Origin: Cryobacterium roopkundense
GTDB lineage: Bacteria; Actinomycetota; Actinomycetes; Actinomycetales; Microbacteriaceae
DNA: 64,000 nucleotides
Reading direction: 5' to 3'
NCBI RefSeq assembly: GCF_014200405.1
Contig: NZ_JACHBQ010000001.1
Span: forward strand, 2,790,001 to 2,854,000
The position numbers and the translations under genes are program-made. This document shows, piece after piece, positions 1 through 64,000 of the stretch; position 1 is the first letter of the stretch; each line of letters starts with the position of its first letter. The notes beneath the pieces were generated by a model. That model was not told the DNA's origin and ran no database searches. It saw only the letters and a program-made list of their open reading frames with translations.

Positions 1-1587
<1,587 letters not shown>

Positions 1588-1832
1588 TGTTTGAATAGCT
1601 CCCGAATCCATATAAATACAAACACGGTGCCCATCTAGTGCAATAACCAGCCGGAATAGGCCAAGAAACTGCAAGTTTGAAACTGACAGAACAAATCATT
1701 ACTGACTTGCTTTGTTTGTTTGCGTGATCGAAACCACGACTTTCAATTGTTATTCCAAAGGAATCTCAATGGCTGCTACCCGCTAGAAACGGGACCACAA
1801 CCACGAGGTTTTTGGCATTTGACATTGTGCAC

Positions 1833-1848
1833 GCTGTTGAGTTCTCAA
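1833..1848 (-). promoter_or_regulatory. conserved rRNA leader element
   Basis: On the transcribed strand the leader reads TTGAGAACTCAACAGC, preceded by TCC and followed by GTG. This type of sequence recurs in actinobacterial rrn leaders, where it is linked to antitermination or RNase III processing. Its position about 250 nt upstream of the 16S 5' end fits. The rest of the leader (1588-2024) holds no gene. Confidence 0.6.
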
Positions 1849-2024
1849 GGATCGGACGCACCCAGCCGCCGGCCGTTTCAGGCTGTCGCTCTGGGGCAAC
1901 TTATCTAACTTACCCATCCGGTGAATGGCTGTCAAATCGAGTAATTCGCGCGATTTGAGCGTGCCGAGGCACGCTGCAAATCCCACGACTCTGATGATCA
2001 AACCATCGAGATGGGAAGAGTTAT

Positions 2025-2054
2025 ATTCTAGACCCTCAGACGACGCACTTGCAA
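2025..2054 (-). promoter_or_regulatory. candidate rrn promoter
   Basis: Read on the minus strand, TTGCAA (2049-2054) and TAGAAT (2025-2030) are separated by 18 bp, a close match to a housekeeping sigma-70-type promoter. Transcription would run toward the 16S gene with a leader of roughly 430 nt. No start-site data support it, and further rrn promoters may lie upstream. Confidence 0.5.
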
Positions 2055-2272
2055 GAAGAAGTGCGACCGGATGTCAGGCCTAGAGGTGGTCCCGCTTGAG
2101 GCCGGAGAGCTAAGCAGCTTTCCGCACCTGTGGGGTACGTGTAAACAATACGGTCGCTCGCCCACCCCGTCAAAGCGCCCTCCGCGCCGGGCGTGTCGCT
2201 TCCCAGCACGCGAGCCAACTCTCCAGCTGGGCTCACGAGGTCTGCGAGGGAAACGCAGCCTGTATCCCCATC

Positions 2273-2480
2273 CCGCTGGTCGAGGAGCGAGGCTCGAGCG
2301 GCTCGAGACCGCCCAAGCCAACTCTCAGACCCGGCTTGCGCGGTCTCGATCGCTCCTTCGTCGCGCCTCGACCAGCGAGGGGATACCAGGGATACGCCAA
2401 GGCAGTCTCGACACGCGCGCCAGCGCGCACTCCTCGACCAGCGGGAGGCCGAAACCGCTGGTCGAGGCGCGAGAACGCGA
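2273..2480. repeat. palindromic intergenic repeat cluster (copy 1)
   Basis: This non-coding stretch between the rrn promoter and ahcY holds inverted and direct copies of one motif. CGCTGGTCGAGG units occur near 2275 and 2456, and the reverse form CCTCGACCAGCG occurs near 2366 and 2432. GGTCTCGATCGCTCC lies at 2342-2356. A spacer near 2311-2341 is related, in reverse orientation, to the one at 17611-17640. The same family recurs at 17.5-17.6, 19.1 and 31.6-31.8 kb. The remaining bases of 2055-2532 show no coding signal. Confidence 0.75.
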
Positions 2481-2532
2481 GGGAACCGCCGGTTGAGGCG
2501 GCAAGCGGGCTGGGGTCGGCAGGGCGGGCGGT

Positions 2533-4020
2533 TCAGTAGCGGTAGTGGTCTACCTTGTACGGACCCTCGACGGGGATACCAAGGTATGCCGCCTGTTCGG
2601 GACTCAGTACCGTGAGTTCCACTCCGAGCGCGTCGAGGTGCAGGCGGGCCACCTTTTCGTCGAGGTACTTCGGCAGCACGTACACACCCACCGGGTACTT
2701 CTCCGTAAAGCAGTACAGCTCGATCTGGGCGAGCACCTGGTTGGTGAACGAGTTGCTCATCACAAACGAGGGGTGGCCGGTGGCGTTTCCGAGGTTCATC
2801 AGGCGCCCCTCGGACAGAACGAGGATGCTGCGCCCGCTCGGCAGACGCCATTCGTCGACCTGCGGCTTAATCTGCACCTTCGTCGCCCCCGGAAGCACTT
2901 CGAGCGCTGCCATGTCGATTTCGTTGTCGAAGTGACCCACGTTGGCGATGATGGCCAGGTGCTTCATGCGCAGCATGTGCTCGGTGCGGATCACGTTGAA
3001 GTTGCCCGTGCCGCTGACGAAAATATCCACGTCTTCGACGACCGACTCGAGCTTGGCCACCTGGAATCCGTCCATCGCGGCCTGCAGCGCGTTGATCGGG
3101 TCAATCTCGCTCACGATCACGCGAGCTCCCTGGCCCTTGAGCGCCTCGGCGGCCCCCTTACCTACGTCGCCGTAGCCGGCCACGAACACCACCTTGCCGC
3201 CGATCAGCACATCGGTGGCCCGGTTCAGACCGTCGGGCAGCGAGTGGCGAATGCCGTACTTGTTGTCGAACTTCGACTTGGTGACGGAGTCGTTCACGTT
3301 GATGGCGGGGAACAGCAGCGACTTGTCGGCAAAGAGTTCGTACAGCCGGTGCACCCCCGTCGTGGTCTCCTCTGTGACGCCGAGCAGGTCAGCGGCGACC
3401 TTGGTCCACCGGTCAGCGGATGCCGCGAGCGACACCCGCAGGGCGGCCAGAATGACGCCGTACTCGTGGCTGTCGCCGGCCGAGTCTGCCGGAACGGTCT
3501 TCGCCTGCTCGAATTCGCGGCCCTTGTGCACGAGCATCGTGGCGTCTCCTCCGTCATCGAGGATGAGGTTGGGTCCGGTCCAGGTCTCCCCGGCGGCCTT
3601 CGCTTCGGCGCTCCAGTCGAAGATCTGAGTGGTGCACCACCAGTATTCCTCGAGGGTCTCGCCCTTCCACGCGAACACTGGAACGCCCGCAGGGGCATCC
3701 ACTGTTCCGGTTGGGCCCACGGCGATGGCGGCCGCGGCGTCGTCCTGGGTGGAGAAGATGTTGCAGCTCGCCCAGCGCACCTGTGCGCCGAGGGCCACGA
3801 GGGTCTCGATCAACACGGCGGTTTGCACAGTCATGTGAAGCGACCCCGCAATGCGTGCGCCGGCGAGCGGCTTCGAATCGCCGAACTCGGTGCGGAGGGC
3901 CATCAGGCCGGGCATCTCGTTTTCGGCGAGGCGCAGCTGGTGCCGACCAGCCTCCGCGAGCGACAGATCGGCGATCTTGTAGGTGAAGGCGGCGGATGTG
4001 GACGGCGGGGCTACAGTCAT
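2533..4020 (-). CDS. ahcY: S-adenosylhomocysteine hydrolase
   Basis: This 495-residue enzyme reversibly splits S-adenosylhomocysteine into adenosine and homocysteine with bound NAD. It keeps SAM-dependent methylation running in the cytoplasm. Family signatures are clear: [20 protein letters not shown] near the N-terminus, [17 protein letters not shown], the NAD-binding loop [17 protein letters not shown], and the C-terminal PYKVDHYRY. Length matches mycobacterial SahH (495). The start is the ATG giving MTVAPPSTS; the open frame continues upstream, but that part overlaps DUF3499 and is not conserved. It lies 58 nt downstream of DUF3499 on the same strand, probably in one transcript, and that gap is too small for a riboswitch. 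Confidence 0.97.
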
Positions 4021-4078
4021 GCGCCCCATCTTGCCATTCCTGCCTGCCGTTGGCCTGCGGATTCGGCCCGAATCGGCC

Positions 4079-4309
4079 CTAGTCCGTGGACTCTTCAGCG
4101 CTCGCGTCGCCGAAGACGCGGTGACGCACGAGCTGCCAGCCCTGCGGCGCGGCCGTTCGCGCGGCGTGCCGGGCACAGAGATCGAAGCTGTGCGGGTCCC
4201 GGTCGAACGAGAGCGGGCCGAGAACGGCCATGGAATCGGCATAGTCGAACGTGAGCGTCGCCACGGATGGCTCGCCACAGGCGATTCTTGAGCACGGCCG
4301 GATTTCCAT
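4079..4309 (-). CDS. DUF3499 family protein
   Basis: This is a 76-residue actinobacterial protein of unknown function. The start ATG gives [16 protein letters not shown]. It has two Cys near the N-terminus (C6, C11) and a later CxxH (C45, H48), so a small zinc-ribbon-like fold is plausible. The block [19 protein letters not shown] is typical of the family. It is divergent from the metallopeptidase-like gene, 45 bp away, an arrangement common in Actinobacteria. It sits directly upstream of ahcY. Function is unknown. Confidence 0.85.
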
Positions 4310-4354
4310 CTGTCTGAAGGGTATCAGCGGCCGCTCCGGAAGTAGGATTGGCGC

Positions 4355-4801
4355 ATGTCCAGATCGCGCCGTTCCGCCGTACCCGCGCCCACGGTTCGCG
4401 GCCGCGGGCGCGACCGCCACGGACGCGGCGCACGAAGTTCGGTGGCCGGGCCGTTTCTGCCGCCACTGCGCACGCGCATCGATCTCTTCGACATGACGGT
4501 CGCGTCAACCGTTGAATATCTGCGGGGAGTCTGGCCCGATGACCTCGCCGACGTGACCTTCGAGGTCGCGGCAGGTCCGCACTCGGTTGTCGCCGGCGTG
4601 GGGGTCGAGCGCTGGATGGTCTCGCCGGCGTCACGCCGGATCGTCTTCTACCGCCTGCCGATCCAGCGGCTGTCTCGTCTGCACCGGAACGACGAACTCC
4701 ATCAGCGCATGATCATCGAGACCTGCGTGTTCCGTGGCGTCGCCGAGCTGCTCGGCAAGGATCCGTGGGAACTCGCCCCGGATCGCTTTCGGCACTTCTA
4801 G
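4355..4801 (+). CDS. metallopeptidase-family (zincin-like) protein
   Basis: A 148-residue protein of the small zincin-like family that usually neighbours DUF3499 in Actinobacteria (M. tuberculosis Rv3259 type). The first 45 residues are Arg-rich and poorly conserved. The core runs from RTRIDLFDMTVASTVEYL to the C-terminal AELLGKDPWELAPDRF. The helix where other members have HExxH here reads HQRMIIETCVFRGVAELLG, so the canonical zinc motif is absent. Many actinobacterial homologues are degenerate in the same way, and it may not be a protease. The start may lie further in, because the N-terminus is low in complexity. Confidence 0.75.
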   Translation: MSRSRRSAVPAPTVRGRGRDRHGRGARSSVAGPFLPPLRTRIDLFDMTVASTVEYLRGVWPDDLADVTFEVAAGPHSVVAGVGVERWMVSPASRRIVFYRLPIQRLSRLHRNDELHQRMIIETCVFRGVAELLGKDPWELAPDRFRHF

Positions 4802-4821
4802 CGCTCCTCTTAAGCGCTCCC

Positions 4822-4851
4822 GGTCCTCTCATTGTGAAGGGGGCCTTTTTT
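4822..4851 (+). terminator. intrinsic terminator after the metallopeptidase-like gene
   Basis: GGTCCTCT (4822-4829) can pair, with two G-U pairs, with AGGGGGCC (4838-4845). Six T residues follow (4846-4851). It lies 20 bp after the stop codon. Confidence 0.65.
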
Positions 4852-4982
4852 AATGCCCGTTTGGTAACGGAACGGTAACAGGTTGGTGGGTTTCCAAACC
4901 TTTTCGAGGGTGGAACCGAACACCAGTCAGACCTCATCACCACCCCACACCATCACAGCACACAGACAAGGAATCCCTCATC

Positions 4983-5666
4983 ATGCGTACATTCGCCAAG
5001 TCCACCATCGGTTTCGCTTCCGCCGGAATTCTGATGGCCGTCCTCGCCGGTTGCTCAACCGACGCCGCGACCACGTCCTCCTCCAGCGCCCCGAGCTCCT
5101 CGAGCTCCAGCTCCGCTACCCCCGAGGCCCCCCTCGCATCCATCCCCAGCCTCTCCGGAGTCGACACGGCCGTTCTCCTGGACGCCGACTTCGCCGCCGC
5201 ACTCGGAACCCTCGGCCTGACGCCGGGCGTCATCGGAGGCGCCACCCTCGAAGAGGGCAGCCTGCACTTCCCCATCACCGGCGGAAACGTTGACTACTAC
5301 GACCCGAACGGCACCGTGCGCCCCTACGTACAGGGCACCCTCGAGCACGAAGGCTCCGGCTTCTCCCTCACCGCCGGCGACACCGTCGTCGAACTGACCA
5401 ACTTCACCATCGACCCCGGCACCTCGGAGCTCTTCGGTGACGTGGCCGTGAACGGCGAGTCCGCCGCCACCCAGGTCAAGGTCTTCGACCTCTACGGCGG
5501 AACCCTGAAGCCCCTCCAGATGGACGGCGACAACGCCATCCTCACCGGCACCACCGTCCACATCTCCGCCGACGCCGCCGGCCTGCTGAACACCACGTTC
5601 GGAACCGACGCCGTCGCCGACCAGCTCCTCGTCGGCATCGCCACCATCACGGTCGCCACGAAGTAA
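4983..5666 (+). CDS. secreted lipoprotein, function unknown
   Basis: This 227-residue protein has a lipoprotein signal peptide: MRTFAK, a hydrophobic stretch, and lipobox LAGC with the lipidated Cys at about residue 23. A Ser/Thr/Pro-rich linker of about 25 residues follows, then a domain of about 170 residues rich in beta-strand-like, acidic sequence with no Cys. The C-terminal half (GGTLKPLQMDGDNAILTG and on) vaguely recalls HtaA-like beta domains, but I do not recognise it with confidence. It is monocistronic, with a terminator on each side. It is likely anchored to the outer face of the membrane. Confidence 0.8.
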   Translation: MRTFAKSTIGFASAGILMAVLAGCSTDAATTSSSSAPSSSSSSSATPEAPLASIPSLSGVDTAVLLDADFAAALGTLGLTPGVIGGATLEEGSLHFPITGGNVDYYDPNGTVRPYVQGTLEHEGSGFSLTAGDTVVELTNFTIDPGTSELFGDVAVNGESAATQVKVFDLYGGTLKPLQMDGDNAILTGTTVHISADAAGLLNTTFGTDAVADQLLVGIATITVATK

Positions 5667-5689
5667 CAGCCCTCACCTCACAACAAAAA

Positions 5690-5721
5690 CGGGCCCGTCG
5701 CACACGCGACGGGCCCGCTTC
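5690..5721 (+). terminator. strong hairpin terminator
   Basis: A perfect 12-bp stem CGGGCCCGTCGC / GCGACGGGCCCG (5690-5701 and 5706-5717) has a 4-nt loop and is followed by CTTCT. It lies 24 bp after the lipoprotein stop codon. Confidence 0.75.
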
Positions 5722-5750
5722 TGCGCACCCGGGCATCTGTGCGCCCGCGC

Positions 5751-5841
5751 CATAACTCCTGCAAATCGGCACACCCCGCACAGACGGCCGCGTGGTTCCG
5801 GGCGCTGAACCCGGCCTGGCCCACAATCTGCAGGAGTTATG
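5751..5841. repeat. 91-bp intergenic inverted-repeat element
   Basis: Perfect 13-bp arms CATAACTCCTGCA (5751-5763) and TGCAGGAGTTATG (5829-5841) enclose 65 bp of GC-rich DNA that can itself partly fold (GGTTCCGGGCGCTGAACC inside). There is no coding potential. It may be a small non-autonomous repeat or a structured RNA. Confidence 0.6.
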
Positions 5842-5951
5842 CCACCGGGGTCGGAAGAGCCGGCGTAGGGCGGGCGCCCGGCTGGATGCCAGCAAGCACC
5901 CGCTACTCTCGTGGTGAGCACCCCGGCCCCGATTGCGAGGACGAATTCCCT

Positions 5952-7505
5952 ATGACGAAAGCCTCACGCCGGTTCGGTAGCCAACGCGTAGCGGATGCCG
6001 CGCTCCTGGGCACGATCGCGCTGCTGGTCTCCGTCGCATTCTCCTGGGTACCCTCGGTGTGGTTCGACGAAGCCGCCACAATCACCTCGGCCACGCGCAG
6101 TTGGAGCGATCTGGCCCACCTGCTCGAATCCGTCGACCTCGTGCACGGCCTGTACTACGCCGGCATGCACGTGTGGTTCGACATCGTGCCCTACTCCCCC
6201 TTCACCCTGCGCCTGCCATCCGCCATCTTCACCGGGCTCGCCGCCGGAATGCTTACCTTCCTCACGAGTTCGATCACGAACCGGCGCACGGCTGTGCTCG
6301 CCGGCCTCGCGTTCACCCTCTTGCCACGGGTCACCTGGTCCGGCGCGGAAGGCCGCTCGTTCGCGCTCGGCACGGCCCTCGCCGTGCTGATGACCCTGGT
6401 CTTCGTGGCCGCCTGGCGTCGAGGGCGCGAGCGCCGACGCATCCGCACCCTCTGGTGGGCGGTCTACGGAGTGCTCGCCGTGCTCGGCACCGGGGTCTTC
6501 CTCTACCTCGCCCTGCTCGTGGTGGCGCACGGAGTGACCGCCGCATGGACCCGTCTCGCCCAGGCCGACAGCGCCATCGAGGGGCCGGGCTCACGCACAG
6601 CCAGCGCCGGACTGCTCGGCTGGCTCGGGGCGTCCGTCGCCGCCGCCGTGATTCTCGTGCCGTTCGTACTCACGGTCTCAGGCCAGAGCCAGCAGGTGAG
6701 CTGGATTCCGCCGATCACCGCACAGACGCTCAACGACATCGTGGTGTGGCAGTGGTTCGCCCTCAATCCCGCCTTCGCCGTGGCCGGCTGGGCGCTCGTA
6801 CTCACGGGCGGGACCGTGCTTGTGCGCCGGTCGCGTCGCACACCGGTGATCCCCGAGGCGCCCCTGGCACCGAGCCTGCTCGCGATCGCCGTGCCGTGGA
6901 TCGTGGTTCCCACCCTCGGGCTGATTGTGGCCTCACTGCTGGTGTCCCCGCTGTATTCCCCGCGCTACCTCACCTTCGGCGCGCCGGCGGTGGCCCTGCT
7001 GATGGGCGTGGCGCTCGCCTCCATTCGCCGCAACTGGCTCACCGTGGTGGCGGTGGCCGCGCTCGTAGCGCTGGCCGCGCCGCAATACGTTGCGCAGCGG
7101 ATGCCCGAGGCCAAGCAGAATTCCTCGTGGCACGAGGTCGCAACTCTCGTGGCAACCGAGCGAGCGAAGCACCCGGTCGAGAAAAGCGCCGTGATCTTCG
7201 GGCCGGTGCGGCAGCATCCGGCCGCAACGACGCGCATCATTTCACTGTCATACCCGGAGGCCTTCGCGGGGATGGTGGACGTGAAACTCAAGACGCCCGC
7301 GGCCGAGGCCGGCACGCTCTGGGAGAAGCAGTATCCGATCGCTGAGGTGACGAACCGGTTCGACGGTGTCGACGAGGTCTGGCTCGTCACTAGCGACAAG
7401 CAAGACTGGCGACCGAGCATCACCGCGAAGCTCGGCGCGCTCGGCTATGACCTGGACACCGAGTGGAACCTCACCGGCGTCAATGTTCTGCGCTACGAGC
7501 GCTGA
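5952..7505 (+). CDS. membrane GT-C type glycosyltransferase
   Basis: This is a 517-residue integral membrane protein with about 10-12 predicted segments and a short C-terminal extracytoplasmic part (from about residue 380). The first loop has SVWFDEAATITSA, the acidic motif typical of GT-C/PMT-like enzymes (GT39/ArnT type) that use polyprenyl-phosphate sugars. It probably transfers a mannosyl or similar residue outside the membrane. The start is the ATG of MTKASRRFGSQR; the open frame extends further upstream but crosses the inverted-repeat element. Its 3' end overlaps the convergent next gene by 13 bp. Donor and acceptor cannot be read from sequence. Confidence 0.8.
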   Translation: MTKASRRFGSQRVADAALLGTIALLVSVAFSWVPSVWFDEAATITSATRSWSDLAHLLESVDLVHGLYYAGMHVWFDIVPYSPFTLRLPSAIFTGLAAGMLTFLTSSITNRRTAVLAGLAFTLLPRVTWSGAEGRSFALGTALAVLMTLVFVAAWRRGRERRRIRTLWWAVYGVLAVLGTGVFLYLALLVVAHGVTAAWTRLAQADSAIEGPGSRTASAGLLGWLGASVAAAVILVPFVLTVSGQSQQVSWIPPITAQTLNDIVVWQWFALNPAFAVAGWALVLTGGTVLVRRSRRTPVIPEAPLAPSLLAIAVPWIVVPTLGLIVASLLVSPLYSPRYLTFGAPAVALLMGVALASIRRNWLTVVAVAALVALAAPQYVAQRMPEAKQNSSWHEVATLVATERAKHPVEKSAVIFGPVRQHPAATTRIISLSYPEAFAGMVDVKLKTPAAEAGTLWEKQYPIAEVTNRFDGVDEVWLVTSDKQDWRPSITAKLGALGYDLDTEWNLTGVNVLRYER

Positions 7506-8917
7506 ACCGGCCGCGACGCACGATCACGCACCCGGGCAATGAGGCGTCCGGGTTGCCGCAGCAGTCGCCCCGTGGCGCCGGGGCCAGCGCGGCGCAGCGA
7601 CACCGCCACGATCACGATCACGGCGAGCGCCATCGAAGCCTGCGTCACGGCGAGCGAGGGCTCGAGCAACCGCAGGCTCAGCGCGAGGGGCACCATGAGC
7701 CACTCCCATCGTCCGCTCAGCGCGATGAACGGCAGCAGCAACAGCGCGTACCAGGGGTAGCGCGGGCTCAGGATGAGCAGCGTGCTGCCGATCATCACGA
7801 GCTGCCCCACCCATGGCGCGTCGGGATCGGTCTTCAGAAACACCAGCAGCGCGATGATCGCGAGCAGCGCTCCTGCTACCCAGATCGCCGCAGAGCCCGG
7901 CGCAAACAGCGAGATCAGCGCGAACCGCGAGCCATCCTGGTAGCCCTCCTCTGTGAGGTACCCCGGCAGGTAGCCGAGCACACCGATGCCCGTGGCCAAC
8001 ACGTACGGCACGTACAGCAGCGCGAACGTGACAACGGATGCGATGATCACCTTCCAACCACGGCGTCGCAGCATGGCTGGTGCGGCAATCACCGGTATGA
8101 GCTTCGTGGCAATGGCCACGCCGAGCATGATGCCGCCCCGCCACTGCTTGCCGGAGCTCACGAGGAACGCGGCGGCGAGGGTGAACACCACGCCGAGCAT
8201 GTCCACGTGCGAATTGTTCACGGCTTCCGTGGCCACGAGCGGACACCACGCCCACAGGGCGGCATGGCGCAGATCGATACCGCGCCGCTTCATGCCGACC
8301 AACAGCATCACCGTGGTGCCGACGCTCAGCAGTAGGCCGGCGAGTTGCAGCGGCCAGTACTGCGGTGTGGGGCCGGTGACCGCGCGCACGCCGGCGAAGA
8401 AGATCTCACTCGCCGGCGGGTAGATGGTGGGTACGTTCGTGCGGTTGAGGGCCGAGCAGAACAGCTCGTCGGTCTGGTCGGTGCGTGCGCGCTGGATGCG
8501 CTCTCCCCGGCACACCGCGTCGCCGCGCTTGTTGATCACGGGCTCCGGAAACAGCCAGTCGGGGCGCAGCGAATCGAGTCGCTCATCCGTGGGCGGGTAG
8601 GCGTACGGCGAGATGCCGGCGTTCTGCACGATGCCATCCCAGGCGTAGCGTGCGGAGTCGGTGCTCGTGTTCGGCGGACCCACCAGGGCGGCACCGCCGA
8701 GAACCACGGATCCGGCGAGCACGAGCACGACGATCGCGCGGCCCTTCACCCCACGCAGGGCCAGCAGTGACAGCGCAAAGAGCAGCCACAGCAGGCCCGT
8801 GCACACCACGAGGGCGGTGGAGTCCGGGTCGGGCTGAAAATTGTCATAGCTGAGAACTGTGTACCCGGTGAGGGCCGTGCTCAGGAGCAGGAGCAGGGAG
8901 ACCAGAACGATTCGCAC
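7493..8917 (-). CDS. DUF2029/GT87-like membrane mannosyltransferase
   Basis: This 474-residue polytopic protein resembles actinobacterial GT87 (DUF2029) polyprenol-phosphomannose-dependent mannosyltransferases. Features include an early Asp motif in the first large loop (PNTSTDSARYAWDGIVQNAG), NVPTIYPPASEIFF, and many hydrophobic segments. I place the start at GTG (VRIVLVSLLL) because GGGGAGGATG lies at the right distance upstream; an upstream ATG at 8986 has no comparable site. It probably mannosylates a cell-envelope glycolipid or glycan. It is divergent from the molybdopterin oxidoreductase. Confidence 0.75.
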   Translation of the reverse strand: MRIVLVSLLLLLSTALTGYTVLSYDNFQPDPDSTALVVCTGLLWLLFALSLLALRGVKGRAIVVLVLAGSVVLGGAALVGPPNTSTDSARYAWDGIVQNAGISPYAYPPTDERLDSLRPDWLFPEPVINKRGDAVCRGERIQRARTDQTDELFCSALNRTNVPTIYPPASEIFFAGVRAVTGPTPQYWPLQLAGLLLSVGTTVMLLVGMKRRGIDLRHAALWAWCPLVATEAVNNSHVDMLGVVFTLAAAFLVSSGKQWRGGIMLGVAIATKLIPVIAAPAMLRRRGWKVIIASVVTFALLYVPYVLATGIGVLGYLPGYLTEEGYQDGSRFALISLFAPGSAAIWVAGALLAIIALLVFLKTDPDAPWVGQLVMIGSTLLILSPRYPWYALLLLPFIALSGRWEWLMVPLALSLRLLEPSLAVTQASMALAVIVIVAVSLRRAGPGATGRLLRQPGRLIARVRDRASRPVQRS

Positions 8918-9038
8918 TGTTCCATCCTCCCCGACTCTGTGCCCAACCGACGACCCGCACCCCGAGACTCGTTCGCTGTCACCCAACCGTAATAATTATC
9001 TGTCCCCGGAAGAGGCCGGTCAGTGGTGGAATTGACCT

Positions 9039-10304
9039 ATGCGGCGATTGATGTACGAGGCCCAGCGAGCGTTGGCATCGCCGGTGCGAAACCCCCGAAT
9101 GGCGACTGTCATCGGTCGTCTTCTGGGCGCCGCTTTCCTGATCTGTTTCGGAACCGGCTTGTACAGTCACTTTCTGCAGAATCCGCTGCCGGGCATGCAC
9201 TTCGCCACCCGGCCGGCCTACCTATACCAGTTCACGCAGGGCCTGCACATCATCGCCGGCATCGCGTGTTTCCCCCTGCTGCTGGCCAAGCTCTACATCG
9301 TGTTCCCGGCGCTCTTCGCCTGGCCGCCGGTCAAGGGTTTCCTCAACTTTCTCGAGCGCGCCACGATCGCCCTTTTCGTGGGCGCGAGCCTCGTGCAGAT
9401 CACCATCGGCCTGCTCAACACCTACCAGTGGTACCCGTGGCCGTTCCCGTTCCGCCAGGTGCACTTCGCGCTCGGCTGGGTGCTCATCGGCCTGCTCGCC
9501 ATCCATATCGGGGTGAAGCTGCCGCTCATCACCCGTTACTGGCGCAAGGCCGCGGACGGCAGCGAACCCGATCACCTCGCCGAGGCCGCGCACCCCGACC
9601 GGTCGAAGAACCCCGAAGAGGTGCGCCTCTGGGGCACCACCCGTCCGGGCGGCATCACCGGTCGTCTGCTCGACTACATCGACGCGACCCCGCAGAAGAC
9701 CAAGCGGGTCAGCCGCCGAGGCTTCCTCACCACAGTGGCCGTGAGCGTCACCGCCGTCGTGGGCCTCACCGCCGGCCAGACCTTCGCCCCCCTCGACGCC
9801 GCCAACGTGTTCGGTCCGCGCAAGAAGGGCGTCGGCCAGCAGGGCGTTCCCGTGAACCGCACCTCTAAGCAGGCCAAGGTAGCTGATGCCGCGATGGCGA
9901 CCGACTGGGCCCTGACACTCGTGTATGCGGGGACCGAGACCACGTTCAGCCGTGCCGAGCTGCAGGCCATGCCCCAGACCGAGGTGCGGCTTCCGATCGC
10001 GTGCGTCGAGGGCTGGAGCCAGATGGCCACCTGGCGCGGCGTGCGCATGATGGACCTCGCCGACGTCGTGGGAGCGGAAGCCGAAACGTCGTTCCGGCTG
10101 ATCAGTCTCGAGGAGCGCGGCAGCTTCAGCAAGACCCAGATGGGCTACGAGTACGTGCGCGATCCGCTCACCCTGGTGGCGCTCGAACTCAATGGGGAAA
10201 CCCTGGACCTCGAGCACGGCTACCCCGCCCGCATGATCGCTCCCGGCCGTCCGGGCGTACTCCAAACCAAATGGCTCAGCCGAATCGAGGCGATCTCCGC
10301 ATGA
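9039..10304 (+). CDS. membrane-anchored molybdopterin-dependent oxidoreductase
   Basis: In this 421-residue two-part protein, residues about 20-170 form a membrane module with four helices and His residues in helices (FTQGLHII, FRQVHFALGW, LLAIHIGVK), resembling a cytochrome b561-type haem domain. A linker and a further helix follow (RRGFLTTVAVSVTAVVGL), then a sulfite-oxidase-like molybdopterin domain with the Mo-ligand Cys in IACVEGWSQ (C322). The fold would let electrons from substrate oxidation outside pass through haem into the membrane. Its substrate is unknown. It is translationally coupled (ATGA) to the next gene. Confidence 0.85.
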   Translation: MRRLMYEAQRALASPVRNPRMATVIGRLLGAAFLICFGTGLYSHFLQNPLPGMHFATRPAYLYQFTQGLHIIAGIACFPLLLAKLYIVFPALFAWPPVKGFLNFLERATIALFVGASLVQITIGLLNTYQWYPWPFPFRQVHFALGWVLIGLLAIHIGVKLPLITRYWRKAADGSEPDHLAEAAHPDRSKNPEEVRLWGTTRPGGITGRLLDYIDATPQKTKRVSRRGFLTTVAVSVTAVVGLTAGQTFAPLDAANVFGPRKKGVGQQGVPVNRTSKQAKVADAAMATDWALTLVYAGTETTFSRAELQAMPQTEVRLPIACVEGWSQMATWRGVRMMDLADVVGAEAETSFRLISLEERGSFSKTQMGYEYVRDPLTLVALELNGETLDLEHGYPARMIAPGRPGVLQTKWLSRIEAISA

Positions 10305-10822
10305 GCGACACCAGCATGAGCGAGTCTGCAACTCCCCTCGCCGAACCGACAGAGGTCGGCGACACCCGCGTGATGCGCGGCATCCGTCTCGGTCTGATTC
10401 TCCTGGGCGCGGCGCTACTCGCGTGGGGCGCCTACGTGATGTTCGACACCGTGCGCGCCACGCGCATCCCCGGGGTGGCGCTGTGGATCATCGCGGCAAT
10501 CATTCTGCACGACGCCATCCTCGCGCCGATCGTGTTCATGCTCGGTACCCTGATCAGCCGCGCCGGCCACCGTTTCGGCGGTACCGTCGTCGTGGTGATC
10601 GAGGGATTCGTCGTGGTGGGGTCGATCATGGCGCTCATTGTGGTGCCGGCCATGATCGCCACCAACTTCAGGCCGGACAACCCCACGGTGTTGCCGTTGA
10701 ACTATGGGGTCAACCTGGCTGTGTTCTTCGTGGTGCTGGCCGTGCTGGCCGCCGGGTTGGCCGTGTGGCTCTACTCGCGCACGAAGCGCACGAACGAGCG
10801 GCCCGACACGCGCCACTCCTGA
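10301..10822 (+). CDS. four-helix membrane protein, function unknown
   Basis: This is a 173-residue protein with a soluble N-terminus of about 25 residues and four hydrophobic segments. The helix-2 region has IIAAIILHDAILAPIVF, which carries a His-Asp pair. The start ATG overlaps the stop of the oxidoreductase by 4 bp, so it is likely co-translated and may be a partner of that enzyme. The 3' end overlaps the convergent methyltransferase by 52 bp. I do not recognise a named family. Confidence 0.75.
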   Translation: MSDTSMSESATPLAEPTEVGDTRVMRGIRLGLILLGAALLAWGAYVMFDTVRATRIPGVALWIIAAIILHDAILAPIVFMLGTLISRAGHRFGGTVVVVIEGFVVVGSIMALIVVPAMIATNFRPDNPTVLPLNYGVNLAVFFVVLAVLAAGLAVWLYSRTKRTNERPDTRHS

Positions 10823-11469
10823 GCCGAACGAAGTCCGGCTGCGGTCGCGTGCGACCGAAGCGCGCCCGCGCCGATCTCGGCCCACGGGAACGGCTCGCTG
10901 CGACGCCCCTCGGCGTCTTCGAGAGTGCCCTCGTAACTCAGGTCATGGTCGGGGTCGCCGCTCACCTCGACCACGAGCGCGCCGCCGGAGGCAAGCAGCG
11001 CGGCGCAACGCTCCATCATCGCGCGGGGGTCGCCGCCGATTCCGATATTGCCGTCCACGAGCAGCAGGGTCTCCCATTCGCCCTCGAGCGGCATCGACGC
11101 GAAGACCGAACGGTTGAGCACGGTCAGGCCGGCCGCAACGGCGATGCGCACGGCGGTCGCGGACACGTCGACACCCACAGCGGCGAGCCCGAGGCTCATT
11201 GCTGCGCGCACCATTCGCCCGGGGCCGCAGCCGATGTCGAGCACCGGTCCGCTCGCGCCCACGAGCAGGGACAGATCGGTGGCATCCGCGTCGGCGCTCC
11301 AGCGGGCGGCATTCATCGGAGAGGAGCCGGAGCCCTCCTCTGAGCGGATGCCGTGCAGGTAGAGCACATTCGAAGCGCCGAGAAGCGCCGTGGCGTAGGG
11401 CTCGGCTCCGCCGGCGCCGAAGGTGGCGGGCGCGAGCGGCTGGTATTCACGAGCGGACGTGAGCGTCAT
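10771..11469 (-). CDS. class I SAM-dependent methyltransferase
   Basis: A 232-residue methyltransferase with SAM-binding motif I VLDIGCGPGR and the following acidic residue in AVGVDVSATAV. It is the last gene of a three-gene minus-strand operon, overlapping the upstream gene by 4 bp (ATGA). The operon-plus-oxidoreductase arrangement is recurrent in Actinobacteria in my recollection, but the substrate is not established. The 52-bp overlap with the convergent membrane protein is unusually long for unrelated genes. Confidence 0.85.
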   Translation of the reverse strand: MTLTSAREYQPLAPATFGAGGAEPYATALLGASNVLYLHGIRSEEGSGSSPMNAARWSADADATDLSLLVGASGPVLDIGCGPGRMVRAAMSLGLAAVGVDVSATAVRIAVAAGLTVLNRSVFASMPLEGEWETLLLVDGNIGIGGDPRAMMERCAALLASGGALVVEVSGDPDHDLSYEGTLEDAEGRRSEPFPWAEIGAGALRSHATAAGLRSAQEWRVSGRSFVRFVRE

Positions 11470-12140
11470 GAGCGGGGTCCCTTCGGAACGGCGGAGTGTG
11501 TGGCGAGCTCGGCGGCGAGCTGGGCGGCAAGCGTCATGGCGAACAGGCCATGCGGAGCCTCGGCCGCAACGCGGTGGGCGTCGTCGATCGTGTCCACATC
11601 AACGAGGGGAGGCAGTGTGCGCACGGTGAGGCCGGCATCCGTCAGTCGGGCGAGTTGCACGGCGCCGGTGTCGTCCTGGCTCATCGGCACGCCGCGAATG
11701 AGGTCGCCGCGTGGGGTACGCATGGCCAGCGCCCAGAAGCCGCCGTCTTCGGCGAGGCCGAGCCAGGCATCCACTGGGGAAGCCCCGTCGGCGTCGTCCT
11801 CCGCGAAGACGGGGGCGAGCAGCGCGGCGGTCACCTGCGGGGTGTCCATGCCGATGAGCACTGTGGGTTCGGTGAAGCTGTCGAAGATGGCGCCGAGTCG
11901 TTCGTCGAGGCCGCCGCCCACCTGCGGCAGGATTTCCCAGCCCACGGCCGCGGGGGGCGGAACGACACCGTCATAGGCGAGAACCCGGCGGGTGGCGGGC
12001 AGGTGCATGACGGCACGCAGCGTGTCGTGGAGGCTGGCCGCGGCAAGCTCAGCGGCCTGTTCGAGGCTCAGCGGCGGGTGCAGCCGGGTCTTCACCCGGC
12101 CAGGCAGGCATTCCTTGGCGATAACCACAAGAATTGTCAT
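11466..12140 (-). CDS. DUF2064 / TIGR04282-type nucleotidyl- or glycosyltransferase
   Basis: This 224-residue protein of the DUF2064 family (CofC/GT-A-like fold) has MTILVVIAKECLPGRVKTRL with the KxRL element at the N-terminus. IGMDTPQVTA lies in the middle, corresponding to the family's DTP motif, and EDGGFWALAM follows. Some members are annotated as arsenosugar biosynthesis transferases, but no arsenic gene is present here. It overlaps the upstream glycosyltransferase by 1 bp and the downstream methyltransferase by 4 bp, so all three should be translated together. Confidence 0.8.
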   Translation of the reverse strand: MTILVVIAKECLPGRVKTRLHPPLSLEQAAELAAASLHDTLRAVMHLPATRRVLAYDGVVPPPAAVGWEILPQVGGGLDERLGAIFDSFTEPTVLIGMDTPQVTAALLAPVFAEDDADGASPVDAWLGLAEDGGFWALAMRTPRGDLIRGVPMSQDDTGAVQLARLTDAGLTVRTLPPLVDVDTIDDAHRVAAEAPHGLFAMTLAAQLAAELATHSAVPKGPRS

Positions 12141-12805
12141 CAGCGCACCTCTCGCAGCAGTTTCGACATGTCGTGAATGGCGGTGATGGTGCCACGGATG
12201 GTGCCGGTCACCTTACTGCGACCGACGCGGGGAGAGTAGGGGGTGTCGACCTCGCGGATGCGCCAGTCGGCATCGGCCGCGCGCAGGAACATCTCCAGCG
12301 GATAACCGCTGCGTCGGTCCTGGAGGTCGAGGGAAAGCAGCGCCTCGCGCCGCGCGGCCCGCATGGGGCCCAAATCATGAATGCTCACACCTGTTGTTCG
12401 GCGCAGTCGCCAAGAAAGAGTGGTATTTGCTATTCGCGCATGCAGGGGCCACGATCCGGCGGTCGTGGGTCGGCGGCGTCCGAGCATCAAATCGTCGGTT
12501 CCGGCCTCGACCGGATCGACGAGAAGCGGAAGAAACCGCGGATCCATCGAGGCGTCGGCGTCGCAGAACGCCGTGATGGGGGCGGTCGAGGCCAGCAGCC
12601 CTGCGTGCGCCGCGGCACCAAACCCTCGCCGCGCTTCGTGCACCACTAGTGCACCGTGCGCCAGAGCTACCTCTGCGGATCCGTCGGTCGACCCATTGTC
12701 GACCACGATCGCCCGATAGCCCTCCGGCAGCCGGGACAGCACCCACGGCAGCGCGCCTGCCTCGTTCAGGCACGGAAACACAACATCTACCCGCGTCTGA
12801 GTCAT
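12140..12805 (-). CDS. family 2 glycosyltransferase
   Basis: A 221-residue GT2 enzyme: VDVVFPCLNEAGALPWVL at the N-terminus, VDNGSTDGS for nucleotide-sugar binding, and the DAD element in AFCDADASMD. There is no membrane domain. It is first gene of the operon with DUF2064 and the methyltransferase, and is divergent from the response regulator. The products of the three genes probably act in sequence on one small molecule or lipid, but this is inference. Confidence 0.85.
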   Translation of the reverse strand: MTQTRVDVVFPCLNEAGALPWVLSRLPEGYRAIVVDNGSTDGSAEVALAHGALVVHEARRGFGAAAHAGLLASTAPITAFCDADASMDPRFLPLLVDPVEAGTDDLMLGRRRPTTAGSWPLHARIANTTLSWRLRRTTGVSIHDLGPMRAARREALLSLDLQDRRSGYPLEMFLRAADADWRIREVDTPYSPRVGRSKVTGTIRGTITAIHDMSKLLREVR

Positions 12806-12908
12806 AGACCGACTGTAGGCGGGCAAATATGTTGAAAGCCTGCCAGACACGTTACGGGTCGCTGAAAGTTCACAAGCGGCGCGCGGAACACTCACATATC
12901 CTGAGAAG

Positions 12909-13700
12909 GTGGCACCTTCCCAATACTTCGCAACACCGCGCGCCGACGCGCTGGCCGGCCGGCGAATCCTCGTGATCGACGACGACCAGATGGTCTCCGA
13001 GGTCGTGTGCCGATATCTGCTCGCGGCCGACTTCGTGGTGGACCAGGCCCCCGACGGCCTCAGCGGCCTGCGGCAGGCCGAGGCGGAACGGCCCGACCTC
13101 GTGATCCTCGACCGTATGCTGCCCCACATCGACGGTCTCGAGGTGTGCCGCCGCATTCGGGCCAACTGGGCCGTGCCCATCATCATGCTGACCGCCCTCG
13201 GCGAAGAGGAAGACCGCATCGAGGGGCTCGAAGCGGGGGCCGACGACTACCTCACGAAACCGTTCTCTCCGCGCGAGCTGGTCTTGCGGGTGCAGTCTGT
13301 GTTGCGCCGGAGCGGCGTCGAGCACATCCCCGAGGGTGTCATCGCTGCGGGTGAGTTTTCGCTCGATCTGTCCGCACACGAGGTGCGGTTGCGCGGGGTG
13401 CCGCTCGTGCTCACCGCACGGGAATTCGATCTGCTCGCCTACCTCATCTGGCGACCGTCGAAGGTGCTCAGCCGCGAAGACCTGATGCGTTCGGTGTGGG
13501 GCTGGGAGTTCGGCGACCTCTCCACAGTGACGGTGCACGTGCGACGTCTGCGCGAGAAGATCGAGGCCGACCCGGCGCATCCGTTGCTGCTGAACACGGT
13601 CTGGGGCGTCGGCTACCGTTTCGACCCCGTGTTGCTGGGTCACCAGGACCTGGATACGGCTCCGACCGCCCCCGCGGCTCCGACCGGCGCTACCGCGTGA
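12909..13700 (+). CDS. OmpR-family response regulator
   Basis: This is a 263-residue response regulator. The receiver domain has the acidic pocket D24-D26, phospho-acceptor D68 (LVILDRMLP) and K117 (DDYLTKPFS). The OmpR/PhoB winged-helix domain occupies about residues 145-245 ([39 protein letters not shown]). The only available start is GTG at 12909. No spaced ribosome-binding site precedes it, and a TATCCT hexamer ends 6 nt upstream, so the mRNA may be leaderless. It is coupled to the kinase gene by a GTGA overlap. Confidence 0.9.
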
Positions 13701-14659
13701 CACCCGCCGGATTGGCCGCCGTGGCCACCGCGGCACTGCTCTGCTCGATTGTGTTGGGCGGGCTGGCGCTTGTCGCGATCGTGGTGGCCGCGCGCAGCAT
13801 CCGTTCGGCACGTGCGGCGCCCCCAGCGGATGCGGCGGCTCCGGTGCAGCCAGAGTTCGCGTCACCCTCGCAGCTGGCCGAGCGAAACACCCAGCTGGCC
13901 GAAACGGCCGCCCGGCTCGCCGCGGCGCACCTGCTCGAGACCCGCATTGAGGCGAGCCGTCGGGAGCTCGTGGCGTGGATCTCCCACGACCTGCGCACGC
14001 CGCTGGCCGGTATTCGCGCCATGGCCGAGGCACTCGAAGACGGTATGGCGCCCGACCCCGAGCGCTATTACGCGCAGATTCGCGGGCAGGTCGACCAGCT
14101 CACCGGCATGGTGGATGACCTGTTCGAGCTGTCGCGCATCCACGCGGGCACACTGCGTCTCTCGCTCGAGTGCGTGTCGCTCTACGACCTGATCAGTGAC
14201 ACGGTGGCCGAACTCGCGCCGGTGGCCACGCACAAGAGGCTGGACCTGAGATTTGAGGGTGAGAGCGGCCTGTCAATTCTGGCCGATCCGCGCGAGCTGT
14301 CGCGGGCGGTGGGCAACCTCGTGATGAACGCCATCCAGCACGCGCCGCCCGGCAGCCCGATCGTGGTGTCGGCGACGCGGCACGACGACGGGCGGGCCTC
14401 GATCGCCGTGCAGGACGCCGCCGGCGGTATCGCGGAGCAGGACCTGGCGCGGGTGTTCGAGGCCGGCTGGCGGGCAAGTGAGCCGCGCACCCCGGCCGCT
14501 CCCGGTACGCCGGCCGGTGGTGGCGGGCTCGGACTCGCCATCGTGCAGGGGATCGTGCAGGCGCATCGCGGCGAAGTTGTGGTGCGCAATGTGCCCGGCG
14601 GCTGCCGGTTCGAGGTACTGCTGCCGCCGGCCGAGAACGCGGCACGCGTTCCGGTCTGA
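13697..14659 (+). CDS. sensor histidine kinase
   Basis: A 320-residue kinase. It has one N-terminal membrane helix ([24 protein letters not shown]), a short coiled segment, the dimerisation/phospho-acceptor box [11 protein letters not shown] with H97, an N box in [11 protein letters not shown], and a G2 box [12 protein letters not shown]. It lacks a second membrane helix and an extracellular sensor domain, so it probably senses inside the cell or membrane. The GTG start overlaps the regulator stop by 4 bp. It may control the divergent glycosyltransferase operon, but this is inferred from position only. Confidence 0.9.
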
Positions 14660-14693
14660 CCCGCGCCGCGCAAGGACGGCGTAGGGTCTCGTC

Positions 14694-15392
14694 ATGGACA
14701 TAATCCTCGTACCCGGATTCTGGTTGGACGCTTCCTCGTGGTCGCAGGTCACCCCCTCGCTCGTCCAGGCCGGGCATCGCGTGCATCCGCTCACGCTGCC
14801 AGGGCTTGAAGCGCTCGACGCACCGCGAGCCGGCATCGGCCTGCGTGAACACATCGATGCTGTCGTGGCCACAGTCGATGCCCTCGACGGTGACGTCGTG
14901 CTGGTGGGGCACTCCGGCGGAGGCGCCATTATTCATGGGGTCGTCGATGCGCGCCCCGAGCGGGTCGCGCGCGCGGTCTACGTGGACAGTGGCCCGGTCG
15001 GCGACGGCGGCGTCATCAACGACGAGCTTCCCGCGGTGGGAGACGATGTGCCGCTTCCCCCGTGGGACGACTTCGACGACGCCGATCTCACCGACCTCAC
15101 CGAGGAGTTGCGGGCCGATTTTCGTGCTCGCGCCATTCCGCAGCCGCGCGGTGTGGCCTACGACAAGCAGACGCTCGGCAATGTGCGCCGGTTCGATGTG
15201 CCGGTCACGGTGATCGCGTGTGAGTTTCCCACGGCGGCCCTGATCGGCTGGGTGCAGTCCGGCGACCCGCACGTGGCCGAGCTCGCGGACATCACCGATG
15301 TAGAGTACGTTGACCTGCCCACGGGGCACTGGCCACAGTTCACCAAGCCGGTCGAGCTCGGTGCCGCCATCCTGGCCGCAGTCGACCGCTGA
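14694..15392 (+). CDS. alpha/beta-fold hydrolase
   Basis: This is a 232-residue hydrolase. The N-terminal ILVPGFWLDASSW forms the oxyanion region and the nucleophile elbow is VGHSGGG with Ser74. The likely catalytic His is in LPTGHWPQF (about residue 214). There is no signal peptide. It stands alone, 34 bp after the kinase, and runs convergent to the epimerase. Its substrate cannot be told. Confidence 0.85.
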   Translation: MDIILVPGFWLDASSWSQVTPSLVQAGHRVHPLTLPGLEALDAPRAGIGLREHIDAVVATVDALDGDVVLVGHSGGGAIIHGVVDARPERVARAVYVDSGPVGDGGVINDELPAVGDDVPLPPWDDFDDADLTDLTEELRADFRARAIPQPRGVAYDKQTLGNVRRFDVPVTVIACEFPTAALIGWVQSGDPHVAELADITDVEYVDLPTGHWPQFTKPVELGAAILAAVDR

Positions 15393-15418
15393 CCCGCGGC
15401 GTTACCGGTGCACCGGGG

Positions 15419-16486
15419 CTAACGGTGCACCGCGGCCCGGAGCGGGGCCGTGGCGAACTCACGCATGCCCTCTTCGAAGGTGACGGCCGGCATCCACTGC
15501 AATTCCGAGCGGATGCGTTCCGATGACGCGGTAATGTGCCGCACGTCGCCGAGGCGGTACTCCCCGGTGATCACAGGCGCGGGGCCGTGCGCGGCGGCGC
15601 TGAGCGCCTCGGCCATTTCGCCGATCGTGTGCACCGTGCCGCTGCCCACGTTGAAGGCGCGGAAGAACTGCTCGGCGGCCGTCTCGGTGAAGTCGATGGC
15701 AGCGAGGTTGGCGGACGCCACGTCGTGCACGTGCACGAAGTCCCGGCGCTGGGCGCCGTCTTCGAACACTGTTGGGGCTTCACCTCGCTCCAGGGCGGAT
15801 CGGAACAGGGAGGCGACGCCCGCGTAAGGCGTGTTCTGCGGCATTCCGGGCCCGTAGACGTTGTGGTACCGCAGGGCGATGGCTCGGCCACCGGTGGAAC
15901 GGGCCCAGGCCGTGGTGAGGTATTCCTGGCCGAGCTTGGTACTCGCGTACACGTTACGGGGGTCGAGGGGGTCGTCCTCGGAGATAAGGGCGGGATGCAG
16001 GCGGTCACCGGTGACCTCGTCGACGGGGTCGAAGCGGCCGTCGTCGAGGTCGACGGTGCGTCGCGGACCCGGGCGGGCGTGGCCGTGACGGCCCACGTAG
16101 CTGCCCTCGCCGTAGACGACCATCGAGGAGGCGAGCACGAGGCGGTCGGTGCCGGCGCGGGCCATCGCCGCGAGCAGCACGGCCGTGCCCACCTCGTTGC
16201 TCGTGACGTAGTCGGGGGCGTCGGCGAAGTTTACGCCGAGCCCTACCTTGGCGGCCTGGTGGCAGACCACATCGACGCCCAGAAGGGCGGCGTCCACGTC
16301 GGCGGGCACGGTTACGTCGCCGTGGATGAAATGTACTCGGGGGTCGATCACGGGCGGGGCGCCGTGCACGTCGGAGCGCAGGGAGTCGAGAACACGCACC
16401 CGCCAGCCGCGTTCGAGGGCCTGCTCCACGATGGCGCCGCCGATGAAGCCGGCTCCTCCGGTGACGAGCAGGTGCGGCGTTGTCAT
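15419..16486 (-). CDS. NAD-dependent epimerase/dehydratase
   Basis: This 355-residue extended SDR enzyme has the Rossmann motif TGGAGFIG (residues 9-16), the Ser-containing LASSMVVYGEG, the catalytic YASTK and the sugar-binding RYHNVYGPGMPQN. These are features of UDP/GDP-sugar epimerases, but the exact sugar is unknown. The start overlaps the end of the MTA phosphorylase gene by 4 bp, so the two are translationally coupled, an odd metabolic pairing. Confidence 0.85.
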   Translation of the reverse strand: MTTPHLLVTGGAGFIGGAIVEQALERGWRVRVLDSLRSDVHGAPPVIDPRVHFIHGDVTVPADVDAALLGVDVVCHQAAKVGLGVNFADAPDYVTSNEVGTAVLLAAMARAGTDRLVLASSMVVYGEGSYVGRHGHARPGPRRTVDLDDGRFDPVDEVTGDRLHPALISEDDPLDPRNVYASTKLGQEYLTTAWARSTGGRAIALRYHNVYGPGMPQNTPYAGVASLFRSALERGEAPTVFEDGAQRRDFVHVHDVASANLAAIDFTETAAEQFFRAFNVGSGTVHTIGEMAEALSAAAHGPAPVITGEYRLGDVRHITASSERIRSELQWMPAVTFEEGMREFATAPLRAAVHR

Positions 16487-17421
16487 TCGACGCTCGAGGC
16501 GTCGGAGAGAGCGGATGTCGCGGCACCGGTACCGGCCGGCGGCGCCGCGGCGGCACTGTGACTGGCGGTTCGCGTGCGGGGCGTGCGCTCGAGCGCGATG
16601 CGCACCTCGGCGGCGGCCACGAGCTCGCGTGGCGCGTAGTCCTCCGGGAGTCCGCGCAGAATGCCGTCGATCGCGGCGAGGATGCGCGGCTGGGCCTCCC
16701 GCAGTCGCTTGAAAACGAGCGAGGCCGAAACCGTGTCCTCGGTTTCGAGCGGGGACAGTCCGGCATCCGCATCGGTGACGAACGACAGGTTGACCGTGCC
16801 CATGTTCAGTTCGGCGGCGAGCACGACCTCCGGGTACTGGGTCATGTTCACGATGTGGGCGCCCATGGAGCGAAACCAGGTGGATTCGGCACGGGTGGAG
16901 AAGCGCGGGCCCTGAATGACGACGACGGTTCCGGTGGGCGCGAAGTTTTCGCCGAGGGCCTCGAGAGACGCGATGGCCGCTGCGCGCAGCACCGGGTCGA
17001 ACGGGTCGGCGGCGGCGAGGTGCTGCACGGATCCCTGATCAAAGAAGGTGTCAGGGCGGCCGGTGGTGCGGTCGATGAACTGGTCCGTGACCACGAGCAT
17101 GCCCGTCGGGTAGTCCGGGCTGACGCCGCCTACCGCGGCCGAGGAGATGATGGCCTTCACGCCGAGGGAGGCGAGAGCCCAAATGTTGGCGCGGTAGTTG
17201 ATGAGGTGCGGCGCCTCACTGTGCCCGGTGCCGTGGCGGGGCAGGAAGGCGACCTGCCGGCCGGCGCGCTCACCCACGGTGACCTGCGCGTGTCCGTAGG
17301 GTGTGTCGATCTCGAGAGTGGTCGATTCGCCCGGCTCAAAGAGCTCGTAGAGGCCGGAGCCGCCGATGACGGCGATCTGCGCCGTTGCGCTCAGGTCGGT
17401 CGCGCTGGTGTTGGTGGTCAC
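16483..17421 (-). CDS. mtnP: S-methyl-5'-thioadenosine phosphorylase (purine nucleoside phosphorylase family)
   Basis: A 312-residue enzyme that phosphorolyses methylthioadenosine from polyamine or SAM metabolism to adenine and methylthioribose-1-phosphate. Family marks are IAVIGGSGLYEL, FLPRHGTGH, the NYRANIWAL motif, VVVIQGPRFSTRAES and MTQYPEVVLAAEL. The loop FVTDADAG resembles mycobacterial Rv0535-type members, so some 6-oxopurine activity cannot be excluded. The last 40 residues are Ala/Ser/Thr-rich and look like a dispensable tail. Confidence 0.9.
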   Translation of the reverse strand: MTTNTSATDLSATAQIAVIGGSGLYELFEPGESTTLEIDTPYGHAQVTVGERAGRQVAFLPRHGTGHSEAPHLINYRANIWALASLGVKAIISSAAVGGVSPDYPTGMLVVTDQFIDRTTGRPDTFFDQGSVQHLAAADPFDPVLRAAAIASLEALGENFAPTGTVVVIQGPRFSTRAESTWFRSMGAHIVNMTQYPEVVLAAELNMGTVNLSFVTDADAGLSPLETEDTVSASLVFKRLREAQPRILAAIDGILRGLPEDYAPRELVAAAEVRIALERTPRTRTASHSAAAAPPAGTGAATSALSDASSVE

Positions 17422-17477
17422 GGATGGCTCCCAATATTCATGATCAAGTCGAACAATTCTTTCACGCTCCCGTTCCC

Positions 17478-17647
17478 CTGGTCGAGGAACGCCGTCTACG
17501 GCGTGTCTCGAGCTGAGGAGGCGCTTCGCGCCATCGTGGGATGCGGAATGCGTCGCGGTTTTCCCCTTTCCGCTGGTCGAGGAACGCCGTCTGCGGCGTG
17601 TCTCGAGACCGGGTGAGCCGAGTCTGAGAGTCGGCCTGCGCGGTCTC
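17478..17647. repeat. palindromic intergenic repeat (copy 2, left part)
   Basis: Two tandem copies of CTGGTCGAGGAACGCCGTCT followed by GGCGTGTCTCGAG occur near 17479 and 17573. The second is followed by a spacer and GCGCGGTCTC, which ends exactly where the IS110 element starts. The missing half (GAGACGCTCG to CCTCGACCAGCG) continues at 19102-19132, so the insertion split a member of the dispersed family. Confidence 0.75.
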
Positions 17648-17653
17648 TGTAAT
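17648..17653 (+). promoter_or_regulatory. -10 half of the IS110 circle-junction promoter
   Basis: TGTAAT is the first hexamer of the element. When the two ends are joined through one TC core, it lies 17 bp after TTGACA at the right end (19079-19084). Confidence 0.65.
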
Positions 17654-17659
17654 GGTTAT

Positions 17660-17880
17660 AGCTGGTCTGGTTATCAGCTGGCAGGCTGGTCTTGATTCGT
17701 GTGGGTTGCGTGACTCTTTTGGTCTCTGACCCTCTTCACGGAGGTGTCTTCGTCTCGACATGTCCGCTCCACGCATCGAATCGAGGCCGGCCTGTGACCC
17801 TCAGAGTGACTTGATTAGAAGCCTGTCCGTACCCCCGACAGGGTCGTGACTCATTACAGAGATGTTCTCCGAGGAACCCC
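17660..17880 (+). ncRNA. IS110 bridge RNA (candidate)
   Basis: This non-coding left-end region folds into two loops in the order known for IS621 bridge RNA. Target loop: a closing stem TGCGTG/CACGCA (17707-17712 with 17770-17775), left target guide GGTCTC (17721-17726), an inner hairpin GACCCTC/GAGGTGTC, and right target guide CGTCTCGA (17751-17758). Donor loop: a closing stem near 17799-17806 with 17867-17874, left donor guide TAGAAGC (17816-17822), hairpin CTGTC/GACAG, and right donor guide CATTACAGA (17852-17860). The guides match the flanks or element ends with the expected polarity. RNA ends are approximate. Confidence 0.8.
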
Positions 17881-17917
17881 AGACCGGCACGACATAACAC
17901 CCATCGAAGGAGTTATC

Positions 17918-18964
17918 GTGACCATGGTCTCACAGCAGTTCAGTTATGTCATCGGGGTGGATACCCATGCCAAAACGCACACGCTGGTCGCCCTCGACCA
18001 TCTGGGCGGCAAACACGGCACCGCGCAAACATTCCCGACAACTCCGCCCGGACTCAAACGGGCTCAGGCGTGGATCGAACGCGAAACAACGGGGCCGGTT
18101 TTGGTGGCCATGGAGGGCACCGGGTCCTACGGAGCCCAGTTCTGCGACCTCCTGACGGCCGCCGGCGTGCGCGTCACCGAAACCAGGCCGCCCAAGCGCG
18201 GCGTTCGCCGGGCCGGCAAAACCGACCCCATCGACGCCGAGCACGCCGCCCGCTACGCCCTCGCCCTGCCAATGGAGCACCTCATCACGCCCCGCAACCA
18301 CGCTGGGCACCACGCAGCCTTGACGGTGCTACTGACCGCGCGCGCCGCCCTCAAGAAGGCCCACAGCGCCTCCAACAACCGCCTCACAGCGCTGCTGCGC
18401 GGGTACGGTTTCGGCCTGGACGTTCGCCTGGCCCTCACCGCCGAGCAAGTCAAAGTCGTCGCAGCCTGGCGCGCCCATCGAAACGATGACGTCGGCATGG
18501 TCACCATCCGCGCCGAGGCTGCCCGCGAAGCGCGAGAGATCCTCAGCCGTCAAGCCGAGCTCACGGCGAACGAGAAGGGCCTCCTCAAGCACGTGAAAGC
18601 CCTCGCCCCCTACCTGCTGCTTGAGCACGGCGTCGGCGCGATCGTCGCCGCGCAGCTGATCGTGTCGTGGTCGCACCAGGGACGCATCCGCTCCGAGGCC
18701 GCGTTCGCCCGCTTCGCGGGCATCGCGCCCATCCCCGCGTCATCGGGCAACACCATCCGCTACCGTCTGCACCGCGGCGGCGACCGGGCGCTCAACACCG
18801 CCATCTGGGTCACCACGTTCTACCGCTACCACCACGACCCGGCGACCGCCGCCTACGTCGAGAAACGGACGAAGGAAGGCAAGACACCCAAGGAGATCCA
18901 ACGCGTCCTGAAACGCTACATCGCCCGGCACCTGTTCCGCGTCCTCGATAACCACACCATCTAA
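17918..18964 (+). CDS. IS110-family transposase (bridge-RNA-guided recombinase)
   Basis: A 348-residue recombinase. The N-terminal RuvC-like DEDD domain has VIGVDTHAKTH, VAMEGTGSYG and KTDPIDAEHAA with the acidic residues. The C-terminal Tnp_20 domain has GIAPIPASSGNTIRYR, whose Ser is the likely nucleophile, followed by LHRGGDRALNTAIW. AAGGAG (17907-17912) precedes a GTG start by 5 nt; an ATG at 17924 is an alternative, 11 nt away. Length and both domains are complete, so it should be active. Confidence 0.93.
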   Translation: MTMVSQQFSYVIGVDTHAKTHTLVALDHLGGKHGTAQTFPTTPPGLKRAQAWIERETTGPVLVAMEGTGSYGAQFCDLLTAAGVRVTETRPPKRGVRRAGKTDPIDAEHAARYALALPMEHLITPRNHAGHHAALTVLLTARAALKKAHSASNNRLTALLRGYGFGLDVRLALTAEQVKVVAAWRAHRNDDVGMVTIRAEAAREAREILSRQAELTANEKGLLKHVKALAPYLLLEHGVGAIVAAQLIVSWSHQGRIRSEAAFARFAGIAPIPASSGNTIRYRLHRGGDRALNTAIWVTTFYRYHHDPATAAYVEKRTKEGKTPKEIQRVLKRYIARHLFRVLDNHTI

Positions 18965-19078
18965 AACGTCACCACCGCCCAGCGGACAGGCCATCTTCGA
19001 CGGCCCGCCCGCCACCCTCACGCGCCCAAAAACACGCCACACGACTCACAAAACATCATCAAAAAAGACCTCAACAGC

Positions 19079-19084
19079 TTGACA
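19079..19084 (+). promoter_or_regulatory. -35 half of the IS110 circle-junction promoter
   Basis: TTGACA lies 15 bp before the right core TC. Together with the core this gives a 17-bp spacer to TGTAAT of the left end in the circular form. It has no -10 partner in the integrated state. Confidence 0.65.
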
Positions 19085-19099
19085 ACTCCCATAGAAGCG

Positions 19100-19135
19100 T
19101 CGAGACGCTCGTGCCTCGCTCCTCGACCAGCGGGC
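19100..19135. repeat. palindromic intergenic repeat (copy 2, right part)
   Basis: TCGAGACGCTCGTGCCTCGC and then TCCTCGACCAGCGGGC continue the repeat cut by the IS110 element. The sequence parallels 31630-31665. Confidence 0.75.
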
Positions 19136-19183
19136 TTCGTAGACCCCGTGGGCCAACCCTGCAACGCTGCACCGGGCACACTT

Positions 19184-20650
19184 CTAGCCCGATGCGGAGC
19201 TGGCCGTATTGGCGCGGTGGGTGGCGGCGGGCCGCCAGGAGCGGGTGGGGTCGAAGAGTACCGGACCTCGCACCTCGGGACGGCCTCGCACCATGCGTAT
19301 CTCCCACCCGGAGCTGTCGATGGTGGCGTGGTGGTACCAGCAGAGCAAAGTTCCGTTGTCTATGTCGGTCTTTCCGTGGTGTTGCCACGGGATGATGTGG
19401 TGAACTTCGCACCACGCCGCCGCTACCGTGCACCCCGGTATGACACATCCGCCGTCCCTCGCGGCGATGGCCCGGCGCTGGGCGGTGGTGAAGAACCGCT
19501 TCTTTTCACCCAGCCGCAGTACCTCGCCGTCTTCGCCGAGGAACACGTTCTGGTAGCCGCCGGCGCACATCTTCTGCCTCACGGTGCGGAGTGAGATCGG
19601 CGCCTCGACCCCGTCGACCCACCCGACACCGGTCCCGCTCTTCAAATCTTTGGCGTTTACGTGCACCATCACCACGGGTGCCGCCCCTCCCATAGTGGGC
19701 GTCTTCGCGTCGCGCGCCTTCGACTCAAACACGCCCCGGAGGATGTCCGCTCGTTTCTCACCGCCGGTGCGCGGGTCGTCGAATTCTTCCGCCCCGGGAA
19801 TCAGCTCCCCGGCCTCGATCAGGGCCTGCTGCTCCGCACTGGGGAACGCGGGGGCCGCGTGGGCCGAGAGGAACGTGTTGAAGATGCCGTCCATGATGCC
19901 CTTGAGTTCCGGCGTCACCCCGCCCCGCAACGGATACAGCCCGGCCTTGAAACGGCCGAACCCCACCGTGCTCTTCGCCGCTGTCTGCTCGTCACTGGGT
20001 GCGGCGCCGTCGGGGTCGAGTCGCGCTTCCCATTCGTGGGCCTGCGCCCGGATCAGGTCGGCGGAGAACGCGATCCCCGCCCCCGGCAGCCCCTCGGTCT
20101 CGGGCGTGATCGCCCCCGTCGCCGACGCCACCAGCGCCCGCTCCGCCCGATCCAAAACCTCCGGAGCAACCCGCCGCGACAGCGGCTCGAGGGCCGTCAC
20201 AATCACCTCCGCCGCATCCACCCCCAACTCACCCGACGCGAGCCCCTCGGCGACCGCCGGATGTTGCACCGGGATCTCCTGCCCGAGCAGCCCGCTGGCG
20301 GAGTGGGCCGCGCCGCTGACCAGGCCGCCGAGCCGCATCCGCCGCTTCGCTTCCGAACCCGAGATGCGTGTCACGGCGGTGATCAGCTCGTACTTACCTC
20401 GACATCCGTTCTTATACGCCAGCGACTCATGACCCAGGGCCGCATCCGCCCGGCTGGCCACGTCTGTCGCCGACGCCACCCTCGCCCCATCCGCCCGGCG
20501 CCCCAGCTTCTCCACCGCCGCCATCACGGCCAGAGCCTCATCCCCGGTGAACTGCTGGAAATTCACCTCCGCCAACGCAGCAGCTACCGAGGCGTCTGCC
20601 CTCTCCAGTAGGGCGACCACCTCGGAACCTGACTTCTGCATCGTTAACAT
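19184..20650 (-). CDS. DUF222 / HNH endonuclease family protein (13E12-type)
   Basis: This 488-residue protein belongs to the actinobacterial DUF222-HNH family. The N-terminal helical DUF222 domain spans about residues 10-330, and the C-terminal HNH motif includes CVIPGCTVAAAWCEVHHIIPW with Cys pairs and LLCWYHHATID. These proteins are often multicopy and associated with repeats; cleavage in vivo is not proven. The start is uncertain: ATG at 20650, ATG at 20641 or ATG at 20677. It lies 84 bp from the IS110 element and its host repeat. Confidence 0.88.
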   Translation of the reverse strand: MLTMQKSGSEVVALLERADASVAAALAEVNFQQFTGDEALAVMAAVEKLGRRADGARVASATDVASRADAALGHESLAYKNGCRGKYELITAVTRISGSEAKRRMRLGGLVSGAAHSASGLLGQEIPVQHPAVAEGLASGELGVDAAEVIVTALEPLSRRVAPEVLDRAERALVASATGAITPETEGLPGAGIAFSADLIRAQAHEWEARLDPDGAAPSDEQTAAKSTVGFGRFKAGLYPLRGGVTPELKGIMDGIFNTFLSAHAAPAFPSAEQQALIEAGELIPGAEEFDDPRTGGEKRADILRGVFESKARDAKTPTMGGAAPVVMVHVNAKDLKSGTGVGWVDGVEAPISLRTVRQKMCAGGYQNVFLGEDGEVLRLGEKKRFFTTAQRRAIAARDGGCVIPGCTVAAAWCEVHHIIPWQHHGKTDIDNGTLLCWYHHATIDSSGWEIRMVRGRPEVRGPVLFDPTRSWRPAATHRANTASSASG

Positions 20651-20838
20651 GCCCCCATTCTCCCACCAATCGAACACGAATGCGAGGATAACTCAGGTTA
20701 GGATGCAAAGAAATAGAAACTTTGCTCCAAGACTTCGACAGGGGGTTTCGAGAAAGCGCGCAGAAGTTATCCACAGGGCGGGCGGCATCCGCTTGTCACT
20801 GGCTACTGTGGAAAAGAACGAGGAGAGGTGTCGCCAGC

Positions 20839-21786
20839 ATGACCCTCGATGCGCTCGCCCCGCCGAACACCACGCCAGACGTCTATTCAACGTGGCAGGC
20901 TCCGTACCCCACCAGTGTCGCCCTCACCCTCTCGCGGCTGCGGCGCGGGGCGGGCGATCCCACGCACCACGTGGCGACGGACGGAACGCTCTGGCGCACC
21001 ACTCTCACCCCCGACGGCCCCGCCACGATGCGATTCACCCAGTCCGGACTCCACACGATGCGCTGCGAGGCCTGGGGTGAGGGCGCCCGAGCAGCCATCG
21101 ACGCCGCGCCCGTGATGGTGGGAGCCCTGGACGACCCTGCGGGATTTGTGCCCGGCATCGAGAGTCTCGCGGTGGCGCACCGGCGCCTGCCTGGCCTACG
21201 AATCCCCTGCACCGGGCGGGTGATGGAGTCGCTCATCCCGGCCGTGCTCGAGCAGAAGGTGATCAGCCAGCAAGCCGCGGCGGCGTGGCGCCGCCTCGTG
21301 CGCGCCTATGGCACCCCCGCACCCGGGCCAACCCCGCTCGCCATGCTGGTGGTGCCCACCGTTCGCGCCTGGCAACTTATTCCCTCCTGGGAGTGGCACA
21401 AAGCCGGCGTCGACCCCCGCCGCGCCGGCATCGTGCAGGTCTGCCTCGGCTTGGCTCGCCAGCTCGAGGGCGCCACGAGCCTCTCGACAGCGGATGCCTC
21501 GGCCCGCCTCCGCGTGGCGCCGGGGGTGGGCGCGTGGACGGCGGCTGAAACCGCGCAGCGAGCGTTCGGGGATGCCGACGCCCTCTCGGTCGGGGACTTC
21601 CACCTGTCGGGCATGATCGGCCACACCCTCACCGGCGAGGCCTACACCGACGAGCAAATGCTGGTGGCCATGGAGAAATGGCGCCCGCACCGGTATCGGG
21701 TGGTGCGGCTGCTCGAGGCGAGCGGCCTCGGGGTCAAGCCGCGCCGCGGCCCGCGCGCGAGCTTCGTCGACCACCGCAAGCACTAG
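20839..21786 (+). CDS. DNA-3-methyladenine glycosylase II (AlkA-like)
   Basis: This 315-residue HhH-GPD glycosylase removes alkylated bases in base-excision repair. IPAVLEQKVISQQAA marks the start of the catalytic domain. The hairpin is VAPGVGAWTAAETAQ and the catalytic Asp is in LSVGDFHLSG. The N-terminal about 110 residues correspond to the AlkA-type beta domain. The start ATG (MTLDAL) is preceded by GAGGAGAGG. The 3' end overlaps the convergent GNAT gene by the four bases CTAG. Confidence 0.88.
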   Translation: MTLDALAPPNTTPDVYSTWQAPYPTSVALTLSRLRRGAGDPTHHVATDGTLWRTTLTPDGPATMRFTQSGLHTMRCEAWGEGARAAIDAAPVMVGALDDPAGFVPGIESLAVAHRRLPGLRIPCTGRVMESLIPAVLEQKVISQQAAAAWRRLVRAYGTPAPGPTPLAMLVVPTVRAWQLIPSWEWHKAGVDPRRAGIVQVCLGLARQLEGATSLSTADASARLRVAPGVGAWTAAETAQRAFGDADALSVGDFHLSGMIGHTLTGEAYTDEQMLVAMEKWRPHRYRVVRLLEASGLGVKPRRGPRASFVDHRKH

Positions 21787-22247
21787 TCGACGAGGCGTAG
21801 CTCCATGTAGACGCTGTTCGGGTCGAGACTGTAGTCGGCGAAAGGTTCGCAATCGGTGAATCCGTTTCGGGAGTAGAGCCGGCGAGCCGGCGCAAAGTAG
21901 TCCTCAGTTCCCGTCTCCAGGTTCACCGTTTCGTTTCCGTCACGGCGCGCGGCCTCGATGATGCGCGCGAGCAGCAGAGTTGCCACGCCTCGCCCACGGG
22001 CGCCGGCGGTCGTGCGCATGGACTTGATCTCACCCTGGCGCGACGGCAGTTGCTTCAGAGCGCCGCAGCCCAAGAGGCCTCCGTCTTCGCGGGCCGTCCA
22101 GAAAGATATCTCAGGCTCACACAATTGGCGAACATCGAGCGCGTGCACGCTTTCGGCGGGCGAAGTGGCGAACATGTCGGCCAGATGCTCGCCGAGGAGC
22201 TGGCGCACATCCGCTCCAATGGGGGCCTCGCGTTCGATCTGAATCAT
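21783..22247 (-). CDS. GNAT family N-acetyltransferase
   Basis: A 154-residue acetyltransferase with motif A in SMRTTAGARGRGVATLLL (the R-x-x-G-x-G/A pyrophosphate loop) and a C-terminal YSRNGFTDCEPFADY. It acetylates a small-molecule or protein amine; the substrate is unknown. GGGGG precedes the ATG start. Confidence 0.85.
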   Translation of the reverse strand: MIQIEREAPIGADVRQLLGEHLADMFATSPAESVHALDVRQLCEPEISFWTAREDGGLLGCGALKQLPSRQGEIKSMRTTAGARGRGVATLLLARIIEAARRDGNETVNLETGTEDYFAPARRLYSRNGFTDCEPFADYSLDPNSVYMELRLVD

Positions 22248-22474
22248 GCCCCCAAATCTACTCGCCCGGCACGGAGGAACGACTTCGGGCCCCTGCACGC
22301 TCCGGGTCGGGTTGCCGGGAAAACCATGGGGTGAAATGCGACGCATCACGACGCGACTCGCCAACAGCCGCTTCATGGAGTCGCCGGCATGGGCCGCCCC
22401 GAATGGCCTGCTCCAGAGGGAAACGCAGCTCCGGGTGGTACAACGTGAGGGTTGGCCTAATGAAAGGGATCCCG

Positions 22475-22867
22475 ATGAGCACTCTTCCCATACCCGTCGA
22501 TCCTCCACAGGCGGTCCGCAGCCCCGCATTCGCCCAGGGCATGATCCTTCCCGCCGGGCCGACGCTCTATGTCGGCGGCCAGAACGGCATTGATAGCTCC
22601 GGCACCCTGCTCAAGGGGCTGGGACGGCAGACCGAACAAGCCCTGCGTAACGTGCTCGCCGTACTCGCCGAGGCGGGGACTGGTCCTGAGCATGTCGCCA
22701 AGCTGACTATTTATCTCGCCGCCGGAATCGATCCGGGGGCTGCCTTCGCCGCTTCTCAGTCCGTGTGGGGAGAGCGCCGCACGGCCGTCACAGTGCTCGC
22801 AGTCCCGATGGCGCGGCCCGGGGTTCTCGTTGAGATCGAGGCAATAGCGGCCGTGCCGCAGAGCTGA
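22475..22867 (+). CDS. RidA family protein
   Basis: This 130-residue YjgF/YER057c/UK114-family protein typically hydrolyses reactive enamines and imines from amino-acid metabolism. GPTLYVGGQNGIDSSG, ALRNVLAVLAEAG and VLVEIEAIAAVP fit the fold. The family's substrate-binding Arg position is here in MARPGVLVEIEA. The start ATG has GAAAGGGA upstream. It is a single-gene unit. Confidence 0.85.
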   Translation: MSTLPIPVDPPQAVRSPAFAQGMILPAGPTLYVGGQNGIDSSGTLLKGLGRQTEQALRNVLAVLAEAGTGPEHVAKLTIYLAAGIDPGAAFAASQSVWGERRTAVTVLAVPMARPGVLVEIEAIAAVPQS

Positions 22868-22945
22868 CGGAACGACGCGTTAGGCGGTGCTGAAGAGGCA
22901 TTCGGCGCGAGCACACGGATCGTACCTCGCCACGAAGTCACGTTC

Positions 22946-23160
22946 CTAGGGCGCCCACACCTCGTCCCACAATCTCTCGTGATCGGGGCCGAGCTCGCGA
23001 TCTCGCCTTGCCACGTGTGGTCGCAACCTCGAGCGACAGGTCAATCCAGACCACGACGAAGAAGGCTCCGGCCATTTCGGGGTGGAACAGCGCGACCGCA
23101 TCGACCACAAGCACGCGCCCGCGCCCGCCGGGAATCAACTCGGATTCGCCGAGCCCCCGG
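22946..23160 (-). pseudogene. relic of a uridine-kinase-like P-loop protein
   Basis: On the minus strand one frame reads ESELIPGGRGRVLVVDAVAL, FHPEMAGAFFVVVWIDLSLE and VATTRGKAR. After a one-base shift at about 23002-23005 the next frame reads RELGPDHERLWDEVWAP and then a stop. This is the C-terminal part of actinobacterial uridine-kinase-like proteins. The P-loop half is absent. So this is a truncated and frameshifted remnant. Flanking 22868-22945 holds nothing recognisable. Confidence 0.6.
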
Positions 23161-23200
23161 ACACTTCAGTCGTATCATCCTACGGACGCGCCTCCCGGCG

Positions 23201-23557
23201 TCAACCAACAGGTGGCGGCGCGTGAGCCGGAACGACCTCGATTCCGAAGCAGACTGTTTCCGTCTTCGGGCGGCCGGTATCCGCATCCCGAACAACAACG
23301 GTGCGGCAGCGACTGAGGCGAATCTCGAACGGTACATAGTCCGGAGTCGGCTTGCCAAGCCGCCCGCCCCAGCCCAGCGGCACCAGATCAAGATGTCTGG
23401 GGAGAACGATCCCAAACTCGATCAGGGTGGCATCTCGGTCTTCGGCAAAGCGTCGCCCGACACTCGGGTCTTTCCAGATGGCTGTCGCGAGAGAGATGAC
23501 GGGGTCCGTGATCGCGAACTCCTCCGCCTCGAGCACAAGGTCAAATTCACTCTCCAT
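23201..23557 (-). CDS. NHLP-leader-like small protein
   Basis: A 118-residue protein with a strong ribosome-binding site (CTGGAGG, 6 nt before ATG). Residues about 20-55 (ISLATAIWKDPSVGRRFAED, then TLIEFGIVLPRHLDLVPLG) follow the nitrile-hydratase-like leader peptide pattern: helix, W-x-DP, R/F, D, ALxEFG, LP. In other bacteria such leaders direct RiPP-modifying enzymes. The C-terminal part has two Cys and ends APPPVG, but is not core-like. No modifying enzyme is nearby, so it may instead be a stand-alone nitrile-hydratase-alpha-related protein. Confidence 0.65.
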   Translation of the reverse strand: MESEFDLVLEAEEFAITDPVISLATAIWKDPSVGRRFAEDRDATLIEFGIVLPRHLDLVPLGWGGRLGKPTPDYVPFEIRLSRCRTVVVRDADTGRPKTETVCFGIEVVPAHAPPPVG

Positions 23558-23690
23558 GGTGATCCTCCAGTTATTTGCCGGTCCTCGAATTCGTCACGTT
23601 CGACGTCGAAGACACTGCTCGCTTTTCCCCGGTCTGTCAACCGTGAGACTCCGGTCGCCGCCGGACAGTGCGTGCTGAGGCGACGTCAGC

Positions 23691-25151
23691 CTAGTGGGGG
23701 TACACGCGGATCGTGGCGGCGAGCGGCCCTGCCGGGCGCACGGTGTAAGACGAGAGGATGCCGTCTCCGGAATATCCCACTGAGGCCACGATGGCGGTCG
23801 GTCCGGACACCGTGTAGTTCGTGCCCGCAACGAGCGGAACGTCCACCGGCTTGCCGGCCGGAACCGCGACCGTGACGCGGGTGCCGTTCTCGGGCGTGAT
23901 CGCGAGGCGGGCATCCGTTCGCGCGGTGTTGACCAGGTGCAGCACGGGCCCCGCGCCCTCGGCGACGCTCACCAGGAAGTCATCGTTGAGCGGTTCGGAG
24001 GCCGTGAACCAGGCGAAGTCCTTGCCCTCAGCGCCCACGGTCTCGGTGCGGGCCGCCGCCACGACGGGCTGGTCGGCCGTGACCGACACCGAGAAGGTAC
24101 CCTCGGTGAGCTCCGGAAGCGGAACCTCGCTGGCGATGCCCGGCTCGAGCTCGACCTCCACGGAGGTGCCGACGGCCCCGTCTGTCGTGCTCGTGACGCC
24201 CACCTGAACGGTGGCCGGCTCCGTGCCAGTCACGAGAACGCGCACGCTCGGCGTGCCGTCGGCAATGCCGGCGTCGGTTCCCGAGATCTCGGCGGCGGGC
24301 GGCGCGAGCAGGCGCACTCCCGCGATCACATGCTGGAGCGCGGGAGTGGTCGTGGGCGCGATAAGCTCCACGCCCCCCGGTTCGATGCCACGGATGCTGC
24401 TCTGCTCGAGTGTGGCCGTGGTCTGGCCGCCGCGTGACTGAACGTGCACCACGGGGGACTTGAGGTTGGGCGCGAGTCCCGCAAGACTCACGATGCGCTG
24501 CTCGCCGGGCTGCACGAGAATGCCGGTCGAGCCAGGGGCGTCGACCGGTCCGGCCTCGCCGAACACGTTAAGGTCGACCGTGGCGAGCACCGTGGTTGGG
24601 TTGCTGAGCAGCACGAGGCTGGTGCGGCCCACGTCGGTGGAACCGCCCACCAGCCACGCGTCGCTCGTGGCCTCGGCGCACGCCGCCGCCGCGAAACCGC
24701 GCAGAGTCTCGGTGGCGACGGTCTGCGACTGGCTCCCGGCCATGAGGGGCGCGGCGGTCGAGTCGGCCTGCACCGGCACTGTCAGCAGCAGCGCCGCCGA
24801 ACCTCCGGTCGAGTTGTCGACTGCGGTGATTTCGCTCGTCTCAACAGCAACGTTCTGCGAGCTCGACGCCGACTCGCGCGCCGTGTACACGGCCGCGGCC
24901 TCGCCAACGGATGTGGCGGCTTGCGCCTGCGTGGAGTCCTCCGCGAGCGTGAGCAGCGGCCCAGGACACACCCGCTGCTGCTCGCTCGGAGTGGGCGTCA
25001 CCACTTCCGACACTGGAGCCGCAGCGATGGTGGGCCAGGGCAACAGGACGCCGCCGCCCACCACGCCCACGGCCAATGCCACGCCGATGAGGCCGACGGT
25101 GGCAGTGAAGGCTCGCTTTCCGATGCGGGCCGGTGCGGAATTACTTGGCAT
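23691..25151 (-). CDS. DUF5719 family membrane-anchored protein
   Basis: A 486-residue protein with a single N-terminal membrane helix (AFTATVGLIGVALAVGVVGG) and a large extracytoplasmic part of beta-rich repeats. It is the usual neighbour of the large GT2 protein and WhiB in Actinobacteria. The start ATG (MPSNSAPAR) has GAGGAGG at good spacing and overlaps the end of the glycosyltransferase gene by 11 bp, so the two are coupled. The much longer open frame upstream runs over that gene and is a shadow. Function is unknown; a cell-envelope role is likely. Confidence 0.85.
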   Translation of the reverse strand: MPSNSAPARIGKRAFTATVGLIGVALAVGVVGGGVLLPWPTIAAAPVSEVVTPTPSEQQRVCPGPLLTLAEDSTQAQAATSVGEAAAVYTARESASSSQNVAVETSEITAVDNSTGGSAALLLTVPVQADSTAAPLMAGSQSQTVATETLRGFAAAACAEATSDAWLVGGSTDVGRTSLVLLSNPTTVLATVDLNVFGEAGPVDAPGSTGILVQPGEQRIVSLAGLAPNLKSPVVHVQSRGGQTTATLEQSSIRGIEPGGVELIAPTTTPALQHVIAGVRLLAPPAAEISGTDAGIADGTPSVRVLVTGTEPATVQVGVTSTTDGAVGTSVEVELEPGIASEVPLPELTEGTFSVSVTADQPVVAAARTETVGAEGKDFAWFTASEPLNDDFLVSVAEGAGPVLHLVNTARTDARLAITPENGTRVTVAVPAGKPVDVPLVAGTNYTVSGPTAIVASVGYSGDGILSSYTVRPAGPLAATIRVYPH

Positions 25152-28100
25152 TGTCGGCCTCCTCGGAGTCAGGCGTTTCGGTGTTCGGCGCCGCGGGAGC
25201 GGGCGCCGCGGGAGCGGGCGCCGCGGTAGCGGGCGCCGCGGTAGCTTCAGGAGACTGCTCGTCGTCACGCTGCGCGGCCCTGACCGCTGCCTGGGTGCGC
25301 GCCTTGGCGTCGGCCTTCGCCGCAGATTTCGCGGCGGCTTCGGCCGTCTTGGCTGCCGCAGCCTCGGACTTCTTCGTCGCCAGGGAGGCCTTCGCCGCCG
25401 CGCGCGCGTCGCGCTTCCCGCCGGCGACCGATGCCCCAGCCGCCGCAGCGGCCGCAGCCGACGATGTGGCCGAGCCCGCGGCATCCGCTCTCGAAGGCTT
25501 GCGCCCCGTCCATTTCTTGACGCGGCCGGCACGCTTCTTCGGCTTGGTCTGCTTGGCCTGCTCGCGGGCGGCGCGGCGGATGGCGTCGCGGTTGGCCTGC
25601 CGCACCGCTTCCCGGCCGGCGCCGGTGGGGATGGACAGCAGCACCGTTACGCCGATCACCACGATGGCCGCGATCGTCCAGAGCAGGCCATACAGCCCGC
25701 CGGCGTTGGACGGAATGGCCGCCGAGGCGCGTTCCTCCGGCGTCGCCTCGTGCTGCCACAGGCGGCCGAAGCTGGTGTCACCCACCGGGGCTAGCGCCGC
25801 GTTACCGTCGAGAGCGGTCTCGGTGCGAATCGCTGTGGCGTCCGCCTCGGGGCCCGAAGGAGTGGGAACCCCGTTCTCGGGCTCGGCTTCGGTCTGCAGC
25901 ACCACGAAGCGGATGCCGAAATCGGCCAGTCCCGCCGCCGCGTCAAACCCACTGCGCGAGGCAAGGTTGCCGGCCAGGGTGGCGAGGTCGTGCTGTTCCT
26001 GGTTGAGGGACGAGTCGGTGCTCTCGAGAGTCGCCTGCTGGTTGAGCACGGCTCCGGTACCGCGCACGACGGTGGCACGGATACCCCCATCGGCCTGCGG
26101 GGTGATCTGCAACGTGCCCACGCGCGAGTTGATCTGAGCCTCTGCGTCGATGAACGCTGGCTGGGTGCGATCAGTTCCCTTGGCCACGAGTGTCGTGCCG
26201 AGCGGCACCGCGATCACCAGAGGCAGGGCCACAATCGACAGCGCGAGTGCCGCGGTGATACCCGGCGCGAGGGCCACTCGACGCAGGGCACGCAGCGCGA
26301 TGACCACGGCGCCCACGATGCCGAGCCAGTAGAGACTGAGGCCCGCACCCGCCCAGACTCCGATGGAGTCGGCGCCCACCGAGGCGAGAATGAGGTGGTT
26401 GGCGCCGAGCGCCGTCACGAATCCGAGCAGCGCCACGAGCAGGGCGAAGGCGCCGATGCGGGCACCGTTCAGCAGCAGGGCGGTGAGGGCCAGCAACGCC
26501 ACGGGCACGAGCAGCACCGGCAAGAGAATTTCGGCATTCACGCCGGGAATTGCCAGCTGGTTTAGCAGGGGCACCCAGCCGCCGAGTTGGCCCGACGGAA
26601 AGCCGAGGGCAATCTGCCAGTCGCTGACCTGCGGGGTCGACAGCGGCACCCCGGGGTCGGCGAGCAGTGCCAGCCAGTTGCCGCGCAGGCCCTGATCGAT
26701 CGCGAGCGGCGCGGCCAGCACGAGGGCGGGCAACGGAATGCCGATGAAGCGCATCACGCTGCGGCCGCTCGTGAGCAGCACGACGAGCCAGATGAGCAGC
26801 AACGCCGGGGCGAGCGACGGCGCGCAGGCCACGATGGCCGCAAAGAGAAGGGCAGCGGATGCCGACGCCGACCACGAGCGGGCCGCCGCGTACCCGGCGA
26901 AGAACAGCCAGGGCAGCAGCAGGTGCACGAGGATCGCCGCCGGACGTCCGGTGGAGAGCGCGCTCAGGAACGTGGGGGCGAACACCCACAGCACGGCGGC
27001 GAGGGCGCGCAGGCCCCCGCGTTCGGTGAGCCGGGTCGACGCCATCCACGCGCCGAGGGCGGCAAGCGGAAGGGCAAGCAGATACAGCAGCACGAGCGAG
27101 AACGACGGGGCCCAGAAGGTGAGCGATCCGAGCACGGCGAGCACGGCGCTGAAAGGATCGGCAGCGCCGACGAACCCGAGGCTGATGTCGCGCCATCCGT
27201 AGGTCGCACTCGACCACAGGTCGAACACGTTCCCCGAGAGCGGCAGCATTCCACCGCCGGTGAGGGTCTGCGCGTTGAGCAGCGGCGCGAACATGATCAC
27301 GGAGAGAAAACCGGCGGCGAGCACGGTCCAGGCGCCGCCGCTGGCAAAGAAGCGGATCTCGGGCCGGTCACCGCGAACGCCGGCGAGACTCGCCTCACGC
27401 TGTAGGGCATGGCGGCGGCGCATTTCGGCGCTCGACACCCGCAGGCTCGCGATGGACGCCCAGCCGAGCGACCGGGTGGCGGCCAGCTGGCGGCGCGCGG
27501 TTCGCACGCGACCGCCATGGAAGGCCGCGCTGAACGCCGCGGCGAACTCGCCGAGAACGGCCCCGGGCTCCTTCTTGAGAAGCTGCCCGATGGAGCGGAG
27601 GAAGGCGAGCGGCACGAGCGAGAGCCAGTGGAAGGCGAGGGCCCAGCTCGGCGAGTACACCAGCCGGCGATGCAACTGGGCGGAGCGTTCGGCGCGCACC
27701 CGCCGGCGGCGCAAACGACCTCGGGACGATTGATTAGGGCCGGCCACACCGGCGCCGGCCGACGCCACGCGAGCCGCGGGAGCGACAGACACGCGGTAGC
27801 CCGCCAGACGCACCCGCACACAGAAGTCGAGGGAGTCGTCAACGATGGGCAGGGCGGGGTCGAAACCGCCGAGCTGGTTCCACACTGTGTGGCGCACGAG
27901 CATGCCGCCGGCACTCACGGCGAGTACGTCGCTCAGGCCGTCGTGCTGCCCCTGGTCAAGTTCGCTCTCCACAAGCGTGACGGTCGAACCTCCGGGGGTC
28001 ATGGTGATGCCGAAGTCGTGGATGTACTTCTCGGCCTCCCACTCCATCACCTTGGGACCGGCCACAGCCACGGAGGGCGAAATCTCCAGCTCGTCGAGCA

Positions 28101-28413
28101 GCTTATCGAGGGCACCAGGCTCGGGAGCGCTGTCCTGTGCGAGCAGCCACAGCATTTCGCGGTCGTGTTCGGGGGGCGAGGTGACGCGCACGGCGGCGGC
28201 GATAGCCTGACCGAAGCTCAGATCAGCGGATGCCGCGATGAATTGGGTAGGTCCGAACTGGGCGAGAAGGTCGCCCGTGGCATCCGTTGACCCACAGTCG
28301 ACCGTGATGACGATGTCGGGCTGGCGAGTTTGGCGGGCTAGCGCCTCGAGCGTTCGCTCAAGGTGCTTCGCACCGTTCCGGGCGACAAGGATGGCAGTGA
28401 CTCGCGGTTGCAT
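25141..28413 (-). CDS. large GT2 glycosyltransferase with membrane domain
   Basis: This 1,090-residue protein has an N-terminal GT2 domain in about residues 1-280 (VTAILVARNGAKHLERTLEA; VDCGSTDAT; AGGMLVRHTVW; VDDSLDFCVRVRLAGYRV). About 12-14 membrane segments (about 290-880) follow, then an extracytoplasmic stretch. The Ala/Lys/Arg-rich tail of about 130 residues ends in runs of Ala-Pro. It is the actinobacterial whiB-linked glycosyltransferase, probably acting in cell-wall polysaccharide synthesis. The low-complexity tail looks like a charged cytoplasmic extension. The start ATG gives MQPRVTAIL. Confidence 0.88.
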   Translation of the reverse strand: MQPRVTAILVARNGAKHLERTLEALARQTRQPDIVITVDCGSTDATGDLLAQFGPTQFIAASADLSFGQAIAAAVRVTSPPEHDREMLWLLAQDSAPEPGALDKLLDELEISPSVAVAGPKVMEWEAEKYIHDFGITMTPGGSTVTLVESELDQGQHDGLSDVLAVSAGGMLVRHTVWNQLGGFDPALPIVDDSLDFCVRVRLAGYRVSVAPAARVASAGAGVAGPNQSSRGRLRRRRVRAERSAQLHRRLVYSPSWALAFHWLSLVPLAFLRSIGQLLKKEPGAVLGEFAAAFSAAFHGGRVRTARRQLAATRSLGWASIASLRVSSAEMRRRHALQREASLAGVRGDRPEIRFFASGGAWTVLAAGFLSVIMFAPLLNAQTLTGGGMLPLSGNVFDLWSSATYGWRDISLGFVGAADPFSAVLAVLGSLTFWAPSFSLVLLYLLALPLAALGAWMASTRLTERGGLRALAAVLWVFAPTFLSALSTGRPAAILVHLLLPWLFFAGYAAARSWSASASAALLFAAIVACAPSLAPALLLIWLVVLLTSGRSVMRFIGIPLPALVLAAPLAIDQGLRGNWLALLADPGVPLSTPQVSDWQIALGFPSGQLGGWVPLLNQLAIPGVNAEILLPVLLVPVALLALTALLLNGARIGAFALLVALLGFVTALGANHLILASVGADSIGVWAGAGLSLYWLGIVGAVVIALRALRRVALAPGITAALALSIVALPLVIAVPLGTTLVAKGTDRTQPAFIDAEAQINSRVGTLQITPQADGGIRATVVRGTGAVLNQQATLESTDSSLNQEQHDLATLAGNLASRSGFDAAAGLADFGIRFVVLQTEAEPENGVPTPSGPEADATAIRTETALDGNAALAPVGDTSFGRLWQHEATPEERASAAIPSNAGGLYGLLWTIAAIVVIGVTVLLSIPTGAGREAVRQANRDAIRRAAREQAKQTKPKKRAGRVKKWTGRKPSRADAAGSATSSAAAAAAAGASVAGGKRDARAAAKASLATKKSEAAAAKTAEAAAKSAAKADAKARTQAAVRAAQRDDEQSPEATAAPATAAPAPAAPAPAAPNTETPDSEEADNAK

Positions 28414-28543
28414 AACGTAGACAGCCTAGGTCGGGTATTGCCGCCGAGGGTCAGGCGGAAGGGCGCGCCTCGAAATGGGGCGGCTTGCTCGCCAGAAAAG
28501 GTCAGCTGTGCGGTGTCAGTGACACAGCGCAGAAGCATTCACG

Positions 28544-28664
28544 CAGCGCAGTCGTTGAACCAGCGCAGTCGTTGAACCAGCGCAGTCGTTGAACGAGCGA
28601 ACCAGCACAGACGTTGAAACAGCACAGACGTCAAACCAGCACAGACGTCAAAAACCAGCACAGA
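28544..28664. repeat. 17-bp tandem repeat array
   Basis: Three identical units CAGCGCAGTCGTTGAAC (28544-28594) are followed by an 8-bp break and then diverged units CAGCACAGACGTTGAAA, CAGCACAGACGTCAAAC and one of 19 bp, plus a partial unit. The array lies directly after the whiB stop codon. The rest of 28414-28543 holds no gene. Confidence 0.85.
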
Positions 28665-28666
28665 GA

Positions 28667-28984
28667 TCAGGCGCGTTTTCGAAGTTTGCGGCGTTCACGT
28701 TCGGAGAGACCGCCCCAGATGCCGAAACGCTCATCGTTGGCCAGCGCGTATTCCAGGCACTGCGTGCGCACCTCGCAGGACGCACAAATCTTCTTGGCAT
28801 CGCGCGTTGATCCGCCCTTTTCCGGAAAAAACGCTTCGGGGTCGGTCTGAGCACACAAGGAATCGGTCTGCCAGGAGAGGGTGTTTCCTTCTCCCTGTTC
28901 CTGTCGAACGCCCGGAACACCCAAGCGAACAGGATCGACGAACCAGTCCTCGGGGACTCCAGAACGATAGTCAGGTATAGCCAT
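28667..28984 (-). CDS. whiB: WhiB family transcriptional regulator
   Basis: This 105-residue iron-sulfur regulator has four Cys (C44, C67, C70, C76) in the C-x22-C-x2-C-x5-C pattern, the GIWGG turn (88-92) and a basic C-terminus (ERERRKLRKRA) for DNA binding. It is probably the WhiB2/WhmD type linked to cell division, judging from size and its glycosyltransferase neighbour. The start ATG (MAIPDYRSG) has GGAG 5 nt upstream; a GTG 12 nt earlier is less likely. Promoter and palindrome are annotated upstream. Confidence 0.9.
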   Translation of the reverse strand: MAIPDYRSGVPEDWFVDPVRLGVPGVRQEQGEGNTLSWQTDSLCAQTDPEAFFPEKGGSTRDAKKICASCEVRTQCLEYALANDERFGIWGGLSERERRKLRKRA

Positions 28985-29031
28985 ATCGTCTCCCACCGAT
29001 CAGGTGACGCCCCGGTTGCGCGTCACCCCCT

Positions 29032-29049
29032 AATTACACCCGTGTAATT
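29032..29049. promoter_or_regulatory. perfect palindrome over the whiB promoter
   Basis: AATTACAC-CC-GTGTAATT is an 18-bp perfect inverted repeat (8-bp arms) that overlaps the -10 hexamer and spacer of the whiB promoter. It has the form of an operator for a dimeric regulator. The binding protein is unknown. Confidence 0.6.
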
Positions 29050-29061
29050 CGCTTTCGTCAA
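29033..29061 (-). promoter_or_regulatory. whiB promoter
   Basis: On the minus strand TTGACG (29056-29061) and TGTAAT (29033-29038) are separated by 17 bp. A start about 45 nt upstream of the whiB start codon is expected. Confidence 0.65.
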
Positions 29062-29182
29062 GTCGCGGATAGTAAACCCTCAATAGTCTCTAGAGAGTTG
29101 CGACGCGCCCAACGAATCAAAGTCGGCTATTTGGGGGGTATTGCGCAGAATTACGCACCGTCGGCCCGCACTCTGCGCGGAT

Positions 29183-30193
29183 TCAGCCCAGACGAATGAA
29201 ATCGCCACGGTCGGGTGCGGCCGCCTCGGCGGCTCCCCCTGCCTGTGATGCTGCCCAGGCGCTACGCACCATGTCGTCGAGGGTGTGCCGCATTTTCCAG
29301 TCCAGGTCACGGGCGGCGAGCGCGCCGGACGCCACGATGCGGTCGGGATCCCCGGCGCGCCGCGGCCCCAGCTCCGGCACGAAGTCGATCCCCGTCACGG
29401 TCGCGACCGTCGCCATGATCTCGCCCACCGACACCCCGTCGCCACTGCCGAGGTTGTAGACAGGCTCGATGCTCTCACCGGCTCCGAGACGCCCGGCTGC
29501 CGCCACATGGGATGCGGCCAGGTCGGCCACGTGAATGTAATCCCGCACGCAGGTTCCGTCCGCGGTCCGGTAGTCGGTGCCATTGATGCGCGGGGTGCGC
29601 CCGGCTGCGAGCGCGGCGAATACCAGGGGAAAGAGGTTGTGCGGGCTCGTGTCGCGCAGGTCGAGCGCCCCCGAACCCACCACGTTGAAGTAGCGCAGAG
29701 ACGTGTGCTTCAGGCCTGTCGCGATGCCTTGGTCGCGCAACAGCCATTCGCCGATGAGCTTGGACTCGCCGTAGGGCGATTCCGGACTCTTCGCGGTGGC
29801 CTCGGTCACCAGGTCGGTGTGCGGAGTGCCGTAGACCGCGGCGCTCGAAGAGAAAACTATCTTGTCGACACCGGCGCTCTCCATGGCAGCGAGGAGTGTC
29901 GCCGTGGCTGTCACGTTCTGCTCGTACGTGTGCAGGGGGCGCTGCACGGACACACCGGCGTACTTGAAGCCCGCCACGTGCACCACACCATCGATCTGGT
30001 GGTCGGCGAACAGGTTCAGCAACAGTTCGCCATTGAGCACGTCGCCGCGCACGAAAGGAACGTCCGCGGGCACGAACTCCGCGTGGCCGCTCGACAGATC
30101 GTCGAGAACGACCACCTTGATGCCTTCGGCCAGGAATGCGCGCACAACGTGTGAGCCGATGTATCCTGCGCCACCGGTGACCAACCAAGCCAT
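29183..30193 (-). CDS. galE: UDP-glucose 4-epimerase
   Basis: This 336-residue extended SDR interconverts UDP-glucose and UDP-galactose. It has the Rossmann motif TGGAGYIG (6-13), VVHVAGFKYAGVSVQRPL, the catalytic Ser in FSSSAAVYG, Tyr-Lys in YGESK, the substrate-binding LRYFNVVG, and RDYIHVADLA. It supplies UDP-galactose for envelope glycans. The C-terminal tail (about 15 residues) is Ala-rich. It is monocistronic, downstream of a small membrane protein gene transcribed the same way. Confidence 0.93.
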   Translation of the reverse strand: MAWLVTGGAGYIGSHVVRAFLAEGIKVVVLDDLSSGHAEFVPADVPFVRGDVLNGELLLNLFADHQIDGVVHVAGFKYAGVSVQRPLHTYEQNVTATATLLAAMESAGVDKIVFSSSAAVYGTPHTDLVTEATAKSPESPYGESKLIGEWLLRDQGIATGLKHTSLRYFNVVGSGALDLRDTSPHNLFPLVFAALAAGRTPRINGTDYRTADGTCVRDYIHVADLAASHVAAAGRLGAGESIEPVYNLGSGDGVSVGEIMATVATVTGIDFVPELGPRRAGDPDRIVASGALAARDLDWKMRHTLDDMVRSAWAASQAGGAAEAAAPDRGDFIRLG

Positions 30194-30373
30194 GTGTCTT
30201 CCCTCGCCGTGCGTCGTCGTACCGTGTCGGTGCTGCGCTGAGCCCGCTGCGCCCGTTCAGACTATCGGCCCGCTCCACGAAAGCTGGCTGCGGGGTCGCA
30301 CCGACACCTCCAGGCAACGAACCACCCACCCTCGCGGCACGGACCAGGGCGGAGGGGATGCGGGTGCGACGAT

Positions 30374-30535
30374 TCAGCGGATGCGCGGCGCGGCGTCGGG
30401 CATCCGCTCTGCGCGGCGGTTGCGGCTGGCGATCTCGGGGCGACCGTAACCGTCGGTGGCGAGTCGAACGACCGTGGCGAGTAGTGCCCAGAGCGCCAGG
30501 GCTGCGAGCGTGAGGAAAACAAGTGTTGTGGTCAT
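30374..30535 (-). CDS. 53-residue small membrane protein
   Basis: The minus-strand frame begins MTTTLVFLTLAALALWALLA, a single hydrophobic helix, then a basic tail (RPEIASRNRRAERMPDAAP) and a stop. Similar tiny proteins next to AraC/GlxA-type genes occur in other Actinobacteria, from memory. It is divergent from the regulator and shares its upstream repeats. No strong ribosome-binding site is visible. Function is unknown. Confidence 0.6.
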   Translation of the reverse strand: MTTTLVFLTLAALALWALLATVVRLATDGYGRPEIASRNRRAERMPDAAPRIR

Positions 30536-30554
30536 GGCAGAAACTCTACGTATT

Positions 30555-30609
30555 GTGATTTACTGCCACGAGTAGCAGTATTGCCAGTAATCATCACATT
30601 TCTGCCACT
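30555..30609. promoter_or_regulatory. candidate operator between small membrane gene and regulator
   Basis: An inverted repeat TACTGC-N8-GCAGTA (30563-30568, 30577-30582) sits among four TGCCA motifs (complement at 30536-30540; 30566-30570; 30584-30588; 30605-30609). The divergent genes would both be covered. Autoregulation by the GlxA-type protein is a guess. Confidence 0.4.
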
Positions 30610-30640
30610 CTTGACACCCCTCATTCGCCACAGGAGAGAG

Positions 30641-31606
30641 ATGCTCCACAAAGTCGTCTGCGTGGCCCTGCCGGGCCTCGCTCCCTTTGAATTCGGCGTG
30701 ATCTGCGAGGTGTTCGGTATCGACCGCACGGACCAGGGCGGCCCCACCTTCGACTTTCACGTGGTCGCCGAGACGCCCGGGCCTATCCGCACGAAGATCG
30801 GTTTCGACGTCGTCGTGCACGACGATCTTTCCGCCGCGGCCGACGCCGACCTGATCGCCATCCCCGGCTACGAAGCCGGCACCGAGGTTTCGCAGGCCGT
30901 GCTCCAGCTGATCCGCGACGCGGAGGCCCGCGGCGCCTGGGTGCTGAGCGTCTGCAGCGGCGCCTTCGCCCTCGCGGCGGCGGGCATTCTCAACGGCCGA
31001 CGCAGCACCACGCATTGGATGTACACGGATGCTCTCGCAGCGAGCTACCCACGAACAACCGTCGACCCCGATGTGCTCTTCGTCGACGACCGACGGGTGG
31101 TCACCGGGGCCGGCACGGCTGCCGGCATCGACGCGGCATTGCACATCGTTCGCAAGGAGCACGGGGCGGCCGCCGCGAACATCATCGCCCGTCGTATGGT
31201 CGTGCCCCCGCAGCGCGGCGGCGGCCAGTCCCAGTACATCGACGCACCGGTCACCGAGAGCCAGAGCGACTCCTTCGCTGCCATCACCGAGTGGATGCTG
31301 CGCCACCTCGACGAGAGCCTCACCGTCGACCAGCTCGCGCACCGCTCCCTGATGTCACCGCGCACTTTCGCGCGGCGGTTTCGTGCCGACATCGGCGCCA
31401 CTCCAGCCGCGTGGCTGAACCGCCAACGCCTGATGCGCGCGCAAGAGCTGCTCGAGCAGACCTCGAACACTATCGAGCAGATCGCCGGGGACACCGGCTT
31501 CGGCGGCGCGGCCGTGATGCGGCACCACTTCGTGAAGGTGCTGCAGACCACCCCGGCCGCCTACCGCCGCGCGTTCGGCACCCGGCGCGCGCCGCAGCAT
31601 CCGTAG
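30641..31606 (+). CDS. GlxA-type AraC-family transcriptional regulator
   Basis: In this 321-residue protein, the N-terminal DJ-1/PfpI-like amidotransferase-fold domain spans about 1-185, with the family's Cys in VLSVCSGAFALAAAG. The C-terminal AraC HTH domain spans about 215-315 (SLTVDQLAHRSLMSPRTFAR; IEQIAGDTGFGGAAVMRHHF). Members respond to small ligands and often activate neighbouring catabolic genes. The start ATG is preceded by GGAGAG. It is followed by the dispersed palindromic repeat. Confidence 0.9.
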   Translation: MLHKVVCVALPGLAPFEFGVICEVFGIDRTDQGGPTFDFHVVAETPGPIRTKIGFDVVVHDDLSAAADADLIAIPGYEAGTEVSQAVLQLIRDAEARGAWVLSVCSGAFALAAAGILNGRRSTTHWMYTDALAASYPRTTVDPDVLFVDDRRVVTGAGTAAGIDAALHIVRKEHGAAAANIIARRMVVPPQRGGGQSQYIDAPVTESQSDSFAAITEWMLRHLDESLTVDQLAHRSLMSPRTFARRFRADIGATPAAWLNRQRLMRAQELLEQTSNTIEQIAGDTGFGGAAVMRHHFVKVLQTTPAAYRRAFGTRRAPQHP

Positions 31607-31623
31607 CTCCTGAAGAGCCCCTC

Positions 31624-31790
31624 ACCTGGTCTCGATCGCTCGTGCCTCGCGCCTCGACCGGCGGGCACCCCGTTGGTCGAGGCGCGACGAAGGAGCGATC
31701 GAGACCCCGCTGGCCACCCCGGCGGGCACCCCGCTGGTCGAGGCGCGACGAAGGAGCGATCGAGACCCCGCTGGCCAAAGCTCAAACGCG
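31624..31790. repeat. palindromic intergenic repeat cluster (copy 3)
   Basis: GGTCTCGATCGCTCGTGCCT (31626 on) opens the cluster and leads to CCTCGACCGGCGGGC. It is followed by two direct copies of TGGTCGAGGCGCGACGAAGG, each running on to AGCGATCGAGACC, with GCGGGCACCCCG between. The whole can fold as long hairpins. It separates the regulator from manA (convergent) and may also end transcription. Confidence 0.8.
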
Positions 31791-31809
31791 GGATCGCCTC
31801 TGAAGAGGG

Positions 31810-33159
31810 TCAGGCGCCGGTCGTGGCCAGAAACACCTCGCCGGCACCCGCGAACGTGAGCGTGCCCTCGTCGGGCGTCACGTACACCGACTGCCCGCGC
31901 TTGAGTGAAACGGATGCCCCGGCGCCCGCCACGAGAAACCCACCGGCCGTGCAAATAGCGATTCCAGGGCCCGTGAGCGTGAACTGGCGCATCGGAACCG
32001 AAGCACTGACGGTGCCCGCGCCGACGACCGGCGTGGAAGCCGACGCCTCGATGTGCACGAGCTGAAAGTCCGGCACGTCGGGACTGAACACCGACACTCC
32101 AGGGGATTCCACGATCGGCACCAGGTACGGCGGTGGTACGGGAGTGAAGTCGAGCACCGCGAGCAGCTCATCGATGTCGATGTGCTTCGGGGTGAGGCCG
32201 CCGCGCAGCACGTTGTCCGAGGCCGCCATCACCTCCACGCCGAGCCCGGAGAGGTAGGCGTGGATGTTGCCGGCCGGTAGATAGAGCGCCTCGCCGCGCT
32301 TGAGCGACACCCGGTTCACGAGCAGCGCGATCACAATGCCGGGGTCGCCCGGATAGTCTCGTGCAAGCAATTGCACCGTGGCCAGCTCACGCGCGAACGT
32401 GATCACCGCGCCGCCCTCGGCGAGGAACACAGCGTAGTCGGCGAGCGCCACGACACGTTCCACGAGCCATTTCACCTCGCCAGAATCGCCGCCGCGCCCG
32501 TCGCGCAGCAGCCAGTCCACTGTTTCGCGCACGGCATCGGGGCCCACCAGCCGCGCCTCCAGCGCGTCGAGGGCGCCGGGCTGCGGGTCGTCGGTGGCGG
32601 TGTCGAGGGCGCGCAGCTCCTCGATGATGCGCCGCACCTCGCCGAGGTCGCGGAAACCGCTGAGAGCCTCGAAGGTCTCGCTCAGCGCGAAGATCACTTC
32701 AGGTTTGTGGAACGGGTCGCGGTAGTTGCGGTTGCCGGCGCCCACGGGCACATCGGAGGAGTTCTCGAGTTCGAACCCGGCGAGCGCGCGCTCCGGCGTG
32801 GGGTGTGCCTGCAGCGACAGCGGCCGATCGGCGGCGAGGATCTTGAGCAGGAACGGAAGTCGCGGAGAGCCAACGGTCTCCCCCGCGCGTCCGGCAACCG
32901 GCGCGGATCCGCCGACCTTCTGCCCACCCACCAGGGCGGCACCGAGGGCCGTCTCGGGCGCCGCGGCGATCCACTCGGCGAGGTTTGTGGCGCCGCCGAC
33001 CTGCTCGGGGTTCTCGATCACCGAGGGGGAGCCGGCGTGTGCGCCGAGCCAGAGTTCGGCCTCGGCAGAACCCGACGCCGCGTGACCCAGCAGGTCGGCG
33101 ATCGCGGTGGCCGATCCCCAGGCGTAATCCCGAGGTGTATTGGTGATGCCCACAAACAT
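31810..33159 (-). CDS. manA: mannose-6-phosphate isomerase, class I
   Basis: This 449-residue zinc enzyme interconverts fructose-6-phosphate and mannose-6-phosphate, feeding GDP-mannose for gmd/fcl and mannosyltransferases. Zinc ligands are in SLQAHPTPE, HKPEVIFAL and YLPAGNIHAYLSG. The active-site region GLEVMAASDNVLRGGLTPKH is family-typical with small changes (GVEVMAASDNVLRGGLT). The start ATG (MFVGITNTPRDYAWG) has GGGAAAGAG upstream. A longer upstream extension is not conserved. Confidence 0.92.
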   Translation of the reverse strand: MFVGITNTPRDYAWGSATAIADLLGHAASGSAEAELWLGAHAGSPSVIENPEQVGGATNLAEWIAAAPETALGAALVGGQKVGGSAPVAGRAGETVGSPRLPFLLKILAADRPLSLQAHPTPERALAGFELENSSDVPVGAGNRNYRDPFHKPEVIFALSETFEALSGFRDLGEVRRIIEELRALDTATDDPQPGALDALEARLVGPDAVRETVDWLLRDGRGGDSGEVKWLVERVVALADYAVFLAEGGAVITFARELATVQLLARDYPGDPGIVIALLVNRVSLKRGEALYLPAGNIHAYLSGLGVEVMAASDNVLRGGLTPKHIDIDELLAVLDFTPVPPPYLVPIVESPGVSVFSPDVPDFQLVHIEASASTPVVGAGTVSASVPMRQFTLTGPGIAICTAGGFLVAGAGASVSLKRGQSVYVTPDEGTLTFAGAGEVFLATTGA

Positions 33160-33280
33160 GGCTGACTCTTTCCCTCGGCGTTTAGACCAAACTACCAACC
33201 GGCTTGGGTACGGTTGGCCCCCTACCTAGGCTGGCAGATACCCTGCGATTCCGCAGGCACCCCTTGCGAAGGAGCAAGCA

Positions 33281-34459
33281 ATGACCTTTGAGCACCTCAC
33301 GAGCGACTTCTACGGCTACCAGAATCTGCTGACCGACCGGGAAAAGAATGCGCTCACCGAGTTACGCGAGTACCTCGACGCCGAGGTGCGACCGATCGTG
33401 AACGGATGCTGGGAGCGCGCGGAATTCCCGCACCAGGTCATCAAGCCGCTCGCGAAGCTCGGCATGTACTCATACTCCTGGCCGGAGACCGCGCCGTTTA
33501 CGAACTCGGCTGTGTTCCGCGGATTCGTGGCGCTCGAGCTGTCGCGAGTGGACGCATCCGTCGCCACCTTCGCCGGCGTGCAGAACGGACTCGTGGCCGG
33601 CAGCATCTCGGCCTGCGGGTCGGCAGAGCAGCGCGCCGAGTGGCTGCCGAAGATCGCCTCTGGTGACGTGGTGGGCGCCTTCGGCCTCACCGAGCCCCTC
33701 TCGGGCAGCGACGCGGCCCGAGGCCTGCAGACCACGGCCCGCCGCGACGGCGACACCTGGGTGCTCAACGGCGCCAAGCGCTGGATCGGTAACGGCACGT
33801 TCAGCGACATCACCATCATCTGGGCGCGCGACGTGGCCGACGAGCAGGTGAAGGGCTTCATCGTGCCCACCGACACCGAGGGGTACACGGCCACGAAGAT
33901 CGAGGGCAAGATCAGCCTGCGCACCGTGCAGAACGCCGACATCGTGCTCGAAAACGTGGTCGTGCCCGAAACCCTGCGACTGCAGGAGGCCAACTCATTC
34001 AAGGACACCGCCAAGGTGTTGCGCCTCACCCGCGCCGAGGTCTCCTGGTCTGCCGTGGGCAACGCCGTGGGCGCCTACGACGCGGCCGTGGCGTATTCCA
34101 AGACGCGGATGCAATTCGGCAAGCCGATCGGCGGCCACCAGATGGTGCAGGACCTGCTCGTGAAAAGCCTCGGAAACATCACCGCGAGCCTCGGCATGGT
34201 GGTGCGGGTGTCGCAGATGCTCGACGAGGGCACCCAGCGCGACGAGCACTCCGCCCTCGCCAAGACGTATACCACCAGCCGCATGCGCGAGAGCGTGGCC
34301 TGGTGCCGCGAACTGTTCGGTGGGAACGGCATCGTACTGGAGTACGACGTGGCGCGTCATTTCGCCGACGCGGAGGCCATCTACTCCTACGAGGGCACCC
34401 AGGAGATGAATACTCTCATCGTGGGCCGCTCGATCACCGGCCAGGCCGCCTTCATCTGA
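33281..34459 (+). CDS. acyl-CoA dehydrogenase (glutaryl-CoA dehydrogenase-like)
   Basis: This is a 392-residue flavoprotein. It has [18 protein letters not shown] and [15 protein letters not shown] for FAD and substrate contacts, and the catalytic Glu in [18 protein letters not shown], which closely follows the glutaryl-CoA dehydrogenase pattern. It would oxidise an acyl-CoA, passing electrons to ETF. The start ATG has GAAGGAG upstream. It is divergent from manA and followed, after 92 bp, by an FAD oxidoreductase. Confidence 0.88.
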
Positions 34460-34551
34460 CCCGGCCGGTAAAGGCCGGGCTCACGAGGTCTCCACCGGCG
34501 ATTGTGCGGCCGGCTTGCAGCAGCGGATGCGAAGGCGCTACCGTCTCGGGT

Positions 34552-36042
34552 ATGGCAACACGTGGGCAGGCGCACCCGGTGAACGACGCAGACCTCGACG
34601 CTATCGTCGTCGGCTCCGGCCCCAACGGGCTGGCCGCCGCCGTCACCCTGGCCAGGGCCGGGCTCAGCGTGCGCGTGTACGAGAAGAACTCCCTCATCGG
34701 CGGCGGCGCGAGCACGGCCGAGCTCACCCTGCCGGGGTTCCGGCACGACGTCGGCTCCGCCGTGCACCCGATGGCCCTCGCCTCGGAATTCTTCCAGCGC
34801 TTCGGCCTGAAGGAGCGGATCGACCTGGTCGTGCCCGACATCTCCTACGGGCATCCGCTGCCGAACGGGGAGGCCGCCATCGCCTACCGCGATCTCGAGC
34901 GCACCGCGGCGGGTCTCGGCGTGGACGGGCTGGAGTGGCTGCGGCTGTTCCGTCCCCTGGTTCGCCACGTGGACGAGGTGTCGGCGCTCATCGGCAACCA
35001 GTTGCTGCGGGTGCCGCGGCATCCGCTTACCGTGGGCCGGTTCGGCCTGCGCGTTCTCGAGCAGGGCACCCCGTTCTGGAACCTGCGCTTTCGCGAGCAG
35101 AACGCGCCCGCCCTGCTCACCGGCGCGTACGCGCACGCCATCCGCTCCCTGCCGAGCCTGTCCACGGCCGGTGCCGGGCTCGTGCTCGCCACGCACGCGC
35201 ATGTGCGAGGCTGGCCCATCCCGATCGGCGGCAGCAGCGCCATCGTGGGCGCGCTCGTGGACGACCTGCTCGCGCACGGCGGCGAGATATACCCCGACAC
35301 GCATATTCGGCGTCTGAGCGACCTGCCGAAGGCCCGAATCGTGCTGCTCGACGTGACCCCTCGCGCCCTGATCGAGCTCGCCGATGGTGCCCTGCCCACG
35401 GCGTACGCCAGAAGCCTCGCCCGGTTTCGTTACGGCAACGGCGTGGCCAAGGTTGATTTCGCCCTCTCCGGCCCTGTGCCGTGGAGCGCGGAGTCACTGC
35501 GACACGCTCCCACCGTGCACGTGGGCGGCACGCGGGCGCAGATCGCCCGGGCCGAGAACAGTGTGGCGCGCGGCAAGCACGCCGCCGAGCCGTACGTACT
35601 CGTCTCACAGCCGAGCATCGTCGACCCCACGCGTGCGCCGGCCGGCCAGCACGCCCTCTGGGCGTACACGCACGTTCCGCGCGGCTCCGACAACGACCAG
35701 ACCGAGCCCATCACCCGGCAGATCGAGCGCTACGCGCCGGGCTTCCGCGACGTGATCCTCGCGTCGGCCAGCCGCACCGCGCGCGACATGGCCGCCTACA
35801 ACCCGAACCACATCGGCGGCGACATCGCGGCCGGAGACGTGTCGATGCCCCAGCTGATCGCCCGCCCCGTGCTCTCGACCAACCCGTGGCGCACGCCGCT
35901 GCCGGGCGTGTACCTCTGCTCCTCATCCACGCCGCCGGGCCCCGGCGTGCACGGCCTGGCGGGCTACCGCGCCGCGCTCAGCGCCCTCCGCCATGAGTAC
36001 GACATTCGCGAACCCCCCGAGCTTTCCCCCACCCGCAGCTGA
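34552..36042 (+). CDS. phytoene-desaturase-like NAD/FAD-dependent oxidoreductase
   Basis: A 496-residue flavoprotein. The N-terminal FAD dinucleotide motif is [22 protein letters not shown], and the C-terminal FAD segment is [20 protein letters not shown]. The family includes carotenoid desaturases, but this subgroup is a general oxidoreductase with no known substrate; no carotenoid gene is near. The start ATG (MATRGQ) was chosen because the longer frame runs back into the previous gene. The following SRPBCC gene starts 13 bp beyond its stop. Confidence 0.85.
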
Positions 36043-36055
36043 GAAGGGCACTCCC

Positions 36056-36490
36056 GTGGCCGTCAACTACCGCTTTGTCGCCTGCACCCCCGACGACGTG
36101 TTCGCCGTGCTCGCCAACGGCTGGCTCTACCCGAGCTGGGTGGTGGGCGCCTCCCGCATGCGCGGCGTCGACGAGGCGTGGCCAGCCCCCGGCAGCGCCC
36201 TGCACCATTCGGTGGGCGTCTGGCCCCTGCTGATCGACGACTCCACCTCCATTCTGGAGTGGGATCCGCCCCGGCATGCCCTGCTGAAGGCCCGCGGCTG
36301 GCCGCTTGGCGAGGCCACCGTGGCCGTCGATGTGCAGCAACGCGACAACGGATGCGTCATCCGCCTCCTCGAGGTGGGCACCGCCGGTCCCGCGCGGCTG
36401 GTGCCGCGCCTGATCACCGACCCTGCCCTGCGCATCCGCAATGTGGAGACCCTGCAGCGCCTCGCCTACCTCGCCGAGGGCCGCGCCTGA
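36056..36490 (+). CDS. SRPBCC (START-like) family protein
   Basis: A 144-residue protein of the polyketide-cyclase/START fold, with the usual NYRFVACTPDDVFAVLANG, WPLLIDDSTSILEWDPP and the C-terminal helix. It probably binds a hydrophobic ligand. I prefer the GTG start at 36056, which AGAAGGG precedes by 7 nt; an upstream ATG at 35993 would overlap the oxidoreductase by 50 bp and lacks a site. It is coupled to the FAD oxidoreductase and may share a lipid-like substrate with it. Confidence 0.75.
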   Translation: MAVNYRFVACTPDDVFAVLANGWLYPSWVVGASRMRGVDEAWPAPGSALHHSVGVWPLLIDDSTSILEWDPPRHALLKARGWPLGEATVAVDVQQRDNGCVIRLLEVGTAGPARLVPRLITDPALRIRNVETLQRLAYLAEGRA

Positions 36491-36525
36491 CAGCCGCGCC
36501 CGCACGGCCCGGTAACGTTAGGGTC

Positions 36526-37830
36526 ATGTCCGCCGTCCGCAGCCGTTTTGTCGTTCGCACCTTCGCGACGTTTGTGCTGTTCACGGTGCTCGCCGGCCAG
36601 TTCTGGCGCAATCTGGGCGGATGGTGGGGGTTCGGAGCCGTTGCGGCCCTCGTTGTCGTAGGCAGTGCGGTCGCACTCATCATGGAGAAGCCTGACTGGA
36701 AGTGGCGCCGGTTCCCCAAGGCGCTGATCCTGTTCATGCTTCTCGCCACACTGTCCATCCTGTGGTCGTTCTATCCGGGGGCGAGCGCTCTCGGCATCAC
36801 CCTGCAGTGGGGCACGACCCTGGCCGCCCTGTTCGTGGCGCTCGTGCTCAGCTGGGCGGAGCTGCTGCGCACGCTTTCCGCGGCGCTGCGCCTCGTCCTC
36901 GGCCTCTCTCTGCTCTTCGAGCTGTACGTGAGCGTTGTCGTGGGCCACGCCGTGCTGCCGTTCTTCGTGCACTACGACCTCGAGAAGATCCCTCTCGCGT
37001 TCTACTGGTCGCGCGGTCTGCTGCTTGACGGCGGGCCCATCGAGGGCATCGTCGCCAACCGCAACCTGCTCGGTTTTCTCGCCCTGATCGCCGTGATCGT
37101 CTTCGCCGTGCAACTCGCGGCGAAGACAGTGCGCCGCGGCTGGGGCATGTTCTGGCTGGTCGTGGCGGCAGCGACGCTTCTGCTCACCCGCTCCGCCACC
37201 GTCACGCTGTCGGCGATCGTGGTGCTCGTGGCGCTCGGGTTCGCGCTCTGGGCCCGAAGCGTGCACCACCAGGCCAGGCGGCCGGTGTACCTGACGGCCG
37301 CGGCATCCGTTGTGGTGGCCGTCGGTGGCCTGGTGGCGTTCTTCCCCCTGCTGCTGCAGGCGTTCGGCAAGAGCGACGACCTCACCGGCCGCTTCGACAT
37401 TTGGGCGAGCGTCTCAGAGCTGGCCAGCCAGCGTCCCGCGTTCGGCTGGGGCTGGGTGAGCTACTGGGTGCCATGGGTGGAACCGTTCAACGACCTCGCC
37501 GTGCGCAGGGGCGTCACCTACCTGCAGGCGCACAACGCGTGGCTCGACGTGTGGCTGCAACTCGGCATCGTGGGCCTCGTGCTGTTCATCGCGCTGGTGT
37601 CAGCCACCCTGTGGCGGTCGTGGTTTCTTGCGATCGACCGCCCGCGGCTGGGCGTGGCCGACACGGCGCCGTATGCGGCATCCGCTCTCCTGCCCCTACT
37701 GATCATGGTGGCGCTGCTCGCGCAGAGCCTCGCCGAGAGTCGGCTGCTCGTGGAGTACGGCTGGCTGCTGCTCGTGGCGATGGCGGTCATGACGAAGCGG
37801 CAGCAGGGTACGCCCTCGCCCATGCCGTAA
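36526..37830 (+). CDS. O-antigen ligase-like membrane protein (copy 1)
   Basis: A 434-residue polytopic protein with about 10-11 helices. The large extracytoplasmic loop (about 290-345) carries FGKSDDLTGRFDIWASVSE, FGWGWVSYW and LQAHNAWLDVWLQLGIVG, a WaaL/Wzy-type signature with the His and Asn of HNAWLD. It would join polysaccharide to a lipid or cell-wall acceptor, or polymerise repeats. The next gene, 12 bp away, is a paralogue. Confidence 0.85.
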   Translation: MSAVRSRFVVRTFATFVLFTVLAGQFWRNLGGWWGFGAVAALVVVGSAVALIMEKPDWKWRRFPKALILFMLLATLSILWSFYPGASALGITLQWGTTLAALFVALVLSWAELLRTLSAALRLVLGLSLLFELYVSVVVGHAVLPFFVHYDLEKIPLAFYWSRGLLLDGGPIEGIVANRNLLGFLALIAVIVFAVQLAAKTVRRGWGMFWLVVAAATLLLTRSATVTLSAIVVLVALGFALWARSVHHQARRPVYLTAAASVVVAVGGLVAFFPLLLQAFGKSDDLTGRFDIWASVSELASQRPAFGWGWVSYWVPWVEPFNDLAVRRGVTYLQAHNAWLDVWLQLGIVGLVLFIALVSATLWRSWFLAIDRPRLGVADTAPYAASALLPLLIMVALLAQSLAESRLLVEYGWLLLVAMAVMTKRQQGTPSPMP

Positions 37831-37842
37831 CTTGGTAAGTCC

Positions 37843-39138
37843 ATGATTCCCCGCGACACTCCCCCCGTGCTCCCTGAGGCGATCAAGCGCGTGCTGGCGT
37901 CGCCGAAGTTCGCCGCGTCGATCACCCTCGTGATTCTTGCCGTGGCGTTCGGCACGCACCTGCTGCGCAGCATGATGGGCTGGGCCGGGCTGCTGGGCGT
38001 CGTGGTGGGGCTGGTACTTCTGGCCACGCTCTCGCTCATCGCCCGTCGCCCGATCGTGGAGTGGCACGGGCTGCTGCCCATTTCGATCATTATTTTCGTG
38101 GGCTGGTGCGCGCTCTCCATGGTGTGGAGCGACTACACCACGGTCACGCTCGCTGGGGTGGCCTACCAGGTGGCGTTCGGGTTTCTGGCCATCTATGTGG
38201 CGCTCGTGCGGGACACGTTCCAGGTGGTGCGGGCCACTGGCGACGTGCTGCGGGTGCTGCTCGGGCTCTCGATCGCCCTCGAGGTGCTCTCGGGCATTCT
38301 GCTCGACCTGCCCATCGCGTTTCTGAAGATCTCCGGAAGCATCGCCGAGCTCGGGCCCATCCAGGGCGTGTTCGGCAGCCGCAACGTGCTCGGCCTCGTC
38401 GCCCTCATCGCCGTGATCACGTTCGCGGTGGAGCTGCGGGCCCGGTCGATTCCCCGCGGCCGCGGCATCGCCTCGCTCTGGCTCGCCGTCGTGTGTCTGC
38501 TGTTCACGCGCTCCCCCGTGATCGTGGTCACTGGCCTCGTGGTGCTCGTGGCGGCCTACGCCCTCACGCTGCTGCGCCGCACCCCGGTGGCCACACGCTG
38601 GCGCCTACAGCTCGCCCTGCTGGGGCTCTCGCTCGTGACCCTCGTGGCCGCCTGGTTCGGCCGCGGCACCCTCATCACGCAGCTCAACGCCGGCAGCGAG
38701 TTCGAGGTGCGCTACACGCTGTGGACCGAGATGTGGCGGCTCACCCAGCTGCACCCGCTGGAAGGCTGGGGTTGGGCGGGCATCTGGCCCACCAGCGCCA
38801 CGCCGTACGGTTGGCTCGACTTCACCACCGGCACGACGCAGACCTCAGGCCTGAACGCCTTCCTCGACGTGTACTTCCAGGTGGGACTCATCGGCTTCCT
38901 GGCCTTCGTGGTGCTGCTGGCGCTCGCGTTCGTGCGCTCCTGGCTGCTCGCCTCCAACAAGCGCTCCCTCGTGTACATGTGGCCCGCGCTCATACTCGTG
39001 GTGCTGCTCGTCACCAGCGCCGCCGAGAGCACCATCCTCGTGGAGTTCGGCTGGCTACTGCTCTGCATCTGCTCGGTGAAGGCCGCGCAGGGCCTGAGCT
39101 GGCGCAGTGCGCTCGCCTACAAGCCCGGCGCGCCCTGA
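37843..39138 (+). CDS. O-antigen ligase-like membrane protein (copy 2)
   Basis: This 431-residue paralogue of the upstream gene has the same order of helices and loop. The loop differs: NAGSEFEVRYTLWTEMWRL, LEGWGWAGIW and TSGLNAFLDVYFQVGLIG, so the His of the HNAWLD motif is replaced (LNAFLD). The two are likely products of tandem duplication and may take different acceptors or work as a pair. Confidence 0.85.
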   Translation: MIPRDTPPVLPEAIKRVLASPKFAASITLVILAVAFGTHLLRSMMGWAGLLGVVVGLVLLATLSLIARRPIVEWHGLLPISIIIFVGWCALSMVWSDYTTVTLAGVAYQVAFGFLAIYVALVRDTFQVVRATGDVLRVLLGLSIALEVLSGILLDLPIAFLKISGSIAELGPIQGVFGSRNVLGLVALIAVITFAVELRARSIPRGRGIASLWLAVVCLLFTRSPVIVVTGLVVLVAAYALTLLRRTPVATRWRLQLALLGLSLVTLVAAWFGRGTLITQLNAGSEFEVRYTLWTEMWRLTQLHPLEGWGWAGIWPTSATPYGWLDFTTGTTQTSGLNAFLDVYFQVGLIGFLAFVVLLALAFVRSWLLASNKRSLVYMWPALILVVLLVTSAAESTILVEFGWLLLCICSVKAAQGLSWRSALAYKPGAP

Positions 39139-39214
39139 GCCCTCTCAGGCCCGGCAGCCCATACCGCGGCGGGCACGCTCACGCGGACTCCGTGTCCGTT
39201 GACCAGGACCCACC

Positions 39215-40396
39215 CTACGCAGGGAAGCGGGCGACGGCGCGGGCGGCCATGTCACGGAGTTGTGCGCGCACCTCGTCCTCGCTACCGATCGCCACCTTTT
39301 CGGCACTGAACTCCACCCAGTTGCCCTCGATCACGGCATCCAGCGTGCAGAACCCGGAGTAGACGTGGCATCCGAAGGTTGCTCGCGAAACTCCAGCAAT
39401 ATCGGCAACCTCCTGAACTGCATCGCCGGCGGTCATCAAAACCGCGGATCGGTCGAAGGCCCACTCGCCACCGGGAAGAGCGGTGATGTAGAGGGGCCAC
39501 GTTTGGCCTGTGCTTTCCGGCACCCACATGCACCGTTCTACCCCGACGCTCGTCCACGCCGCATTCTCGATTCCCCACCCGTCGCCATCGTTATCACCGC
39601 CGATGATGATTTCGCCGGTTGCGCCAAAAAGGGCCCTAAATTCTTCCGCCGTCGCATAAACCGTGCAGTCAGCGGGAAGCGCACCTGTCGTAGCGGGCGC
39701 AGTCCACGCCGGTGTGGGCGACGGAGCATCCGTGATCTTCCTGACGATGTCGGAAATGAGCGGGGAAACGTGTTCGGCAACTGCTTGATTGCTCAGGCTC
39801 GCATCAACATTGATGCCCTGCGCGGCAATGGCAATCCAGGCGCCATTGGCGAACACATCCACCGAGCACGCCGATTCGGTGCCGCGACCCAGGCAGGCAA
39901 CAGCGGAGGCGTCCCCATAGGCAGCATCGGTCCCTGACACGACCTCTGGGTTGCTTTCCTCGTAGATCGCCCACTGGCTGAAGCTGTCAGGCAGAACCTG
40001 AACGCTCACGGAGCTATCGCCAACGCTGCCCAAACAGGAGACGCCCCCGAACTGAGTCACGGCATACCCCAGTGGTGTCGCAGAAGTCCGATTCGTCATC
40101 AACTCGGTCGTCACCATACCTGCGCTAATGGCGCTTGCGACCAAGTCAGTCGGAAGCACATGGTCGCACGTTAGCCCGATCCGAGATGTGGGAGCCGAGG
40201 GCGAGGCGGCGGACCCGGTAGCACTCGTTGGGGTGGGTGCAACACCCGTTGGAACGGCCGCAGGCGCGGATGCGCACGCAGCCAATAAGGCGGCTACCGC
40301 AGCCACGACTAGAAGCGTCAGGCCTCGCGGGTATTTTCCCCAAACAGCGCTGCTGCGGTGCCGCGCCACGTTGGGTCCCAAATTTTTACCGTTCAT
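39215..40396 (-). CDS. secreted lipoprotein, DUF3558-like
   Basis: This 393-residue lipoprotein has a long basic N-terminus, a hydrophobic segment and lipobox LAAC (Cys about residue 41). A Pro/Thr/Ser linker precedes two Cys-containing halves (TCDHVLP; CMWVPE and FGCHVYSGFCTL), which look like two copies of one disulfide-stabilised fold. Beta-rich proteins of this type (DUF3558-like) are common in Actinobacteria with unknown function. GGGGGAAGAG precedes the start. Related protein 40743-41447 lies upstream in the same direction. Confidence 0.8.
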   Translation of the reverse strand: MNGKNLGPNVARHRSSAVWGKYPRGLTLLVVAAVAALLAACASAPAAVPTGVAPTPTSATGSAASPSAPTSRIGLTCDHVLPTDLVASAISAGMVTTELMTNRTSATPLGYAVTQFGGVSCLGSVGDSSVSVQVLPDSFSQWAIYEESNPEVVSGTDAAYGDASAVACLGRGTESACSVDVFANGAWIAIAAQGINVDASLSNQAVAEHVSPLISDIVRKITDAPSPTPAWTAPATTGALPADCTVYATAEEFRALFGATGEIIIGGDNDGDGWGIENAAWTSVGVERCMWVPESTGQTWPLYITALPGGEWAFDRSAVLMTAGDAVQEVADIAGVSRATFGCHVYSGFCTLDAVIEGNWVEFSAEKVAIGSEDEVRAQLRDMAARAVARFPA

Positions 40397-40525
40397 TTTC
40401 TCTTCCCCCCAGAGTTACTACATAACCTGTGCCACGGGGCGCACGCGTTTCGGCCTAAGCACGTCACGGCACATCGCTTCACAGCGGCAAATAAATATCC
40501 TGCGATACCGGGCCCGGGATTCCGA

Positions 40526-40690
40526 CTAGCCGTTGCCGAAAATCAGCACGGTCGCGACGAGAGCCACGACCACGAGAACAAAGGCCAGTCCGCCCACGAT
40601 GATGCCCACCCGCAACTTGCGGCGCCGGGCCTCGTCCGTGGAGCGTGCCGGGTCGGCGGCACCCCTGTTCCTGTCAATTCCAGCGGTCAT
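40526..40690 (-). CDS. 54-residue small membrane protein
   Basis: The minus-strand frame starts MTAGIDRNRGAADPARS, has a basic stretch ARRRKLRVG and a single helix IIVGGLAFVLVVVALVATVL, and ends IFGNG. GAGGAG lies 7 nt before the ATG, so translation is credible. It sits between two lipoprotein-like genes of the same strand and may form part of that unit. No family recognised. Confidence 0.7.
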   Translation of the reverse strand: MTAGIDRNRGAADPARSTDEARRRKLRVGIIVGGLAFVLVVVALVATVLIFGNG

Positions 40691-40742
40691 GCCGACTCCT
40701 CACGTCACCTTCAAGGGTAAACGACTCCCGCAACGGATGGCA

Positions 40743-41447
40743 CTACTGGCTGCCCCAGAGGTTAGCTACAACGTTCTCGGTGTAATTCGCGGGAGCAAAG
40801 TTCACGTATTTGGTGGCAAGCCAGAGGCTGTCTCGCAGGAAATGCGATTCGCCCCAGATATCCCCGTCGTTCGAACCGGACATCACGCATCGCAGCCCGG
40901 CGAGTTCGCCGTAGCAATTGGCGCCCACGGCCCGCAGCCGAGCTTCAATGGTCACGCTGACCTCGGGTGAAACGGATGCGACATCGGTTGACAGCCCGAC
41001 CCCGGACCCGCCGTTGGCCGAAGCCCAATCACATTCCAGAGGCTCAGCGGCGGCCATCACGCCCTGCAACTCCTGATCGTCGGTGCCCGCCAGCTGGCCG
41101 TCGCCAGCCCCCCTCGACCATTCCGGGTTCAAAACCAACTCGCCGAAGACCGGAAGCATCGCCGGGTCGTAAAGTGCACTGCAGCCCATCGGCATCTGGA
41201 CGGCTTCCTCGGCTGCCGCCGTTTGGCTGGCACTCGGCGTAGACGACGGCACCGCTGCGGCCGACGCGGTCGGCGTCGAACTCGCTGAGGGCGAGACCCC
41301 TGATTCTCCCGCCCTGGCTAGCATCTGAGCCGCGACAACGGCAACTACTAGTGATACGGCGGCTCCCGCGAGCCACCAGCGGAGACCCTTGTTTCTCCCC
41401 GAAGGCGGCACACTACCCACGCCCCTGGCTGAATTCCCTGCGCTCAT
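40743..41447 (-). CDS. membrane-anchored secreted protein, DUF3558-like
   Basis: A 234-residue protein with one N-terminal helix (LRWWLAGAAVSLVVAVVAA), a Ser/Thr/Pro-rich linker and an extracytoplasmic domain. Cys residues occur in MGCSALYDP, LECDWAS, ANCYGEL and LRCVMSGS, so about two disulfides are likely. It resembles one half of the lipoprotein at 39215-40396. GGGGGAG lies before the ATG. Function is unknown. Confidence 0.78.
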   Translation of the reverse strand: MSAGNSARGVGSVPPSGRNKGLRWWLAGAAVSLVVAVVAAQMLARAGESGVSPSASSTPTASAAAVPSSTPSASQTAAAEEAVQMPMGCSALYDPAMLPVFGELVLNPEWSRGAGDGQLAGTDDQELQGVMAAAEPLECDWASANGGSGVGLSTDVASVSPEVSVTIEARLRAVGANCYGELAGLRCVMSGSNDGDIWGESHFLRDSLWLATKYVNFAPANYTENVVANLWGSQ

Positions 41448-41528
41448 TTCTGCTCCCCCAAGTTTGTGCCCAGCCTATAGCTGACCAGAAACCGGCGAGG
41501 CACGTTCCGGCCGAACGAAATCGAAGCG

Positions 41529-42518
41529 TTACTGGCGGATGGTGTCGGCGTGGTCGCGGTACCACTCAACTGTGGAGCGCAGGCCGGCCGTCAGGTCGAT
41601 CTGGGCGGTCCAGCCGGCCTCGGCGAGCTTGGAGACATCGAGGAGCTTCTGCGGAGTGCCGTCGGGCTTGTCGGTGTCCCACTCGGTCGTACCGGTGAAC
41701 CCCACCACCTGGGCGATCGTGTCCGCAATCTCCCGAATGGTCACGTCACGCCCGGTACCCACGTTCACCTGCTCGGGTCCGTCGTAGTGCTCCAGCAGGT
41801 GCAGGCACGCCTCGGCCATGTCGTCCACGTGCAAGAACTCACGCCGCGGAGTGCCGGTGCCCCAGTTCGTCACCGAGCTCGCGCCATTCTTCGCGGCCTC
41901 GTCGTACCGGCGAATCAACGCCGGCAACACATGCGACCCGGCGGGCGAGAAGTTATCGCCCGGGCCGTACAGGTTCGTGGGCATCGCCGAGATCCACGGC
42001 AACCCGTACTGACGCCTCACCGCCTGAATCTGCAAAATCCCGGCGATCTTCGCGATCGCGTACGCGTCGTTTGTGGGCTCGAGGTGCCCGGTGAGCAGCG
42101 AATCCTCCCGAATCGGCTGCGCCGCAAGCCGCGGATAAATGCAACTCGACCCGAGGAACAACAGTCTCTCCACGCCGTACTTCAGCGCCGCGTCGAGCAC
42201 GTTCACCTGAATGCGCAGGTTGTCACTCAGAAAATCCACCGGATAGGTGTCGTTGGCGAGGATGCCGCCCACCTTCGCCGCGGCCAGCACCACGTAGCGC
42301 GGCGTCGTCTCGGCGAAGAATGCGAACACCGCGTCGCGGTCCTTCAAATCCAGCTCCGCCGATGACCGGCCGACCAGATCGGTGAACCCTTCGGCCTGCA
42401 GGCGCCGCCAAATAGCGGACCCCACCAGGCCACGGTGCCCGGCCACGTAAAACGTGCCGGTGCGCTCGAGCGGGCCGGACGTGAAGTCCACCTGATCGCG
42501 GGCGTCGATGACAGTCAT
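41529..42518 (-). CDS. fcl: GDP-L-fucose synthase
   Basis: This 329-residue dual-function epimerase-reductase turns GDP-4-keto-6-deoxymannose into GDP-L-fucose with NADPH. Family marks are YVAGHRGLVGSAIWRRL, AAAKVGGILAND, LLFLGSSCIYPRLAAQPI, DAYAIAKIAGILQIQA, and MPTNLYGPGDNF. It starts only 2 bp after the gmd stop codon, so both are one operon. Start at MTVIDARDQ; upstream residues in the open frame overlap gmd. Confidence 0.94.
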   Translation of the reverse strand: MTVIDARDQVDFTSGPLERTGTFYVAGHRGLVGSAIWRRLQAEGFTDLVGRSSAELDLKDRDAVFAFFAETTPRYVVLAAAKVGGILANDTYPVDFLSDNLRIQVNVLDAALKYGVERLLFLGSSCIYPRLAAQPIREDSLLTGHLEPTNDAYAIAKIAGILQIQAVRRQYGLPWISAMPTNLYGPGDNFSPAGSHVLPALIRRYDEAAKNGASSVTNWGTGTPRREFLHVDDMAEACLHLLEHYDGPEQVNVGTGRDVTIREIADTIAQVVGFTGTTEWDTDKPDGTPQKLLDVSKLAEAGWTAQIDLTAGLRSTVEWYRDHADTIRQ

Positions 42519-42520
42519 GG

Positions 42521-43552
42521 TTACTTGGTGCCCCAGCTCGCGAGCTTGACCTCGTCGATCCACCGACCACCGGCGTGCCCGAGCGCGGTGATATCAGCGT
42601 CGACCATGATGCGCGCCAACTCGGCGGTGTCCACGGTGGCCTTCCAGCCGAGCTTCGCCTCCGCCTTGGACGCGTCGCCGACCAGGGCGTCCACCTCGGT
42701 GGGGCGCAGGTACCGCTCGTCAAAACGCACGTGCTCCTCCCACTCCAAGCCCGCATGCTCGAACGCCGTCTGCACGAAATCCCGCACCGTGAAGTTACCG
42801 CCGGTGGCCAGCACGAAGTCCTCAGGCTCATCCACCTGCAGCATGCGCCACATACCCTCCACATACTCCGCCGCGTAACCCCAGTCCCGAACCGAATCGA
42901 GGTTACCGAGGTACACGTGGTCCTGTTTGCCGGCCTTGATCGCCGCGACAGCGCGGGTGATCTTGCGCGTCACAAACGTCTCGCCTCGACGCGGCGACTC
43001 GTGGTTGAACAAAATACCGTTCACGGCGAACATGCCGTACGCCTCGCGGTAGTTCTTCGTGATCCAGTAGCTGTACACCTTCGCGGCCCCATACGGCGAG
43101 CGCGGGTAGAACGGCGTGTCCTCGTTCTGCGGCGGCGGCGTCGCCCCGAACATCTCCGAACTCGACGCCTGATAGAAGCGGCAGTGAATGCCCGACATCC
43201 GAACCGCCTCCAGCAGACGAATCGAGCCCATGCCCGTCGTGTCAGCGGTGTGCTCCGGCTCATCGAACGACACCCGCACGTGAGACTGCGCGGCCAGGTT
43301 GTAGACCTCGTCGGGCTTGATCTCCGCGAGCAACGTCGACAGGCGTGAACCGTCGCTCAGGTCGCCGTAGTGCAGGAACAGCTTCGCTGTCGTGTCATGC
43401 GGATCGACATAGAGGTGATCGATACGCGACGTATTGAACGTCGACGCACGACGAATCAAACCGTGAACCTCGTAACCCTTACCGAGCAACAATTCGGCGA
43501 GGTACGAACCGTCTTGTCCGGTGATCCCGGTAATAAAAGCACGCTTGGCCAT
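42521..43552 (-). CDS. gmd: GDP-mannose 4,6-dehydratase
   Basis: This 343-residue SDR enzyme makes GDP-4-keto-6-deoxymannose from GDP-mannose. It has [34 protein letters not shown], the catalytic Thr/Ser-Glu region [30 protein letters not shown] and [19 protein letters not shown]. It is the first gene of the GDP-fucose operon and opens the polysaccharide locus; manA at 31.8 kb could feed its precursor. Confidence 0.96.
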
Positions 43553-43733
43553 GGAGTTCCCTACTGTGTGGCTGGAAGATCTCGGCAGCACAGGCGGTCC
43601 TCCGCTGTGGCCAAACCCTCGCCCATAGAGCTTACCGACCAATCGCGGTAGCGGCTCCCAGCCGCGGGTGACGACACTCTCCGTCCGCGTCAGCCGTCAG
43701 TCTCCTCGGCGAGTTCCCCCTCCCCGTGGTGAA

Positions 43734-44825
43734 CTATGCAATCTTCCGCTCGTGCGCGGCCCGGTAGGCCTGAACGTGAGCGTCGCGGCATGTGTCCCAG
43801 GTGAATTTCTTCACCTGCAGCAGGCCCTTCTGGGTGAGCTCTTCTCGGCGAGCAACAGCTGCGAGGATTCCCGCCGCGATGGACTCGGGGTTGTGGGGAT
43901 CGAACTGAACGGCAGCATCACCGACGACCTCCGGAAGCGAACCGGCGTTGGATGCCGCGACCGGGCATCCCGAGGCCATCGCCTCGAGGGGCGGCAGTCC
44001 GAAGCCCTCGTAGAGGCTGGGAAACACGAGCGCAGAGGCCGTTTGGTAGAGGCGAAGGAGCTCCTCCTGCGGTACCAGCCCACGGCGGTCAACCCAGCCG
44101 GGAAGTTCCCCCAAGTTCTCAAGTCCGCCGCCAGTGAGAACGAGCCGAAGGTCGGGCAGGTCCCGGCGAGCAAGCGTCATGGCTTCAATCAGGCGCGCAT
44201 GGTTCTTGTGGGGCCAGCCACGGGCCGGGTACAGCACGAAGTTCTCCCGCAGGCCGAGGTTGGGCGTATAGCGAGCAGCATCGACACCGAGGTAGGCGAC
44301 GTGGACTCGCTCGGGGTCGAGCCCCAGGCTGTTTATCAGGCGCGACTTAGTGAAATGGCTGATCGTGATCACGGCATCTGCCTTGGCCGCGAACCCCTCG
44401 TAGAAGAGGCGGCGGTAAAGCAGTTCCGCTGAGCTGAACATGTGAGGGAGCTCAAGATGCTGCACGTCGTGGAGTGTTTGAACGGATGCCTGTGAGCCCC
44501 GCGGCGTGGGTGCCGGCACCGTGAACGGGAAATGCACGACGTCGGCACCGGCCATACTACGCCGGATCGAGGAGGATCGGGCGATGATCCGCGAGAGGCC
44601 GGTGAGTCGCTCGCGGGTGCTCGCACCGACGCTGAGGTTCTCGATGACACGTTCGGGGATCCCCGCACTGAACCCGCGAGCCGATGCAGGCACGAATGCC
44701 TTCGCATCGACGGCGTCTGTGAGGGCAAGCTGCTCGGTGAGCGCCCGGGCGTATGTTTCGCTCCCGCCCATGCCCCCGCGCACGAGGGTTGCCATAGACA
44801 GCGCAACGCGCAACGGTTCGTTCAT
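43734..44825 (-). CDS. family 4 glycosyltransferase
   Basis: A 363-residue GT-B enzyme. The N-terminal glycine-rich loop is [13 protein letters not shown]. The C-terminal donor domain has [46 protein letters not shown] (the E-x7-E element) and [19 protein letters not shown]. It resembles mannosyl- or fucosyl-type transferases of O-antigen loci; the sugar is unknown. It lies 181 bp downstream of gmd in the same direction. Confidence 0.9.
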
Positions 44826-44902
44826 ATAGTTCACTCCACGATTTCGGCAGGTTGGGGAACAGAACGGATCACGGCGAAAGTCGAGCTTACGCAGCCGGAT
44901 CC

Positions 44903-45673
44903 TCAGGCTTGGGCGCTCACCCGCCGTGCAGCGAACGACGATGCCCAGCGAATCGGGTAGTTCCAAATGGGACTCAGGGGGCGCAGCGGAACCGGAAGGT
45001 GACGGCGCTTCACTGCTTCGGACTCAAGGCTGGAACTCAAACGGTTGGCCACTGTGAGCGAGTCGGGGTGCCAGCGAAAAGCGGAAACCGGGACACGAGT
45101 CGAGATGAATTTGCCGTGGCTGCGGAGCTTCAGGAAGGCGTCCAGGTCCATGGCGTATTTGAGTGTGACATCGAATCCACCGATCGCTTGCAGGGCGTCG
45201 AGGCGAATCATAGTGCCGGGGTGGGGAATGAGGTCCGGGCCCCACGCCAGGAGAAATGTGGCGAGCGGACCTGCGTTGCTGAGGGCAAGTTTCTTTCCGG
45301 TGGGGTCGATGTACTCGCAGCCGCCGAAGGCCAACACTGCGGCAGGGTCTTGGTCGAGCATCGCCTGCAACCGCTTGAGGCCCCCCGGGCGAAACAGATC
45401 ATCGTCACCAATCCAGGCATAATAGCGTTCGGTCGTACGCGCCGCGAGGCCGCAGTTGATGGCGGCGGAGATGCCAGTCTTCGGGTCGTCAATGACGACT
45501 GCCCCGTACTCGGCAGCCATCGCCCTGGCCTCGGTCGCCCCTGCTGGGGCGACCAAGGCGAGCGTGAGGGCAACGTCGTTGCGCTGGTGATTGATGGCCT
45601 CCAGAGTTTCCCGAAGGCTGTCGATTCTGTCGCCGAGTGTCGGGAGGACGACGAGGATGTTTGAACTGCTCAT
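44903..45673 (-). CDS. family 2 glycosyltransferase
   Basis: This 256-residue GT2 has the N-terminal SNILVVLPTLGDRIDSLRETL, the acidic element YAWIGDDDLFRPGGL and the aglycone region KYAMDLDAFLKLRSHG. There are no membrane segments. It belongs to the minus-strand run of the polysaccharide locus. Sugar and acceptor unknown. Confidence 0.88.
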   Translation of the reverse strand: MSSSNILVVLPTLGDRIDSLRETLEAINHQRNDVALTLALVAPAGATEARAMAAEYGAVVIDDPKTGISAAINCGLAARTTERYYAWIGDDDLFRPGGLKRLQAMLDQDPAAVLAFGGCEYIDPTGKKLALSNAGPLATFLLAWGPDLIPHPGTMIRLDALQAIGGFDVTLKYAMDLDAFLKLRSHGKFISTRVPVSAFRWHPDSLTVANRLSSSLESEAVKRRHLPVPLRPLSPIWNYPIRWASSFAARRVSAQA

Positions 45674-45796
45674 GAGCTTGCGGAAGCCGCGTGCCTTTCA
45701 CGTGTAGTGGTGTGGATAACATCGCGCCGGTCCGACAATAGTGGAGGCGAGCGCCAATGCGCAGGAGTGAGGTAAGAACGAGTCTATCGAGCGTGC

Positions 45797-47071
45797 TTAC
45801 GGGTGCGCGGACGGCTCATGGGAGCGGGGCGACAGTGCCAGGTAGATGCCGTGGATCAGCAATCCGGCCACGGGGCCGGCAACCAGGGCCAGACATGTGC
45901 GCTGCGTGAAGTCGAGCGGCATGAGTAACGCCACGAGGGTGACAGCGGCCGCGATGACCCAACCTGCGGTGTACACGAAATGCTGCGACCGGGCGAGCAC
46001 GGCCGGCGCGCTCACGCACAGGGCGCCCACGAGAGCCGAGGAGAACACCAGCACGGCAATGAACCACCCCTCAGGCTGGAGCTGCTCCGGGAAGAGGAAT
46101 CCGAACACGGCCGGCCCAATCAGCCAGCCGACGCCGGCCAGTACCGCCGCGGTTCCGAGGATGAGTGACTGAATGCTCAGGAACCGCTTCCAGAAGCTGT
46201 CGCCAATGTCGCGAAACATGATGAGGAAATAGCTCTGCAGCGACATCGCGACGATGATCAGGGGCGCGCGCGTCAAGGTGATCGTCAGAATGAAGAGCCC
46301 GAGTAACTCCGACGATTCCCCGGCCGACGTAAGGCCGAGCAGCAGGGGAAAGCCGCTGACCATGACGCCGGTGGATGCCGCTGCGACCATGGTCCGAGAC
46401 ACGTTCCAAGTGAGGGCCAGATAGCCCACGTCCAGCTGAGTGCGCCCGACAATGGCACGCCTGATGAACGGCCACAGGACGACCAGGGTGACAGGGAAGG
46501 GGATCGCCACGGCCCAGGCCAGGGCGACGACGTCATGGGTCCAGACGAGTACAACGCCCACGGCGACCAAGCGAAGAACCGCGTCTACGGCGATCATGAA
46601 CGCCACGGACACCCATTGCGAAGCGCCGTAAAGCGAGCCGGCCAAGACTGCGACCATGACGTATGCGGCGGCGCCGCAGGCCAGGGGCCAGACTAGATTC
46701 CAGCCGTCCGCGGGAAATACAGAAGCCACCCAGAGGGGGGCCGAACCGACGATGACGAGAAAAACAAGGAGGCCTGAAACCAGTCCGAAGTTGCGGGCAC
46801 GGCTCGCGCGACCTCCGGCAGCTGTCTCGATCGGCGTTGTCGCGCGCGTGACCTCCTGCTGTATTCCCCCGAGCGTGCCGACGACCAAATACAGAAACGA
46901 CCAAAAGGAGGCGAACACGGCGAAGCCTGCGAAGCCAATCTGGTTCGGCACGAGCCACGTAACGATATAGGAGGCGATTCCGGCTGTTGCCGTTGCCGCC
47001 ATGATCAGGACGAACCCGGACAGCTTCGCTCGTGGTCGCCGCGCGGTCTGGGGATTATTCACGGAATTCAT
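45797..47071 (-). CDS. polysaccharide flippase-like membrane protein
   Basis: A 424-residue protein with about 12 helices, resembling the MATE/Wzx-type exporters of lipid-linked repeat units. The start ATG (MNSVNNPQTAR) was chosen within a longer frame. If it is a Wzx, the locus holds both a flippase and an ABC permease (63.5 kb), which suggests two export routes or two glycans. Function is inferred from topology and context. Confidence 0.8.
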   Translation of the reverse strand: MNSVNNPQTARRPRAKLSGFVLIMAATATAGIASYIVTWLVPNQIGFAGFAVFASFWSFLYLVVGTLGGIQQEVTRATTPIETAAGGRASRARNFGLVSGLLVFLVIVGSAPLWVASVFPADGWNLVWPLACGAAAYVMVAVLAGSLYGASQWVSVAFMIAVDAVLRLVAVGVVLVWTHDVVALAWAVAIPFPVTLVVLWPFIRRAIVGRTQLDVGYLALTWNVSRTMVAAASTGVMVSGFPLLLGLTSAGESSELLGLFILTITLTRAPLIIVAMSLQSYFLIMFRDIGDSFWKRFLSIQSLILGTAAVLAGVGWLIGPAVFGFLFPEQLQPEGWFIAVLVFSSALVGALCVSAPAVLARSQHFVYTAGWVIAAAVTLVALLMPLDFTQRTCLALVAGPVAGLLIHGIYLALSPRSHEPSAHP

Positions 47072-47124
47072 CCTAACGACGCTTCCGCGAAAATCCTGTG
47101 CCCTACCCGGCTCCAGCCTGCGAA

Positions 47125-48105
47125 CTATGCGGGCTGAACCAGATCGCGCAGGACGTCCTGCAGGCCGAGTCCGTAGTTGGAGTATCGTCCGGTTCCCCAT
47201 TCCGCTAAAACCGGTCGAAGTCGCCTCGCTCGGCCTACCGGGAGTGCGCTGCGCACACGCTCGTGTTCGAGCTTCTCAATAATTCGTCGGCTCACCTGGT
47301 TCGGCACTTCGAAACCGGGTGATGCGATCCACTCTGCCAAGGACCGGGCGCGGTTGAAGAGACGGGCGTTGCGGGCGGAACGTGACGTCCGAAGCCGTCC
47401 AAAACCGGTGTGCAGCGTCAAGGTACTGACCCCAATTTCGTTGGTGCCATGCTGTCGATAGTCGATCAGCGAGGTCTCCAGCAGGTCCATCTCACCGGAC
47501 ACCGCAGCAACCATCGCCAGCCATTCATCGTGCACCCACGATGAGGGGAACGACCCGGCACGCTCAAAGAGTTCTCGGCGCAACATGGCCGTGGCACCTG
47601 TCACGATATTCCGTCGAAGCAGGACCTTATAGGCATCCCCTCCATGTACGGAACGTTTCTCATCAATGGAGACACGCAATGTACCGAAAAGCGACTCCCC
47701 AGTAGGTTGCCCAGTGCTTCCCACGATTCGCGCATCCGTATGCAGGAGAAGCAGATTCGGGCGCGCCTCAAACTCCGCGATCATGCGCTCGATCTTCGTC
47801 GGGTCCCACACGTCGTCCTGATCGCACAAGGTGAGCAGGTCACCTGAGCAGGCTGCGAGCGCCTGTGCAAAATTCGACGTGACGCCCAGTGCCGTGGCGT
47901 TATGCAACACGATTAGAGAAGGGTTAACTCGGTCACCGAGAACCTCAGCCGCTACGGCCAGAGTCGCATCCGTTGACGCATCGTCGCTGATGACGATCTC
48001 ATCGGGGACCCTGGTTTGGTTCAGGATGCTCTCAAGCTGCGACCGCAGGAATGCATCACCGTTGTGGGTGCACAGGGCGACCGAAACTGTCGGACGGGGC
48101 GTCAT
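47125..48105 (-). CDS. family 2 glycosyltransferase (rhamnosyl-type)
   Basis: A 326-residue GT2: VSVALCTHNGDAFLRSQLES, IVISDDASTDATLAVA, and the acidic motif LLTLCDQDDVWDPTKIE, the DQDD element common to rhamnosyl- and related transferases. WVHDEWLAM supplies the catalytic base region. The start is ATG at 48105 or GTG at 48123 (18 nt upstream). It is divergent from the following GT2/DUF2304 pair. Confidence 0.88.
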   Translation of the reverse strand: MTPRPTVSVALCTHNGDAFLRSQLESILNQTRVPDEIVISDDASTDATLAVAAEVLGDRVNPSLIVLHNATALGVTSNFAQALAACSGDLLTLCDQDDVWDPTKIERMIAEFEARPNLLLLHTDARIVGSTGQPTGESLFGTLRVSIDEKRSVHGGDAYKVLLRRNIVTGATAMLRRELFERAGSFPSSWVHDEWLAMVAAVSGEMDLLETSLIDYRQHGTNEIGVSTLTLHTGFGRLRTSRSARNARLFNRARSLAEWIASPGFEVPNQVSRRIIEKLEHERVRSALPVGRARRLRPVLAEWGTGRYSNYGLGLQDVLRDLVQPA

Positions 48106-48178
48106 GTTCGATGGATTTTCCACCAGCCGAGCCTACCTAACAACGGAGGGACGATCACCACTTTGGTAGGATTCGCCT

Positions 48179-48916
48179 ATGACAAGCTCTCTCACGGCCA
48201 CGTTAATTGTGATGCCTGCACTCAATGAGGAGGAGTCGGTCGCAGCCGTCGTCACCGAGGTTTTCGCTAAGCTGCCTGGAGTCAGCGTTCTCGTTGTGGA
48301 CGATGGTTCGACCGACCGAACTGTTGAACGGGCACGCCGCGCGGGCGCCACTGTCATCAGCCTGCCGTTCAATCTCGGCGTTGGGGGTGCCATGCGCGCG
48401 GGCTTCAAGTACGCCCTGCTCCATGGTTTCGAGAACGTCGTGCAGGTCGACTCCGACGGCCAACACGACCCGGCCGGAGTCCCCGAACTTCTGCAGGGTC
48501 TGGAGTCCGCCGATCTCGTTCTCGGCGCCCGCTTCGCCGGAGAAGGTGACTATCTGGTCACCGGTCCCCGGCGGTGGGCAATGGTCGTGCTCGCAGGCAT
48601 CCTCAGCGCGCTGGCCAGAACGAAGCTGACCGATACGACGTCCGGATTTCGGGCCACGGGACCCCGCGCCGTCCGCCTCTTCGCCGAGCACTACCCGGCC
48701 GAGTACCTCGGGGACACTATTGAGTCGCTCGTCATCGCTGCTCGTGCGGGGTGTACGATCCGACAACTGCCCGTGTCAATGCGCCCGCGCGCGGGCGGAG
48801 TCCCGTCCCACGATCCGCTCAAAGCCGCTGCCTACCTGGGCCGGGCCGGTATGGCTCTGCTTATCGCGCTCATGAGACCTCGGGTGCCCCTCACCAACGA
48901 AGGAATCCCCGCATGA
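48179..48916 (+). CDS. family 2 glycosyltransferase (dolichyl-phosphate-mannose-synthase-like)
   Basis: A 245-residue GT2 with IVMPALNEEESVAAVV, VLVVDDGSTDRTVERAR, the catalytic QVDSDGQHDP and TDTTSGFRATG. It has no clear multi-helix region and probably makes a polyprenyl-phosphate sugar. Its stop overlaps the DUF2304 start by ATGA; these two are almost always adjacent and probably form a complex at the membrane. Confidence 0.9.
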   Translation: MTSSLTATLIVMPALNEEESVAAVVTEVFAKLPGVSVLVVDDGSTDRTVERARRAGATVISLPFNLGVGGAMRAGFKYALLHGFENVVQVDSDGQHDPAGVPELLQGLESADLVLGARFAGEGDYLVTGPRRWAMVVLAGILSALARTKLTDTTSGFRATGPRAVRLFAEHYPAEYLGDTIESLVIAARAGCTIRQLPVSMRPRAGGVPSHDPLKAAAYLGRAGMALLIALMRPRVPLTNEGIPA

Positions 48917-49299
48917 ACGTCGCAAGCTACATATTCGGCATCGTGGCCGCTCTCTTAGCGCTGTCGGTGGTAATCGAGATGCTGCGCCGACGCCGACTGC
49001 GCGAACGGCACGCCGTATGGTGGATCGTCGCCGGGCTGTTGGCACTGCTGCTGGGGATATTTCCCCAGGCACTGGTTTGGGCCGCTGACGTCGTGGGCGT
49101 CGAGATTCCGACCAACCTCGCGTTCTTCCTTAGCCTCTTGGTGCTCTTCCTGGTCTGCATCCAGCAGAGCGCGGAGCTGACAGATCTAGAAGGCAAGACG
49201 CGCATCCTTGCGGAAGAGTGCGCCCTCCAGGAAGAGCGCCTCAATCGCTTGGAGAAGGCGTACTCGCGGCGGCCTTCGGGGGCGGACGAGAATTCCTGA
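48913..49299 (+). CDS. DUF2304 family membrane protein
   Basis: This 128-residue protein has three hydrophobic segments and a C-terminal coiled-coil-like tail (LTDLEGKTRILAEECALQEE). It is the standard partner of polyprenyl-phosphate-sugar synthases such as the upstream gene. It may anchor that enzyme. Translation is coupled by a 4-bp overlap. Confidence 0.88.
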   Translation: MNVASYIFGIVAALLALSVVIEMLRRRRLRERHAVWWIVAGLLALLLGIFPQALVWAADVVGVEIPTNLAFFLSLLVLFLVCIQQSAELTDLEGKTRILAEECALQEERLNRLEKAYSRRPSGADENS

Positions 49300-49330
49300 C
49301 ACCTGGGCCGTAGCCGTTCCCAGGCCCGTA

Positions 49331-51370
49331 TTAGCCGCGGCCTGCTGGGACGATCTCGTAGATGCGCATCTCGACCTGACCTTGCTGGATCGTCGACTTC
49401 TCTAAGACGCAATCCAGTTCAGCGCTTACGGGCGAATCCGCAAGAATGTACGACACCTCGTCTTGGGCAAAGGACGAGCAGGGATCCACGGTCACGGCGA
49501 TCAAATTCGCCTGGGGATTGGCGATCTTCAACGCACCGGTTCCGAGGCTCCACTGCACCTGCCCCAACCGGTTCCACTCATTCTCGTACTTTGACGTCGG
49601 GTCGATCTCGTCCCACATTTGCTCGGTGGGGTAATTCTGCACGCCACTGAGTGAGCTCACTCCCGACTCGACGAGAATAGCCATGGTTTCGTACGATCCG
49701 ATTCCGATCCACACTCCTGTTTCTGCCTTGTCCGCCTTCAGTATTGCTTCTCCAGTGTCTGTCTTACTGAGGTCGAAAACGCCCTGATAAATGGGATTCA
49801 CCCCCCATCCCATCAATACTGAGGCGACGAGGAGCATCGCCGCGGCGGCGACGACTCCACGTTTGATAAACAGGAGAAGTGTCATGAGTACCAGCAGAAC
49901 TGCGATGATCTTCCACGTCGGGGCGAGCCCGAGTATCTCAGGGTTGAGCGAACGGATCCGAGACCACAGCGCAAAGATGATCACAGCCGCGAATACGCTG
50001 CAACAGAGGCCGACGATCCACGCGCGTTTTGTTTCGGCTCTGTCCACGTGGTCGACCACAAGAATGGCAAAGAGGGGGAGCAAGACCACAAAGACGACCC
50101 TGAATCGTTCGGCAGGAACTCGGTCCAACTGTAGAACGTGCGCAACGGCATCCCACCCCGGTACCAAGAGGTAGGCCGCGATCAGCGCAAACAGGAGAAC
50201 AGCGCTGACCAGCAGCCAATCGACTCGATGCTTCGATCCAAAGGACCGAACGGCAAACCAGATCAGGCCAGGCAGGACAAACAGACTTAGCAGGATCACT
50301 GATGACGACTCGGACGAATTGAGCCCGAGAAGGCTCCCCCCCGGAATCGCCTTGAGGGCCTGATTCCAGGGTGCGCCACCAATGCCAGCCAAGTAGGGGT
50401 CTCCCACAAGAACACCGCCAGTCGCGGCCAAACGCTGGCCCGGATACACGGTCGACTGGATAGCGTCAAAGGTGGCAATTCTCGTGAGTGCCCAAACAGC
50501 CGTAATCACAATCGCAGCCAACCCCGAGGCGATCAAGGGTGTCAGTCTTCCCCAAGCCGCCCGGGCACCCCCAACGGCCCAAGGCCGCACGCGAAAGAGG
50601 AAGCCGACCGAGAAAGTTAGAAAAACAAGCAGGCCTGGAATAATGTAGGGCACATAAAGGCCCATAGCCAGGGTTACTGCGAAATACCCCGTGGCCACGG
50701 ACCAGACAATACGAACCCAACGCCTAGTGTCGACGAGCACCCAAACTACAGCAGCCATGGCCAGAAGTGGCCAAGCGACGGAAAACAGCGTGCTGGGCCC
50801 GTACCACCACTGCAGGAAAGGTGTGAAGAAGAGCGCGATGGAAATCAACGCGGCTGTGACTGGACGACGCGGCAGCAACGTGACCGCAAGCAAATAGCAC
50901 GAACTCACAAGGACGAACGCCGGAACCCACCAGTGCCAGGCCATGCCAACGTTCAGACCAAACAGAAGATAGCCCCACACGTGCGGCCGAAACAACGAAG
51001 ACCAGTCCCAGGAGGGAAGTTCGTTTAGCACCGTCATGTCGGTGCCGCCCGGGAACATCGTGTTGAGAGCTGGGAACCCTTGGTTGACCTGCGACACAAC
51101 CCAGCCCTGCTGAACCAACCACTCGTCGGCGCGGATTCCTCGCGGAATTCCATCGAGGAGTCGCGGGTCAGGTCCAGAACCAAGCGTGAACCAGTGCGCA
51201 CCGGATGAGGTTCCACTGATGCCAAAGGCGATCAGCACCGTAGCCCCCAAAGCAACAAGAATCGGGAACCACGCTATGACACGCCAATTCGGAAGGCCAA
51301 CACTATTAGGCGTCACGAGTTGGGAAAAATACGCCGCCCCGCGCGACCATAACCCCGGGATACCAAACAT
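49331..51370 (-). CDS. large polytopic membrane protein, DUF7657-like
   Basis: This 679-residue protein has about 12 helices and a C-terminal extracytoplasmic region of about 150 residues. The N-terminal third has an acidic extracytoplasmic loop (GSGPDPRLLDGIPRGIRADE) like that of GT-C enzymes. The C-terminal part (VGIGSY, NPQANLIAVTVDP, with two Cys) is soluble. It resembles membrane proteins found in Gram-positive polysaccharide loci; a glycosyltransferase role is possible but unproven. It is convergent to DUF2304. Confidence 0.75.
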   Translation of the reverse strand: MFGIPGLWSRGAAYFSQLVTPNSVGLPNWRVIAWFPILVALGATVLIAFGISGTSSGAHWFTLGSGPDPRLLDGIPRGIRADEWLVQQGWVVSQVNQGFPALNTMFPGGTDMTVLNELPSWDWSSLFRPHVWGYLLFGLNVGMAWHWWVPAFVLVSSCYLLAVTLLPRRPVTAALISIALFFTPFLQWWYGPSTLFSVAWPLLAMAAVVWVLVDTRRWVRIVWSVATGYFAVTLAMGLYVPYIIPGLLVFLTFSVGFLFRVRPWAVGGARAAWGRLTPLIASGLAAIVITAVWALTRIATFDAIQSTVYPGQRLAATGGVLVGDPYLAGIGGAPWNQALKAIPGGSLLGLNSSESSSVILLSLFVLPGLIWFAVRSFGSKHRVDWLLVSAVLLFALIAAYLLVPGWDAVAHVLQLDRVPAERFRVVFVVLLPLFAILVVDHVDRAETKRAWIVGLCCSVFAAVIIFALWSRIRSLNPEILGLAPTWKIIAVLLVLMTLLLFIKRGVVAAAAMLLVASVLMGWGVNPIYQGVFDLSKTDTGEAILKADKAETGVWIGIGSYETMAILVESGVSSLSGVQNYPTEQMWDEIDPTSKYENEWNRLGQVQWSLGTGALKIANPQANLIAVTVDPCSSFAQDEVSYILADSPVSAELDCVLEKSTIQQGQVEMRIYEIVPAGRG

Positions 51371-51505
51371 GCTTCACTCCTCGACTGACGAAAATCGCAC
51401 GTACGCGACGGTTGAGATCCGGGACGCTCAACGGGCGATTTCGAATCGGCGGGTAGCTATGTGAAGCTACGTGGCCGACCCCAGACTAACAAAGCTTCAG
51501 GGCGG

Positions 51506-52773
51506 TCACCTTTCCCGGTCGAATGTTCCTACGTTTACGCGCACCGTCTCCCGCTCGCGTCCCGACGACAAAGTCTCGCGCGCTAGGAGTGCAAGGAAGC
51601 CGCCGAACGCCAGAGACCCCACAGCCCATACCAACATGGGCGACACCGAAATATCCCACCACCACTGCGCCCCGGCATCCAAATCCGGACCCCGCTCATC
51701 CAGGCCGGTCAGGTAGCGCCTCATGTTCGTGTGCAGAGCCAGAGAGTTCCCCCCGGCAAGCACAGTCAGGGGAATAAGAGTTTGGGTCCATGACAGCCGA
51801 AACCGCCATAGGTCGATGTCCAGCAACGCCAGCCCGCCCAACATCACGACGAGGGGTAGAACATATCGCGGTTGGACATCGGTCCCGACCTGCGCGCCAG
51901 ATCTTGCAAGAATGTATGCAGGAATTACACACATCGATGCAACAACAATGCCGACAGCAAGAATTTTTCGGATTGACGACTCTTTCAGGCCGACTGAGAC
52001 GCAGGCGACAAATACGCCAAGCCCGCCGACCCAAACGACGGAGGGAAGGTGGGTGTCTAACCATCCGAGATCCCAAGACCCGAATACGCCGACCCAGAGC
52101 GAGGGCACCTCAAGGAGGTTGACCAGGAAAAGGCTCTGCCAGCTGGCAGGCCCCGGCGAGCCCAGTCCGGACAGGGCGACGGACGACTGAGATGCTGAGA
52201 GGGCGAATCCAACTGCCACCACGACAAGCAGGAACGGTAACAGGGCAGCACCAACCCATCGCCACGTCTTCTCCACGGTGAGCACACAAACAACGAGTAT
52301 CGCGAGCACCGCGTATACGCTTGCGTCGGCTCTGGCCCCGGCGCCTATTATCAACGCCAATACGGCAAGCGCTCCTAGACCGGCCCTCCTCCAACCTGAT
52401 GATTCGAAGTATCCCAGCAAAGACATCCACAGAGCACCAGCTGAGATGATCGCCCACGAGCTGGGATTGTTAGAAGCCAGCAGGAACATGCCCAAGGGCA
52501 CGGACGTTATCACGAGTCCCCAGACCAAGGTCAGTCTGCGATTACCTGGCAGCAGATTCCAGAGGGCACAGAAGATCCCGACGAGAAGGAGAATGCTGAC
52601 GGACCTCATCAGGACGGCGGAAGACTCAGGTTCGCCGGAGACGAAAGCACTCATCGTCATGTAAAAAACCGGCGGATAGAGACTATTGAAGTTGCCTCTA
52701 TCCGTTGCAATCAGACTGTCCTCCCCATGAAACGTCTGACACTCCGCGCTTTGGGACGGGACGAAGGCGTAAC
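51506..52773 (-). pseudogene. DUF2142 membrane protein, 3' part (interrupted by IS21 element)
   Basis: The 3' part of a polytopic membrane protein of the DUF2142 family. The open frame of 445 codons found here begins in insertion-element DNA (about the first 30 codons are not native). Native sequence starts at the target duplication CGTAAC (52768-52773), at codon 78 of the original gene. The piece has SAECQTFHGED, TDRGNFNSLYPPVFY and about 10 helices. Joined to 57981-58212 it gives exactly 500 codons including the stop. The gene is probably a GT-C-type or export component of the polysaccharide locus. Confidence 0.82.
52768..52773. repeat. target-site duplication, outer IS21 element (left)
   Basis: CGTAAC, repeated at 57975-57980. 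It directly precedes the TGAATATT end of the element. Confidence 0.85.
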
Positions 52774-52931
52774 TGAATATTGGCTTCGATGGACACCACC
52801 TATGGTGCGGTTGAGCCCCACTGTTCAGATGCGTGACTTGCATCGTTCAGCCCCACTACCGGCGTGGTTGAGCCCCACCTGAAAAGCTCCTTCCACCAGG
52901 TGAGCGCCACCTGGTGGAAGGAGTACCGGTA

Positions 52932-54482
52932 ATGGTACGGAAGATCAAAGCGAAGCAGATCCTGCAGCTTCGTAATCAGGGCTTGTCGCGACGGGCGATC
53001 GAGTCCGCCCAGGGCATGTCCCGGCACAGCATTCGAGCGGTGCTCGATGCTGCAGAGCGGCTCGGGCTCGGCTGGGATGACGTCGCCGAGTTGTCGGAGG
53101 CCGCGGTGTATTCGACGTTGTTCCCCGGCCGCGGCGTCCACGAGTCTGTCTTCGCGCAGCCGGACTGGGGCCGGGTGCATACCGAACTCGCGCGGGTGGG
53201 AGTGACGTTGAAGCTGTTGCACCAGGAGTATGTCGACCAGGCAGCGATGGCGCAGGCGACGATGAGTTACGACCGGTTCTGCCGGCTCTATGCCGAGCAC
53301 GCCGCAGTCTCGGGGGCGACATCCCGGGTCGGCCACAAAGCCGGCCGCAGCATCGAGGTCGACTGGTCCGGGCCGACGATGCAACTGCTCGACCCGACGA
53401 CGGGCGAGATGTCGAAGGTGTATTTATTCGTCGCGTGCCTGCCGTTCAGCCGCTATGCGTTTGTTGAAGCGACCCTGGATATGCGGCAGGAGGCGTGGTT
53501 GCGTGCGCACACGGCGATGTTCGCCTTCTTCGGCGGCAGCGTCCCGCGCCTGGTGCCGGACAACTTGAAGACCGGAGTCATCTCCCACCCCAAGGAGGGC
53601 GAAGTCGTTCTCAACGATGCCTACCGGGAAATGGCGGCGCACTACTCGGCGGCGGTGCTGCCCGGGAGGGTTCGGCACCCGCGCGACAAAAGTAGCACTG
53701 AGAACACGGTGGCCCATGTCGCGACCTGGGTCATCGCCGGTTTGAGGAAGGAGACGTTCACCTCGCTGGCGCAGTTGCGCCGGCGAATCCGGGAACAGAT
53801 GGAGGCCTACAACCGGGAGCCTTTCCAGAAACGTGTCGGGTCCCGCCTCAGCGTGTTCACCACCGAGGAGAAGCCGTTGTTGCAGGCGCTGCCGGCGGCA
53901 CCGTTTGAAATCAGCACGTGGTCCTATAAACGCAAGGTCAACGCCAACGCCCACGTGGTCTGGGCCAAGAATTTCTACTCCGTTCCCTTCAGCCACATCG
54001 GCGCCCTGGTGGACCTTCGCCTCACCGAGACGGTGTTAGAGGTTTATCGGCGCGATGAGCGTCTGGCCAGCCATTTGCTGCTGCCAGCAACGACCAGCAA
54101 CCAGTATCGGACCAACGATGCGGACTTGCCCGAGGGGCGCAGCTTCCAGGCCTGGGACCGACCTCGGATCGAGGAATGGGCCGCGCGGATCGGGCCGGCA
54201 ACACTCACCGTGACGGCCAAGATCTTCGAGACCGTCTTCATCGACGAGGCCGGCTTCGACGCCGCACTGGCCGTGCTGAAACTCTCGCGCCGTTTCCCGT
54301 CGGCCCGGGTCGAGGCCGCCTGCGCACTCGCGCTGCGGGGCCCGGTCCGCTCTCCGCGTTATGCGCATTTGCGACCGATCCTCGATACCGGGCAAGACAA
54401 AACCGGACAGGCCCCTGAACCGGAACCGGACCATGGCGGTTACGTTCGTGGCAGCGCTTATTACGCCGGAGGGAACCGTTGA
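52932..54482 (+). CDS. istA: IS21-family transposase IstA (outer element)
   Basis: A 516-residue transposase with an N-terminal HTH (QILQLRNQGLSRRAIESAQG) and a DDE integrase core: D in SIEVDWSGP, D in RLVPDNLKTG, E in DKSSTENTV. GAAGGAG lies 9 nt before ATG 52932; a GTG 18 nt upstream is less likely. It ends VRGSAYYAGGNR and overlaps the istB start. It appears complete. Its partner istB is broken, so transposition would need IstB in trans. Confidence 0.92.
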   Translation: MVRKIKAKQILQLRNQGLSRRAIESAQGMSRHSIRAVLDAAERLGLGWDDVAELSEAAVYSTLFPGRGVHESVFAQPDWGRVHTELARVGVTLKLLHQEYVDQAAMAQATMSYDRFCRLYAEHAAVSGATSRVGHKAGRSIEVDWSGPTMQLLDPTTGEMSKVYLFVACLPFSRYAFVEATLDMRQEAWLRAHTAMFAFFGGSVPRLVPDNLKTGVISHPKEGEVVLNDAYREMAAHYSAAVLPGRVRHPRDKSSTENTVAHVATWVIAGLRKETFTSLAQLRRRIREQMEAYNREPFQKRVGSRLSVFTTEEKPLLQALPAAPFEISTWSYKRKVNANAHVVWAKNFYSVPFSHIGALVDLRLTETVLEVYRRDERLASHLLLPATTSNQYRTNDADLPEGRSFQAWDRPRIEEWAARIGPATLTVTAKIFETVFIDEAGFDAALAVLKLSRRFPSARVEAACALALRGPVRSPRYAHLRPILDTGQDKTGQAPEPEPDHGGYVRGSAYYAGGNR

Positions 54483-54535
54483 GCGCTCTGGACGGTGAGA
54501 CCAAACGCAAGCTCCGCGAGATGAACGCCGGCGAG
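54479..54535 (+). pseudogene. istB 5' fragment (outer element)
   Basis: The first 19 codons (MSALDGETKRKLREMNAGE) of the outer IstB ATPase. It begins with TTG, with GGAGGG 5 nt upstream, and overlaps the istA stop. The inner IS21 element cuts it after GGCGAG. The rest continues at 57170-57862 in the same frame. Confidence 0.85.
54530..54535. repeat. target-site duplication, inner IS21 element (left)
   Basis: GGCGAG, repeated at 57164-57169. The element begins TGGCGGATAGTC right after it. Confidence 0.85.
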
Positions 54536-54658
54536 TGGCGGATAGTCGTAAATGGTACGGGTAGTCCACGTTGTTGGTACTGCTGTTCCGGGGAGGTGGA
54601 ACTGGCCAGGCTGGCGATGGGGCCAGCCCGGCCAGATCGTCTGGACGACGTTCGGGCG

Positions 54659-55438
54659 TTACTCCCAGTAGTCCTTCGCGGTCTTTGCTTCGTCGCTGCG
54701 CAGGCGTCGCATGTCGACCTCGCCGAGGTTGAGCGTGCGAGCTTGACTGGCGAGCCGGTTGACGGTGGAGTCGGCCGCTATCCGGTCGGGTAGGGCCTCG
54801 ACCCAGTAGGCTGGCCCGGATTGGCTGACGATGATCGTCGGCAACCGATGATCACGGTTGGCCAGGATCGAGAAGAGATCGCTGGAAGCATTGGGGTCGA
54901 TCCCCACCGTTAAAAAGTCGTCGATGATCAGCAAATCCACGTCGCTGAGCTTGTTGAGCATGTTCTGGTGCCCGATCGCGTCGCCTCGAGCGATGACCAG
55001 CTGGCGGGCCAGATCATCCATCCGGGTGTAGTGAACGCTGTGCTCGCTGTGGCAGGCAGCGATGCCGATCGCGCAGGCCAGATAGGTTTTACCGCCGCCG
55101 GTGGGCGAGATGATGAGTAGGTTTCTCGGGTCGGCCTTCCAGTCGTGGGCGGCGTAGCGTTTCATCCGCACCGGGGTGATGTTGCGTCCCGGCGGGTAGT
55201 TCAGCTCAGCCACCGATGCCTCCGGGATCGGGAACTTGGCTTGACGGATCAGTTTCTCGATCCGGATTGAGCGGCGAAGCTCCAACGCCTCATCGACGGC
55301 CGTGAGGAACAGCTCCTCGGGCGCGGCAGCATCGTTGGCTTCGTCCTTGATCAGTTCCTCGAACCGCGCCGCGAGGTGCGTGATGCGCAGAGCCTTGAAT
55401 TTGTCGTGGTCGACGCTGGTGAATACGCTGCCGATCAT
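54659..55438 (-). CDS. istB: IS21-family ATPase IstB (inner element)
   Basis: This 259-residue AAA+ helper of transposition recruits and regulates IstA at the target. Walker A is ISPTGGGKTYLA, Walker B is VDLLIIDDFLT, and sensor-like motifs include IIVSQSGPAYW. The start overlaps the istA stop by one base (TGATG). It is complete. Confidence 0.93.
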   Translation of the reverse strand: MIGSVFTSVDHDKFKALRITHLAARFEELIKDEANDAAAPEELFLTAVDEALELRRSIRIEKLIRQAKFPIPEASVAELNYPPGRNITPVRMKRYAAHDWKADPRNLLIISPTGGGKTYLACAIGIAACHSEHSVHYTRMDDLARQLVIARGDAIGHQNMLNKLSDVDLLIIDDFLTVGIDPNASSDLFSILANRDHRLPTIIVSQSGPAYWVEALPDRIAADSTVNRLASQARTLNLGEVDMRRLRSDEAKTAKDYWE

Positions 55439-57018
55439 CAGCGGTCCTTGTAGTAGTCGGCGCCGCGGACCATGACGCTGGGCGTATCGGCAGGCCCGGG
55501 CGGGCTCTTCGTATTCGTGGCCGCCGGCACCAATGGGTGGCTTTGTTTCTTATCGCCGGTGATGGTCGCCATGATGCGTTTCAGCGTCGTGTAGGTCGGG
55601 TAACCGCGCTGGTTGACGATCTGCTGGCACGCCGATTCGAGTCGCTGCTTGTTGCTCTTGCCGAGGGTCATCAGGATGTTTTGGCAGTCGAGGTAGGCCT
55701 GAGCTTCGATGACGGAACGGTCCAAGATCATCTTGATCACCGTCACGGTCGCCGGCCCGAAGCTCTTGGCGCGATGCTCGAACCACTCCCGTGTCCAGAG
55801 CCCTTCGAGGTCGTGGTGGCGTTCCGGGGCGTGCTCGGCAACGGTGGAGTATTGGCCCTTGCGTCCGGATTTGCGCGGGTGTTCGCAGATGAGCGTGTCG
55901 CCATCAAAGATGGTGACGTTGCTGCCGGTCAGACGCACTCGCAACATCTGCCCGGCCAGTTTGTAAGGCACCGAGTAGTGCTGGTACTCGGCAGTGACAT
56001 GGTAATTTCGCCCCACCTTCAGTTGCTTCCACGAGACCGTATCGAATCGGTGCGCCGGTAACGGCTGGAGCAGCTCGGCCTCGGCGGCGCGGAATCGTTC
56101 GGACCGGGTGGTGCCGTCGGCGCGGCGCATCTGCTCGTTCACTTCGACCATGCGTTCCTTGATTGCAGAATTGAGCTCGGTGAAGGTTGTCCATATTTCT
56201 TCGGCGAGGTAGCCTATTACTCGCTTGTTGATGGTGTTTACCGCTGATTCTGCGGCGGCTTTGTCCCGGGGGCGGCGGACGCGGGCTGGCACGACGGCGG
56301 TGGAATAGTGGTCGGCGAGCTCTTGGTATCGGGCCTGGACGACGCGAGCACTATCGTCTTTCACCGTTCGGTGGGTGGCGGTGGCGGCGTTATCGGGGAC
56401 GATGAGCTGGGTTGAACCGCCGAGGAACTCGAAGGCCTGAACGTGGGCGTTGTTCCAGGAGTCTTGCTTCATGTCGGCATAGGCCGAGCAGAAGATCAGC
56501 CCGGAAAACGGTAGGACCGCGACGAAGAGGTAGCCCTTGCGGATCTCCCCGGTGACCATGTCTGCAACCGGGAGTGTGTCGCCGGCCCAGTCCACGAGTA
56601 GTGCTCGGCCCGGATCGTGGTGCAGAGTCGCCACGACGTCATGCGTGTTCACGAACTCGGTGAACAGCTCGCAGTACCGCGAATACCCGTACTTACGCCC
56701 CGGCCGTGCCGAATCCAAACCCACATACATTCGCCATCCCTGCTGCAGCGTGAAGTGCTTATTGCTCTTCATCGACTTCAGCGTTCCCACGAAGTCAGGC
56801 TGGATGAAGGCTTCCGATACGCTGCGGCGTTTGTCGGGGAACAGTTCTGCCCACTGCTCGTCACTCATCGCCGCGGTCGCCGCGGCGGTCAAGTTCTTCG
56901 CTGTGATGGTCTTCTTCACCATCGAGATTTCGCGGCGTGAACATCCCACTAGGCCCGTGATCTCGTCGTAGCTGCGGCCCTCGAATACCAACGCTGTTAT
57001 GGCTTTGTAGCTCGCCAT
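55438..57018 (-). CDS. istA: IS21-family transposase IstA (inner element)
   Basis: A 526-residue transposase. The N-terminal HTH region is RSYDEITGLVGCSRREI. The DDE core has D in ALLVDWAGDT, D in LIVPDNAATAT and E in DKAAAESAVN. The start ATG (MASYKAITAL) has GGAGGGGG 7 nt upstream. It is complete and only distantly related to the outer IstA. Confidence 0.93.
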   Translation of the reverse strand: MASYKAITALVFEGRSYDEITGLVGCSRREISMVKKTITAKNLTAAATAAMSDEQWAELFPDKRRSVSEAFIQPDFVGTLKSMKSNKHFTLQQGWRMYVGLDSARPGRKYGYSRYCELFTEFVNTHDVVATLHHDPGRALLVDWAGDTLPVADMVTGEIRKGYLFVAVLPFSGLIFCSAYADMKQDSWNNAHVQAFEFLGGSTQLIVPDNAATATHRTVKDDSARVVQARYQELADHYSTAVVPARVRRPRDKAAAESAVNTINKRVIGYLAEEIWTTFTELNSAIKERMVEVNEQMRRADGTTRSERFRAAEAELLQPLPAHRFDTVSWKQLKVGRNYHVTAEYQHYSVPYKLAGQMLRVRLTGSNVTIFDGDTLICEHPRKSGRKGQYSTVAEHAPERHHDLEGLWTREWFEHRAKSFGPATVTVIKMILDRSVIEAQAYLDCQNILMTLGKSNKQRLESACQQIVNQRGYPTYTTLKRIMATITGDKKQSHPLVPAATNTKSPPGPADTPSVMVRGADYYKDR

Positions 57019-57163
57019 CAATGCCCCCTCCGTTAGGAATCGGCAACACCGGTCGTGCTGCCGTCCTGTCAAAGGGATCAAATCAAGATGGCCGCCGTAC
57101 CAACTCCGTGGAACGGCAGTACCAACAACGTGGACTAACCGTACCGAGTCGGACTACTCGCCA

Positions 57164-57169
57164 GGCGAG
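57164..57169. repeat. target-site duplication, inner IS21 element (right)
   Basis: GGCGAG, the second copy of the 6-bp duplication flanking the inner element, immediately after its CGCCA end. Confidence 0.85.
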
Positions 57170-57862
57170 CTCCTGCAGGCCATCGACCTGCAGGACGAGA
57201 TTCTCTCGATCAGCCTGACCTTCGAGGAACGGGTCCGGCTCGTTGTTGACGACGCCTACTCGACGTTCATGCATTCCAAGGTTGACGGGCTGATCCGGCG
57301 GGCGGGACTTCGTTATCCGAACGCGGATCTGCGCCGCATCGACCTCCTTGACGAGCGCGGCCTCAACCGGCAGGTGCTGACCCAGCTCGGGACCTGCTCG
57401 TTCGTCACCCGGCAACAGAACGTCGTCTTCCAAGGCTTCACCGGGTCGGGAAAGTCGTATCTAGGATGCGCTCTCGCCAAACGTGCTTGCGAGCATCGCA
57501 TCCGCGCCCATTACGTCCGAATGCCCGACCTCGAGGAAGCTTGGGTCGCCGCCCAGGATACAACCGGTGGGGCGGGAAAGTTCCTGCGGAAGTATGCCGC
57601 CTTCACGCTCTTGGTCATCGATGAGTGGCTGCTGGATAAGCCGACGGAATCGATGCGGACGATGCTGCTGGAGCTGATGGAGCGCCGTTACGGCGAGACG
57701 TCGACGGTGTTCTGCACCCAGTATCAGCAGAAGGACTGGCACCAACGCCTCGGCGCCGGCGTTCACGCCGACGCCATCATGGATCGCATCATCCACAACA
57801 CGACCTGGGTCGACACTGGCACCTACAACATGAGAGAACAAGCCGCCCTCGCGACCGCGTAA
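57170..57862 (+). pseudogene. istB 3' part (outer element)
   Basis: It continues the outer IstB: LLQAIDLQDEILSISLTFEE and then the ATPase core with Walker A GFTGSGKSYLG and Walker B LLVIDEWLLD, ending NMREQAALATA. With the 57-nt 5' fragment it gives 250 codons including the stop, in frame and free of stops. An internal ATG at 57269 could make a truncated protein that keeps the ATPase motifs. Whether that is expressed is unknown. Confidence 0.85.
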
Positions 57863-57974
57863 TCGGTGACGGGGAGCACCAGTGGGGCTGAGCCACACCA
57901 CCCCTGGTGCTCTTCCGCACGACTGGTGGGGCTCAACGGCACGATCGGGTGGGGCTCAACGGCTCGAATACTCA

Positions 57975-57980
57975 CGTAAC
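57975..57980. repeat. target-site duplication, outer IS21 element (right)
   Basis: CGTAAC, second copy, directly after the element end CTCA. Confidence 0.85.
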
Positions 57981-58212
57981 AGTTCGCCGTGATGAGAGAC
58001 TCTGGCACGGCGCGCTGCGCCGCATCGGGTACGGCCTGACAGATTTCTGCCCGTTCTCCGCCTGCACACCAAATACTGACCAAATGGAAGTCATCGTCGG
58101 GGCTGGAACCTACCGGCGAAGCGAGTGCCCAGCACATGAGCGCAACGACGGCGAGCACGGGCGCCAGAATGATACTCGAGAACCTGCCACGTGCAAACGA
58201 CAACCTGCCCAC
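57981..58212 (-). pseudogene. DUF2142 membrane protein, 5' part
   Basis: The 5' 77 codons plus one base of the interrupted gene. The native N-terminus is MGRLSFARGRFSSIILAPVL with the first helix, followed by SPDDDFHLVSIWCAGGE, which is the DUF2142 acidic loop, and then VPESLITANCY, where the duplication begins. The longest start is GTG 58212. A 390-bp open frame extends past it into insertion-element DNA and is artefactual there. Confidence 0.82.
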
Positions 58213-58370
58213 CCCTTAAACTCTTCGATTGATGAAATCGCAGCCCCTGCAGAGGCAGCGCGCCCGGACATTCAGGGGGGCGATTGCGAGCACACAGGAA
58301 GGCCATGTTTAGCCGCGGTAATTGCCTAGACTACCAAGGCAGACAGCTGGACTTCCTGTCCAAACCTCAT

Positions 58371-60491
58371 CTATTCAGGGGAAAAAGCCTTCCCCAGACG
58401 TTCGCCTAAGATCGGAGCAAGTGTCTCCGCGAAAGACCGGGTGAAGTGACTCCCATCGGCATACACGACCAAGCCGCCGATCACCGGATAACAGTAAATG
58501 TCATCGCAAAACGTGTCAGAAAGGTCCACAAATTCTATTGAGGGTAGCTCACTGACAGCTCTCACCATGGTGTCATCTGTCAGCAGGTCACCACGTTTTA
58601 CGGCGCAAGGCGCGTCACTTTCCGACGTCTTTCCGAGGCACTCGGTCACATTTAGTCCCTCGGTGCCGTCATCACCTCTCACCGACCCCGGCGGGTCTCG
58701 CAGGACGATCACTTGCTTCCCCGCGTCCACGAGTGACTTTAGGTCACGCTTGACCAGGGCTTCGTCGAGCATCGAACTCATGCCTCCCACATACTTGCTC
58801 GTGGCGTTGGAGATGATTACGGCATCGACGCTGGGCTCAGCCTTGAGCAACTCCATGACGTTGGCCCCCCACTCACTGCAGTCCGTATTCGACGGCGCGA
58901 CACCGATTCCGGGGCATCCACCCTTAATGTATGTCATCACCTTCCAGCCATTCGTTTCCGCAGCAGGAGCAAGCGCCTCAATGAATTGACCGGCATGGGA
59001 ATCCCCGAAAAGAGCAATCGTCACGGTGGGGCTTGCTACTTCTCCAAAGGTGCACGGTTCAAGAGGCACCGCACCTCCGCCAAGTTCACAAGGGCCAATG
59101 GCGACGCCGACGCCGATATCACCGGCGGCGAGTGCGACATCCGTTGTGGATGTCGTATTGAAGGGGTGAGGACATTCATGATCGGGTTCGGTGGCGCCAG
59201 CACCGAGACATGGCGTGCCACGTAAGGCGTCAACCGCCGACGATGCGACGTCGACTTGGTTACGAAGGACAAGGAAGCCCGTCGTGCAAGTCAGGAGGAT
59301 GACCAACATCGATGCCGCCACGAAGACGAATGGCTTCTTGGACCCGACGACATTCCAAGTCTTGGCGCGCTGAAAAGGAAGTTCCACGTACCGCCAGGTG
59401 CCGAACGCAAGGACGCCAGTGAGGCCAAGTACTGCCAGCTTCTGTTGAACCCCCCACGGACCGTCCGCTATAAACGGCCAGAAGACGATTAGAGGCCAGT
59501 GCCACAGGTAGATGGAATAGGAAATACTGCCCAGAAGTTGCACTGGGCGCACCGCACTCAACGTCCTGAACCAGCTTGGCTGGCCCAGCCCCGACGCTAT
59601 AACCAAGAGCGTGCCACTGACTGGAAGCAACGCCGCATACCCGGGAAAGGCCGTCTCTCCGGAGTACGCCACGGCCGAGATCAGAATGAGAGCTACGCCA
59701 ATTGCGCCCGTCAAACCTGAGCGAAGCCCTGAACGCATCGGGCGCCTTGGCCTTTGCCAGGCAAGGAAGGCCGCCAGACAACCACCACTGGCGAATTCCC
59801 AGATTCTCGTGGGTGTGACGAAGTACGCAGCCTCCGGATTGACGTTCGTGTACGTCATGGAGTAAATGAACGACGTGAGCGTCACGGCTGTTATGACAAG
59901 CAATATTGTCCTACGCCGCCTTCGGGCAACAAAAAAGGACATCATAAGAAACAGCGGCCAAATAAGGTAAAACTGCTCCTCAACCGACAATGTCCAGAAG
60001 TGCTGTACCGGTGACGCACTATTTTCTGCAGCTAGGTAGTCCACGGCGTTTCCCGCGAGGAGCCAGTTTTGCACGTAGAAGGCCGAGGCCAGGAACTCCC
60101 CACCAAACTGCTGCCACAGGGAGCGAGGTACGACCAAGAGGGTGAATCCCACGCTAGCCACAAGAACCAGAAATGACGCAGGGAGGAGTCTTCTTATCCG
60201 TCGCGCATAGAAATCCCCAACCGCGAAGTTTCGGTCTTCCATTTGGCGGCTGATATGAGTCGTAATGAGAAATCCGGATATCACGAAGAACACGTCGACA
60301 CCCACGTAGCCGCCACTAAGGCGGTTGGGCCATAGATGAAAAACAACGACAAGTATCACTGCGATTGCGCGCAGTGCCTGGATCTCGGGGATTATGGCCG
60401 ATCGCACCGGCGACGCCGGGTAAGACAAGTGAGAATTGATGCGAGCGTCGTCCCGTTCCTTCTCCAGAGAGATCACGTCACTGCGTTTCAT
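58371..60491 (-). CDS. acyltransferase with C-terminal SGNH domain (OafA/YrhL type)
   Basis: This 706-residue membrane protein O-acylates extracellular glycan. The N-terminal acyltransferase-3 domain (about 30-390) has EIQALRAIAVILVVVFHLWP, YVGVDVFFVISGF and SVEEQFYLIWPLF. The C-terminal SGNH/AlgX-like domain has the nucleophile motif LFGDSHAGQF and the Asp-His pair in YADGSHFT. It contains about 10 helices. It follows the broken DUF2142 gene in the polysaccharide locus. The start is ATG 60491 or GTG 60500. Confidence 0.92.
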   Translation of the reverse strand: MKRSDVISLEKERDDARINSHLSYPASPVRSAIIPEIQALRAIAVILVVVFHLWPNRLSGGYVGVDVFFVISGFLITTHISRQMEDRNFAVGDFYARRIRRLLPASFLVLVASVGFTLLVVPRSLWQQFGGEFLASAFYVQNWLLAGNAVDYLAAENSASPVQHFWTLSVEEQFYLIWPLFLMMSFFVARRRRRTILLVITAVTLTSFIYSMTYTNVNPEAAYFVTPTRIWEFASGGCLAAFLAWQRPRRPMRSGLRSGLTGAIGVALILISAVAYSGETAFPGYAALLPVSGTLLVIASGLGQPSWFRTLSAVRPVQLLGSISYSIYLWHWPLIVFWPFIADGPWGVQQKLAVLGLTGVLAFGTWRYVELPFQRAKTWNVVGSKKPFVFVAASMLVILLTCTTGFLVLRNQVDVASSAVDALRGTPCLGAGATEPDHECPHPFNTTSTTDVALAAGDIGVGVAIGPCELGGGAVPLEPCTFGEVASPTVTIALFGDSHAGQFIEALAPAAETNGWKVMTYIKGGCPGIGVAPSNTDCSEWGANVMELLKAEPSVDAVIISNATSKYVGGMSSMLDEALVKRDLKSLVDAGKQVIVLRDPPGSVRGDDGTEGLNVTECLGKTSESDAPCAVKRGDLLTDDTMVRAVSELPSIEFVDLSDTFCDDIYCYPVIGGLVVYADGSHFTRSFAETLAPILGERLGKAFSPE

Positions 60492-60612
60492 CCAACTCAC
60501 GAAGCACGACTAGCCCTTTCCCTGTGTACCCGCCAAGCGGATTCACCTTTGCCAGACCTGAGCGCGCCAAGGGCACATTCCTACCTGTGATCTCATGAGT
60601 CGATGGCTTCTG

Positions 60613-62901
60613 TTAGGCGATGCCTCCAGTGGGAATCATGTCCGCAAAACGTGGGATGACCTGGAGCCAGGATCGCCCCCCACTCAGCTGCGCAAATCGC
60701 TCCATGGATGTCACAGGGCGCTTTTCCCCTGACACAAGCTGATAGATCGCACCATTCGGCGTCCGAATGAAGTCGGTGGCGTCGGAGCCGACGATAAGTT
60801 GGTTGCAGGTAAATGAGTCCAGCGCGACAAACGTGAACGGATACAACGCATGGGCCGCCGGGGCAACTTTGTGAAGGCTGCCGCCGCTCGAAACATAACG
60901 CGTGTCCCCACACGTAATCCCGAAGGTTAGGGGGATATTCGACAACGGATATGCGTTGATCCGCTCGGCCGGCTCATATGTAAATCCGGTTAGCCCCGCC
61001 TCTGTCGTGAAGTCGAAGCTTGACAACGGGATTCGGTTAGTAACCCCATTAACAAGGAACACCGCGGCGTTGTCCGGGGAGCGCACTAGTGTTCCCGCAG
61101 TCAGCGCCACCGCGCCCTTCGGGATCGCCGCGATGACGCCGGCAGTAACAGGATGGATCGTCGGCGTCGCTGTGTCTGACAGCGCGAGCAATGCCTCCCA
61201 AGACGAAATCGGCCTGATCTCGTTGCCCATGAGCACATAGACCGTTTTGGAACTCGGGTCCTGCAGCAGCGCCCCGGCGGAGATATCTCCCCCCAGGGCA
61301 TTGGAGTTGAGGAAGGCTTGCGAAACGCGAGTCGCCGGCAACCCGAACTGAGTTGCTGCTGCATCCCACCGGGCACGACCCTTGGCAGTCAGGACCCATG
61401 TACCAGCGACACCATCTGCTTTCACCAAACCATTGAATTCGGTCCCCGACGGGGTCAGCTTGCTGTGGCTGGTGGCATGTAGAGAGCCAGCGACCCTGTT
61501 CTGCAGACCCAGGGCCGCGGCATAGGCCGTGCCGATAGGCGACCGTGTTCCGTTCGCGAAAAAGGCATAGTCCGACGTGGATCGTTTTCTGATCAAAACT
61601 GAATCGCGCACAATTGGAGAGCCAAATGCCAATTCTTCTACCGCAGCCTCCGTCAGGACGTTTTGCTGAAGTGGTATGCCGGCAGCAACCTGGGATTGAT
61701 CATCAAGGATCTCCCTCTTTGTGCCAAGGGTTATGTAATAGCGGTGGCCCGCTGTCGTCGCCAGAACGGGACCGATCAACGGCCCGGTCTGGAACGCACC
61801 CACTTGCTTATCAGTCAGCTGAACATAACCGTCAGAATTGCACGATCCGCCGTAATCTAGGACCTGTGCGCAGGAGTCGAAAGGCAACTTGATTCCGGCG
61901 TCGTGAAAGAACATGCGCCCGCCGGGCGACCGGAAGATCCGGCCAGCGTCGTGCTTCGTCGTGAAATTATTCAGGTAGCTCTGGGACACAAACCCGACCT
62001 GGCCCAGAGGCGCGAACGCTGTCATGAGCGCCAAGCTCCGGACTGGAAACTTGGAGGTTTCGGAAACAAGATAAACCTGAGCGCTGTCCGCCGATCGCAG
62101 CAGACTCGTCGAAGCAATGGGCGCGCCGAACCAGTCCGAGAAGATGCGCCAGAAATTGCGATTGCCGTAGGAACTGCACCCATCGCCCGTTCCGTACAGG
62201 TTTGCGAGCGCAGCCGGGTTGGGCTGATACGGCGTGTAGTTATAAAGACCGGCCGTTGCCTGATTTTCAATGTAGACCTCGCCGGTGCCGCACGCTGCAT
62301 TGGGGTGATATCGGACATTGTTGACTCGTCCGGGTACGTGATTCCACCGAGTGGGATTGTTGGCGTAGAAGTTGAACTGCAACGCGGCGGCATAGACCTG
62401 ATTGAAGAACCCGTAATAGGTGGAATCGCAGTCAGCCGTGTCTGGACAGCCGTAGCCCGTCGCGCTCCGGTACTGACGTGCCGACGGCGACGAATCAGAG
62501 ACGATTCCCTGCTCCTTTTCGAGCAGGACCAGCATGGCCTTCTGGCTAATTCCGCAGGCGACACCGACGCGTGTGATGATGTCGGCAGCGCTTTCAGACG
62601 CCCGCCCCGCGTAAGCGGAGCAGGCATTTGCTACAGCTCCCCGTGTAGGCGTGTCTTGGCGAAAGTCTTTCAGGCAGACGTAGCCCGATTGACAGCCCGA
62701 GACTTGGGAGTTCAGGAAGCCCTGAACTGCACCCGCATCCATCGCACCACCGTCAAAGAACTGCACATCACTAATGATGTTTCCTGGATTGAAATCTTGA
62801 GCATTGGCCGCATCTGCCTGAAGAGCTGGACCAACACCTGTCAGAATTGAGCCCAGGAGTCCAGCGATGGCCAGGAGTCCAAGGAATCGTCTGCTTTTCA
62901 C
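60613..62901 (-). CDS. secreted protein: lysozyme-like domain plus eight beta repeats
   Basis: This 762-residue protein has a signal peptide (KSRRFLGLLAIAGLLGSILT ... ADAANA). Residues about 50-290 have GISQKAMLVLLEKEQG and NQATAGLYNYTPYQPN, similar to domains annotated as hemagglutinin or peptidoglycan-active in Gram-positive bacteria. The C-terminal half has about eight repeats of a VYLV...G...P..S type (for example SAQVYLVSETSKFPVRS, NGAIYQLVSGEKRPVTS). It is probably envelope-bound. GTG start with GGAGA; overlaps the upstream lipoprotein gene by 4 bp. Confidence 0.8.
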   Translation of the reverse strand: MKSRRFLGLLAIAGLLGSILTGVGPALQADAANAQDFNPGNIISDVQFFDGGAMDAGAVQGFLNSQVSGCQSGYVCLKDFRQDTPTRGAVANACSAYAGRASESAADIITRVGVACGISQKAMLVLLEKEQGIVSDSSPSARQYRSATGYGCPDTADCDSTYYGFFNQVYAAALQFNFYANNPTRWNHVPGRVNNVRYHPNAACGTGEVYIENQATAGLYNYTPYQPNPAALANLYGTGDGCSSYGNRNFWRIFSDWFGAPIASTSLLRSADSAQVYLVSETSKFPVRSLALMTAFAPLGQVGFVSQSYLNNFTTKHDAGRIFRSPGGRMFFHDAGIKLPFDSCAQVLDYGGSCNSDGYVQLTDKQVGAFQTGPLIGPVLATTAGHRYYITLGTKREILDDQSQVAAGIPLQQNVLTEAAVEELAFGSPIVRDSVLIRKRSTSDYAFFANGTRSPIGTAYAAALGLQNRVAGSLHATSHSKLTPSGTEFNGLVKADGVAGTWVLTAKGRARWDAAATQFGLPATRVSQAFLNSNALGGDISAGALLQDPSSKTVYVLMGNEIRPISSWEALLALSDTATPTIHPVTAGVIAAIPKGAVALTAGTLVRSPDNAAVFLVNGVTNRIPLSSFDFTTEAGLTGFTYEPAERINAYPLSNIPLTFGITCGDTRYVSSGGSLHKVAPAAHALYPFTFVALDSFTCNQLIVGSDATDFIRTPNGAIYQLVSGEKRPVTSMERFAQLSGGRSWLQVIPRFADMIPTGGIA

Positions 62902-63365
62902 GATATCTCCACGTTCATGGGTTGCGACATGGTCGAAACCGTATCCAATTCGTATTTCAAGGTGACCGTCCACAAACCAACGGCAAAGTCCGAGACGGGG
63001 GCGCTGATTACTCCGCAGGACGTTGTCATGCGATCAGCGATTCCCTCACTTGCGACCCTGACGACTCGTCCGTCCCCCGCAAACTCAAAGGTGCATTTTC
63101 CGCCTGTCTCGATGAGACCGGAAACGTATCCCGAAGCAGACACGGACTTCCCGTCTGGATCAACTCCTGCCAGGACGATAACTGCCTCAATCTGGCTCGA
63201 AGTATCATCGTCTTCAGCAGGCGGGGTGCCGGGTTCGCGCGACTCCCCTGGCGCCCCATCCGGCATTCGAGTCGGCGATGGAAGCCCGGTGCAGCCAGTT
63301 ACTGCAGCGACAACGGCCACTGCTATAACCAAGAAGCTGAGCCGTCGTGCGTCGCGGATCTTCAC
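62898..63365 (-). CDS. small lipoprotein
   Basis: This is a 155-residue protein with signal peptide MKIRDARRLSFLVIAVAVV and lipobox VTGC (Cys about residue 25). A Pro/Glu/Asp-rich linker follows, then a domain of about 100 residues with Cys in GGKCTFEF and TTSCGVIS. It is translationally coupled (4-bp overlap) to the large repeat protein and may dock it to the membrane. No family recognised. Confidence 0.8.
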   Translation of the reverse strand: MKIRDARRLSFLVIAVAVVAAVTGCTGLPSPTRMPDGAPGESREPGTPPAEDDDTSSQIEAVIVLAGVDPDGKSVSASGYVSGLIETGGKCTFEFAGDGRVVRVASEGIADRMTTSCGVISAPVSDFAVGLWTVTLKYELDTVSTMSQPMNVEIS

Positions 63366-63506
63366 GGGGAGGCGTACTCTCTATCTTCGAACAACTCGGA
63401 AATAACCCGATTGGCTTAAGAGTAACCGCAAGTTTGCACATTATCGATGCAGACTTGTGTGCTTAGACTGTGTGGTTAGGTCGTCGACACCATTAAAGGA
63501 TCAATC

Positions 63507-64000
63507 TTGGACTCTGAAACGCTCGAACAGAAGCGCAAAGCCGAACGTCAAATCTTCATTGCCGAACAGGATTTCTTTGACGCTGGGCAGCCCACGGGCT
63601 TCTTCAAGGGTTCCAGTCGATCGCTTGTAGACATTTGGAAGCACCGCGAGCTACTGTCCCGCCTAGTCAAAAGAGAGATCAAGGCACGGTATAAGGACAG
63701 TTCGCTCGGCATCCTTTGGAGCCTCTTCCGTCCGCTAGTGCAGCTCTTGATCTATTACTTCGCCATTGGCCAGATCTTGGGTGCCGCGCGGTCTGTCCCC
63801 GACTTCGCTGTATTCGTGTTTATCGGCCTCACGATGTGGACCCTATATAGCGAGATAATCAGCGGCAGTACGACGTCCATTCTCGGCAATGCCGGTCTCG
63901 TAAAGAAGGTGTATCTGCCCAGGGAAATTTTCCCTCTCAGTTCAGTCGGAAGCGCCCTCGTCAACTTCGGCATTCAGTCCATCGTGCTCCTGGGCGGTAT
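63507..64000 (+). CDS. ABC-2 type polysaccharide export permease (partial)
   Basis: A gene cut by the window end; 164 codons are visible. It starts with TTG (LDSETLEQKRKAERQIF), with AAAGGA 6 nt upstream. The Wzm/TagG/RfbA-like permease signature follows: LVDIWKHRELLSRLVKREIK, ARYKDSSLGILWSLFRPLVQ and the loop GLVKKVYLPREIFPLSSVG. It would export a lipid-linked polysaccharide with an ATPase (Wzt) expected beyond the window. It is divergent from the small lipoprotein. Confidence 0.88.
   Translation, partial: MDSETLEQKRKAERQIFIAEQDFFDAGQPTGFFKGSSRSLVDIWKHRELLSRLVKREIKARYKDSSLGILWSLFRPLVQLLIYYFAIGQILGAARSVPDFAVFVFIGLTMWTLYSEIISGSTTSILGNAGLVKKVYLPREIFPLSSVGSALVNFGIQSIVLLGG

Follow-up and report, generated by a model that had tools for sequence, protein, structure and literature searches.

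IS621, described in 2024, is one of the known systems closest to the locus studied here, and both its bridge RNA and its targeting of a REP element are already published (PMC11208160). According to the portions of the papers drawn on here, pairing with the CT core is strongly preferred in IS621 (PMC11208160), and the top strand is cut 3′ of that core (PMC11208158). In the seekRNA elements ISEc21 and ISEc11, non-coding RNA regions match both strands of the target and lie, in the IS110 type, upstream of the gene; natural redirection by changed guides is described there for the pairs ISEc11/ISXne4 and ISEc21/ISMch6 (PMC11187229, in the part covered). The window, a stretch of 64,000 nucleotides from Cryobacterium roopkundense, very probably contains an IS110-group element with a left-end bridge RNA that guides its insertion into a REP-like palindrome. 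A system of this kind, REP targeting and natural redirection had all been published previously, as far as the covered text of PMC11208160 and PMC11187229 goes, and the locus confirms a known mechanism in a new bacterial group.

The earlier note had likened the locus to IS621, and the guide order, polarity, loop placement, left-end location and recombinase type all fit the published account in the part of it used here (PMC11208160). Both elements carry IS110-group recombinase domains and an RNA in a long left end (PMC11208160 and PMC11208158, as covered). In both, the left target guide (LTG), right target guide (RTG), left donor guide (LDG) and right donor guide (RDG) follow in this order in two internal loops, pairing involves both strands, and a REP element serves as the target. 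The differences, again relative to the covered accounts of IS621, are a TC core instead of CT and an RTG match of 8 bases including the core, as compared to 4 base pairs in IS621 and up to 7 in other orthologues. The repeat, the host and the RNA sequence also differ, and the recombinase similarity is weak (E 1.4e-6). ISAar29 has Arthrobacter as its host. It is a member of the IS110 group for which bridge RNA guides and core have been predicted (PMC11208160, in the part covered). ISEc21 and ISEc11 belong to families other than that of the window element and are likened to it by their description, as far as this was available.

The element (Table 1) is bounded by a 2-base TC overlap at either end. 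Its non-coding ends measure 270 bases on the left and 135 bases on the right, the long-left and short-right arrangement of the IS110 group with bridge RNA. An IS1111 arrangement, whose RNA sits in a long right end and whose subterminal inverted repeats measure 7-17 bp, was rejected because the RNA and the long non-coding end lie to the left of the gene. The longest frame for the recombinase begins at 17846. The protein matches the Pfam domains DEDD_Tnp_IS110 (69.6 bits, cut-off 29) and Transposase_20 (51.5 bits, cut-off 21.3). Among solved structures, ISCro4 and IS621 are the only matches at E 0.01; the ISCro4 transposase (PDB 9t56) is the best, yet at E 2.5e-7 only, and the likeness is one at the protein level. 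In the weak pairwise alignment with ISCro4, which spans both domains, the acidic motifs and a Ser-Gly of the second domain are in register; these are candidates for the four acidic residues and the serine of catalysis in the IS110 family. A minus-strand frame adjoining the element (19184-20677) presumably resembles a 13E12-repeat HNH-type protein.

Table 1. Positions in the window of the element, its predicted RNA and guides, its gene and its flanks
Feature	Position	Strand	Remarks
IS110-group insertion sequence (left end, recombinase gene and right end)	17648..19099	+	Ends fixed by comparing copies in two genomes
Left flank ending GGTC-TC	17635..17647	+	Left target and core, part of the REP-like repeat
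Bridge RNA, predicted extent	17682..17876	+	Covariance model match, 149.1 bits
LTG, GGTCTC	17721..17726	+	Equals 17642-17647
RTG, CGTCTCGA	17751..17758	+	Complement of 19100-19107
LDG, TAGAAGC	17816..17822	+	Equals the right element end, 19092-19098
RDG, CATTACAGA	17852..17860	+	Complement of 17646-17654
DEDD recombinase gene	17918..18964	+	GTG at 17918 after AAGGAG, likely start, picked by inspection
Non-coding right end	18965..19099	+	Last bases TAGAAGCG, the left donor
Right flank	19100..19133	+	Core TC and right target GAGACG, then the remainder of the REP-like repeat

The four guide matches given in the earlier note were all found again at exactly the same positions. For fixed ends, the four guides in order score 27 out of a possible 33, whereas 20,000 dinucleotide shuffles gave a mean of 9.6 and a maximum of 21 and never reached 27; the note's judgement that four ordered matches are unlikely by chance is borne out. 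As controls, eight coding-region stretches scored 7 to 11 and the reverse complement of the left end 13. Taken singly, the guides are equalled in 80% (LTG), 1.6% (RTG), 1.6% (LDG) and 0.07% (RDG) of the shuffles. The LTG by itself is no evidence, the 6-nt match having rightly been called weak, and the other three are significant singly. The complementarity of the RDG reaches 11 bases if extended. Over its 10-base column range (17717-17726), the LTG matches at 6 of 10 positions and most relatives match at more, which counts against the bridge-RNA explanation. When the ends were left free, chance solutions scored up to 23 (the scan range excluded the true solution); fixing the ends from several copies therefore matters, and four-guide scans with free ends were set aside. 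Rfam at gathering thresholds gave nothing but 16S rRNA in the window. Neither a sigma-70-type promoter nor a terminator was found at 17560-17960, and we count this against the bridge-RNA explanation as well.

The consensus fold of the left ends comprises five helices with 42 pairs; 93.2% of the cells are paired, and double changes occur in 31 pairs. Its covariation score is 0.502, as compared to 0.245 in shuffles, none of 500 reaching the observed value; slid controls did not exceed 0.127. The guides occupy columns 50-59, 94-101, 163-169 and 207-215, all in unpaired stretches, so the possibility raised in the earlier note that they might lie in stems is not what the fold gives. Two internal loops hold them and the structure is conserved, as in IS110 bridge RNAs. 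The folding energy of the 270-base left end is low relative to shuffles (z −3.72). A 191-base part folded alone is no better than shuffles (z 0.23), which is counted against the bridge-RNA explanation, and the two loops folded singly are not clearly better (z −1.45 and −0.60). The stem TGCGTG/CACGCA, which the note had proposed as closing a loop, is not conserved in the family; the target loop is closed by a bulged helix, G(U)GAC/GUCC.

Five copies of the element lie in its own genome and five more, at about 99%, in the related genome G017. The left junction reads GGTC/TC in nine of these ten copies, and in eight of the nine with a readable right junction the latter is TCGAGAC followed by G (six) or A (two); the sequence beyond the repeat differs. 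All eight copies with the TCGAGAC junction have the same orientation relative to the palindrome. The target is the inside of a REP-like palindrome, GGTC-TC-GAGACG. The flanks of the copies, on which the earlier note had staked its assignment, fit the guides at nine of ten left and eight of nine readable right junctions. Ten empty sites in the own genome read GGTCTCGAGAC followed by A or G, each continuing into the remainder of the same REP-like repeat, and three of them adjoin an inserted copy. Copy E (L050) lies outside the repeat, with TGTCTC on its left and TCGTGATG on its right; the guides match these at 5 of 6 and 6 of 8 positions, which counts against the explanation. An orthologous empty site for copy E was not found, the 57 genomes of the genus giving short, weak matches to the right flank at most, so the empty-site evidence comes from other repeat copies in the same genome.

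Several further features surround these copies. Other DNA has broken into L050 (G000:C1:4054800-4059300) close to its right end, and in L056 the right end is missing. At L051 (G000:C1:123000-123800), about 30 bases of a right end stand alone beside the repeat and are apparently the remnant of a deleted copy. An intact REP-like repeat in inverse orientation is located at 17577-17610, about 35 bases to the left of the insertion, and the same is seen at L047 and L049. Plasmid records gave partial IS110 matches at best, none covering 80%.

A DNA search for relatives, which is insensitive, matched 4 of 299 genomes. The element in the nearest named relative, Cryobacterium sp. Y50 (L066), is 79% identical and has the same ends and donor guides with other target guides. 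Its left guide TTGCGATC agrees with its own flank TTGTGATC at 7 of 8 positions, and its right guide TCGGCA equals the flank TCGGCA. Relative to the window element, L066 is redirected by changed guides, like the ISEc11/ISXne4 and ISEc21/ISMch6 pairs as described in the covered part of PMC11187229. Genome G134 has two copies; the left guide TTCCCTTC is identical to the flank on the left of L123, and that of L122 reads ATCCCTTC; both contigs stop short of the right end. The own genome also holds a second IS110 family (about 38% protein identity, five copies). Four of its copies were read (L104-L107, at G000:C1:1871200, 483800, 594100 and 1316800) and the one in L108 was left out. Two left guides occur among them, one base apart: GAGCTTGTC in L104 and L105 and GAGCCTGTC in L106 and L107, each in agreement with the flanks of its own copies.

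An alignment of 29 left ends served to take the guides by column, blind to the flanks. The initial set held 46 loci, eight of them without a usable left end (L023, L025, L027, L038, L060, L086, L093 and L098); in the other 38 the left end was set by donor-guide complementarity and the end motif, some being off by one base, and nine near-identical rows were omitted. For 18 distinct elements, the non-core bases of the left guide that match number 4.06 of 8 for the own flank and 1.93 for other flanks; the right end is readable in 13 of them, where the right guide matches at 5.0 of 8 and 1.83, respectively (the right flank of L050 being a manual entry). With L039, omitted from that test, included and a one-base shift allowed, the left guides of 19 elements match their own flanks at 7.9 of 10 positions and others at 3.6. 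The own flank is the strict best of all in 12 of 19 elements on the left and in 9 of 14 on the right, a result that we count against the bridge-RNA explanation.

Searched against 396 genomes of the order, a covariance model built from 22 left ends detected the RNA in 64, a number that includes the own genome and some training genomes. The large test used 91 loci, 89 from model matches together with L046 and L066; the own-genome copy L126 was unused. The left-end motif is present in 87 of the 91 (absent from L144, L188, L193 and L202). Among 45 distinct guide pairs, the left guide matches its own flank at 5.73 of 8 positions and others at 2.17 of 8. The right guide, in the 33 pairs with a right end, matches at 4.45 of 6 and 1.62 of 6, respectively, counting three right ends that are probably wrong (L143, L191 and L199). 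For the 41 pairs with representatives outside the model rows, the values are 5.78 and 2.21 on the left and 4.45 and 1.65 on the right (29 with a right end); at least two of these pairs, of L135 and L156, recur in elements used to build the model. In each of the three tests (18 elements, 19 elements and 45 pairs, the 41-pair subset included), 0 of 100,000 permutations reached the observed match; as the elements are related to each other, this count is no strict probability. The target guides vary on the same predicted RNA backbone, each following its own flank.

By analogy with published relatives, the left end of the element would be transcribed to give the bridge RNA. The target loop would pair with both strands of the palindrome GGTC-TC-GAGACG, and the donor loop with the joined ends of the element itself, TAGAAGCG-TC-TGTAATG. 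The DEDD recombinase would swap strands at the core, and a circular form of the element would be inserted in one orientation relative to the repeat, its target sequence being GGTCTCGAGACG; catalysis and circle formation, too, are modelled on published relatives. What can be read from the DNA itself are the predicted guides, a conserved fold, insertion sites, unoccupied sites and guide-flank covariation. One could suppose instead that palindrome and element ends are recognised directly by the recombinase protein and that the guide matches are a by-product, for instance captured fragments of the repeat. The ten nearly identical copies would allow this, as among them guides are indistinguishable from any other fixed sequence. 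Among the relatives, however, the backbone is kept and the guide columns vary, every guide tracking its own flank, and in the second family the one-base guide change accompanies the same change in the flank (L104 and L105 as compared to L106 and L107). We regard recognition by the protein as extremely improbable.

Small, if somewhat larger, is the probability that this is a bridge-RNA element that is now immobile, its copies being old remains or having spread by recombination between repeats. The surrounding repeats could recombine, and damage is seen in the interrupted L050, in L056 without its right end, in the remnant L051 and in the in-frame stops of the recombinase in two of the five G017 copies. 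Exact ends in different unique contexts and in different repeat sub-types speak against it, as does the stop-free recombinase frame in all five copies of the own genome. The preferred reading remains a bridge-RNA-guided element inserting into the REP-like palindrome.

The core was given in the earlier note as TC rather than CT. This holds for the window element; across the wider clade, the C alone is shared. The left register is clear for 35 of the 45 guide pairs, and in all 35 the base adjoining the left end is C, while the first core base varies (A in 14, T in 9, G in 6 and C in 6). That base agrees with the left guide in 31 of 35 and disagrees in 4, the latter being against a relaxed core or undeciding. 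At the right junction, T comes first in 30 of 33 and C then follows in 31 of 33. The RTG base opposite the first core base is T in 30 of 33, even at targets with another base, which is likewise against or undeciding. Copies of one element differ at this position: in G666 the core is GC once and CC three times, and in G682 AC five times and CC once. In G548 (L133 and L161-L165, six copies) and G535 (L138 and L168, two copies), the left junction is GC and the right TC. These elements sit in the palindrome ACCTCGC-GC-GAGGT, whose core differs from that of the donor. Unoccupied, the palindrome ACCTCGCNCGAGGT occurs on the forward strand 35 times in G548 and 45 times in G535; among the matches listed, its N is G, three times C and never T. 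An unoccupied site with C at the first core base is found once each in G666 and G748. In G682 the site tested has a single match that is unoccupied, and its first core base is T instead of A or C, which is again against or undeciding.

Read from these junctions, the donor core would be TC and the target core NC, some natural targets differing from the donor at the first core base. The LTG would read the first base of the target core; the left junction would keep the base of the target and the right junction that of the donor. Cleavage of the top strands 3′ of the core, with inheritance of that strand, would leave the base of the target at the left junction, and the cut reported for IS621 fits this (PMC11208158, in the part covered). 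A natural mismatch between target and donor core was not found described in the open-licence literature searched, including the covered parts of PMC11208160 and PMC11208158. On our reading, a relaxed target core goes beyond the IS621 accounts, as far as these were covered, at the level of the clade.

The G(U)GAC/GUCC helix is present in both loops in permuted order (17708-17768 and 17825-17851 in the window). In the target loop it is the closing helix, pairing columns 43-47 with 105-108 outside the guides; in the donor loop it is the base of the hairpin, pairing columns 172-175 with 201-205 inside the guides. Five of its eight pairs are identical in 22 of 22 rows and three vary, with one broken cell overall. 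The LTG and RDG come after GUGAC, and the RTG and LDG come before GUCC. The two loops resemble a single module in circularly permuted forms, in which the LTG would correspond to the RDG and the RTG to the LDG. We lean towards the joint reading of a half-relaxed core (donor TC, targets NC) with loops sharing G(U)GAC/GUCC as a permuted module, and hold it with moderate confidence.

A complete bridge-RNA system is thus readable from raw sequence, and an actinobacterial family is opened up in which dozens of guides are naturally paired with their targets. If the targets need only NC, the choice of sites in this clade would be wider than that of IS621, and the junctions would then be natural evidence on which strand is inherited.
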